DNA of 33,515 nt from a bacterium (GTDB lineage Archaea > Thermoplasmatota > Thermoplasmata > Lutacidiplasmatales > UBA184): positions 5,732 through 39,246 of the forward strand of contig DAIDCO010000016.1 of NCBI GenBank assembly GCA_027309555.1. The letters run 5' to 3'. Numbering within the stretch: position 1 is the stretch's first letter; each line of letters starts with the position of its first letter. Positions 1 through 33,515 of this stretch are shown here, piece after piece. The notes under the pieces were generated by a model. That model searched no databases. It was given only the letters and a program-made list of their open reading frames with translations, and was not told where the DNA came from. Made by a program: the position numbers and the translations under genes.

Positions 1-237
1 CCCGGGGGGGGCCGTTCGCGCCGGCACGGCCGATCTCCAGCGCACGACCCGTCGGCCGGGCTCGTAGAGCAGGGGCGTGTTGGGTCGGGCGAGCTCGTGC
101 GCGAGCAGCTTCTCCGCCTTGCGAGCCCGCCACGCCAGCGCGGCTGCGAGGCCCGGCACACTGGTCGTGCCGAGGGAACGGACGGTGGAGCGCAGCCGCT
201 CGAGGTCCTGTTCGGAAGGACCGAAGAGGGTCGCCAT
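1..237 (-). CDS. Partial hypothetical protein, helix-turn-helix-like N-terminus
   Basis: An ATG on the minus strand at 237 opens a frame that runs without a stop to base 1, so the C-terminus lies outside the window (79 codons visible). The visible part has a predicted helical stretch (residues about 10-30), then a segment containing SVPGLAAALAWRARKAEKLL (26-45), then TPLLYEPGRRVVRW. This order of helix, helix and short beta-wing looks like a winged helix, but I do not recognise the family and the function is not known. Two promoter placements are possible: a weak GATAGG-type box near 265-272 would make the transcript nearly leaderless, while the strong palindromic box at 390-399 would give a leader of about 130 nt. 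Confidence 0.55.
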   Translation of the reverse strand, partial: MATLFGPSEQDLERLRSTVRSLGTTSVPGLAAALAWRARKAEKLLAHELARPNTPLLYEPGRRVVRWRSAVPARTAPPG

Positions 238-296
238 CGGGCGAACTCCTGCACTGCGGCAAAAGAACCTATCGCTCGAGGAGCAACCAAAAGGGA

Positions 297-343
297 GGCA
301 CCGGTGGAGGGACCCCTGGTCTCTTGGACGGTGCCACCAAGAG
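297..343. other. Two mutually exclusive hairpins in intergenic DNA
   Basis: The 7-nt arm at 297-303 (GGCACCG) is complementary to 329-335 (CGGTGCC). The 7-nt arm at 321-327 (CTCTTGG) is complementary to 337-343 (CCAAGAG), with 329-335 in its loop. The two stems share bases, so only one can form at a time. They lie between the minus-strand gene starting at 237 and the TATA-like palindrome at 390-399. If that box drives the minus-strand gene, the hairpins are in its 5' leader. The rest of 238-514 shows no gene. Confidence 0.3.
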
Positions 344-389
344 CCGCTTCCACCGATGCCCGAGGCCAACTATCGAAAAGCCTCAGGGG

Positions 390-399
390 ACTATATAGT
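390..399. promoter_or_regulatory. Palindromic TATA-like box
   Basis: ACTATATAGT is a perfect 10-bp palindrome and the strongest TATA match in the region between divergent genes starting at 237 (minus) and 515 (plus). It could direct transcription in either direction. It is too far from either start for leaderless transcripts, so any transcript from it would have a leader of about 90-130 nt. Confidence 0.4.
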
Positions 400-464
400 T
401 ATCCGGGCCGCCGGAAGATGGTGGGTGGGCCGTTTCCCGACCGGTTCCGCCTTCGGCGGAGGTT

Positions 465-470
465 CTTAAG
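465..470 (+). promoter_or_regulatory. CTTAAG TATA-like box before the receiver-like gene
   Basis: CTTAAG lies about 47 nt before the ATG at 515. Adding the usual archaeal spacing of about 27 nt puts the transcript start near 494, which leaves a short leader. The same hexamer recurs before several other genes here. Confidence 0.4.
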
Positions 471-514
471 CAGGAACGCATACCCGCGGGCCGGGGGGCC
501 GGGCCCGCCCGACG

Positions 515-952
515 ATGAGTTCGCGAGGATCACGGCTTTCACCATCCGAGAGCACCGTCGCTAGCGCCGTGGCCGGCGCGCCGGCGATCCGCACCGCCCC
601 GGCGGTCCTCTGGGGATCGAACGACGACACGCGACTCCTCCTCCGGGGCCTCTTGCGTCTCTACCGCTTTCCGGTGATCTACGAGGCCCGTTCGCTCGAG
701 GACCTCGAGCAGTTGCCCACCGCCTCCGAACCGAGGCTCCTCCTGCGGGACCTGGAAGCGAAGGGCGGGGATTGGAGCGGGGAGCTCGCGAGCGCGCTGC
801 GGTTGCACACGGAGCTGCGAGCGGTCGTGATCCTGCCGCCGGGACTTCCGGCCGCTGAGGCCGAGGCGCTCCGGGCGGGCGCGAAGGCGGTCCTTCCACG
901 TCCGTTCGCGATCCGGGAGTTCCTTCGGGTGGTCAGCCAGGTGGTAGGGTGA
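515..952 (+). CDS. Degenerate response-regulator receiver-like protein
   Basis: A 145-residue single-domain protein. After a Ser/Ala-rich N-terminus (1-28), residues 30-145 follow the CheY-like order: a hydrophobic strand ending in SNDD, an aspartate in LLLRDLEAK at the phosphoacceptor position, and a C-terminal VLPRPF where receivers usually have a KPF motif. The conserved lysine is therefore replaced by arginine, and the switch Thr/Ser after strand 4 is replaced by proline (VVILPPG). Family knowledge says receivers take phosphate from histidine kinases. With these changes it may be a non-phosphorylated pseudo-receiver or an adaptor. No kinase or output domain is adjacent. The ATG at 515 has a CTTAAG box upstream. 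Confidence 0.6.
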   Translation: MSSRGSRLSPSESTVASAVAGAPAIRTAPAVLWGSNDDTRLLLRGLLRLYRFPVIYEARSLEDLEQLPTASEPRLLLRDLEAKGGDWSGELASALRLHTELRAVVILPPGLPAAEAEALRAGAKAVLPRPFAIREFLRVVSQVVG

Positions 953-1032
953 CCCCGACGGCACCCCTCCGGTAGCGCGGGGCGTTCCCCCACTCGGCGC
1001 CATCGGTAAGCTCCCGGGCGGTCTCTCCGGGC

Positions 1033-2463
1033 ATGGAGTCCGTGGGTCGGCGGTCGCTCGCCGAGACCGTCCGCGGGGTGATCCGCTTCGCGCCGGCCGA
1101 GCTCGTGACGTTCGGCCACGACCAATCGTTCCTCGTCGGAAACCCGATGGCGGTGGTCGCCCCGGCCGATGTCGACGATGTGGTCGCCCTGGTGCGATGG
1201 GCCCGCCGCACGCGGGTGCCGCTCGTGGCGCGAGGCGCCGGGACGTCGCTCGAAGGGGAGTCCGTACCTCCGGAGGGGGCGGTGGTGGTCGACCTCTCCG
1301 GGTGGAACGCCCTCCTCGAGGTCGACCCCGAGGAGCTCTGGGTCCGAGCCGGGCCGGGCCTCGTCAACCGGGACCTACAGCGCGCGCTGCGCCCCCACGG
1401 AGTCTTCTTTCCACCGAACCCGGGTTCCTGGACCGTGGCCACGATCGGAGGGAATGTTGCGACGAACGCCTCGGGCCCCCGGTCGTTCGGCTATGGGCCG
1501 ACCCGCTTTTGGGTCCGCGAGCTCGAGACGGTCCTGGGTACCGGAGAACGGGCCCGCTTTGGCTCCCGCGTCGCGAAGCGCTCTGTGGGCCCGGACCTAG
1601 TGCAGCTCCTGGTGGGTAGCGAGGGAACGCTGGGCCTCCTGACGGAGGTCACGCTACGGTTGGCTCCCCTGCCCGAACGTCGGGAGGGCCTCGTCGTCCC
1701 CCTACCGTCCTCGGTCTCGCTGTCGCGCGTCGCCCGACGGCTCCGCCCGATGAGCCGCCGGGGCCTCTCCGCCGTTGAGCTCCTCGACCGGGCCACGGCC
1801 GCGGTGCTCGCCGAGCGCAGGAACGCGGAGTGGCCCGCCGATGCTTCGTTGTTGCTCCTGGAGGTCGAGGCGCACGACGACCGGGAAGCCGCGGCTGGCC
1901 GTGAGGCGCTCATCGCCTCGCTTCGGGCGGTCGGCGTGGAGCGTTCCCCGACCGTCTTCGCGGACGCTGACGAGCTGTGGACCCTGCGCGGCGCGAGCGG
2001 GGTCGCGCTCGACGAGCGCACCCGACCACGGGTGCGCGAGGACGTGGCGGTCCCACTGACGCAGATCGACGAGCTGCTCGTACGGCTGCGCGCGATCGCG
2101 GAGAACGCGGGGGTGCCGCTCTACCTCTACGGGCACTTAGGGGAAGGGAGCTTCCACCCGAACTTCACGATCGACCCGGCGACAGCCGCCGGGCGGCGAG
2201 TCCGCACCGCGGTCCTGAACGCCGCCCTCGAGCTCGGCGGCACCGTGAGCTCCGAGCACGGGATCGGACGGCTCAAGGTCGACTTCGTGGCCCGGGAGCT
2301 CGGACCCTCGGCGGTCGATCTACTGTACGGGGTGAAGCGATGCTGCGATCCGGATGGGATCCTGAACCCCGGAAAGCTCTACCCGCCGTCGCTCGGGCGA
2401 GCCGGCGGGCAACCTTCTCCGTCGCTTTCGGGATCGCCAGACCCCGCCACTCCGACGCCGTGA
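1033..2463 (+). CDS. glcD: FAD-linked oxidase, GlcD / D-lactate dehydrogenase family
   Basis: A 476-residue flavoprotein. Residues about 35-215 match the FAD-binding PCMH fold (VARGAGTSLEGESV, then PPNPGSWTVATIGGNVATNA, then VGSEGTLGLLTEVTLRL). Residues about 225-460 match the FAD-oxidase C-terminal domain, including YGHLGEGSFHPNF (His368), SEHGIGRLK (His409) and the closing DPDGILNPGK motif. The family oxidises 2-hydroxy acids such as glycolate or D-lactate and passes electrons to quinone or an Fe-S partner. No GlcE or GlcF partner is present here, so the substrate is unproven. Length is typical for GlcD. The last 25 residues are Pro/Ser-rich. The 3' end overlaps the convergent mutY gene by 191 nt. 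Confidence 0.85.
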   Translation: MESVGRRSLAETVRGVIRFAPAELVTFGHDQSFLVGNPMAVVAPADVDDVVALVRWARRTRVPLVARGAGTSLEGESVPPEGAVVVDLSGWNALLEVDPEELWVRAGPGLVNRDLQRALRPHGVFFPPNPGSWTVATIGGNVATNASGPRSFGYGPTRFWVRELETVLGTGERARFGSRVAKRSVGPDLVQLLVGSEGTLGLLTEVTLRLAPLPERREGLVVPLPSSVSLSRVARRLRPMSRRGLSAVELLDRATAAVLAERRNAEWPADASLLLLEVEAHDDREAAAGREALIASLRAVGVERSPTVFADADELWTLRGASGVALDERTRPRVREDVAVPLTQIDELLVRLRAIAENAGVPLYLYGHLGEGSFHPNFTIDPATAAGRRVRTAVLNAALELGGTVSSEHGIGRLKVDFVARELGPSAVDLLYGVKRCCDPDGILNPGKLYPPSLGRAGGQPSPSLSGSPDPATPTP

Positions 2464-3487
2464 CCCACCGACGATTCGAGGTCGCCCGCGTTCCGATGCG
2501 ACCGCTCGTCCGCGCGCGAAAGATGTGGAGCTCGACCGTGAAGTGGCTGTACGCGTGTCGAACGACCCCGAGGGGCTCCAAGCGACGGACGGAGAGCCCG
2601 CACTCTTCCCGAAGCTCCCGTCGGGCCGCCGCGACGGGCGTCTCGCCCGTCTCGATCTTGCCTCCGGGGAATTCCCAGAGCCCCCCCAAGAGACCCCGGG
2701 GGGCGCGGCGTTGGACCCACCAGCGCCCTCGCCGGTCGATCAGGGCGACCACGGCGGCGCGGATATGGGGCCGGGGTCGGCGGGCGGGTCGGCGGGGCAA
2801 CGCCCCCGGGTCCTCGAGCTCTCGATAGGCACGGCAGGCGAACGACACGGGGCAGTCGCTGCAATGGGGTCGGTCCGGCCCGCAGACCGTCTCGCCGAGC
2901 TCCATCACGGCTTCGTTGAACTCCCCGGCGGGTGCGTCGTGCCGAACGGCGTCGAGCGTCCGTTCGAGACGGGCGCGCACTTCCGGCCGACGCACGTCGT
3001 CCGTCTCGCCGGTCCACCGGGCCGCGACCCGGAGTCCGTTCGCCTCGAGGGCGATCACCGGGAGATCAAAGGCGATCGCCGCGACCGCGCGGGCGATGTA
3101 CGGCCCGACCCCCGGGAGCTCCTCGAGCTCGGGCACCGTGCGAGGCATTTCGCCGCCTCGCTCGGTCGCCAGCTTGCGGGCCGCGGCGTGCAGGTGGCGG
3201 GCCCGGGCGTAGTAGCCCGCTCCCTGCCAAATCTTGAGGACCCGGTCGAGCGGGCTGGCGGCCAGCTCGGTGAGGGTCGGGAACTCGGTCACGAACCGCT
3301 CGAAGTACGGCACCGCCTGGGCGACCCGGGTCTGCTGCAGGAGGACCTCGGCGACCCAGACGCGGTACGGTTCGCGGTTCCGGCGCCACGGAAGTGCCCG
3401 ACGGTGGCGGCGATACCATCCGAGGAGGGCCTGCGCGACCGCGTCGGGGGGTCGCAGGACCTCGGAGGAACGGGAGCGAGGAGGCAC
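2273..3487 (-). CDS. mutY: A/G-specific adenine glycosylase with C-terminal Nudix (MutT-like) domain
   Basis: 404 residues. The N-terminal HhH-GPD glycosylase domain spans about 15-220: EVLLQQTRV carries the catalytic Glu47, the helix-hairpin-helix is LPGVGPY (124-130), and the 4Fe-4S cluster cysteines are 202, 209, 212 and 218 (C-x6-C-x2-C-x5-C). The MutY role is removing adenine mispaired with 8-oxoguanine. At the place of the usual catalytic aspartate (LDGN in E. coli MutY) this protein reads ALEANG, so Glu148 replaces Asp. The C-terminal domain (about 240-365) has a complete Nudix box from Gly276 to Leu298 (G-x5-E282-x7-RELREECGL). In ordinary MutY this domain is MutT-like but lacks the catalytic box. 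The ATG at 3487 sits about 31 nt after a TATA-like box. The last 40 residues are Arg/Pro-rich, run into the antisense of glcD and may be dispensable. Confidence 0.9.
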   Translation of the reverse strand: MPPRSRSSEVLRPPDAVAQALLGWYRRHRRALPWRRNREPYRVWVAEVLLQQTRVAQAVPYFERFVTEFPTLTELAASPLDRVLKIWQGAGYYARARHLHAAARKLATERGGEMPRTVPELEELPGVGPYIARAVAAIAFDLPVIALEANGLRVAARWTGETDDVRRPEVRARLERTLDAVRHDAPAGEFNEAVMELGETVCGPDRPHCSDCPVSFACRAYRELEDPGALPRRPARRPRPHIRAAVVALIDRRGRWWVQRRAPRGLLGGLWEFPGGKIETGETPVAAARRELREECGLSVRRLEPLGVVRHAYSHFTVELHIFRARTSGRIGTRATSNRRWVTASEWRGLAIPKATEKVARRLARATAGRAFRGSGSHPDRSIASPRTVDRPPRVRAPGPRSRP

Positions 3488-3933
3488 GGTCGCCCCTTGC
3501 CGGACGAAGCTCAGGCTTAAAGCGCGACGCCGGCTCGGAACTGTCGGGACGACCCACGTCCGACTCGCACCGTCCTCGGCGCGTCACGGATGCCACGTTC
3601 GACCGCGAGGTGGTGCGCTCGCCGGTGCCCGTGGTCGTGGATTTCTACGCGGACTGGTGCGGCCCCTGCCGGGCGACCGAACCGACCGTGTACGACCTGG
3701 CGGCGAAGCTCGCCGGCCGAGTGAAGTTCGCGAAGGTGGACATCGATGAGGCGTCCGCGGTGGCCCGCGCGTACGGGATCCAGACGCTCCCGACCTTCCT
3801 TTTCGTCGAAGCCGGGCGCGAGAAGGCGCGCGCGATCGGACCGATCGACCCGGTGGCCTTCCGGGTGATCCTCGCGCGGCACTTCGCGTTCGAGCCCCGA
3901 CCCGTCAGTGGCGGAAGACCCTCCACCCCGTGA
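3394..3933 (+). CDS. Thioredoxin-fold protein (start uncertain)
   Basis: The thioredoxin fold starts at VTDATFD (codon at 3583). It contains the redox motif WCGPC, then KVDIDEASAVARAYGIQTLPTFLF with the conserved cis-proline, and ends near 3900. It should act as a cytoplasmic dithiol-disulfide reductase. The only canonical in-frame start before the fold is GTG at 3394, which would overlap the divergent mutY gene by 94 nt and add about 49 low-complexity residues. The TATA-like box at 3515-3522 predicts a transcript start near 3541, where the in-frame codon is CTG, and no ATG, GTG or TTG lies between that point and the fold. The real start is therefore probably non-canonical near 3541 (130 residues), or the upstream sequence has an error. 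The 3' end overlaps purH by 29 nt, convergently. Confidence 0.8.
   Translation: MPDGGGDTIRGGPARPRRGVAGPRRNGSEEARSPLAGRSSGLKRDAGSELSGRPTSDSHRPRRVTDATFDREVVRSPVPVVVDFYADWCGPCRATEPTVYDLAAKLAGRVKFAKVDIDEASAVARAYGIQTLPTFLFVEAGREKARAIGPIDPVAFRVILARHFAFEPRPVSGGRPSTP
3515..3522. promoter_or_regulatory. TATA-like box between mutY and the thioredoxin gene
   Basis: The sequence GGCTTAAA, read on the minus strand as TTTAAGCC, is centred about 31 nt upstream of the mutY ATG (3487), as expected for a nearly leaderless mRNA. The same box could also direct a plus-strand transcript starting near 3541-3545 for the thioredoxin-fold gene. Confidence 0.5.
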
Positions 3934-5473
3934 AGTACATCGCGACGCCCCCCTTCGAGGCGACCGCGATCACCTCGGGATCCCGGAGGCTCCCACCGGG
4001 TTGGAGGATCGCTCGAACCCCGGCCTTCACAGCGACCTCGAGCCCGTCCGGGAAGGGGAAAAAGGCGTCCGAGGCGAGCACCGCTCCGCGCGCCCGCTCG
4101 CCGGCGACATCGCGCGCGAGCTCGACCGCCTTCACGCGCGTCGGTTGCCCGGACCCGATCCCCACCGTCCGGTTCCCGTCGGCGATCACGATCGCATTCG
4201 ATTTCGCGTGCCGCACGACCTTCCACGCGAACTCCAGGCTCGCGAGCTCGCGTTCGCTGGCGGCCTGCGGGGTCACGCACCGGAGCTCCGAGCGGACGAG
4301 CTCGCGCCGGTCGGCCTCCTGCACGAGAAGACGGCCGAGCGCGCTCTTCGCCTCCCAGCGGGGTCGGTCCCGGGCCGGAGGGTCCGTCCGCACGACCTTG
4401 AGCTTCGCCCGGTGGCCGAGCAGCTCGAGCGCCGCCGGGTCGAACGTGGGGGCGGCGAGCAGGTCCACAAAGATCCCCTTGAGCGCGTCCGGGTCGGATG
4501 GTCCGAACGGGCGATTGACCGCGATCGCGCACCCATAGCGGGCGACCGGGTCCGTGGCGATGGCGTTCGCGAGGGCCTCCGAAAGGGTCGTCCCCGTGGC
4601 GACACCGCAGGGAGTGGCGTGCTTGACGACCGCGGCGGCCGGTTCCGCGAACTCGGAAACGATCCCGAGCGCGGTGTCGAGGTCGAGGAGGTTCGTGTAG
4701 GAGAGCACGTCGCCCTTCACGACCGCGAACGGGGCGGGCCGCAGGCCGGCTCCCGGAGGGCTCAGCGCCTCGTACGTCGCCGCCCGCTGGTGGGGGTTCT
4801 CCCCGTAGCGCAACCGGAGCGCCTCCTTGCGCAGCACGATCTCCGCGGGGAACTCCTCCGGGCCCCGGACGCCGATGCCGAGCCCGCGGGCAATCGCCGC
4901 GTCGTACTCCGTGCACCGCTCGAAGGCCTTCACGCCGAGGCGTCGTCGGGTCGCGGCGGAGACCGAGCCGCCACTCGCCCCCAGTTCCTCGACCAGGCTC
5001 GAGTACTCCTGCGGGTCGGTGACGACCGTGACCCACTCGTGGTTCTTCGCCGCGGCCCGGGCGAGCGTGACGCCTCCGACGTCAATGAACTCCTCGCGGT
5101 CGCGGGCGTCGGGGTGCTCGGCAAGATGGCGTTCGAAGGGGTAGAAATTCACGACCACGAGGTCGAACGCGAGGAGCCCGCGCTCGGCGAGCTCGCGGCG
5201 GCCCGCGTCGGTGCGGGGGGCCAGGATCCCTCCGAGGAGTCCCGGGTGCAGCGTCTTGACCCGACCGCCGAACCACGCAGCGATCCCGGTCAGTTCCTCG
5301 GCCGGGCGCACGGGGACGTGCCCGTCGATGAGGGCCTTGCGCGTGCCGCTCGTCGCCCAGAGCTCGACTCCCAGCCCGGCGAGGGCCCGAGCCAGTCCCG
5401 GCAGCCCGGACTTGTCGTCGGTCGAGAGGAGCGCCCGCTCGATGCGAACCGGCGCGCCGTCCTCGGAACTCAC
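3905..5473 (-). CDS. purH: Bifunctional AICAR formyltransferase / IMP cyclohydrolase
   Basis: 522 residues, full length for PurH. The N-terminal MGS-like IMP cyclohydrolase domain (about 8-200) contains ALLSTDDKSGLPGLA, RVKTLHPGLLGGIL, VVNFYPF and IDVGGVTLARAAAKNH. The C-terminal AICAR transformylase domain (about 205-522) contains LRYGENPHQRA, YTNLLDLDTAL, AAVVKHATPCGVA and the closing AILQPGGSLRDPEVI. It adds a formyl group from 10-formyl-tetrahydrofolate to AICAR and closes the ring to IMP. Many archaea lack PurH and use PurP and PurO; this window also encodes a PurP (26581-27738), so both routes may coexist. The ATG at 5473 follows a CTTATCT box at 5506-5512. Confidence 0.95.
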   Translation of the reverse strand: MSSEDGAPVRIERALLSTDDKSGLPGLARALAGLGVELWATSGTRKALIDGHVPVRPAEELTGIAAWFGGRVKTLHPGLLGGILAPRTDAGRRELAERGLLAFDLVVVNFYPFERHLAEHPDARDREEFIDVGGVTLARAAAKNHEWVTVVTDPQEYSSLVEELGASGGSVSAATRRRLGVKAFERCTEYDAAIARGLGIGVRGPEEFPAEIVLRKEALRLRYGENPHQRAATYEALSPPGAGLRPAPFAVVKGDVLSYTNLLDLDTALGIVSEFAEPAAAVVKHATPCGVATGTTLSEALANAIATDPVARYGCAIAVNRPFGPSDPDALKGIFVDLLAAPTFDPAALELLGHRAKLKVVRTDPPARDRPRWEAKSALGRLLVQEADRRELVRSELRCVTPQAASERELASLEFAWKVVRHAKSNAIVIADGNRTVGIGSGQPTRVKAVELARDVAGERARGAVLASDAFFPFPDGLEVAVKAGVRAILQPGGSLRDPEVIAVASKGGVAMYFTGWRVFRH

Positions 5474-5505
5474 TCCCCGTACCCCGACGGGGGAGGGAGG
5501 GGGAG

Positions 5506-5512
5506 AGATAAG
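5506..5512 (-). promoter_or_regulatory. TATA-like box for purH
   Basis: On the minus strand the sequence reads CTTATCT, centred 36 nt before the purH ATG at 5473. That predicts a leader of roughly 9 nt. It lies in the divergent region shared with the pilin-like gene. Confidence 0.45.
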
Positions 5513-5568
5513 ATTCGCGGAGCCGGTCCTCCGTTACCCCCCCCCGGGACGACCTCGTTCCCATAGCT

Positions 5569-5575
5569 CTTAATA
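5569..5575 (+). promoter_or_regulatory. TATA-like box for the pilin-like gene
   Basis: CTTAATA is centred 39 nt before the ATG at 5611, giving a predicted transcript start near 5599. It overlaps the upstream GTG at 5578, which argues that the ATG at 5611 is the real start. Confidence 0.5.
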
Positions 5576-5610
5576 CGGTGAACTCGGCTAGATACACCCC
5601 CGGCCTCCCT

Positions 5611-7320
5611 ATGCATCGCGTTCGGATCCCTCGTTCGTCGCCCTCCGCGCCGGTGCGCGCCGTGCGGATTCCGCGGGGATTCGCGCGGCCTCGAGGAGCG
5701 GCATCCCGTCGGGCACCAGCTCGGCGCTGGCGCCGCCGTGCGCGAAAGGCCCAAGTGGCGCCCGTCGCCACGATCCTCGGCCTCTTGCTCGTCGTGACGT
5801 TCCTCGCGAACTATCTGACGACGACGCTTCCGAATCAGATGGCCGCGAACGACCTCGGCCACGAGATCCAGGTCGAGAACCAGCTCGGGAACTTTCAGGC
5901 GCTCCTCGGGAGCGTCGCCCGGGCCGGGATCCCCGGGGCCCCGGTCCTCCAGCCGATCTCTCTCGGTTCCGACGGCGCGCCTCCGTTCGCGGCCCCGGAC
6001 GGCGCTTCGGTCTCGTCGATCCCCGGGCAGCCGCCCGCGAACATCAGCTTCGGGGTGGTCAGCACCCATTACGCTCCTCCGACGGGCTGGCGCGAGAACG
6101 GGTCGGCTCCGGCGTGCACGCTCACTCCGCCTCCGCCCAACACCACGTCCATCAATTGCGGTGGCTCGGCGAAGTCGAACATCTGGTACAATTTCGCGGG
6201 CTCCACCAACTATAGCTTCAGCGTCAAGGGGAACGGGAAGGTCTCCTTCGTCCTGAACTTCTCGACCAACAGCTCCACGATCGCGGTCTCCGCAGCGGGC
6301 GGCGCGTACAATCTCGTCCAGATCGTCGGGAGCTACAACACCGCGACGGTATCGGGAACGGGCGGGGCCAACCTGAACGTGACCGTGGTCGGCAACTACA
6401 ACAGCGTGAGCATCAGCGACACGGGCGGAGGGAGCGTGAACGTGCTGCTCGTGGGAAACCACGATACCGTGACGATCAGCAATCTCGGCCTGAGCCACAC
6501 CTTCGTGGTGGCCTGGGGCTCCTACGACCTCGTCTCGCCCTCGAACAGTGGAGGACCATACATCGTCTACTTCAACGGGTTCGATGCAGTGAACCCCGCG
6601 ACCCCGATCTGCCCCTACGGCACCGCGGCGCTGACCGACAACGTCACCGGCCCGGCCCCCACGGGGTCGAAGGTCACCTACAACAACACCGCGCTCAACA
6701 ACACGGGCAGTCCCTTGGTGAACTTCCCCTATACGGGGTGGACCACCATCTACAACGTCCCGACCCCCGGGGTCTGCATCTTCTTCCCGCACTTCGCCGC
6801 CGGGGGGGCGAGCGTCTTCGCGGCCGGTCTCCTCGTAGAGCTGCGGAACACCTATGCGCCCGCCGCGGAGGTGGCGTTCGACCAGGGAGCCGTGGTCTAC
6901 GCGCAGCCCGGTGCCTACCCGATCATGATCGACCCTCCGCCGATCACCTACTCGCAGGGGATCGCCACGGTCTTTGTACCGGCGTTCCTGGATACCGTCG
7001 GCAGCGAGAGCGGTCTCGGGACCGCCGCGGTGGTGCTGCACCTCGTTTCTACGACGCGCTTCTCGTTGCCGGGCCTCGGCTGGATCCTCGACCCGTCGCA
7101 CCCGCTCAAGCTGGTCTTCCAGACGCCCTACGCGTACGCCTGGGCGCACTACTTCTCCTCGCTCCCCGCGTTCGCCGGTCACGTCGCGTGCGCGCCGGCC
7201 ACGTCGAGCGCCTGCCAGGGCCCGTACGAATCCGACGGGTCGCTCGGGACGATAGCGTTCTCGCTTCCCGTGACCTCGCTCTCGCTCGTCCTCGGTGTGT
7301 TCTCGATAGCTCTCCACTAA
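5611..7320 (+). CDS. Secreted pilin-like protein with beta-helix-like repeats
   Basis: 569 residues from the ATG at 5611, chosen because the TATA-like box at 5569-5575 covers the earlier GTG at 5578. An Arg-rich N-terminus ending RRRARKAQ is followed by a single hydrophobic segment (VAPVATILGLLLVVTFLANY, about 45-64), the arrangement of archaeal type IV pilin-like N-termini. The large external part is rich in Asn, Ser, Thr and Gly with many N-x-S/T sequons (for example NISF, NTTS, NYSF, NSST, NVTV), so N-glycosylation is likely. Around residues 220-310 there are four repeats of about 20-25 residues with the pattern V-V-G-x-Y-N/D-x-x-x-V-S, suggesting a right-handed beta-helix. A role in adhesion or surface structure is an inference. 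No pilus assembly genes are adjacent. Confidence 0.75.
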   Translation: MHRVRIPRSSPSAPVRAVRIPRGFARPRGAASRRAPARRWRRRARKAQVAPVATILGLLLVVTFLANYLTTTLPNQMAANDLGHEIQVENQLGNFQALLGSVARAGIPGAPVLQPISLGSDGAPPFAAPDGASVSSIPGQPPANISFGVVSTHYAPPTGWRENGSAPACTLTPPPPNTTSINCGGSAKSNIWYNFAGSTNYSFSVKGNGKVSFVLNFSTNSSTIAVSAAGGAYNLVQIVGSYNTATVSGTGGANLNVTVVGNYNSVSISDTGGGSVNVLLVGNHDTVTISNLGLSHTFVVAWGSYDLVSPSNSGGPYIVYFNGFDAVNPATPICPYGTAALTDNVTGPAPTGSKVTYNNTALNNTGSPLVNFPYTGWTTIYNVPTPGVCIFFPHFAAGGASVFAAGLLVELRNTYAPAAEVAFDQGAVVYAQPGAYPIMIDPPPITYSQGIATVFVPAFLDTVGSESGLGTAAVVLHLVSTTRFSLPGLGWILDPSHPLKLVFQTPYAYAWAHYFSSLPAFAGHVACAPATSSACQGPYESDGSLGTIAFSLPVTSLSLVLGVFSIALH

Positions 7321-7381
7321 GCGAGTACGCCGTCCCGCGGTCCCACGACCGGCCCGAGGGGGTCGAAGTCGAGAAGGGTGC

Positions 7382-7741
7382 CTAGCGGCGTCGGGGAACG
7401 CGCCGGATCCACGCCTTGGCGCCCACGAGCGTTCCCCACGCGCGCCGCGTCGAGAGACCGACCCTGCCGCTCGTGTCGGCCGGACGGTTCCACGCCGCGC
7501 GGGCGCGCGCAAGGTGAAACTGGTCCACCGCCACGATGGCGCGAGGGCCCTCGCTGCGGATGACCCGCAGCGTGAGTTCGGCTCCTCCTTCGTCCGGACC
7601 CAGGGCGGTGCGCAGGGTCTGCTCCCACCAGCGCGGGGAAAGTAGGGGGGGAAGGTGTTCCCCCGCCACCTCGAGGCCGAGGTAGCGGGGTCGGACCGGG
7701 CGAGGCCTACCGGACGAGGTCGATGACTTCCTCGGACTCAC
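7382..7741 (-). CDS. rnp2: Ribonuclease P protein component 2 (Pop5/Rnp2 family)
   Basis: A 119-residue product starting at GTG 7741 inside the 3' end of ftsZ, with a 35-nt overlap. The conserved Pop5 layout is visible: RPRYLGLEVAG near residue 18, a middle strand LTLRVIRSEGPRAIVAVDQFHLARARAAW and a late STRRAWGTLVGAKAWI. Pop5 pairs with Rpp30 in the archaeal RNase P holoenzyme and supports cleavage of the tRNA 5' leader. The GTG is the only canonical start close to the conserved RPRYL, which fits translational coupling to ftsZ. The gene ends convergently 61 nt from the pilin-like gene. Assignment rests on motif recognition by eye. Confidence 0.7.
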   Translation of the reverse strand: MSPRKSSTSSGRPRPVRPRYLGLEVAGEHLPPLLSPRWWEQTLRTALGPDEGGAELTLRVIRSEGPRAIVAVDQFHLARARAAWNRPADTSGRVGLSTRRAWGTLVGAKAWIRRVPRRR

Positions 7742-8912
7742 CGGCGGCGTAGCCCCCCTTCTGCCCGAGGAGGCTCTGCGCGCGGACGCCCGTGATGATG
7801 AGGAGCACCTTGATGGTGTTCTCCATCTCGGGGGAGTTCTCGACCGAGCAGCCCCAGATGATGCGGGCGCGCTTCGAGATCTTGCCACCGACCAGGGCTG
7901 CGGCCTTCTCGGCCTCGCTCACGGTCATGGTCGGTCCACCGATCACGCGGACGAGGGCGCCCGTGGCGTCCTTGAGCTCCACGGAACCGAGGAGCGGGGA
8001 GGTCAGGGCCTCCGTGACCGCTTCGGTGACTCGGTCGGTGGCGCTTTCGCTCTCGCCGAGCCCGATGAGCGCAACCCCGCCGTCCTTCATGACGGTCAGG
8101 ATGTCCGCGTAGTCGAGGTTGACGAGGCCGGGCCGTGTGACGATCTCCGTGATGCCCTTGATCGCGGTCATGAGGACCGCGTCCGCGAGCTTGAAGGCCG
8201 AATCGAGCGGCATGCGGGGGACGAGCTCGAGCAGCTTGTCGTTCTGGATCACGATCGTCGTGTCGCAGACGCGGCGCAGGCGCTCGAGTCCGTCTCGAGC
8301 CTGCTCCATGCGCGCAGCGCCCTCGCCCGCGAACGGGAGAGTAACGACGCCCATGGTGAGCGCCCCGGCCTCCTTGGCGATACGCGCCACGAGGTGGGCC
8401 GAGCCCGTGCCGGTGCCCCCGCCCATGCCTGCGGTGATGAAGACGATGTGAGCACCGTTCAGGAACTGGCGCAGCTCCTCCTCGTTCTCCCGGGCCGCTT
8501 CCTCGCCGATCTCGGGACGCGCTCCGGCGCCGAGGCCCTTCGTGGCCCGTCGGCCGATGAGGATCTTGCGGGGAGCGTGAATCGTCAGGAGGTGTTTTGC
8601 GTCGGTGTTGATCGCGCACATCTCCGCGCCCTGGATCCCCTCCTCGACGCAGCGGTTGATGGTGTTGGAGCCGCCGCCGCCGCATCCGACGATCCGGATG
8701 TTGACCTTCAACGCCTCCGCCAACTTCGCCAGTTCGGCGTCGTCGGGGTTCGCGTAGATCGGCGTGGCCGGCTTCCGTTCCTCGACCAGGGCCTGGTTCT
8801 CCTGGTGTTTCGCGATCGCTTCCTGGATAATGGACTTCATCGGTAGTTCTCCGTTCCCGTTTGTCAGACGAGCGTCATACGCTCCGAGGAAGGACTCTTG
8901 AGATTCGTACAT
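7707..8912 (-). CDS. ftsZ: Cell division GTPase FtsZ
   Basis: 401 residues from the ATG at 8912. The tubulin/FtsZ GTPase core is complete: IRIVGCGGGGSNTINRC, INTDAKHL, the T4 signature GMGGGTGTGSAHLVA and the T7-loop region with NLDYADILTVMKDGGVALIGLG. It polymerises with GTP at midcell to drive cytokinesis. The archaeal FtsZ C-terminal domain follows, ending EEVIDLVR. An alternative start is the ATG at 8840 (MKSIIQEAI), preceded by GGAG at suitable spacing; many archaeal FtsZ proteins start with a similar MKS segment. The earlier ATG is supported by a GATAACG-like box near 8940. The gene overlaps rnp2 by 35 nt and probably heads a two-gene operon. Confidence 0.95.
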   Translation of the reverse strand: MYESQESFLGAYDARLTNGNGELPMKSIIQEAIAKHQENQALVEERKPATPIYANPDDAELAKLAEALKVNIRIVGCGGGGSNTINRCVEEGIQGAEMCAINTDAKHLLTIHAPRKILIGRRATKGLGAGARPEIGEEAARENEEELRQFLNGAHIVFITAGMGGGTGTGSAHLVARIAKEAGALTMGVVTLPFAGEGAARMEQARDGLERLRRVCDTTIVIQNDKLLELVPRMPLDSAFKLADAVLMTAIKGITEIVTRPGLVNLDYADILTVMKDGGVALIGLGESESATDRVTEAVTEALTSPLLGSVELKDATGALVRVIGGPTMTVSEAEKAAALVGGKISKRARIIWGCSVENSPEMENTIKVLLIITGVRAQSLLGQKGGYAAGESEEVIDLVR

Positions 8913-8935
8913 AAACGTTTGCGTTTAACGGAACT

Positions 8936-8946
8936 GTAACGTTATC
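8936..8946 (-). promoter_or_regulatory. ftsZ upstream box with an 8-bp palindrome
   Basis: The minus strand reads GATAACGTTAC, with the palindrome TAACGTTA at 8937-8944, centred about 29 nt before the ATG at 8912. Related AACG motifs recur between here and the start codon (AAACG repeats at 8913-8930). It may be the ftsZ TATA element, a regulator site, or both. Nothing else is seen between 8950 and 9023. Confidence 0.35.
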
Positions 8947-9023
8947 GCGGCTTCACGACTCTCGGTAGTCGGTTGTAACATTTCACGGCTCGGCGTCTGA
9001 TATGCTCAGTGGTCGACCCTCAC

Positions 9024-9863
9024 CTAGGTCTTGGAGAGAATCCCCTCCTGTTCCAGTTGCGTCCTCATACGGTTGAGCGCGTCCGCCATTCGGTTCTTAA
9101 CTTGGGCCATCTCATTCGGTTGCACCTGGTACGGAAGCTTGCCCCACGCCGTGTAACTCAGTGGCAGGCGAAGGAAAAGGCCGAGGTACTCGTCACTCTG
9201 AACCCAAGCACGGTCAGATGCCTTTGCGAACTGGTCCCACCCTTTGCTCCTAACAAGACGAGTGAGGGCTCCGACCGCGTCCTCGTTGATGAAACCTTCG
9301 CCTTGGAAGACGGGTTGAAAGACTCTCTCGATTGTAACGGCCTCTTGGTAAACCCCCCGGAGCAGACGCGCGCGATTCGGCCGGTTGAAGAAATCGACAG
9401 CAGCTAATCCCGCAACCTCCTTGCTGTTCGCTCCCGGACGATCATAGAGCCCGAGCGTCCCGTCGTCGTGAAGCGCGGCCACGACCCATCCATACTCAGG
9501 GACTTTGAACCAGTAGACACGATTACCAGTCGCCACCGAGATCGTTTCAGGATCTCCAACGACCTCAACAAGATTCGTTCGGACGTCTTCATGCACCGGT
9601 GCCTCCCTCTGTTCGAGGGCATTTGAGAGCGCACTTGGGTCGAATGAGCATCCCTCGATGGTCTCATCGTCCTTTACCCCAAGGAACAGGTCGCCTCCGA
9701 AAGTGCTGGCTAGGGCGGCGATAGATTTTCGTAAGCCATGAGTCGGAACCTGCTTTGCCTCCTTGAATTCGAGCCGGACCCATTCAGGATTGGCTTTCAG
9801 ATAGGCCGCTAGTCGTTCTTCAGTCGGGGTAGACCCGGCGAGGAATTTGGCGAACCGCACCAT
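9024..9863 (-). CDS. AlbA_2 / Schlafen-type putative ATP-binding protein
   Basis: 279 residues. The N-terminal part (about 10-110) matches the AlbA_2 (Schlafen AlbA_2-like) pattern: NPEWVRLEFKEAK, then LRKSIAALASTFGGDLFLGVKDD and IEGCSF. These domains occur in prokaryotic transcriptional regulators and in many defence or mobile-element proteins. The remaining 170 residues are not recognised. The start at ATG 9863 is preferred over one at 9935, because 9935 would lie inside the transposase gene and a CCTTTAGG-type box at about 9889-9897 lies 30 nt before 9863. First gene of the accessory island on the ftsZ side. Confidence 0.65.
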   Translation of the reverse strand: MVRFAKFLAGSTPTEERLAAYLKANPEWVRLEFKEAKQVPTHGLRKSIAALASTFGGDLFLGVKDDETIEGCSFDPSALSNALEQREAPVHEDVRTNLVEVVGDPETISVATGNRVYWFKVPEYGWVVAALHDDGTLGLYDRPGANSKEVAGLAAVDFFNRPNRARLLRGVYQEAVTIERVFQPVFQGEGFINEDAVGALTRLVRSKGWDQFAKASDRAWVQSDEYLGLFLRLPLSYTAWGKLPYQVQPNEMAQVKNRMADALNRMRTQLEQEGILSKT

Positions 9864-9889
9864 TTGGCTCTGAGAACCCTCCTCATTCC

Positions 9890-11086
9890 CTAAAGGTTCG
9901 CCCTCTTGCTTGCCTCCTCGATAATCCGCTTCCACCGGAATCCGTCTCCGACCGGAATCCCCGCCGCCTCGCCGGGCGTCATGCCGAGCGCTTGGTGCTC
10001 TCGCACGAGGTTATAGTGGACTCGTAGGCCCTCGGCGAGGATCACCGTTCCGAGTTCCCCGTCGAACGCGCGCATGACCTTGAACCGTTCCTTCTCGGTT
10101 CCATGGAACCGCTCGATGCGGTTGTTCGACTCTTTGGCCCGGATGCTCGGGACCCGCTTGTGCGGGTTGAACTGACCGCCGTGGACGAACTTCGGATCAT
10201 CGAAGGCCGTCGCCTTCCGCCCGAGTTCCTTATTGACGGCCTCGGGATATGCCTTCATTCCGTCGGTGAGAACGTCCACCGGGCGGTCCGGCGTGACGGC
10301 CTTGGCTTTGTGGATCGGAGTGCGGGTGTTGGCGAGGCTTCGGTTATCGCTGACGTGGGTTGCGAGCAGGAACCGGGTCTCATGGTCGATGACGTTCCAG
10401 AGATACTCGTTCTTTCCGTTCACATTCACTACCGTCTCGTCGATGTGCCAGCGGTCGGAGGTCCGTGCTCCCTGTGCGTCCATCCACTCGGCCGCGAGTT
10501 TGGAGTAGTGGACGACCCACCGGAAGACCGTCATGTGCGATACGCGTAGCTGTTCGACCTGTTCGAGATGTTCCCGGACCTTGCGGATGCTCATGCCCCG
10601 GAAGTAGAGATCGAGGGCGCGGGCGATGTTGGTCGGGTCGGCGCGGCGCTTGGCGAACCCCTCTCGACCGATGAACCGCCGACCGCACGACTTACAGACG
10701 TACGTTTGAACGTCCCCGCTCTTGTTGTGTCTGATGCCCCGGAGGGTAACCGTCTCCGACCGGCACGCGTCACACCGGACCTTCGTCTCAGCGAGAGCGG
10801 GATCGGATTCCTCGAAACCGATCTTGTATCGGACCGCGACGATGTGGATACAGGTCATCGAAGTCGCCCGGAAGAAGTCGCAAGCGCAGGACCACCGACC
10901 CGACTTCTCGGCGACCGTGTATGCCGACGCCGGATGGCTCTGGGACCGAACCGAGTAGGTCTTCGGTGCGACCTCCCGAATCTGGTCCCCGCGAGCCACA
11001 ATGGCGAGCGCGGGGGTCCGCTGGTCCGTCCATGCGTGGGCCTTCCACCAGTCAGCCTCGCCCATCTGCTCCACCGCTTCCGTCAT
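9890..11086 (-). CDS. DDE transposase (IS6/IS240-like) with SWIM and zinc-ribbon domains
   Basis: 398 residues from the ATG at 11086, which has a purine-rich GGAGGGTGAGGAG ribosome-binding site directly upstream. Domains in order: a SWIM zinc finger (Cys67-x-Cys69, Cys79-x-His81), a four-cysteine zinc ribbon (105, 108, 131, 134), a helix-turn-helix region (about 150-190), and an RNase H-fold DDE domain with candidate catalytic residues Asp216 (HIDETVV), Asp275 (LTDGMKAY) and Glu325 (NNRIERFHG). It appears intact. I found no clear terminal inverted repeats on either side, so the ends of an insertion sequence are undefined. The gene lies divergent from an AbrB-like gene across a palindrome-rich region. 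Confidence 0.85.
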   Translation of the reverse strand: MTEAVEQMGEADWWKAHAWTDQRTPALAIVARGDQIREVAPKTYSVRSQSHPASAYTVAEKSGRWSCACDFFRATSMTCIHIVAVRYKIGFEESDPALAETKVRCDACRSETVTLRGIRHNKSGDVQTYVCKSCGRRFIGREGFAKRRADPTNIARALDLYFRGMSIRKVREHLEQVEQLRVSHMTVFRWVVHYSKLAAEWMDAQGARTSDRWHIDETVVNVNGKNEYLWNVIDHETRFLLATHVSDNRSLANTRTPIHKAKAVTPDRPVDVLTDGMKAYPEAVNKELGRKATAFDDPKFVHGGQFNPHKRVPSIRAKESNNRIERFHGTEKERFKVMRAFDGELGTVILAEGLRVHYNLVREHQALGMTPGEAAGIPVGDGFRWKRIIEEASKRANL

Positions 11087-11122
11087 TCTCCTCACCCTCC
11101 GCGCGTAGGCTATGCGTATCCT

Positions 11123-11143
11123 ATACTCTCGTGAGTATTTAAG
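11123..11143 (-). promoter_or_regulatory. Inverted repeat overlapping a TATA-like box
   Basis: ATACTC (11123-11128) and GAGTAT (11133-11138) form a perfect 6-bp inverted repeat around TCGT. It overlaps the minus-strand TATA-like sequence CTTAAATA (11136-11143), about 50 nt before the transposase ATG. A protein bound here would block the transposase promoter. Confidence 0.45.
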
Positions 11144-11158
11144 CGAATCGGCTATTGG

Positions 11159-11179
11159 TATGCCTACATGTAGGGCATA
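11159..11179. promoter_or_regulatory. Near-perfect 21-bp palindrome, operator candidate
   Basis: The core CTACATGTAG (10 bp, perfect) is flanked by TATGC on the left and GGCATA on the right, with a single extra G breaking the symmetry. It ends 19 nt before the ATG of the AbrB-like gene and lies in the divergent region with the transposase. Autoregulation by the AbrB-like protein is a reasonable inference. Confidence 0.45.
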
Positions 11180-11198
11180 GTTATGTAGTCGCCCGCCC

Positions 11199-11423
11199 AT
11201 GAGAGTGATGGGAGGGTCGGTGTCAGCGTTCGTATCCTCGATACAGAAGGTACGCGATGGGTCCGAATCCTTGAGGTCCACGATCCCGGACGGGGTCGCC
11301 AAGATCCTCAATGCGGTCCCCGACGGCAAACTTGTTTGGTCGGTCGATCTCAAGGCCGGCCGCGTGACAGTCTCGGCGGAGCCCCCGTCATCATCGGGAA
11401 AGAAGTCATCAAGGTCGGACTGA
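11199..11423 (+). CDS. Small AbrB/SpoVT-like DNA-binding protein
   Basis: 74 residues. The segment KVRDGSESLRSTIPDGVAKI, followed by a loop and LVWSVDLKAGRVTVSAE, matches the swapped-hairpin AbrB pattern (a strand, TIP, a helix, then paired strands). Such proteins dimerise on palindromic operators and often serve as transition regulators or antitoxins. A 21-bp palindrome lies just upstream. Divergent from the transposase, so it may repress it. No toxin gene follows directly. An internal ATG at 11208 is also possible. A weak hairpin (AAGGCA at 11450-11455, TGCCTT at 11465-11470) follows and may end transcription. Confidence 0.55.
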   Translation: MRVMGGSVSAFVSSIQKVRDGSESLRSTIPDGVAKILNAVPDGKLVWSVDLKAGRVTVSAEPPSSSGKKSSRSD

Positions 11424-11561
11424 CGCGACGTACCGACGGACGCGTCTAAAAGGCATTTCAAACTTGCCTTCCACCTGATTTCTTACGTCACTTATCTAAC
11501 GCTTCGTTTATCTATTCGAAAGACCTCATATCAAACGCATCGTTCAAGATGTGTTGCGGCC

Positions 11562-11816
11562 ATGATGGAAGAGTCTGTGCGAGATACTGAAGTTGAAGAG
11601 CGAGTCTTCGAGATACTGACTCAGGACCCGGAGAGAATCTGGAACGTCGCGACTCTGGCGAAACAGGTGGGATGCTCCCGTGCCAAGATCGACCGGGCGT
11701 TCATCGCTCTCGAAGTTCAGGACAAGATCACGGTCGAGCGCTTAGTCGGGAACTCTTGGATTCCACGGCTCAAGAGGCACGACGCCGGCAACGGAACGCG
11801 GCGCAAGGGTGCCTGA
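11562..11816 (+). CDS. Small winged-helix protein
   Basis: 84 residues. ERVFEILTQDPERIWNVATLAKQVGCSRAKIDRAFIALEVQDKI reads as three helices with a helix-turn-helix, followed by a short beta-wing (ITVERLVGNSWIPRL). The ATG at 11562 lies about 32 nt after CTCATATCA (11526-11534), a good TATA position. It ends 66 nt before the methyltransferase and points the same way, so it may control the restriction-modification genes, although it does not resemble classic controller (C) proteins. Confidence 0.6.
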   Translation: MMEESVRDTEVEERVFEILTQDPERIWNVATLAKQVGCSRAKIDRAFIALEVQDKITVERLVGNSWIPRLKRHDAGNGTRRKGA

Positions 11817-11882
11817 GGCACCGTCACCCGTTTCGGCATCTCTCTTTCGAGTGGAAAAAGGGGGGAGGGGGTCCGGGTTCTG

Positions 11883-13241
11883 ATGGTCGTTACCGCAAGG
11901 GCATGGGGGGACCTCAAGGCATCGGAGATACGTCCCCTGAATGGGAACGGCAGGGGTCCAGCCGCCTATGACCCGGCGTTTACGGGGAACCGAACCGAAC
12001 CCCTGCATCGATGGGTCCCTTGGATTGCCGGTTACTCTGCCAAGTTAGTCAATGACGCTCTCGAAGCGTACAACGGCCGCACCACCAAGTCCCGCGTTTT
12101 GGACCCGTTCGCCGGCGTCGGAACGACCCTGCTCGAAGCCCGGTTCCACGGTTGCGACACCATAGGGTTCGAGATCAACCCGTGGGCCGCCCTCGTATCA
12201 CGCACTAAGCTCGCCGCCGGCATCGAACTACGCGCCGATGACCTCGGCAGGGCCGTTGATTCGTATCGCACGTTTGTCGCGTCGAAACCGAAACCGGAGC
12301 GCGGGCCCCCCGACGGATTCAGGACCCGCATTCCGTTCTTCAGTCCCCGTGTGGAGCGCAAGGTTCTCGCCGCGCTCGATTACATGGCCTCCATCGACAA
12401 CGTATGGGTCAGAGACGCCTTCCGTATGGCACTCGGCTCTGTAATGGTGTCATTCTCGAACTACACGTACGAGCCGTCCCTCGGGTCGCGCCCGGGCGCC
12501 GGCAAGCCTCTCATCGATAACGCCGACGTCGACGCGGTTCTGTCGGCGAAGTTGGACCAGTTCTCCGCCGATATCCGCGTGTTGGAAAAGACAGGGAGCA
12601 CACCCGACACGGAGCGGAAGGTCTACAACGCGAGCTTCCTCGATTATGCAAGCCTCGAACACGGAAAGGTAGACCTGGCGATCACTTCCCCACCGTACTT
12701 GAACAACTACCACTACGTCCGAAACACGCGCCCTCAGATGTGGTGGCTCGGGCTCGTATCCGATGGCGCCGCGCAAAAGGATGTCGAGGAACGTAGCATG
12801 GGAAAGTACTGGCAAACCGTACGCGGCGGGGACCCGATCCATCTCACATTCCCCCATGAAGAGATAGCGCACACCCTCCGACGTCTCCGCGCGATACGAA
12901 CGGAACACGGAGTCTACGGGGGGAAGGGGTGGGCTAACTACGTCGCCTCGTACTTCAACGACACCTACCGCTACCTCACCGTTCTAAACGCGGCTCTGCG
13001 CCCCGGGGGCCGCGCGATCATCGTCGTAGGAAACTCAATCGTTCAAGGCGTCCCAGTACCTGTAGAGAAGTACCTTGCCGAGATTGGGGAAATGGTGGGG
13101 TTCTCCCACGAGGCCACGAATGGGCTCCGCTCCACGAGGGTAGGAGGGAGCATTCTGAACTCCTCGGTGCGAAGAGGGGCGAAGCCCTCTGGCGGAACAG
13201 GACTATATGAGACGGCGGTAATCCTCCGCCGCCTTGTGTGA
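11883..13241 (+). CDS. DNA methyltransferase (N6-adenine or N4-cytosine class)
   Basis: 452 residues. The SAM-binding motif I is DPFAGVGTT (74-82), followed by an acidic FEINP (96-100). The catalytic motif IV is TSPPYLNNYHYVRNTRPQ (268-285), the (S/N/D)PPY type used for amino methylation. Motif I comes about 190 residues before motif IV; the region between includes SFSNYTYEPSLGSRP and may hold target recognition. The C-terminal part contains LRPGGRAIIVVGNS. It overlaps the following Eco29kI-like endonuclease by 8 nt, so it is probably the modification half of a restriction system. Eco29kI itself is paired with a 5-methylcytosine enzyme, so this pairing with an amino-methyltransferase is different. 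Confidence 0.85.
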   Translation: MVVTARAWGDLKASEIRPLNGNGRGPAAYDPAFTGNRTEPLHRWVPWIAGYSAKLVNDALEAYNGRTTKSRVLDPFAGVGTTLLEARFHGCDTIGFEINPWAALVSRTKLAAGIELRADDLGRAVDSYRTFVASKPKPERGPPDGFRTRIPFFSPRVERKVLAALDYMASIDNVWVRDAFRMALGSVMVSFSNYTYEPSLGSRPGAGKPLIDNADVDAVLSAKLDQFSADIRVLEKTGSTPDTERKVYNASFLDYASLEHGKVDLAITSPPYLNNYHYVRNTRPQMWWLGLVSDGAAQKDVEERSMGKYWQTVRGGDPIHLTFPHEEIAHTLRRLRAIRTEHGVYGGKGWANYVASYFNDTYRYLTVLNAALRPGGRAIIVVGNSIVQGVPVPVEKYLAEIGEMVGFSHEATNGLRSTRVGGSILNSSVRRGAKPSGGTGLYETAVILRRLV

Positions 13242-13662
13242 CCAGCATCACTTCGCATTCGAGATTGACGTCGCGATTCGGCGTCAAGTAATCGACAAGT
13301 TGGAAGCGAGTCCCGCGCATCCACTCTCGCTGACGGCCGCGCCTCCGGTCAAGGGAGTATACGTACTCTATCGAAGCAGTGCACTCGTCTACGCGGGAAA
13401 GGCACTTGATACGACTCTACGGACCCGCCTGGCTCAGCACTTCCGAAAAATTGCGGGAAGGCAGAACGTCGATACCGACGAGATGACGTGCAGGTACCTT
13501 GAGATCGATAGTGATTGGTTCGTTCGTGCAGCGGAGGACGCGCTTATTAACGCATATCAACCGGCTTGGAACGCTTCGGGGTTTGGGAGCCATGATCCCG
13601 GGAGAGGCCGCCCCGGGATTCGGACTTCTCGCTGGGACCAAGATTTTCCCCCACGTCCTTAG
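13234..13662 (+). CDS. GIY-YIG restriction endonuclease, Eco29kI-like
   Basis: 142 residues from TTG 13234, overlapping the methyltransferase stop by 8 nt. The GIY-YIG fold is visible: GVYVLY (Tyr43), VYAGKA (Tyr53), RTRLAQHF (Arg65, His69), AEDALI (Glu101) and WNASGFGSHDPGRGR (Asn113). These match by order and spacing the catalytic residues known for Eco29kI (two Tyr, Arg, His, Glu, Asn). The GFGxHDPGxGR and SRWD stretch is characteristic of that family. Role: double-strand cleavage at an unmethylated palindromic site. The recognition sequence cannot be read from the sequence. The protein is shorter than Eco29kI at both ends. Its last 116 nt overlap a convergent small gene. Confidence 0.8.
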   Translation: MCDQHHFAFEIDVAIRRQVIDKLEASPAHPLSLTAAPPVKGVYVLYRSSALVYAGKALDTTLRTRLAQHFRKIAGRQNVDTDEMTCRYLEIDSDWFVRAAEDALINAYQPAWNASGFGSHDPGRGRPGIRTSRWDQDFPPRP

Positions 13663-13810
13663 GGGTTTCAGAGTTGCGACGACGTGGACGCATGACCGCT
13701 TCAATTCGCCGAGCGGTCCCTTCCAGAATCTCCGGGGGGCATCCTACTGATCGGAGTATACGCCTGACATCGGATTTGACTGCAAAGTTCTTGGTTGAGA
13801 CCCGGGCCAT
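13547..13810 (-). CDS. Small hypothetical protein opposite the endonuclease 3' end
   Basis: 87 residues from an ATG at 13810. The first 45 residues (with KSDVRRILRSVGCPPEILEG) look like two or three amphipathic helices; the rest is charged and Ser/Gly-rich and lies antisense to the endonuclease gene. The main support is a TATA-like GATTATTC box at 13833-13841, exactly in leaderless position. I do not recognise the family. A role in controlling the endonuclease through antisense overlap is only a possibility. Confidence 0.4.
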   Translation of the reverse strand: MARVSTKNFAVKSDVRRILRSVGCPPEILEGTARRIEAVMRPRRRNSETPKDVGENLGPSEKSESRGGLSRDHGSQTPKRSKPVDMR

Positions 13811-13832
13811 AGTGGATCAGTCCCGGCCCGGT

Positions 13833-13841
13833 GAATAATCA
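13833..13841 (-). promoter_or_regulatory. TATA-like box for the small antisense gene
   Basis: The minus strand reads GATTATTCA, centred 27 nt before the ATG at 13810, the spacing expected for a leaderless archaeal transcript. Confidence 0.4.
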
Positions 13842-13900
13842 ATCTTGCCCGAGCGGAAAGTGGAAGCTGTATCGGAAGGGGTTGGGGAATCCCGACGACC

Positions 13901-14563
13901 CTAGCTATCGTCCACTTCGATGTACTTCCGTCGGAGCTTGGGGAAGTCCGAGTGGACACGAGCCTTGAGTTTCGCTGGGTTAAGCGGCAGGATTTCCTTC
14001 TTGGTCTCGATGGTTGCCCTGCGAAACCAGGTCTCTGTGCTATCGAAGAATCTACGTCCGACCGCCCTCCCCTGCTCCGTAAGTTCGATCACCCACGGTT
14101 GGTGCTGGACTTGAGTCGGGTCGTGGCGCCTAATGACGATCAATCCCGCGCTCTCCAAGCGGTCGAGGTCGCTATCGATATTCTCAGGAACGGGTCCCTT
14201 CCTTTCTGCCACAAAATTGTCATGTGGGAAGGCGCTCCCGAGTCCATTCGCTTCCGCCCGCTTCAGCTGGTAAAACAACATCTTATTGAGACTGTACTTC
14301 CGGAGCACCCACGGAACCTCGATTCCGCCGATTGGTGCGGTGAGCATCGACAAGAGCGACGCGTCCCGCAGTTCGCTGAGTCCAACGGCTCGGGCCATCT
14401 TCTCATAATACGCCCGAAGGGCCCCTACGGGATCGATGTACACACTGCCCGATTTGGGGTCTTTCGCTCCCTCAACACCCTCAACGTGGACTGGGAATCC
14501 ACTGTCCAGTAGGACGTCAACATCGGTCGTTATAGACTGAAGGGCCGGCTTTGATACTGTCAA
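13901..14563 (-). CDS. Unknown protein with Panacea/SocA-like segment
   Basis: 220 residues from TTG 14563, third gene of a compact operon; it starts 5 nt after the preceding stop. Residues about 88-165 contain LNKMLFYQLKRAEA, FVAERKGPVPENIDSDLDRL, ESAGLIVI and a late ELTEQGRAVG. This resembles the Panacea (SocA-type, DUF4065-like) antitoxin pattern in which a leading helix is followed by a GPV motif and a winged helix with a terminal LTxxG. The resemblance is by eye and the family is unproven. The N-terminal 80 residues and the basic C-terminus (KLRRKYIEVDD) are not recognised. If it is an antitoxin, the preceding small genes could be its toxin. Confidence 0.55.
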   Translation of the reverse strand: MTVSKPALQSITTDVDVLLDSGFPVHVEGVEGAKDPKSGSVYIDPVGALRAYYEKMARAVGLSELRDASLLSMLTAPIGGIEVPWVLRKYSLNKMLFYQLKRAEANGLGSAFPHDNFVAERKGPVPENIDSDLDRLESAGLIVIRRHDPTQVQHQPWVIELTEQGRAVGRRFFDSTETWFRRATIETKKEILPLNPAKLKARVHSDFPKLRRKYIEVDDS

Positions 14564-14567
14564 CGCT

Positions 14568-14852
14568 TCACCTTCCTTTCTTTGGTTTGTACCTTGCTCT
14601 CTCTATCCCTATGCACCGCCGACCCTGGTCGTCGTTGAGCACCTTGAGTACCATTATGACCAACTGCCCGTCGATGTCAGTCACTGCTGGTTCCTGCCAG
14701 GAGCTGTTTGGCGGGAACTCACGGCGGTTGACAATGACCCGCCGTACGCATCGGATCAGGACCGCCACTGGGACTTTGCCCGCGGCCTGGGTGGAAACCC
14801 ATAGCCTGAAAAACGGCCCAACGGGCTCCGACCATTCGACCCAAGGCGCCAA
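14568..14852 (-). CDS. Small hypothetical protein, middle gene of unknown operon
   Basis: 94 residues from TTG 14852. The start is supported by a strong GGAGGTG Shine-Dalgarno sequence ending 7 nt before it. That site lies inside a small hairpin, CCACC-GGA-GGTGG, which could regulate initiation. The protein has an early aromatic stretch (PFFRLWVSTQ), a basic middle (LIRCVRRVIVNRREF) and two likely strands (GQLVIMVLKVL and RCIGIERARYK). No family is recognised. It sits 4 nt after the upstream stop and 4 nt before the downstream start, so co-translation with both neighbours is likely. Confidence 0.5.
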   Translation of the reverse strand: MAPWVEWSEPVGPFFRLWVSTQAAGKVPVAVLIRCVRRVIVNRREFPPNSSWQEPAVTDIDGQLVIMVLKVLNDDQGRRCIGIERARYKPKKGR

Positions 14853-14856
14853 CGGG

Positions 14857-15006
14857 TCACCACCTCCGGTGGGCCCGCGCGCGACTTTCTAGGTCGGCGG
14901 TTAGCTCATAGGTATACCCGTAACCCCGGGCATCCGAAATAAGGCTTTCGGCGGAGGCAGTTGACCTCGGGCGACGGACCGCCAGGTAGAATCTGGTCAG
15001 GGCCAA
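14857..15006 (-). CDS. Very small hypothetical protein, first gene of unknown operon
   Basis: 49 residues from TTG 15006. A GAGGAGGGG ribosome-binding site lies directly before the start, and CTTAAG at 15046-15051 is in promoter position. The product is basic at both ends (RFYLAVRRPRS, RARAHRRW) with a middle segment ESLISDARGYGYTYELTADL. No family is recognised. The evidence is the ordered arrangement of promoter, ribosome-binding site and start, followed by two tightly packed genes. Confidence 0.4.
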   Translation of the reverse strand: MALTRFYLAVRRPRSTASAESLISDARGYGYTYELTADLESRARAHRRW

Positions 15007-15045
15007 AGTCCCCTCCTCGGGACGGCGCCGATGCCACCGCCCCTG

Positions 15046-15051
15046 CTTAAG
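15046..15051 (-). promoter_or_regulatory. CTTAAG TATA-like box for the three-gene operon
   Basis: Palindromic CTTAAG 40 nt before the TTG at 15006. With 27 nt spacing the transcript would start near 15021, leaving a leader of about 15 nt that contains the GAGGAGGGG ribosome-binding site. The rest of 15052-15194 shows no supported gene. Confidence 0.45.
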
Positions 15052-15194
15052 CCCAGCGGTATCCCGCCCCACATGGCCGATGGCGTGCGGGTCCGGACCT
15101 GTTCCACTCTGTTCCCGACGACCGAAAAGCGACGAGGATTCACTGAACCATGCGGAGACGAAACTGAAATGGGGCCGATTCCGATTAGGCAGCG

Positions 15195-15677
15195 ATGCCG
15201 CGAGGTGCCCCGCGTATACTGGTGGACGAGTTCTACAGAGGTTGGCCCATCGAGACGATAACGAGACTCCCCGAAGGACTTCGGGGACTCTATGTCTTGT
15301 ACGACACAGATGGACGCCCCTTGAGAATCGGGATTTCCGGAAGGGGAGACCAAGACATAAAGCGACGAATCTACAACGACTATCACCGATGGAAAACGTG
15401 GCGTGGTGTTGACCATTTCTCACTGTTCACTTTCACGACGCCAACTTGGTTCGAACAGGTCGAGCGCCTTATGTTGCGGGCGGTCGGTAAGGCTCTCGCT
15501 GCGAACCTCAATGCCGGCGAGGTTCGCGTGAAGTCGAGGGTAATCGGCCCTCCCTCGATGCGAGGTGTCCCGAAAGACTTCATTCGACGTAAGGTCGACA
15601 CCGAAGGGTACGTTTCTGTGGGAGAGAAGCACTCCGGACGGAGCGTTCGGGTGGAGATCGGCGTTCGCAAGAGGTGA
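15195..15677 (+). CDS. GIY-YIG domain protein
   Basis: 160 residues. A GIY-YIG nuclease-like domain spans about 28-105: GLYVLYDTDGRPLRIGISG gives the two signature strands, KRRIYNDYHRW supplies the conserved Arg and Tyr/His positions, and FEQVERLMLRA has the metal-binding Glu. The C-terminal 55 residues (VIGPPSMRGVPKDFIRRKV, then YVSVGEKH) are not recognised. It is distinct from the Eco29kI-like enzyme 1.5 kb upstream, lacking the GFGxHDPG motif. The function could be DNA cleavage for defence or mobility, or a repair-type nicking activity. It is followed after 2 nt by a small reading frame carrying a repeat. Confidence 0.7.
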   Translation: MPRGAPRILVDEFYRGWPIETITRLPEGLRGLYVLYDTDGRPLRIGISGRGDQDIKRRIYNDYHRWKTWRGVDHFSLFTFTTPTWFEQVERLMLRAVGKALAANLNAGEVRVKSRVIGPPSMRGVPKDFIRRKVDTEGYVSVGEKHSGRSVRVEIGVRKR

Positions 15678-15679
15678 GA

Positions 15680-15799
15680 TTGGCCCGAGCCGTTACACCC
15701 GAATCTCGAATGGCGAAAAGGCCCGAGGAGTTTCAGAACCCGGTCGGCAGCTCATCTGACAAGCCTTCGCCCACGACAACCGTAGAGCCCGATTTGTAA
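15680..15799 (+). CDS. Possible 39-residue peptide containing repeat copy A
   Basis: From TTG 15680, 2 nt after the GIY-YIG stop, to TAA at 15799. The product starts LARAVTPE, then KRPEEFQNPV, followed by a Ser/Thr/Pro-rich tail. Its first 20 residues align with the 24-residue frame at 16480 (RAVTxE, K, E, QN, V shared). The nucleotide matches are not concentrated at third codon positions, so DNA-level repeat function is equally possible. Confidence 0.25.
   Translation: MARAVTPESRMAKRPEEFQNPVGSSSDKPSPTTTVEPDL
15687..15740 (+). repeat. 54-nt imperfect direct repeat, copy A
   Basis: Aligns without gaps to 16493-16546, 42 of 54 identical by eye, beginning GAGCCGTTACAC and ending CAGAACC. The two copies flank the pair of small membrane-protein genes. 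Confidence 0.6.
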
Positions 15800-15868
15800 C
15801 GGGCCTCGCCACGCTCCCCCAATCCCGCGGAAAGAGACGGAACCTCACTAAACCGACCCCGTTCGGTC

Positions 15869-16189
15869 CTATCCGGCTCTTTCCTTCTCTTCTTTCCTCT
15901 TGGCCTCGACCTCACGCCTTTCCTTCTCTCGCGCTTTCATCTGTGGAATCCGTGCAACCCCTGCACAGCATGAGCCGATAATCCCAATAGAAGACGGCAC
16001 GAGTATCGCAGCCGTAGTCGCGTCCCACCCTTGCTTGAGTGTCAGGAAAACGAATACCGTGAGAGAGGCGGAGAGTAGCAGTCCGACGGGTACTCCGAAC
16101 AGCAGTGGCTTGACCCACACCGAGTTCGCTGACCACCACAATCTCGCATCGGGGTGCGGCACGGTCGCACCCCGAACTATACCACACAC
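15869..16189 (-). CDS. Small membrane protein with charged C-terminal tail
   Basis: 106 residues from GTG 16189, which overlaps the end of the preceding membrane-protein gene by 13 nt. Two hydrophobic segments (about 28-51, PLLFGVPVGLLLSASLTVFV; and 60-78, ending IGIIGSCCAG) are followed by a highly charged, probably helical tail KAREKERREVEAKRKEEKE. The topology suggests a membrane-anchored protein with a cytoplasmic charged helix. The family is not known. Confidence 0.55.
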   Translation of the reverse strand: MCGIVRGATVPHPDARLWWSANSVWVKPLLFGVPVGLLLSASLTVFVFLTLKQGWDATTAAILVPSSIGIIGSCCAGVARIPQMKAREKERREVEAKRKEEKERAG

Positions 16190-16425
16190 CCGGCCACACT
16201 TGCCAGATACAACCCGGCACCAATGAGGGCTATTGCAGCCACCGCGACGAACGGAACTACCAACAATCCACCAAACAGTGCAACTGTCCCACCAATCAAG
16301 GCGGCTGCGATACCGAATAGGAGAAGCGAGTAGCCGCCGCCGCAGGAGGCGGACAGAGTGTATCCAATCACAATCAGAGCCACGGCCACGATCAAAAGCC
16401 CCACCCCAACGATTGGGTTCGGCAT
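16177..16425 (-). CDS. Small three-segment membrane protein
   Basis: 82 residues from ATG 16425. Three hydrophobic stretches (about 4-20, 29-43 and 46-78) make up nearly the whole protein. The ATG at 16425 is preferred over 16461, because a GTTTAAC box at 16447-16453 is in leaderless position for it. It overlaps the downstream membrane gene by 13 nt, so the two form an operon. Unrecognised; similar small hydrophobic proteins occur both as superinfection or effector proteins of mobile elements and as unrelated membrane proteins. Confidence 0.6.
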   Translation of the reverse strand: MPNPIVGVGLLIVAVALIVIGYTLSASCGGGYSLLLFGIAAALIGGTVALFGGLLVVPFVAVAAIALIGAGLYLASVAGCVV

Positions 16426-16446
16426 GAGCCGGGATTGGTTCCCGGA

Positions 16447-16453
16447 GTTAAAC
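16447..16453 (-). promoter_or_regulatory. TATA-like box for the membrane-protein pair
   Basis: The minus strand reads GTTTAAC, centred 25 nt before the ATG at 16425. Confidence 0.4.
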
Positions 16454-16479
16454 CCCCTCATCGGACAGAACCCTTGAGG

Positions 16480-16554
16480 GTGGCCAAGCCGCGAGCCGTT
16501 ACACGCGAAAATTGGCGGGAGAAAAGCCGCGACGAGTTACAGAACCGCGTTTAA
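16480..16554 (+). CDS. Possible 24-residue peptide containing repeat copy B
   Basis: From GTG 16480 to TAA 16554, product VAKPRAVTRENW, then REKSRDELQNRV. It aligns with the start of the frame at 15680. It has no clear promoter. It may only be a chance frame over a DNA repeat or a truncated gene end. Confidence 0.2.
   Translation: MAKPRAVTRENWREKSRDELQNRV
16493..16546 (+). repeat. 54-nt imperfect direct repeat, copy B
   Basis: Partner of 15687-15740 (42 of 54 identical, no gaps). It lies just before the transposase remnant at 16569-16931. Confidence 0.6.
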
Positions 16555-16568
16555 CGGAAGGTGTCGTT

Positions 16569-16931
16569 TTATTCGCTGAGGTGACGGGATTGCACGACAG
16601 GCATCGCCGTGTGGTCCCGATCGAGCGACAAGAGGTATCGGTCGAGGTCAGGTACCGATGGCATGACAGCTGGGGGAGGTTTCTCCGGGGGGTTCAGGAA
16701 GTCCGGCAGTAGGTTGCGTTCGAACATCTGCCGAATCAGCGCGGTGATGTTGTAGGCGACCAGCTTCGCGACGAGTTCGTTGACCTGGGCTGGGAAATTC
16801 CGTGGAAGGAGCCTCTCGCCCAGCTCTTGCTTGATGGCGCCGAATGTCGTCTCGGCTTTGGCTCGCTGGTCGTAGTGCTGATCGAACTCCTCGCGGTGGA
16901 GCTGGGAGAAGAGGAACGTTTTGTGGTACAA
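16569..16931 (-). pseudogene. IS4/IS5-type transposase remnant (C-terminal part)
   Basis: The 120-codon frame encodes only the C-terminal part of a DDE transposase: YHKTFLFSQLHREEFDQHYD, then RAKAETTFGAIKQ with the likely catalytic Glu, then LVAYNITALIRQMFERN. The frame is closed by a TGA just upstream of 16931. A reading-frame change there would extend it by a few codons (ESDFKG), so the gene is truncated and probably frameshifted. Without the N-terminal DDE aspartates it cannot be active. It marks the tbp side of the accessory island. Confidence 0.75.
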
Positions 16932-17018
16932 CCCTTGAAGTCAGATTCGGTTCCGGGGTCGCCCCGTCTCACCCGCGGACGAGGCGGAAGGTGCGGACGG
17001 ACGAGGCCCAAGCCTCGG

Positions 17019-17699
17019 TCACGGGGTGCGAGCCGTCGCCGAGTTTTCGGACCGTGGGGTGGGATCCGACCGGGGGAGCACCGAGGCCGGACGGGACGAT
17101 CGGGGAGTTCGTGCGGTCCGACGCTCTTCCGCATCGGTCCGGCTGCGTCCCCGTCCGAGGAGGCCCTCGGCACGGAGTTCCTTCGTGATCTTCTCGACCG
17201 CGAGCGCGACGTCCGAAGGTCGCCGAGCGCCCGTGCACACGAGTTTGCCGCTGCCGAACAGGAGCACCACCACGCGCGGTTCTTCCAGCCGGCAGACCAA
17301 ACCGGGAAACTGCTCGGGCTCGTATTCGACGCGATCGAGGCCGAGGGTGATCGCGATCGAGTTCAGGTTGACCTCGCTCTCGAGGTCGGAGGTGGCGACG
17401 ATGTTCTGGACTTGGGTCTTCGGTCGCAAGAGGACCTTCTGACCCCCCTTTCGGATCAGCTCTGAGACCGTGCGGATCGACTCCTCGACCTGTCGCATGC
17501 TTTTCCCGCCCGTGCAAACGAGCTTTCCCGAGCGGAACAGGAGTATGGCGGTCCGCGGCTTCTCGAGCCTATAGATGACCCCCGGGAACTGTTCGGGCTC
17601 GTACTCCGATCCCTCGAGAGTAAGGGCGACCGATTGCAGGTCGAGTTCGTCGCTCACGCTCGTGGAGGCCACTACGTTCTCGATTCGAATTCGCGTCAC
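17019..17699 (-). CDS. tbp: TATA-box-binding protein
   Basis: 226 residues from GTG 17699. Two TBP half-repeats are clear: residues 7-90 (IENVVASTSVSDELDLQSVA, then YEPEQFPGVIYRL, RTAILLFRSGKLVCTG) and 98-180 (VQNIVATSDLESEVNLNSIA, then YEPEQFPGLVCRL, VVVLLFGSGKLVCTG). It binds promoter TATA boxes and recruits TFB and RNA polymerase. The GTG is chosen because conserved sequence begins directly after it and several TATA-like boxes lie at 17702-17733. A longer frame to 17873 would cross those boxes. The C-terminal tail of about 40 residues (Arg/Ser/Thr/Pro-rich) goes beyond the usual length of roughly 180. Confidence 0.95.
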   Translation of the reverse strand: MTRIRIENVVASTSVSDELDLQSVALTLEGSEYEPEQFPGVIYRLEKPRTAILLFRSGKLVCTGGKSMRQVEESIRTVSELIRKGGQKVLLRPKTQVQNIVATSDLESEVNLNSIAITLGLDRVEYEPEQFPGLVCRLEEPRVVVLLFGSGKLVCTGARRPSDVALAVEKITKELRAEGLLGRGRSRTDAEERRTARTPRSSRPASVLPRSDPTPRSENSATARTP

Positions 17700-17701
17700 G
17701 G

Positions 17702-17733
17702 CTATATAAGGGGTATTTAAAACTCTATTTAAG
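17702..17733 (-). promoter_or_regulatory. Cluster of TATA-like boxes upstream of tbp
   Basis: Three A/T-rich motifs lie in 32 nt: TATATA at 17703-17708, TATTTAAA at 17714-17721 and CTTAAATA (minus strand) at 17726-17733. The last is centred about 30 nt before the GTG at 17699, the leaderless position. The others overlap the expected initiation region, so TBP binding there might repress its own gene. Confidence 0.55.
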
Positions 17734-17990
17734 GAGCCTCCCTCCACCCCCAAACCCTCTCCATGGCGGCCATCCTTCCCCTCCCCGAGGCCGGAAGCGA
17801 AGTCGCCGTGGATCCCGGCGCGGACGCGCTCTTCGGACAGCTTCCCCGGGGAAACCACTGGGACGTCGACCACGGGGAGGGAAGTCCGCGCCGCCGATGG
17901 GTTTCACGGGGTGCGTCGAGACCGGGGTCTCCGGGCACCGTGGGAGATAGATAGAAGAACCCCCGGGTGTCAGTCCGGAAGTACTACGCC

Positions 17991-18503
17991 ATGTCGATGA
18001 TGGGTGCTCCCGCACAGGGTCCGTCGCCGGGCTCGGTAGACCATGCGAACCTCCTTTCGCTCCTGGGGACCACCCGCACGCTCACGAGGGTGTGGGTTTT
18101 GCTGGGCGTGCTCGTCGGGGTGCTGAACCTCCTCGCCATCCTCTTCTCGATCCTTACCTTCCGGTTCCCCGGCGGCGGGATCGGCGGCCTCGTTTACGCG
18201 GCGATCTGGGTGGGTGTCGACCTCCTGCTGCTCGACCGACTGAACGGCTGGTCGGCCCTCCTGGCCGAGGGGCACTACCAGGCCCTGAAGGAGCCGTTCC
18301 TCCTCTGGGGGATCCTCGGCCTGCTGTTCGGCGTGATCCCGGGGGTCCTGCTCCTGTGGCTCTACCTCAAGGTGCTTCCCTGGCCCGACCACCCCGGCCC
18401 GCTCGGCCCGGGTGTTGCGCCCCCCGCGGGTACCGTCATTCCCCCCGGGGCTCTGCATCCCGCCCCGGTCGGCGGCCCCTCAGCCGAATCTCCGAAGAGC
18501 TGA
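17991..18503 (+). CDS. Small membrane protein with Pro-rich tail
   Basis: 170 residues from ATG 17991. An AGATAGATA box near 17944-17952 predicts a start of transcription near 17976, favouring this ATG over the GTG at 17967. Hydrophobic segments lie at about 33-55 (VWVLLGVLVGVLNLLAILFS), 61-80 and 100-125 (LLWGILGLLFGVIPGVLLLW), so three membrane spans are likely. A Pro/Gly-rich C-terminus (about 130-170) is probably disordered. No family is recognised. Confidence 0.65.
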   Translation: MSMMGAPAQGPSPGSVDHANLLSLLGTTRTLTRVWVLLGVLVGVLNLLAILFSILTFRFPGGGIGGLVYAAIWVGVDLLLLDRLNGWSALLAEGHYQALKEPFLLWGILGLLFGVIPGVLLLWLYLKVLPWPDHPGPLGPGVAPPAGTVIPPGALHPAPVGGPSAESPKS

Positions 18504-18584
18504 CCGGGTAGACTCGTTCCGGAACTAGACCTCCAGGGTGACGGGGTCGGAGCGCCGCCCCTTCGGGCCCGACCACCGCTGCAT

Positions 18585-18592
18585 CCTTATGA
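18585..18592 (+). promoter_or_regulatory. TATA-like box for the PolD large subunit gene
   Basis: CCTTATGA is centred 27 nt before the GTG at 18615, ideal for a leaderless transcript. Confidence 0.5.
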
Positions 18593-18614
18593 GAGACCGG
18601 GCTCCTCGCCTCCC

Positions 18615-21600
18615 GTGGAGTCCTATTTCCACGCGATCGAGGCTTCGGTGGACCGGGCCTACGCGGTCGCCGACCAGGCCCGCCGCGAAGGGATCGATCC
18701 TGAGCTTACGCCCGAGATCCCCCGTGCTCAGGACATGGCGATGCGGGTCGAGAAGCTCCTCGCCCACCTCGGGATCGAGGGGATCTCGACGGAGATACGG
18801 GCGCTGTCGGCCCAGATGCCGCGCGAGGAGGTCGCGGTCGCGATCGCGCGACGAATCGCGCGCGATGCGAGCCGGTACGGCTCGGTCGCGGCCCGCGTTG
18901 AGGCTGCGCTGCGGGTCGGTCTTGCCATCCTGACGGAGGGGATCCTGGTCGCGCCGCTCGAAGGCCTCGCCGAGGTCCACGTGCAGGAGGGGCCCGACCG
19001 GAAGGGGTACATCGAGCTGTACTACGCCGGTCCGATCCGCGCCGCGGGCGGGACGGCGCAAGCGCTCAGCGTGCTCCTCGCCGACATCGTACGGCGCGAC
19101 CTCGGCCTCGAACCGTTCCGGCCCGAGCCGAAGGAGGTCGAGCGCTACAAGGAGGAGATCCCGCTCTACAAGTACCACCAGCACCTTCAGTACGTACCGA
19201 CGCCCGAGGAGATCGAGCTCGTCGTGCGTCACGTGCCCGTCGCGATCTCGGGCGAGGCGACCGAAGGCGACGCGGAGGTCAGCGCCTTCCGCAACCTCCC
19301 GCGCGTCCCAACGAACGGGATCCGTGGAGGGGCGTGCCTCGTCATCGCCGAGGGGCTCTGCCAGAAGGCGGCGAAGCTTCGGAAGATCGTGGACAAGCTC
19401 GGGCTCGACGGCTGGGAGTTCCTCGCCGAGCTGGGCCACCACACGACGGACGAGGAGGACGCGCGGACCCCGAAGTACCTCCAGGACTCGGTCGGGGGTC
19501 GCCCGGTCCTCGCCCACCCGAACCGTCCCGGGGGGTTCCGTCTCGTCTACGGCCGGGCCCGCACTACGGGCCTTGCTGCGTGCGCGATGAACCCGGCGAC
19601 GATGGTCATCCTCCAGCACTTCGTCGCGATCGGCACCCAGGTGAAGCTCGAGTACCCGGGCAAGGCCGCGGCGATGGGGGTCTGCGACACCGTGGAGGGA
19701 CCGATCGTCGAGCTCGACGACGGGACCGTGACCGCCGTCCACGACATCTCCCGTGCCGAGACCCTGCGACCGCGCGTCCGTCGGATCATCGACCTCGGCG
19801 AGATCCTCGTCTCGTTCGGCGAGTTCCTCGAGAACAACCGCGCGCTCGTCCCGGGCGCCTACTCGCTCGACTGGCACGCGGAGGAGCTGCGGGCCGCTGG
19901 GGTCGACCCGACGGCGGGGGTCGGCGTGACCTCGTACGCCGCCGCGGTCGAGCTCTCCCGCGCCCACGAGGTGCCGCTACACCCGCGGTGGCTGCTCTTC
20001 TGGCACGACCTCACGACCGCCGAGATCCGCGCGCTCGGCGAATTCGTCGAGCGCACCGGTCGCTGGACGGGAGAGGCCGTCGAGCTCCCCTCCGACCCGG
20101 CATGGCGGGAAGCGCTCGAACGCCTCGGCTTCCTATTCTTCCCGGTGGAGCCGGACCGGATCCGTGGGGAGCCCGACCCGAGCGCGGCCCTCGTCGGGGG
20201 GCTCGGGCTCGCGGCCGAGGGAAACCTCCTCGTCCGCCAGACGCCCCTCGAGCCGGTCGGCCTGGACCCGCTCCACTACGTCCGCCGCCTCGCGGGGGTC
20301 ACGGTCCGGGCTCGCGGACCGTCCCGGGTCGGTGGGCGGGTCGGCCGACCCGAGAAAGCCTACCAGCGCAGTATGCAACCGAACGTCCACGCGCTCTTTC
20401 CGGTCGGCGCGGCCGGAGGACCGACCCGGTCGATTCCCGAGGCGGCCCGCCGCACGATGCGGGAGGGAGCGGAGGTCGACCTCGGGATCCGTGCGTGTCC
20501 CTCCTGCGGTCGCACGACCGTTTGGACCCGGTGCCCGTGCGGGGCCCATACCGAGCCGACCGGTACGGTGGGTCGGCAAGCGCTCCCGATCGCGCGGCTC
20601 TGGAGCGACGCGCTCACCCGCCTCCACCTCGGCAAGGTGCCGATCGTCAAGGGAGTGAAGGGCCTCACCTCCCCCGGGAAGGTTCCCGAGCCGGTCGAGA
20701 AGGGGATCCTGCGGGCCGTGCACTCGATCTCGGTCTACCAGGACGGCACGGCCCGCTTCGACCTCACGGACCTGCCCCTCACGCACTTCCGCCCGGCGGA
20801 GATCGGCACGGACATCGAGACCCTTCGGCGGCTCGGCTACGAACGGGACTGGGCCGGCGCCGAGCTCATCGATCCCGAGCAGCTGGTCGAGCTTGCGCCG
20901 CAGGACCTCGTCGTCTCCCGCTCGTGCGGGGAATACCTCACCCGGCTCGCCCAGTTCGTGGACGACGAGCTCGTGCGCCTCTACAACCTCGACCCGTTCT
21001 ACTCGGCCGACCGGCCCGAGAGCCTGGTCGGACAGATCGTGGTCGCCCTTGCCCCGCACACGTCGGGGGGCGTCGCCGGCCGCCTCCTCGGCTTCACCGA
21101 CGCCGAGGCCTGCTTCGCGTCGCCCGTCTTCCATGCCGCGAAGCGACGCAACTGCGACGGGGACGAGGACTCGGTCACCCTCCTCCTCGACGCGCTGCTC
21201 AACTTCTCGCGCGCATACCTTCCCGATAGCCGCGGCGCGCTCATGGACAAGCCGCTCGTGCTCACGACGCGGCTCGTCGCGACCGAAGTCGACAAGGAGG
21301 CGCACAACGTCGACGTGTCGAGCCACCACCCCCTCGCCCTCTACCGGGCGGCCGCCGAGGGCCGGTCGGCGAAGGACGTCGAGCCCCTCCTCGACCTCGT
21401 CGGCCACCGGCTCGGCTCGGCTCGGGCCCTTTCGGGCTACGGGTTCACCCACGACACCTCCCGCATCGCCGGTGGGCCCGTCCGCTCGGCGTACCGGGAT
21501 GGTCGGTCGATGACCGACATGGTCGAGCGGTCGATCCGGCTCGCGACCCAGATCCGCGCGGTCGATGTCGCCGAAGCGGTCACTCTCGTGCTGAACGCGC

Positions 21601-21959
21601 ACTTCCTGCCGGACGTCATGGGGAACCTCAAGAGCTACGCGACCCAGCGCTTCCGTTGCAAGGACTGCGGGGCCTCCTACCGCCGTCCGCCGCTCACCGG
21701 ACGCTGTACCGCGATCGGGACGAGCCGGGACCGGTGCGACGCCGAGCTCCTGTCGAGCGTCTACGAGGCGTCGGTCCGCAAGTATCTCCCGCTCTCCGAG
21801 CGGCTCAGCGAGATCGAGGGGATCACGCCGTATGTGCGCCAGCGGATCCGGGTGCTCTCCGACTCGATCGCCACTCTCTTCCCGGGATCCACCGCGCAGA
21901 CGACGCTCGACCGGTTCCGCCCACGCGAACGCTCGCCGGCGGTCGCGGGAGGGGAGTGA
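18615..21959 (+). CDS. polC: DNA polymerase D large (catalytic) subunit DP2
   Basis: 1114 residues from GTG 18615. DP2 is the polymerising subunit of the two-subunit, euryarchaeal-type replicative polymerase; its partner DP1 is not in this window. Visible hallmarks: the N-terminal MESYFHAIE, RAAGGTAQALSVLLADIVRR, SVGGRPVLAHPNRPGGFRL, the GRVGRPEKAYQRSM motif, the catalytic NCDGDED (Asp848 and Asp850), a zinc motif starting CPSCG (Cys628) and a second one near the C-terminus (RFRCKDCG, Cys1015 and Cys1018, then two more Cys). Length is normal, so there is no intein, although DP2 inteins are frequent at the NCDGD region in other archaea. Confidence 0.95.
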   Translation: MESYFHAIEASVDRAYAVADQARREGIDPELTPEIPRAQDMAMRVEKLLAHLGIEGISTEIRALSAQMPREEVAVAIARRIARDASRYGSVAARVEAALRVGLAILTEGILVAPLEGLAEVHVQEGPDRKGYIELYYAGPIRAAGGTAQALSVLLADIVRRDLGLEPFRPEPKEVERYKEEIPLYKYHQHLQYVPTPEEIELVVRHVPVAISGEATEGDAEVSAFRNLPRVPTNGIRGGACLVIAEGLCQKAAKLRKIVDKLGLDGWEFLAELGHHTTDEEDARTPKYLQDSVGGRPVLAHPNRPGGFRLVYGRARTTGLAACAMNPATMVILQHFVAIGTQVKLEYPGKAAAMGVCDTVEGPIVELDDGTVTAVHDISRAETLRPRVRRIIDLGEILVSFGEFLENNRALVPGAYSLDWHAEELRAAGVDPTAGVGVTSYAAAVELSRAHEVPLHPRWLLFWHDLTTAEIRALGEFVERTGRWTGEAVELPSDPAWREALERLGFLFFPVEPDRIRGEPDPSAALVGGLGLAAEGNLLVRQTPLEPVGLDPLHYVRRLAGVTVRARGPSRVGGRVGRPEKAYQRSMQPNVHALFPVGAAGGPTRSIPEAARRTMREGAEVDLGIRACPSCGRTTVWTRCPCGAHTEPTGTVGRQALPIARLWSDALTRLHLGKVPIVKGVKGLTSPGKVPEPVEKGILRAVHSISVYQDGTARFDLTDLPLTHFRPAEIGTDIETLRRLGYERDWAGAELIDPEQLVELAPQDLVVSRSCGEYLTRLAQFVDDELVRLYNLDPFYSADRPESLVGQIVVALAPHTSGGVAGRLLGFTDAEACFASPVFHAAKRRNCDGDEDSVTLLLDALLNFSRAYLPDSRGALMDKPLVLTTRLVATEVDKEAHNVDVSSHHPLALYRAAAEGRSAKDVEPLLDLVGHRLGSARALSGYGFTHDTSRIAGGPVRSAYRDGRSMTDMVERSIRLATQIRAVDVAEAVTLVLNAHFLPDVMGNLKSYATQRFRCKDCGASYRRPPLTGRCTAIGTSRDRCDAELLSSVYEASVRKYLPLSERLSEIEGITPYVRQRIRVLSDSIATLFPGSTAQTTLDRFRPRERSPAVAGGE

Positions 21960-22007
21960 CGGAGCGCGGAACGGCCAAATAGCCCGGGACCCGTGACGCC
22001 CCGGGTC

Positions 22008-22108
22008 GGGCTTGTGGGGTAGTCTGGACTATCCTGTTGGCCTTCGAAGCCAACGACCTGGGTTCGAAACCGCGGGGTTCCCCCGCGACGAAACTCCCAG
22101 CAAGCCCG
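22008..22108 (+). tRNA. tRNA-Arg (anticodon UCG) with T-loop intron
   Basis: The acceptor stem GGGCTTG (22008-22014) pairs perfectly with CAAGCCC (22101-22107), with discriminator G at 22108. The anticodon stem TTGGC/GCCAA encloses loop CTTCGAA, anticodon TCG at 22044-22046, reading CGA arginine codons. The T-stem CTGGG (22058-22062) pairs with CCCAG (22096-22100), and the T-loop begins TTCGA. Between them lies an insert of about 26 nt (about 22069-22094) that is not part of any tRNA consensus and contains a perfect CGCGGGG-TTC-CCCCGCG hairpin. After its removal the T-loop has 7 nt and the tRNA 75 nt. A weak AAATAG box at 21977-21982 lies upstream. CCA is not encoded. Confidence 0.85.
22069..22094 (+). 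other. Predicted 26-nt tRNA intron (position 59/60)
   Basis: Removing 26 nt here restores a standard 7-nt T-loop; boundaries are uncertain by 1-2 nt. The insert forms a 7-bp GC stem with a 3-nt loop. Non-canonical archaeal tRNA introns are removed by the splicing endonuclease at a bulge-helix-bulge; I could not define the bulges with certainty by eye. Confidence 0.65.
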
Positions 22109-22121
22109 TCCCCCGCCCGAT

Positions 22122-22427
22122 CTAGCGGAAGTACCCCGTGGCCTGGGTCGTCTCCGACCGCTTCTCCTCCTCGGCCTTGGCGGCCTCGAGGATGTCGATC
22201 GTCAGGATCGCAGGGATCGGCACGAGGCGCACTCGGCCCTTCTCTTCGCCGTTCGAGCCATCGAGCTCGATCGCGAGCGCATTGTCGCCCGCGATGGAGA
22301 CGAGGCCCCGGAAGGTTCCCTTCGAGACGATCGCCGTGTCCTCCGGACCGGCCGAGCGAAGCAGCACGTGGGAGCCGGGCGTGAGGGCGATCGTCGGCCT
22401 CTTCCCGGCGGGGTTGGCCTCGCTCAT
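22122..22427 (-). CDS. Small beta-rich protein, possibly Sm-like
   Basis: 101 residues from ATG 22427, whose ATG overlaps the TGA of the regulator gene, so the two are translationally coupled. Predicted strands: SHVLLRSAG, TAIVSKGTFRGLVSI, ALAIELDG, GRVRLVPIPAILTIDIL. The order of five strands with a conserved G-F/L-V and I-P pattern recalls a small Sm or SH3-like barrel. The family is not recognised. Nucleic-acid binding is only a guess from the fold. Confidence 0.6.
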   Translation of the reverse strand: MSEANPAGKRPTIALTPGSHVLLRSAGPEDTAIVSKGTFRGLVSIAGDNALAIELDGSNGEEKGRVRLVPIPAILTIDILEAAKAEEEKRSETTQATGYFR

Positions 22428-22942
22428 CGTGCGGTCCCTCGCTCCCGCACGGCCCGCACGGTGGGGGCCGCCTTCGGCACCGGCTCGCTCGCCATCTTCT
22501 CGACCAATGTCTGCAAGTGATTCACGGTCTCCCGATATCTTCGGAGGGCGTTCTGGGCGTTCGCTTCCGTGAAGTCCCAGGCGCGGGCGAGGTTCCCGTA
22601 GCGCAGCCGGTAGCCCTTGCGTCCCTTCCCGTCCGTCGCGCCTCCGACCTCCTCCAGAAGGTCCAGCGCCTTGAGTTTGTTGATGTGACGGTAGACCGTC
22701 GGTTTCGAGGTCTTGAGGACGGCGGTGAGCTCTTCGACGTACCACGGTCGCGCGGGGTCGCGTAACAGGCAGTCGTGGACGAGGCGATAGGCGAGACTCT
22801 GGGCGACGGGGCCTTCCGACCCGCGTCCCTCTTCGCCTTCGGGCAAGTAGCCGACCATCCGCAGGAATTCGCGCAGTACCTCCTCTACGTCCGTGATCGG
22901 AGTGAGGGGAGTCGAGTAACGCAACGCAAGTTCGAATGGCAT
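22424..22942 (-). CDS. Winged-helix transcription regulator
   Basis: 172 residues from ATG 22942. The winged helix spans about 48-115: VHDCLLRDPARPWYVEELTA, then KTSKPTVYRHINKLKALDLL as the recognition helix region, and a wing with GKGRKGYRLRYG. A C-terminal helix (FTEANAQNALRRYRETVNHL) may support dimerisation. The TATA-like box at 22971-22980 is in leaderless position for this ATG and argues against a start at 23002. It is divergent from the molybdenum hydroxylase operon with about 100 nt between starts, so control of that operon and of itself is likely but not shown. Confidence 0.75.
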   Translation of the reverse strand: MPFELALRYSTPLTPITDVEEVLREFLRMVGYLPEGEEGRGSEGPVAQSLAYRLVHDCLLRDPARPWYVEELTAVLKTSKPTVYRHINKLKALDLLEEVGGATDGKGRKGYRLRYGNLARAWDFTEANAQNALRRYRETVNHLQTLVEKMASEPVPKAAPTVRAVRERGTAR

Positions 22943-22970
22943 GCGGACCGGTTGCCAAGACCATTCCTCG

Positions 22971-22980
22971 GATAAAAAAG
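22971..22980 (-). promoter_or_regulatory. TATA-like box for the regulator operon
   Basis: The minus strand reads CTTTTTTATC, centred about 33 nt before the ATG at 22942. Confidence 0.5.
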
Positions 22981-23011
22981 GCGGGCCCGCCGGCTCGCCC
23001 ACGACGCCAAA

Positions 23012-23018
23012 CGATATG
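23012..23018 (+). promoter_or_regulatory. TATA-like box for the molybdenum hydroxylase operon
   Basis: CGATATG is centred about 29 nt before the ATG at 23044, a leaderless position. It is only about 40 nt from the divergent regulator's box, so one bound regulator could affect both. Confidence 0.4.
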
Positions 23019-23043
23019 GCCGCCGCCCCGGTGAAGCGCCCCG

Positions 23044-23886
23044 ATGGCCGACTTCGAGCTGGTCGCGCCGGCGACCCCGGAGGAGGCGATCGCCTCGCTG
23101 CGGACGGGACCCCCGGGCGCGGTCGCGGTGCTCGGCGGCGGCACCGACCTCTTGTTCGACCTCGAGGAGGGACGGAGCGCTCCGGAGCGCGTCGTTTCGC
23201 TGCGTCGACTCCCGTGGCGGACCCTCGAGTGGAACGGCAACGCGCTGACCATCGGGAGCACTCTCCCGCTGCGGACCCTCGAGAACGATCCCCTCCTGCG
23301 GGCGCGGATCCCCGGGCTTCACTCCGCGGTCCGCGCCGTCGGCAGCGTGGCCCTCCGCCAGCGCGCCACGCTCGGAGGGAACCTCGGACGCTCGGCTCCG
23401 GCCTCCGACCTCGTGCCGATGCTCCTCGCGCTCGACGCGGAGGTTCTCCTCCTCGGTCCCGCGGGCGAGCGCCGACTCACCGTCGACGGATTCGTCCAGG
23501 GCTCGCGACGGACCGCCCTCGGCCCGGCCGAGCTCATCCGGGCCGTGCGGATTCCCGAGGCCCGGCCGTCGGCGTACCACTGGCAGCGGGTCCGTCCCTT
23601 CCATGACATCTCGCACATGGCCGTCGCCGTCGCGTTCTCTCCGTCCGCCCGGGCCTGGCGGGTGGCCGTGGCGGGCTTCCCTCCCCGTCCGCTGCGAGTG
23701 CCCGAGGCGGAGGCCGCGCTGGGATCGGCGCGACCGGACGCGGACGCCGTGCACCGGGCGGCCGAGGAGATCGCCCGACGCGCGCCGATCGTCGCCGACC
23801 ACCGGGCCTCGGAAGAGTATCGCCGGCAGCTGGTCCGTCCGCTCCTCGAGCGGGCGGTCGACGCGACCGTTCGTGGAGGCCGATGA
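23044..23886 (+). CDS. Molybdenum hydroxylase FAD-binding subunit (CoxM-like)
   Basis: 280 residues. FAD-binding domain of the CO/xanthine dehydrogenase medium subunit family: VLGGGTDLLFDL (about 31-42) and ATLGGNLGRSAPASDLVPML (about 109-128), then the CO-dehydrogenase flavoprotein C-terminal domain (about 175-275). It carries electrons from the 2Fe-2S subunit to an acceptor. First gene of a three-gene operon; its TGA overlaps the next ATG. Confidence 0.9.
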   Translation: MADFELVAPATPEEAIASLRTGPPGAVAVLGGGTDLLFDLEEGRSAPERVVSLRRLPWRTLEWNGNALTIGSTLPLRTLENDPLLRARIPGLHSAVRAVGSVALRQRATLGGNLGRSAPASDLVPMLLALDAEVLLLGPAGERRLTVDGFVQGSRRTALGPAELIRAVRIPEARPSAYHWQRVRPFHDISHMAVAVAFSPSARAWRVAVAGFPPRPLRVPEAEAALGSARPDADAVHRAAEEIARRAPIVADHRASEEYRRQLVRPLLERAVDATVRGGR

Positions 23887-24365
23887 CCCCGGTAGCGATC
23901 CGGCTCACCGTCAACGGCCGACCCGAGTCGCTCGTCGACGTGCCGTCCGGGGAACGGCTCCTCGATACTCTCCGCTGGCGACTTTCCCTCAAGGGGACGA
24001 AGGAAGGGTGCCGGACCGGCGGTTGCGGCGCCTGCACGGTGCTCGTCGATGGACGCAGCACGCTCTCCTGTCTCACGCTCGCCCGAGAGGTCGAGGGTTC
24101 GGAGATTACCACCATCGAAGGGGTCGGAAGGGACGGGACCGGCGCCCGCGTGCAGGAGGCGTTCCGGGCCGCGGGCGCCGTCCAGTGTGGCTACTGCACG
24201 CCGGGGTTCGTGATGGCGCTCACCGGGCTCTTGAAGGAGCGCGCGCGCGCCGATGGGTTCGACGCGCTCCTCGAGGACCTCGGCGGGAACCTCTGCCGAT
24301 GCACGGGCTACGCCGCGATCGTCCGGGCCGCCGCCGCGCTGCGTCCCGGGACCGGGGCGCCATGA
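23883..24365 (+). CDS. Molybdenum hydroxylase 2Fe-2S subunit (CoxS-like)
   Basis: 160 residues. The N-terminal plant-type ferredoxin domain has cysteines in KEGCRTGGCGACTV and the fourth in LSC (about 61). The C-terminal helical domain binds the second cluster with QCGYCTPGFVM and GNLCRCTGY. Length and motifs are typical. ATGA overlaps link it to both neighbours. Confidence 0.95.
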   Translation: MTPVAIRLTVNGRPESLVDVPSGERLLDTLRWRLSLKGTKEGCRTGGCGACTVLVDGRSTLSCLTLAREVEGSEITTIEGVGRDGTGARVQEAFRAAGAVQCGYCTPGFVMALTGLLKERARADGFDALLEDLGGNLCRCTGYAAIVRAAAALRPGTGAP

Positions 24366-26569
24366 CCGCGCTGCGGCCGGACCTCGCGGAGAAGGTCAAC
24401 GGCACGGTGCGTTACGGCGCGGACCTTGAGGCCCCCGGCATGCTCTGGGGGGCGCTCGTCCCGGCGCCGGTCGCCCACGGCCGGATTCGCACGGTCGACC
24501 TCGCACCGGCGCGGGCGCTCTCGGGGGTCGTCGCGATCGGGGCGGCCGACCTCTCGAAGCTCGTCGGCGGGAGGGAAGGCGACGCCCTGCGGCCGGCGTT
24601 TCCCCACGAGACGATCGAGTACCTCCACCAGCCGATCGCGGCGGTGGCCGCGCCCACTCTCGCGCTCGCCCGCGCCGCGGCCCGGGCCGTGCGCGTGGTC
24701 GTCGACCCCCTACCCGTCGTGAGCGACCTCGAGTCGCTCTTTCCCGCGTGGCCCCCGCCCGAGGCCTCGCGTTCCCCGGCGGTCGCGGCGCACGTCCACG
24801 CGCGTCGGGGGGACGTCGAGGAGGCGTTTCGGCGCGCCGAGACCGTGGTTCGGGAACTCTACCGCACCGCGAGCGTCCATCAGGTCGCCCTCGAACCCCA
24901 CGCCTGCCTCGCCGAGGTGTCCGGCGAGCGCTGGCACGTACGCACCTCGACCCAGAGCCCGTTCGGGGTCCGCGAGGACGTTGCGTCGGTCCTCGGGATC
25001 CCCGAGTCGTCGATCGTCGTGGACGGCACCTGGGTCGGCGGGGGATTCGGGGGCAAGGGGTCATCGTTTCTCGAGCCCTGGGCGCTCCTGCTGTCCCGGG
25101 CCTCCGGTCGGCCGGTCCGACTCGCGCTCACCTACCGCGAGGAGTTCCTCCTCGGACGCACCACCCTACCGTCCGTCGTCCGGATGGAGACCGCGGTCGC
25201 CGGCGGTCGCATCACCGCGCGCCGGGTGCGCCTGCTGCTCGACGTCGGCACTTCGCTCCCGGGCCGGGATTTCGCCACCGGTTACTCGATCGGGTTCCTC
25301 CTCGGCCCGTACCGCAGCCCGGTCTTCGAGGTCGAGGGGTACGCCGTGCGGACGAACAAACCCCCGTTCGGGCCGCACCGAGCGCCGTTCGCCCCGCAGT
25401 GCGCCTTCGTCGTGGAGTCGCACCTCGAATCGGTCGCGCGGGCCGCGGGTCTCGACCCCGTCGCCTTCAAGGCCGACCATCTCTGGCGGACCGGGGATTC
25501 GACGCCGTTCGGTCAGACGGTCGCCGACTTCGGGCTACCGGCCGCGCTCGCGGCGGCTCGAACGCTCGCCGACGAGTGGCGTCGCGCGTCGGTCCCCGGT
25601 CGCGGCGTCGGAGTAGCGGTCGGGTTCTGGTCGACGAGCACCGGTGCGGGCGGCGAGGCGCACCTCGTGCTCGCCCCCTCCGGGCTCCGGATCCTCCAGG
25701 GAGAGCGCGAGATTGGCAGCGGCAGCGTCCTCGTGGGTCTCGCGGCGGTCGCCGAGCGGCGCTCGGGGATCCCTCGGTCGCGGATCCGAGTGGAGTATGC
25801 CGACACCTCGCGCGCCCCGTACGATGCCGGGGTCTTTGGTAGCCGTACGGTCGGGGCACTCGGCCGCGCGGTGGACGAGGCGCTCGTCTCCCTGCTTGGG
25901 AGTTTGCGCGCGCGCATCGGCGCCGACGGCCCGATCTCCCTCGCCGAGGAGGGGGAGGAGATCGTCGTCCGAGCCGGCGAGCGCCGCTGGCCCCTCTCCG
26001 AGCTCCTGACGCCCGCGGAGCGGGCGGCCGGCGGGATCCATGCCGGGGGCAAGCACTACGGCCGGGCAGGGACCCTGGACGAACGAGTCGTGGTCGACGG
26101 CGCGTTCTACCCCTACACCGACTTCACCGGCGCCGCGCACGTCGCCGAGGTCGCGGTCGACCCCGCGACCGGCGCGATCCGGGTCGTCCGGTACGCGGCG
26201 TTCCACGACGTCGGCACCGTGATCGACGCCCCTTCGGCCCGCGCTCAGGTGGAAGGTGGGGTCGTGATGGGCCTCGGGACTGCGCTCACCGAGGAGGCGA
26301 TCTGGTCGGAGGACGGGCGCCTGCTCAACGCGGGCCTCGTCGACTACCGCATCCCCACCCTCGGGGAGGCGCCACCGATCGACGTGACGTTCGTCGAAGG
26401 ATACCCGGGCGCCGGGCCGTTCGGCGCGAAGGGTCTCGGAGAACCCCCGATCATCCCGGTGCCGGCCGCGGTCGCCTCGGCCGTGCGGGCGGCGGTCGGC
26501 GCCCACGCGACCGAGCTGCCGCTGACGCCCGAGCGGATCGCGCGAGCCCTTAAGCGACCGGAGCCGTAG
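24362..26569 (+). CDS. Molybdenum hydroxylase large subunit (xanthine / CO dehydrogenase family)
   Basis: 735 residues from ATG 24362, which overlaps the TGA of the 2Fe-2S subunit gene; a longer upstream frame is not used. The conserved layout includes KVNGTVRYGADLEAPGMLWG, GGGFGGKGSSFLEPWALLL, and FGAKGLGEPP with the catalytic Glu694. The residue loop that separates CO dehydrogenases (AYxCSFR in form I, AYRGAGR in form II) reads GPHRAPFAPQ here (His339, Arg340). So it is unlikely to be a true CO dehydrogenase; oxidation of a purine, aldehyde or other heterocycle is more likely. The usual GQG motif reads GSG (EIGSGSVLV). No CoxD, E, F or MoCo-insertion genes are adjacent. A promoter for purP is embedded in its 3' end. 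Confidence 0.9.
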   Translation: MTALRPDLAEKVNGTVRYGADLEAPGMLWGALVPAPVAHGRIRTVDLAPARALSGVVAIGAADLSKLVGGREGDALRPAFPHETIEYLHQPIAAVAAPTLALARAAARAVRVVVDPLPVVSDLESLFPAWPPPEASRSPAVAAHVHARRGDVEEAFRRAETVVRELYRTASVHQVALEPHACLAEVSGERWHVRTSTQSPFGVREDVASVLGIPESSIVVDGTWVGGGFGGKGSSFLEPWALLLSRASGRPVRLALTYREEFLLGRTTLPSVVRMETAVAGGRITARRVRLLLDVGTSLPGRDFATGYSIGFLLGPYRSPVFEVEGYAVRTNKPPFGPHRAPFAPQCAFVVESHLESVARAAGLDPVAFKADHLWRTGDSTPFGQTVADFGLPAALAAARTLADEWRRASVPGRGVGVAVGFWSTSTGAGGEAHLVLAPSGLRILQGEREIGSGSVLVGLAAVAERRSGIPRSRIRVEYADTSRAPYDAGVFGSRTVGALGRAVDEALVSLLGSLRARIGADGPISLAEEGEEIVVRAGERRWPLSELLTPAERAAGGIHAGGKHYGRAGTLDERVVVDGAFYPYTDFTGAAHVAEVAVDPATGAIRVVRYAAFHDVGTVIDAPSARAQVEGGVVMGLGTALTEEAIWSEDGRLLNAGLVDYRIPTLGEAPPIDVTFVEGYPGAGPFGAKGLGEPPIIPVPAAVASAVRAAVGAHATELPLTPERIARALKRPEP
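26549..26554 (+). promoter_or_regulatory. CTTAAG TATA-like box for purP inside the preceding gene
   Basis: CTTAAG within the last codons of the hydroxylase large-subunit gene, centred 30 nt before the ATG at 26581, so purP-gcvT can be transcribed separately from the hydroxylase operon. Confidence 0.5.
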
Positions 26570-26580
26570 CGGGGGCGCTC

Positions 26581-27738
26581 ATGCCGATCCCCCTCGCCGA
26601 GGTCCGGGGCCTGGTCGATGCGTATCCCCGGACACCGGTCGTCGGCACGGTGGGTTCCCACTCGGCGATCGACATCGCGGACGGAGCGGCGACCGAGGGC
26701 TTGCCGAACCTCGTGCTTGCGCAGGCCGGGCGCGACGCGACCTACGCCCAGTACTTCCGTACGACGCGCGACCACGTCGGCGGCCGCCGTCGCGGCTGCG
26801 TGGACGACGTTTGGACGTTCCCGCGGTTCGCCGACATCGCCGCGCCTCCCGTCCAGGAGCGGCTCCGGGGCCACGGCGTCCTCCTCGTGCCGAACCGCGC
26901 GTTGAGTTCGTACCTTCCGCTCGCGACGATCGAGGAGGAGTTGCGCGTCCCGATCGTCGGTTCGCGTGCGCTCCTCCGCATCGAGGAGCGAACGGAGCGC
27001 GAGAACTACTACACCCTGCTCGAACGCGCGGAGATTCCCCTCCCGCACGCGATCGCGTCGCCCGAGGCGATCGACCGTCTTGCCATCGTGAAGCTTCCGC
27101 ACGCGGTCCGCCGCCTGGAGCGGGGGTTCTTCACGGTCGCGAGCGCCCGGGAGTACCGGCAGAAGTCCGAGCAACTCCTCGCCCGCGGGACGATCGCAGC
27201 GGAGGACCTCGCGAAGGCGCGAATCGAGGAGTACGTAATCGGGCCCGTGTTCAACTTCAACTTTTTCTTCTCCCCCCTCGTGCCGCGGTCCCAGGGCCTC
27301 GAGCTGCTCGGGGTCGACGAGCGGCGCGAGAGCAATCTCGACGGCCTCGTTCGTCTCCCCGCGGCCCAACAGCTCGAGCTCTCCGAGTCGGCTCGCATCC
27401 CCGAGTATACGGTGGTCGGTCACGGGACCCTTACCGTTCGCGAGTCGATTTTGGAGGAGGTCTTCCGATTGGGCGAGCAGTTCGTGGACGCCGCCCGCGC
27501 GCGCTACCCGCCGGGGATCCTCGGCCCGTTCTGCCTGCAGACCTGCCTCGACAAGGACGGCCGCCCGACGGTCTTTGACGTCGCCGCCCGGATCGGCGGC
27601 GGGACGAACATCCACCTCGGACTCGGTCACCCGTACGGCAACGCGCTCTGGCGGATGCCGATGAGCACGGGGCGCCGCATCGCGCTCGAGATCCGTCACG
27701 CCGTCGATTCCGGTCGATTGAAGGAGATCCTCACATGA
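26581..27738 (+). CDS. purP: PurP-family formate-dependent FAICAR synthetase
   Basis: 385 residues. ATP-grasp protein of the PurP family: VGTVGSHSAIDIADGAATEG at the N-terminus, then VPIVGSRALLRIEER, ELLGVDERRESNLDGLVRLP, YTVVGHGTLTVRESILEEVF, GPFCLQTCLD and DVAARIGGGTNIHLG. PurP uses ATP and formate to formylate AICAR to FAICAR. The usual Gly-rich loop (GGRGYF-like) reads RRLERGFF after VKLPHAV, which may change ATP handling; PurP paralogues of unknown function exist. It precedes gcvT with an ATGA overlap. The window also encodes PurH, which performs the same formylation from folate. Confidence 0.85.
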   Translation: MPIPLAEVRGLVDAYPRTPVVGTVGSHSAIDIADGAATEGLPNLVLAQAGRDATYAQYFRTTRDHVGGRRRGCVDDVWTFPRFADIAAPPVQERLRGHGVLLVPNRALSSYLPLATIEEELRVPIVGSRALLRIEERTERENYYTLLERAEIPLPHAIASPEAIDRLAIVKLPHAVRRLERGFFTVASAREYRQKSEQLLARGTIAAEDLAKARIEEYVIGPVFNFNFFFSPLVPRSQGLELLGVDERRESNLDGLVRLPAAQQLELSESARIPEYTVVGHGTLTVRESILEEVFRLGEQFVDAARARYPPGILGPFCLQTCLDKDGRPTVFDVAARIGGGTNIHLGLGHPYGNALWRMPMSTGRRIALEIRHAVDSGRLKEILT

Positions 27739-28916
27739 GCGCGGCCGCCCCGCCGAAACCGGTCCTGCGACGCACGGCCCTCTACGACTTCCATCGACGC
27801 CACGGCGGCCATCTCGTGCCGTTCGCCGGCTGGGAGATGCCCCTCTATTACTCGGGCATCCTCGCGGAGCACCGCGCCGTACGGACCTCGATCGGCCTGT
27901 TCGACGTCTCTCACATGGGCATCCTGACGGTCGAGGGCGGTCACGCCGCCGAGCTGTTGGCGCGGCGGACGACCGCGAACGTGCCGTCGCTCGTCCCGGG
28001 CCAGGTACGCTACACGTTCCTGCTCGAAGCGACGGGGCGGATCGTCGACGACCTGCTCGTAAGCCGTCTCGACACCGGCGAAGACCTGGCCCGCTCGTTC
28101 GTCGTGGTGCCGAACGCGGGTCGCGCCGACGAGATCGAGGAGATCCTCCGCCAGCACCGCGGCCCGGATACGAAGATCGCCCGATGGAATGGGACGGTCG
28201 CGCTCTTGGCCCTCCAGGGACCCGGTTCCCGGGCCCTCCTCGAGCAGCGGTTCGGCTGGGACCTGCGGGGGCTCGGGTTCTACCACGCCGCATTCTTCCC
28301 GACCATGTCCGGCACTTCTCCGTCCTCGGGGACCCTCGGGGCGGGGTTCCCTTCGGCGCTCACCGCTTCCGTGCTGGTCAGCCGGACGGGGTATACCGGC
28401 GAGCTCGGCTACGAGCTGTTCGTTCCGGCCGAGGCGGCCGATGCGCTCGCCGAGCGCCTGGTCGACGCCGGCGCCCTGCCGTGCGGGCTCGGGGCCCGCG
28501 ACACCCTGCGACTCGAGAAGGGGTACCTTCTCTCGGGCCAGGAGTTCCATCGGGACCACACCCCCTTCGAGGCCGCGCAGGAGCGGTTCGTCGATATGGA
28601 CCATGAGTTCGTGGGTCGCGCTGCGCTCGAGAAGGAGCGCGCCGACGGTCCGGCCCGGCGCCTCGCGGGCATCGCGCTCGCGGAGGAGGGGGCGATCCCT
28701 CGACACGGCACTCCGGTCCGGGCGAACGGGACCGTGGTCGGAGAGGCCACGAGCGGTGGCCACTCCCCGAGCCTCGGCCACGGGATCGCGCTCGCCTACC
28801 TGCCGCGGGAGCTCGCGACCCCCGGCACGGCCGTGGGCCTCGAGATCCGCGGCCGCGAGGTCGCCGGGCGCGTGGTCCCACTTCCGTTCCTGAAGAGCGC
28901 CCCGACGCGGGGCTAA
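27735..28916 (+). CDS. gcvT: Aminomethyltransferase, glycine cleavage T protein
   Basis: 393 residues. The GcvT fold is complete: LVPFAGWEMPLYYSGILAEH, SIGLFDVSHMGILTVEG, GRIVDDLLVSRL with the functional Asp, LVSRTGYTGELGYELFVP, GLGARDTLRLEKGYLLSGQE and GGHSPSLGHGIALAYLP in the C-terminal barrel. It releases ammonia and makes 5,10-methylene-THF from the aminomethyl group carried by the H protein. No gcvH or gcvP is adjacent. Translation is coupled to purP by ATGA. Confidence 0.9.
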   Translation: MSAAAPPKPVLRRTALYDFHRRHGGHLVPFAGWEMPLYYSGILAEHRAVRTSIGLFDVSHMGILTVEGGHAAELLARRTTANVPSLVPGQVRYTFLLEATGRIVDDLLVSRLDTGEDLARSFVVVPNAGRADEIEEILRQHRGPDTKIARWNGTVALLALQGPGSRALLEQRFGWDLRGLGFYHAAFFPTMSGTSPSSGTLGAGFPSALTASVLVSRTGYTGELGYELFVPAEAADALAERLVDAGALPCGLGARDTLRLEKGYLLSGQEFHRDHTPFEAAQERFVDMDHEFVGRAALEKERADGPARRLAGIALAEEGAIPRHGTPVRANGTVVGEATSGGHSPSLGHGIALAYLPRELATPGTAVGLEIRGREVAGRVVPLPFLKSAPTRG

Positions 28917-28950
28917 GTACTCGAACCGTCCCATCTAGTCGGGCAACGCC

Positions 28951-31365
28951 ATGGCGGCCGAGGCCGGGAACGGTCGCCCGTTCGTAGGTCGGGCGGAGGC
29001 GGTCGACGCACTCTACCGGCGCTTCGAGGACGCACGGGCAGGCAGCGGAGGGGTCACGCTCCTCGTCGGGGCGACCGGAGTGGGGAAGTCGACGCTGGTC
29101 GGGGAGCTCGTCCGCAGCATGCGGGCGCGCGGCACGCAAGTGCTCGTGGGACGAGCCCCCGCGCTGGATGCCCCGCCGCCGTTCACCCTGATCCGCTCAG
29201 CCCTCGAGAGCGTCCGGGCCCAACCGGCATCGGGAGGGAGCCTCGTCCCCGGGGGGCCCGGGGCCGCGGGGTTCCTCATCGGCTTCGCTCCCCGGCTCGA
29301 CGACACGAGCCTCTCCGCCCCGGTCGAGATCGAGGAACGGCTCCTTTCCGCGCTCGGCGAGGCCGACGAGCGGACGGAGTCGATCCGCGACCCGATCTGG
29401 ACGGAGATCGTCGAGCAGTTCCTCGAGTTCACGCGGCGGGGGCCGACCGTCCTGGTCCTCGAAGACCTGCATCGCGGGGACGAACCGTCGCTGGAGGCGC
29501 TCGAGTTCCTCGTGCGCCAGATGCCGAACCGGCCGCTCTGGCTCGTTGCCACCGCGCGTCCGTTCGAGACCCTCTCGGCGGCGCGCCGCTCGCGGCTCGA
29601 AGCGTTCGAGACGGCGACGCACGCACGGCGAGTGGTCCTGCGGGCGTTCACCTCCGAGGAGGTCGCGCATTACCTGCGATGGCGCGAGCCGGACCGCGAG
29701 TTCTCGGCAGAGGAGATCGCGCGCCGCTACTCCGAGACCGGCGGAAACCCCCTCCTGCTCGAGCAGTTCGACCGACGGACCGTGGGCCGCCCCGAGGGGG
29801 GGGCGGTCGCGGGCGGCCCGGCTCGGCCCGTCGGGGGTCCGGTCGACCTCGCCGCGATCTCCGAAGAGGGGCAGCGCGTTCTCGGGGTCGCCGCCGTCCT
29901 CGGTCCGGAGTTCCCGTTCGCCCTACTCTTGCGCGCGAGCGGCGAGGACGAAGAACGGCTCGCCGAGACGGTCGACCACCTCGTGCACCGCGGGGTCCTC
30001 CTCGAACGGCCGGGCGAGCTCCTCGCCTTCTCCGACGACCCGCGCCGCGCGGCGGTCTACGAGCACCTCACCGAGAGCCGGCGGCGCCTGCTTCACCGGA
30101 AGGTCGGCGAGGCGATCGAGGCCTCCGAGGGCGTCGACGTCCAGACGATCTACGCCCTCGCCCGGCACTTCTACCTCGGCCAGGTGGACGAGAAATCGCT
30201 GCAGTACAACCGCGCCGCCGCCGACATCGCGGACCGGTCGTTCTCCCCGGAGTCGGCGCGCGAGCACCTCGAACGGGCCCTCGAGAGCCACCGACGTCTG
30301 AAGCCGGACTCTGTGGACGGCGAAGCCGAGCTCCGGCTCGAGCTCGCCCAGCAGGTCGATCACCTAGGCGAGCTCAAGGAGGCCGAGGCAATCCTACGGG
30401 ACTACCTGGACCGCCCCGGCGTGGCCGCTCAGATCTCGCCTCACGTCCGCGCCCTCCTCGAGCTGTACCTCGCCCAGATCCTGACCAGCCGGGGAGAGTG
30501 GAAGGCCGCCGAGATCGCGACCGCGCAGGTCCTCGCGCTCGGGGACCTCTCGGGGCATCCGCTCGTCCGCATCGGGCTCCATCGCCTCCGTGGGGAGGCG
30601 CTCTATTACGAGGGCCGGTACGCCGAGGCGCTCGTCGAGCACAGCGAGGAGCTCCGGCTCGCGCGCGAGATCGGCAACGAGCGCGCGACGGCGCTCGGCC
30701 TGGTCCGGCGCGCCTACGTGCTCGCGATGCAGGGGCAGGCCGAGGGGGCAATGGCGGAGGCGCGCGACGCCGCGAAGATCCTCGAGCGGCTCGGAGACGC
30801 CCGCGAGTCGGCCCAGGCGCATCTGTTCCTCGGGGTGGTCATCGCGGGGAGCCCCACGCTCACCGCGCGCTACGCCGAAGCGACGGTCGAGTTCACCGAG
30901 GCGATCCGCCTCGCGGAGAAAGCGCACGACCCCCGTCGCGTGGGCTGGGCGCTCTTCAACTCGGCCGACATCCTGCGCGAGGCGGGGCGTCTGGACGAGG
31001 CGGTGGATCGATGCCGACGAGCCCGCGAGATCCTCGAGCGGATGGGCGACCGCTTCGGTCTCGTCCAATCGATGATCGTCCAGGGGAAGATCGAGCTCGA
31101 CCGGAGGGAGTACGATCGCGCGGAGGCCGACCTGCTCGACGCCTACCGGCTCGTCCGGGAGCTCCGCGCTCCCGCCGACGAAGTCGATGTCGTGCTCCGG
31201 CTCGCCCAGCTCTCGTACGCCCGGGGAGACCGCGCGACCGCCCGCCGGCGCATCGCGGAGCTCGAGCGCCAGAACCTGCCCGGGCTGCGGCCGGACGTGG
31301 TCCCGGACTTCGACCGGTTGAAGAGCGCGCTCGCCGCTCCCGAGGGAGGGGACGACGCGCGCTGA
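28951..31365 (+). CDS. STAND-like AAA ATPase with TPR repeats
   Basis: 804 residues. The N-terminal PFVGRAEAVDALYRRFEDA is the usual lead-in of AAA_16-type ATPases. Walker A is GATGVGKST (40-48), Walker B is VLVLEDLHRGD (167-177), followed by a sensor-like WLVATAR and a SETGGNPLLLEQF segment. A winged-helix-like region (about 305-380) is followed by an array of helical TPR-type repeats from about 440 to 795 (for example GEALYYEGRYAEALVEHSEE and ADILREAGRLDEAVDRCRRA). This is the layout of signal-transducing STAND regulators. No effector or DNA-binding domain is recognised. A CTAAGTAC box lies 35 nt before the ATG. Confidence 0.85.
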   Translation: MAAEAGNGRPFVGRAEAVDALYRRFEDARAGSGGVTLLVGATGVGKSTLVGELVRSMRARGTQVLVGRAPALDAPPPFTLIRSALESVRAQPASGGSLVPGGPGAAGFLIGFAPRLDDTSLSAPVEIEERLLSALGEADERTESIRDPIWTEIVEQFLEFTRRGPTVLVLEDLHRGDEPSLEALEFLVRQMPNRPLWLVATARPFETLSAARRSRLEAFETATHARRVVLRAFTSEEVAHYLRWREPDREFSAEEIARRYSETGGNPLLLEQFDRRTVGRPEGGAVAGGPARPVGGPVDLAAISEEGQRVLGVAAVLGPEFPFALLLRASGEDEERLAETVDHLVHRGVLLERPGELLAFSDDPRRAAVYEHLTESRRRLLHRKVGEAIEASEGVDVQTIYALARHFYLGQVDEKSLQYNRAAADIADRSFSPESAREHLERALESHRRLKPDSVDGEAELRLELAQQVDHLGELKEAEAILRDYLDRPGVAAQISPHVRALLELYLAQILTSRGEWKAAEIATAQVLALGDLSGHPLVRIGLHRLRGEALYYEGRYAEALVEHSEELRLAREIGNERATALGLVRRAYVLAMQGQAEGAMAEARDAAKILERLGDARESAQAHLFLGVVIAGSPTLTARYAEATVEFTEAIRLAEKAHDPRRVGWALFNSADILREAGRLDEAVDRCRRAREILERMGDRFGLVQSMIVQGKIELDRREYDRAEADLLDAYRLVRELRAPADEVDVVLRLAQLSYARGDRATARRRIAELERQNLPGLRPDVVPDFDRLKSALAAPEGGDDAR

Positions 31366-31393
31366 CCCCGCGGTCCGGGGCCTCGACGCCCTC

Positions 31394-32236
31394 GTGCGGC
31401 GAGCCCTCTCGGAGGATCGCGCGCGACGCGACCGCACGACCTCGATCCTGTTCCCCCGGCCCGTGACCGCCGAGGCGGAGGTGTCGGCGCAGGCCGTGGG
31501 GGTGCTCTCGGGAATGGCCGCGGTGCGCGCGACCGCGCGCGCCACCGGCCTCGGCTTCGTTGCGCTCTGCCGGGACGGCAGCGCGGTGCGGCCCGGGACC
31601 GTGGTCGCCCGGCTCCGCGGCGATGCCCGTCGGATCCTGGGGGCCGAACGGACCCTCCTCAACTTCCTCATGCACGCGAGCGGGGTCGCGACCGCGACCG
31701 CCCACGCCGTCGAGGGAACCCGGGGCAGCGTCCCGCGGCTCGCGGTCTACGCGACCCGCAAGACGTTGCCCGGGCTGCGCGATCTCGAGAAGTCGGCGGT
31801 CGTCCACGGCGGCGGGCATCCGCACCGACGCGATCTCTCCGATGCGGTCCTCATCAAGAACAACCACCTCGCCTTCGTTCCGCTCGAACGGGCGATCGCC
31901 CGGGCGCGCGCCCGGGCCCGTCCGGGCGAACGGGTCCAGGTCGAGGTGCGCACGGCGGAGGAGGCGGTGCGCGCCGCCCGCGCCGGGGCACGGGAGCTCC
32001 TCATCGACAATGCCTCGCCCGCCCGGGCGCGCGGCATAGTGCGCGCGCTCGAGCGTCGCGGCTTGCGCTACGGACGCCATCTCGAGCTCTCGGGAGGGGT
32101 CACTCCCGCGACCGTGGTCCGCTATCGCACGGTCGGGGCCGACGCGGTGAGCCTCGGCGCGCTCACCCACTCGGCCCCCGCGCTCCCGTTCCACCTTCGG
32201 CTGCGCCCGACCCGCTTAAGTCGCCCCGCCGCCTAG
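31394..32236 (+). CDS. nadC: Nicotinate-nucleotide pyrophosphorylase (carboxylating)
   Basis: 280 residues from GTG 31394. The N-terminal sandwich domain contains DRTTSILFPRP and ALCRDGSAVRPG. The quinolinate phosphoribosyltransferase barrel contains RTLLNFLMHASGVAT, TRKTLPGLRDLEKSAVVHGG, the LIKNNHLAF motif and VEVRTAEEA. It converts quinolinate and PRPP to nicotinate mononucleotide. It follows the ATPase gene after 28 nt and precedes nadA, which makes its substrate. The C-terminal end (LRLRPTRLSRPAA) is longer than usual and contains the nadA promoter. Confidence 0.92.
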   Translation: MRRALSEDRARRDRTTSILFPRPVTAEAEVSAQAVGVLSGMAAVRATARATGLGFVALCRDGSAVRPGTVVARLRGDARRILGAERTLLNFLMHASGVATATAHAVEGTRGSVPRLAVYATRKTLPGLRDLEKSAVVHGGGHPHRRDLSDAVLIKNNHLAFVPLERAIARARARARPGERVQVEVRTAEEAVRAARAGARELLIDNASPARARGIVRALERRGLRYGRHLELSGGVTPATVVRYRTVGADAVSLGALTHSAPALPFHLRLRPTRLSRPAA

Positions 32237-32250
32237 AACCTCTCGGAGGT
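32214..32250 (+). promoter_or_regulatory. nadA promoter and ribosome-binding site
   Basis: CTTAAGT (32215-32221) is centred 28 nt before a predicted transcript start near 32245. GGAGGTG (32244-32250) is a strong Shine-Dalgarno sequence 10 nt before ATG 32261. The GTG at 32249 lies within that site, which argues against it as the start. Confidence 0.5.
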
Positions 32251-32260
32251 GCATCGGCCG

Positions 32261-33166
32261 ATGTCGCTCGAGGAGGAGGTCCTTCGCTTGAAGGACGAGC
32301 GGAACGCGGTACTGCTCGCGCACAACTATCAGCGCGCGGAGATCCAGGACCTCGCCGACTTCGTCGGCGATTCGCTGTACCTCTCGCGCAAGGCGCGGGA
32401 GTCGGACCGGTCGGTGATCGTCTTCGCGGGGGTCCGGTTCATGGCCGAGACCGCGAAGATCCTGAACCCGTCCCGGACCGTTCTGTTGCCCGATCTCAAG
32501 GCCGGCTGCGGGCTCGCCGATTCGATCACCGCCGAGCAGCTGCGCGCGTGGAAGGGCGCGCACCCGGGGGCGGTCGTGGTCGCCTATATCAACACCTCCG
32601 CGGAGGTGAAGGCGGAGGCCGACTACTGCTGCACGAGCTCGAACGCGGTCAAGATCGTCGAGCAGATCCCACCGGACCGGGAGATCCTGTTCCTGCCGGA
32701 TATGTTCCTCGGGGACTACGTGCGACGGCGCACCGGGCGTACGATGCACTTGTGGGTCGGCGACTGCCCGGTCCACGCGAAGCTACGCCCCGAAGTGCTG
32801 GCCCGCTCGCGAGCCGAGCACCCCGGCGCACCCGTCATCGCCCACCCCGAGTGCGGGTGCGCGAGCCAGGTGCTGCCGCTGGTCGACCGGGTGCTCTCGA
32901 CCGACGGGATGGTCCGGTTCGCCGAGGAGACACGCGCTCCCGAGGTCCTGGTCGCGACCGAGGTCGGGATCCTCCACCGGATGGGCCGGCTCAATCCGAC
33001 CACCCGGTTTGCGCCGATCGACGCGGGGGCCGTCTGCCCCTACATGAAGGAGATCTCGCTCGAGGACGTTCGCGACTCGCTGCGGGAGCTCCGCTACGCG
33101 ATCGAAGTGCCGGTCGACGTCGCGGCCAAAGCCCGGCGGTCCCTCGAGCGGATGGTCGCGGCCTAG
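32261..33166 (+). CDS. nadA: Quinolinate synthase
   Basis: 301 residues. NadA features: LLAHNYQRAEIQDLADFVGD, FAGVRFMAETAKIL, the triple-domain pseudo-repeat, and the three Cys ligands of the 4Fe-4S cluster at Cys83 (KAGCGLAD), Cys198 (HPECGC) and Cys259 (AVCPYMKE). It condenses iminoaspartate with dihydroxyacetone phosphate to quinolinate. ATG 32261 is chosen for the GGAGGTG site 10 nt upstream; an alternative GTG at 32249 lies inside that site. No L-aspartate oxidase or dehydrogenase is in the window. Confidence 0.95.
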   Translation: MSLEEEVLRLKDERNAVLLAHNYQRAEIQDLADFVGDSLYLSRKARESDRSVIVFAGVRFMAETAKILNPSRTVLLPDLKAGCGLADSITAEQLRAWKGAHPGAVVVAYINTSAEVKAEADYCCTSSNAVKIVEQIPPDREILFLPDMFLGDYVRRRTGRTMHLWVGDCPVHAKLRPEVLARSRAEHPGAPVIAHPECGCASQVLPLVDRVLSTDGMVRFAEETRAPEVLVATEVGILHRMGRLNPTTRFAPIDAGAVCPYMKEISLEDVRDSLRELRYAIEVPVDVAAKARRSLERMVAA

Positions 33167-33182
33167 TTCCGCCCGCGCCCGC

Positions 33183-33452
33183 TCACAGCCCCGGAAGCCC
33201 GGGGAGCAGCGGACCGGCGTGGTGGAGGAAGAGGTAGTAGGCGTAGGAGAAGAGCAGCAGGGCACCGAGGAAGACGACGCCGACCGCGAGCCAGGAGGGC
33301 TTGCGCGTGAGGTAGAAGTGAGCGCTGAGCGGGTTCACCCGGGAGGAGAGAAGCGACCCTCCCGAGAGGAACAGCACGAATCCGACCGCGGCGGGAGCGA
33401 GCAGCGAGTACACGCCGAGGAAGACTCCCACCAGCACGGCCGCGACCGCCAC
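33183..33452 (-). CDS. Membrane protein, possibly continuing past the right edge
   Basis: 89 residues from GTG 33452, but the same frame stays open to the window end (33515) with RAAEVESRRSNAAV, so the true start may lie outside. Three hydrophobic segments (about 1-15, 17-33 and 54-77) suggest a small integral membrane protein with a cytoplasmic RKPS turn. Conserved in type with DUF-like archaeal membrane proteins, but no family is named. It is convergent with nadA. Confidence 0.55.
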   Translation of the reverse strand: MAVAAVLVGVFLGVYSLLAPAAVGFVLFLSGGSLLSSRVNPLSAHFYLTRKPSWLAVGVVFLGALLLFSYAYYLFLHHAGPLLPGLPGL

Positions 33453-33515
33453 GGGGACCGCGGCGTTCGACCGCCGCGACTCGACCTCGGCCGCTCGGCT
33501 CGGGCGGGAGGGGGC

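Follow-up and report, generated by a model that had tools for sequence, protein, structure and literature searches.

Intron sites between tRNA positions 59 and 60 belong to the non-canonical group, which is rich in Crenarchaeota and Nanoarchaeota (PMC4090602), and 673 non-canonical introns have been reported in 217 archaeal genomes (PMC8450103). About 48% of tRNA genes are interrupted in Crenarchaeota; in Euryarchaeota under 10% (~8%) of tRNAs are, and their introns are said to lie at the canonical site alone (PMC4090602). Euryarchaeota were part of the training set for the intron model of PMC8450103, so single cases may be catalogued. Full-text searches of the open-access literature on Thermoplasmata and the wider Thermoplasmatota, covering Methanomassiliicoccales and Marine Group II, yielded no paper recognisably describing T-loop introns for this phylum, although single-species reports are possible. 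The splicing endonucleases of the homodimeric alpha'2 type are reviewed as narrow in specificity (PMC6379350), and PMC8707768 reports a homodimeric Ferroplasma endonuclease that cuts minimal bulge-helix-bulge (BHB) substrates.

The interrupted tRNA-Arg(UCG) gene described here lies in a window of 33 515 nt, the whole stretch of DNA that was analysed, from a soil archaeon with a Lutacidiplasmatales-type Thermoplasmata genome. Its syntenic upstream neighbour, which served as our phylogenetic anchor, encodes the large subunit of DNA polymerase D (DP2; 18615–21959, plus strand) with the Pfam DP2 N, central and catalytic domains, in keeping with the PolD-bearing archaeon proposed in the preliminary description. 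The relatives of DP2 are Thermoplasmata metagenome-assembled genomes (MAGs). Ca. Lutacidiplasma silvani AcS3-62 and UBA184 are among them and belong to the order Lutacidiplasmatales of PMC9287336, a study that never uses the word 'intron' in its main text. The tRNA gene starts 48 nt past the end of the DP2 gene. A candidate BRE/TATA-like promoter, GGAACGGCCAAATAG (21968–21982, plus strand), is situated 26–40 nt upstream of it, with a conserved CCAAATAG box at 26–33 nt, and most orthologs have a similar A/T-rich box at the same spacing. Elsewhere in the window, an ORF on the minus strand (9890–11461) resembles an IS-type transposase and has a zinc-finger-like motif.

Direct reading, the predicted fold and orthologs agree on a gene of 101 nt at 22008–22108 on the plus strand, to which all features below also belong: GGGCTTG TG GGGT AGTCTGGACT ATCC TG TTGGC CTTCGAA GCCAA CGAC CTGGG TTCGAA / ACCGCGGGGTTCCCCCGCGACGAAAC / T CCCAG CAAGCCC G. 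Exon 1 (22008–22068, 61 nt) runs through A59 of the T-loop and contains the anticodon TCG (22044–22046); its extent follows from the BHB and from the intronless orthologs (L056 and L058). The fold and the orthologs likewise delimit the 26-nt intron (22069–22094), after which exon 2 (22095–22108, 14 nt) supplies T60, the 3' strands of the T-stem and acceptor stem, and the discriminator base G (22108). Every arm is paired: the acceptor stem in seven of seven positions (22008–22014 with 22101–22107), the D-stem in four pairs of which one is G.U (22017–22020 with 22031–22034), the anticodon stem in five of five plus one extra G-C, and the T-stem in five of five (22058–22062 with 22096–22100). Removal of the 26 nt gives a predicted 75-nt tRNA with the canonical T-loop TTCGAAT, which sets the site at 59/60; the uninterrupted L056 and L058 genes end identically. 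The preliminary description, which had reported a tRNA-Arg(UCG) split in the T-loop near 59/60 by about 26 nt with a GC hairpin, fully paired stems and a 75-nt product, is thus exact in its coordinates and borne out in these particulars, the product length by predicted splicing.

The same description had suggested looking for a BHB, and the ViennaRNA minimum-energy fold of the 101-nt gene includes one of strict form. Beyond the outer helix, formed by the T-stem (CTGGG, 22058–22062, with CCCAG, 22096–22100), comes a 4-bp central helix between the exon and the end of the intron, in which T54-T55-C56-G57 (TTCG, 22063–22066) pairs with CGAA (22089–22092). Two 3-nt bulges follow on opposite strands, AA^A (22067–22069) with the predicted 5' splice site after 22068, and AC^T (22093–22095) with the predicted 3' splice site after 22094, and beyond them the inner helix, a GC hairpin of 7 bp (CGCGGGG-TTC-CCCCGCG, 22071–22087). 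The one deviation is a C.A mismatch beside the 5' bulge (22070/22088), a position that is paired in most orthologs. When the intron was shuffled 200 000 times, the 4-bp central helix arose by chance in 3.9%, at least seven of the eight inner pairs in 0.16%, and the two jointly in 1 in 100 000 (1e-5). Canonical 37/38 introns of the hBHBh' type likewise have a strict BHB, its central helix 4 bp long and its two bulges 3 nt each, with the cut falling behind the second nucleotide of the bulge. In contrast to these, the exon strand of the helix is here T-loop 54–57 rather than the anticodon loop, and it is the T-loop that would be blocked before splicing.

We located the tRNA gene near DP2 in 61 of 80 loci; the remainder have contigs that end early, come from distant relatives, or gave no parsed gene. 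An intron of 23–38 nt occupies the identical site in 59 of the 61. Among these 59, AA^ starts the 5' bulge in every case and AC^T is found in 55, while the central helix takes the form TTCG/CGGA in 33, TTCG/CGAA in 21 and a near form in five; counting G.U as a pair, it is complete in 55. The 24 gap-free orthologs with a 26-nt intron pair in 98.6% of cells; their T-stem is 100% paired, with compensatory changes in two of its five pairs, and two-sided changes occur at all seven inner-helix pairs. Two-sided changes affect 12 pairs in this set, against a shuffle mean of 4.8 (none of 500 shuffles reaches 12), with the caveat that the orthologs are related and such counts are not independent events.

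Uninterrupted tRNA-Arg(UCG) genes occur in the other two genomes (L056 and L058), and their loop, TTCGAAT, equals the predicted product. On the DP2 tree the intron is present throughout; L058 is nested among intron-bearing genomes, grouping with L057/L060 at full support, and L056 is a long basal branch. Loss in both is the simpler reading, because each of the two genomes retains T-loop introns elsewhere in its tRNA set and because further families and classes likewise have T-loop introns in tRNA-Arg(UCG) (L204, L220, L221, L233 and L234). Read by eye, the L204 gene, from another family of the same order, appears to have an anticodon-loop intron together with a 13-nt T-loop intron. Anatomy and comparison together make it certain, at the level of sequence, that this is a real and conserved 59/60 intron with a strict BHB.

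The T-loop site is used widely within the same genome. Searches with the Rfam tRNA model and a purpose-built model found 45 tRNA genes, one per isoacceptor (three CAT genes counted), and no Gly(CCC) tRNA. At least 14 of the 45 carry a 59/60 intron of 26–38 nt: Asn, Asp, His, Lys(UUU), Gly(UCC), Ala(GGC), Gln(CUG), Glu(CUC), Arg(UCG), Arg(UCU), Ser(CGA), Ser(GCU), Ser(GGA) and Leu(UAG). ARAGORN misses or truncates most of the thirteen others (loci L085–L088, L091–L096, L098, L122 and L126). Insertions were also read, in part by eye, in the D-loop of five genes, namely Arg(GCG), Pro(UGG), one CAT tRNA, Lys(UUU) and Leu(UAG) (~25–35 nt; loci L089, L090, L096, L123 and L126), and in the anticodon arm of four (Tyr, Trp, Leu(UAA) and Met). 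Altogether 21 of the 45 genes (~47%) are interrupted somewhere. As a check for copying, the 14 introns were aligned pairwise, and the best score of 0.61 was in slight excess of the shuffled maximum of 0.58.

Across isotypes, position 57 of the T-loop covaries with its predicted partner in the intron. Among 70 introns, in counts uncorrected for relatedness, G57 stands opposite C in 39 of 39 and A57 opposite C in none of 31, A57 being instead opposite G in 24, U in six and A in one. The 20 introns of other classes show the same trend, with C opposite G57 in 11 of 14 and U opposite A57 in six of six. The TTCA tRNAs of Lutacidiplasmatales differ in mostly setting A57 against G, where the other classes sampled have U. 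The A57.G pair, common in this order, leaves the helix short of full pairing, and some sister introns with such an imperfect central helix might be poor substrates for a strict alpha'2 enzyme.

The genome has one splicing endonuclease gene, with two PF01974 domains fused in one frame; among genomes with a match, this arrangement prevails both within the class and in the other classes sampled. Its C-terminal domain retains the FKYG, HARYLV and VRK motifs with the catalytic Tyr, His and Lys, and the enzyme is of the alpha'2 type. A gene for the RtcB ligase is also present. Taking the loop location from the CSL-grafted A. fulgidus enzyme (3p1y), a sequence alignment showed that the crenarchaeal or ARMAN specificity loop (CSL/ASL; ~10 or more extra residues between YG and LSLxEAxYL) is absent from the endonuclease of this genome, YGSRIGDRLELSLIEAAYL. 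Its YG-to-AAYL distance is 19 residues, the same as in native A. fulgidus, and most class orthologs in which the loop motif matched have 19–20.

The anatomy, covariation, conservation, intronless orthologs and the endonuclease and ligase genes can all be read from sequence, and from them we infer that the transcript is cleaved and ligated, in what sequence the steps run, and why this site is preferred. The transcript would be a 101-nt pre-tRNA in which T54-T55-C56-G57 pairs with the CGAA at the 3' end of the intron instead of forming the T-loop. This central helix would stack on the T-stem to give a canonical BHB with 3-nt bulges, which the homodimeric alpha'2 endonuclease would cut at AA^A and AC^T. 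RtcB would then ligate A59 to U60, with release of the 26-nt intron, and only after splicing would the TTCGAAT loop and its contacts with the D-loop form. That the pre-tRNA BHB is processed by these two enzymes is, we consider, very probable. Since TTCR is present in almost every T-loop, an intron ending in YGRA plus the bulge would suit nearly any tRNA; one type of intron end fitting most tRNAs may explain why the same site recurs in at least 14 genes.

Excision by an activity other than alpha'2, such as a second enzyme of broad specificity, would accord with the narrow specificity ascribed to alpha'2 enzymes (PMC6379350) and with the A.G pair in the central helix of some T-loop introns of this genome. 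We nevertheless regard it as very improbable: a single endonuclease gene was found, most sampled genomes of the class with a match are alike, and narrow specificity is sufficient for tRNA-Arg(UCG) because its BHB is canonical.

Slightly less probable still is that the insert is never removed, the tRNA working with an extended T-arm or the gene being a decaying pseudogene. Standard annotation does not recover a complete tRNA here, for ARAGORN detects the gene but sets a wrong end at 22084, and the unspliced gene scores 21.7 bits with the Rfam tRNA model, under its 29-bit cut-off, as compared with 56.8 bits for an uninterrupted ortholog. Against non-removal, this is the sole Arg(UCG) gene: neither the Rfam tRNA model nor BLAST of the spliced tRNA found a second, uninterrupted copy in the genome, the result named at the outset as the one that could overturn the assignment. 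Moreover, the exons hardly differ from one member of the order to another, whereas the introns differ in both length and sequence and show compensatory changes; the intronless orthologs match the predicted product, the TATA-like box is conserved, and the exact 59/60 register recurs in 14 tRNA genes. A shorter true gene as called by ARAGORN (22007–22084), with unrelated DNA downstream, is hardly credible despite the agreement of ARAGORN and Rfam on a 3' end at 22080–22084, which we rejected, as its T-stem and acceptor pairing is poor, its score is sub-cut-off, and the real acceptor and T-stem strands at 22096–22107 pair in 12 of 12 positions and are conserved in orthologs.

Introns at 59/60 are fixed in nearly all sampled members of the order. 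A model trained on them (R1) retrieved T-loop introns in other families of the class, in Arg(UCU), Arg(CCG), Glu(UUC), Lys(UUU) and Asp; two of these families (f8 and f22) carry methyl-coenzyme M reductase and are therefore methanogens, some of them with single-contig (complete) genomes. The tRNA-Arg(UCU) of a cultured methanogen in this class has an intron of this type. The 20 long matches retrieved from other classes of the phylum all proved to be 59/60 introns. Family f19 and some others gave just short uninterrupted matches among the matches listed. Because R1 was trained on T-loop introns, these results demonstrate presence, not frequency. The earlier view that such introns are known mainly from Thermoproteota and are unusual here agrees with the open literature (PMC4090602). 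It fails inside the lineage itself, where they occur in 14 genes of one genome, through the order and in other classes of the phylum.

In its predicted mechanism, the tRNA-Arg(UCG) intron is functionally ordinary and of a kind already known. It shares position, BHB junctions and a short hairpin intron with the 59/60 introns of Crenarchaeota and Nanoarchaeota (PMC4090602), but differs in belonging to Thermoplasmatota, in going together with an endonuclease of the alpha'2 and not the (alpha-beta)2 type, and in the dominance of one site (14 of 45 genes). Thermoproteales (PMC8450103) and soil Asgard archaea (PMC11291895) likewise have many interrupted tRNA genes and many non-canonical sites; in Thermoproteales, however, many intron sites are accompanied by intron copying between tRNAs (PMC4090602), whereas here one site dominates. 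What is new, and surprising to a tRNA specialist, is the lineage-wide distribution of 59/60 introns with an alpha'2 enzyme, the ~47% interrupted genes being a Crenarchaeota-like level in a lineage whose enzyme is supposedly narrow. We postulate, with the balance evenly poised, a phylum-wide, hitherto undescribed series of 59/60 introns that use TTCR as half of the central helix and are served by an alpha'2 enzyme lacking CSL/ASL, partly across an A57.G pair. This opens the proposed coupling of endonuclease type and intron diversity to a direct test on a minimal T-arm substrate. Programs that search for tRNAs and lack archaeal intron models overlook or shorten such genes, so Thermoplasmatota MAGs may hold more tRNAs than are counted. 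If true, the series would break the rule that euryarchaea of the alpha'2 type have introns only at 37/38, and T54-R57 would be a generic landing site for tRNA introns.
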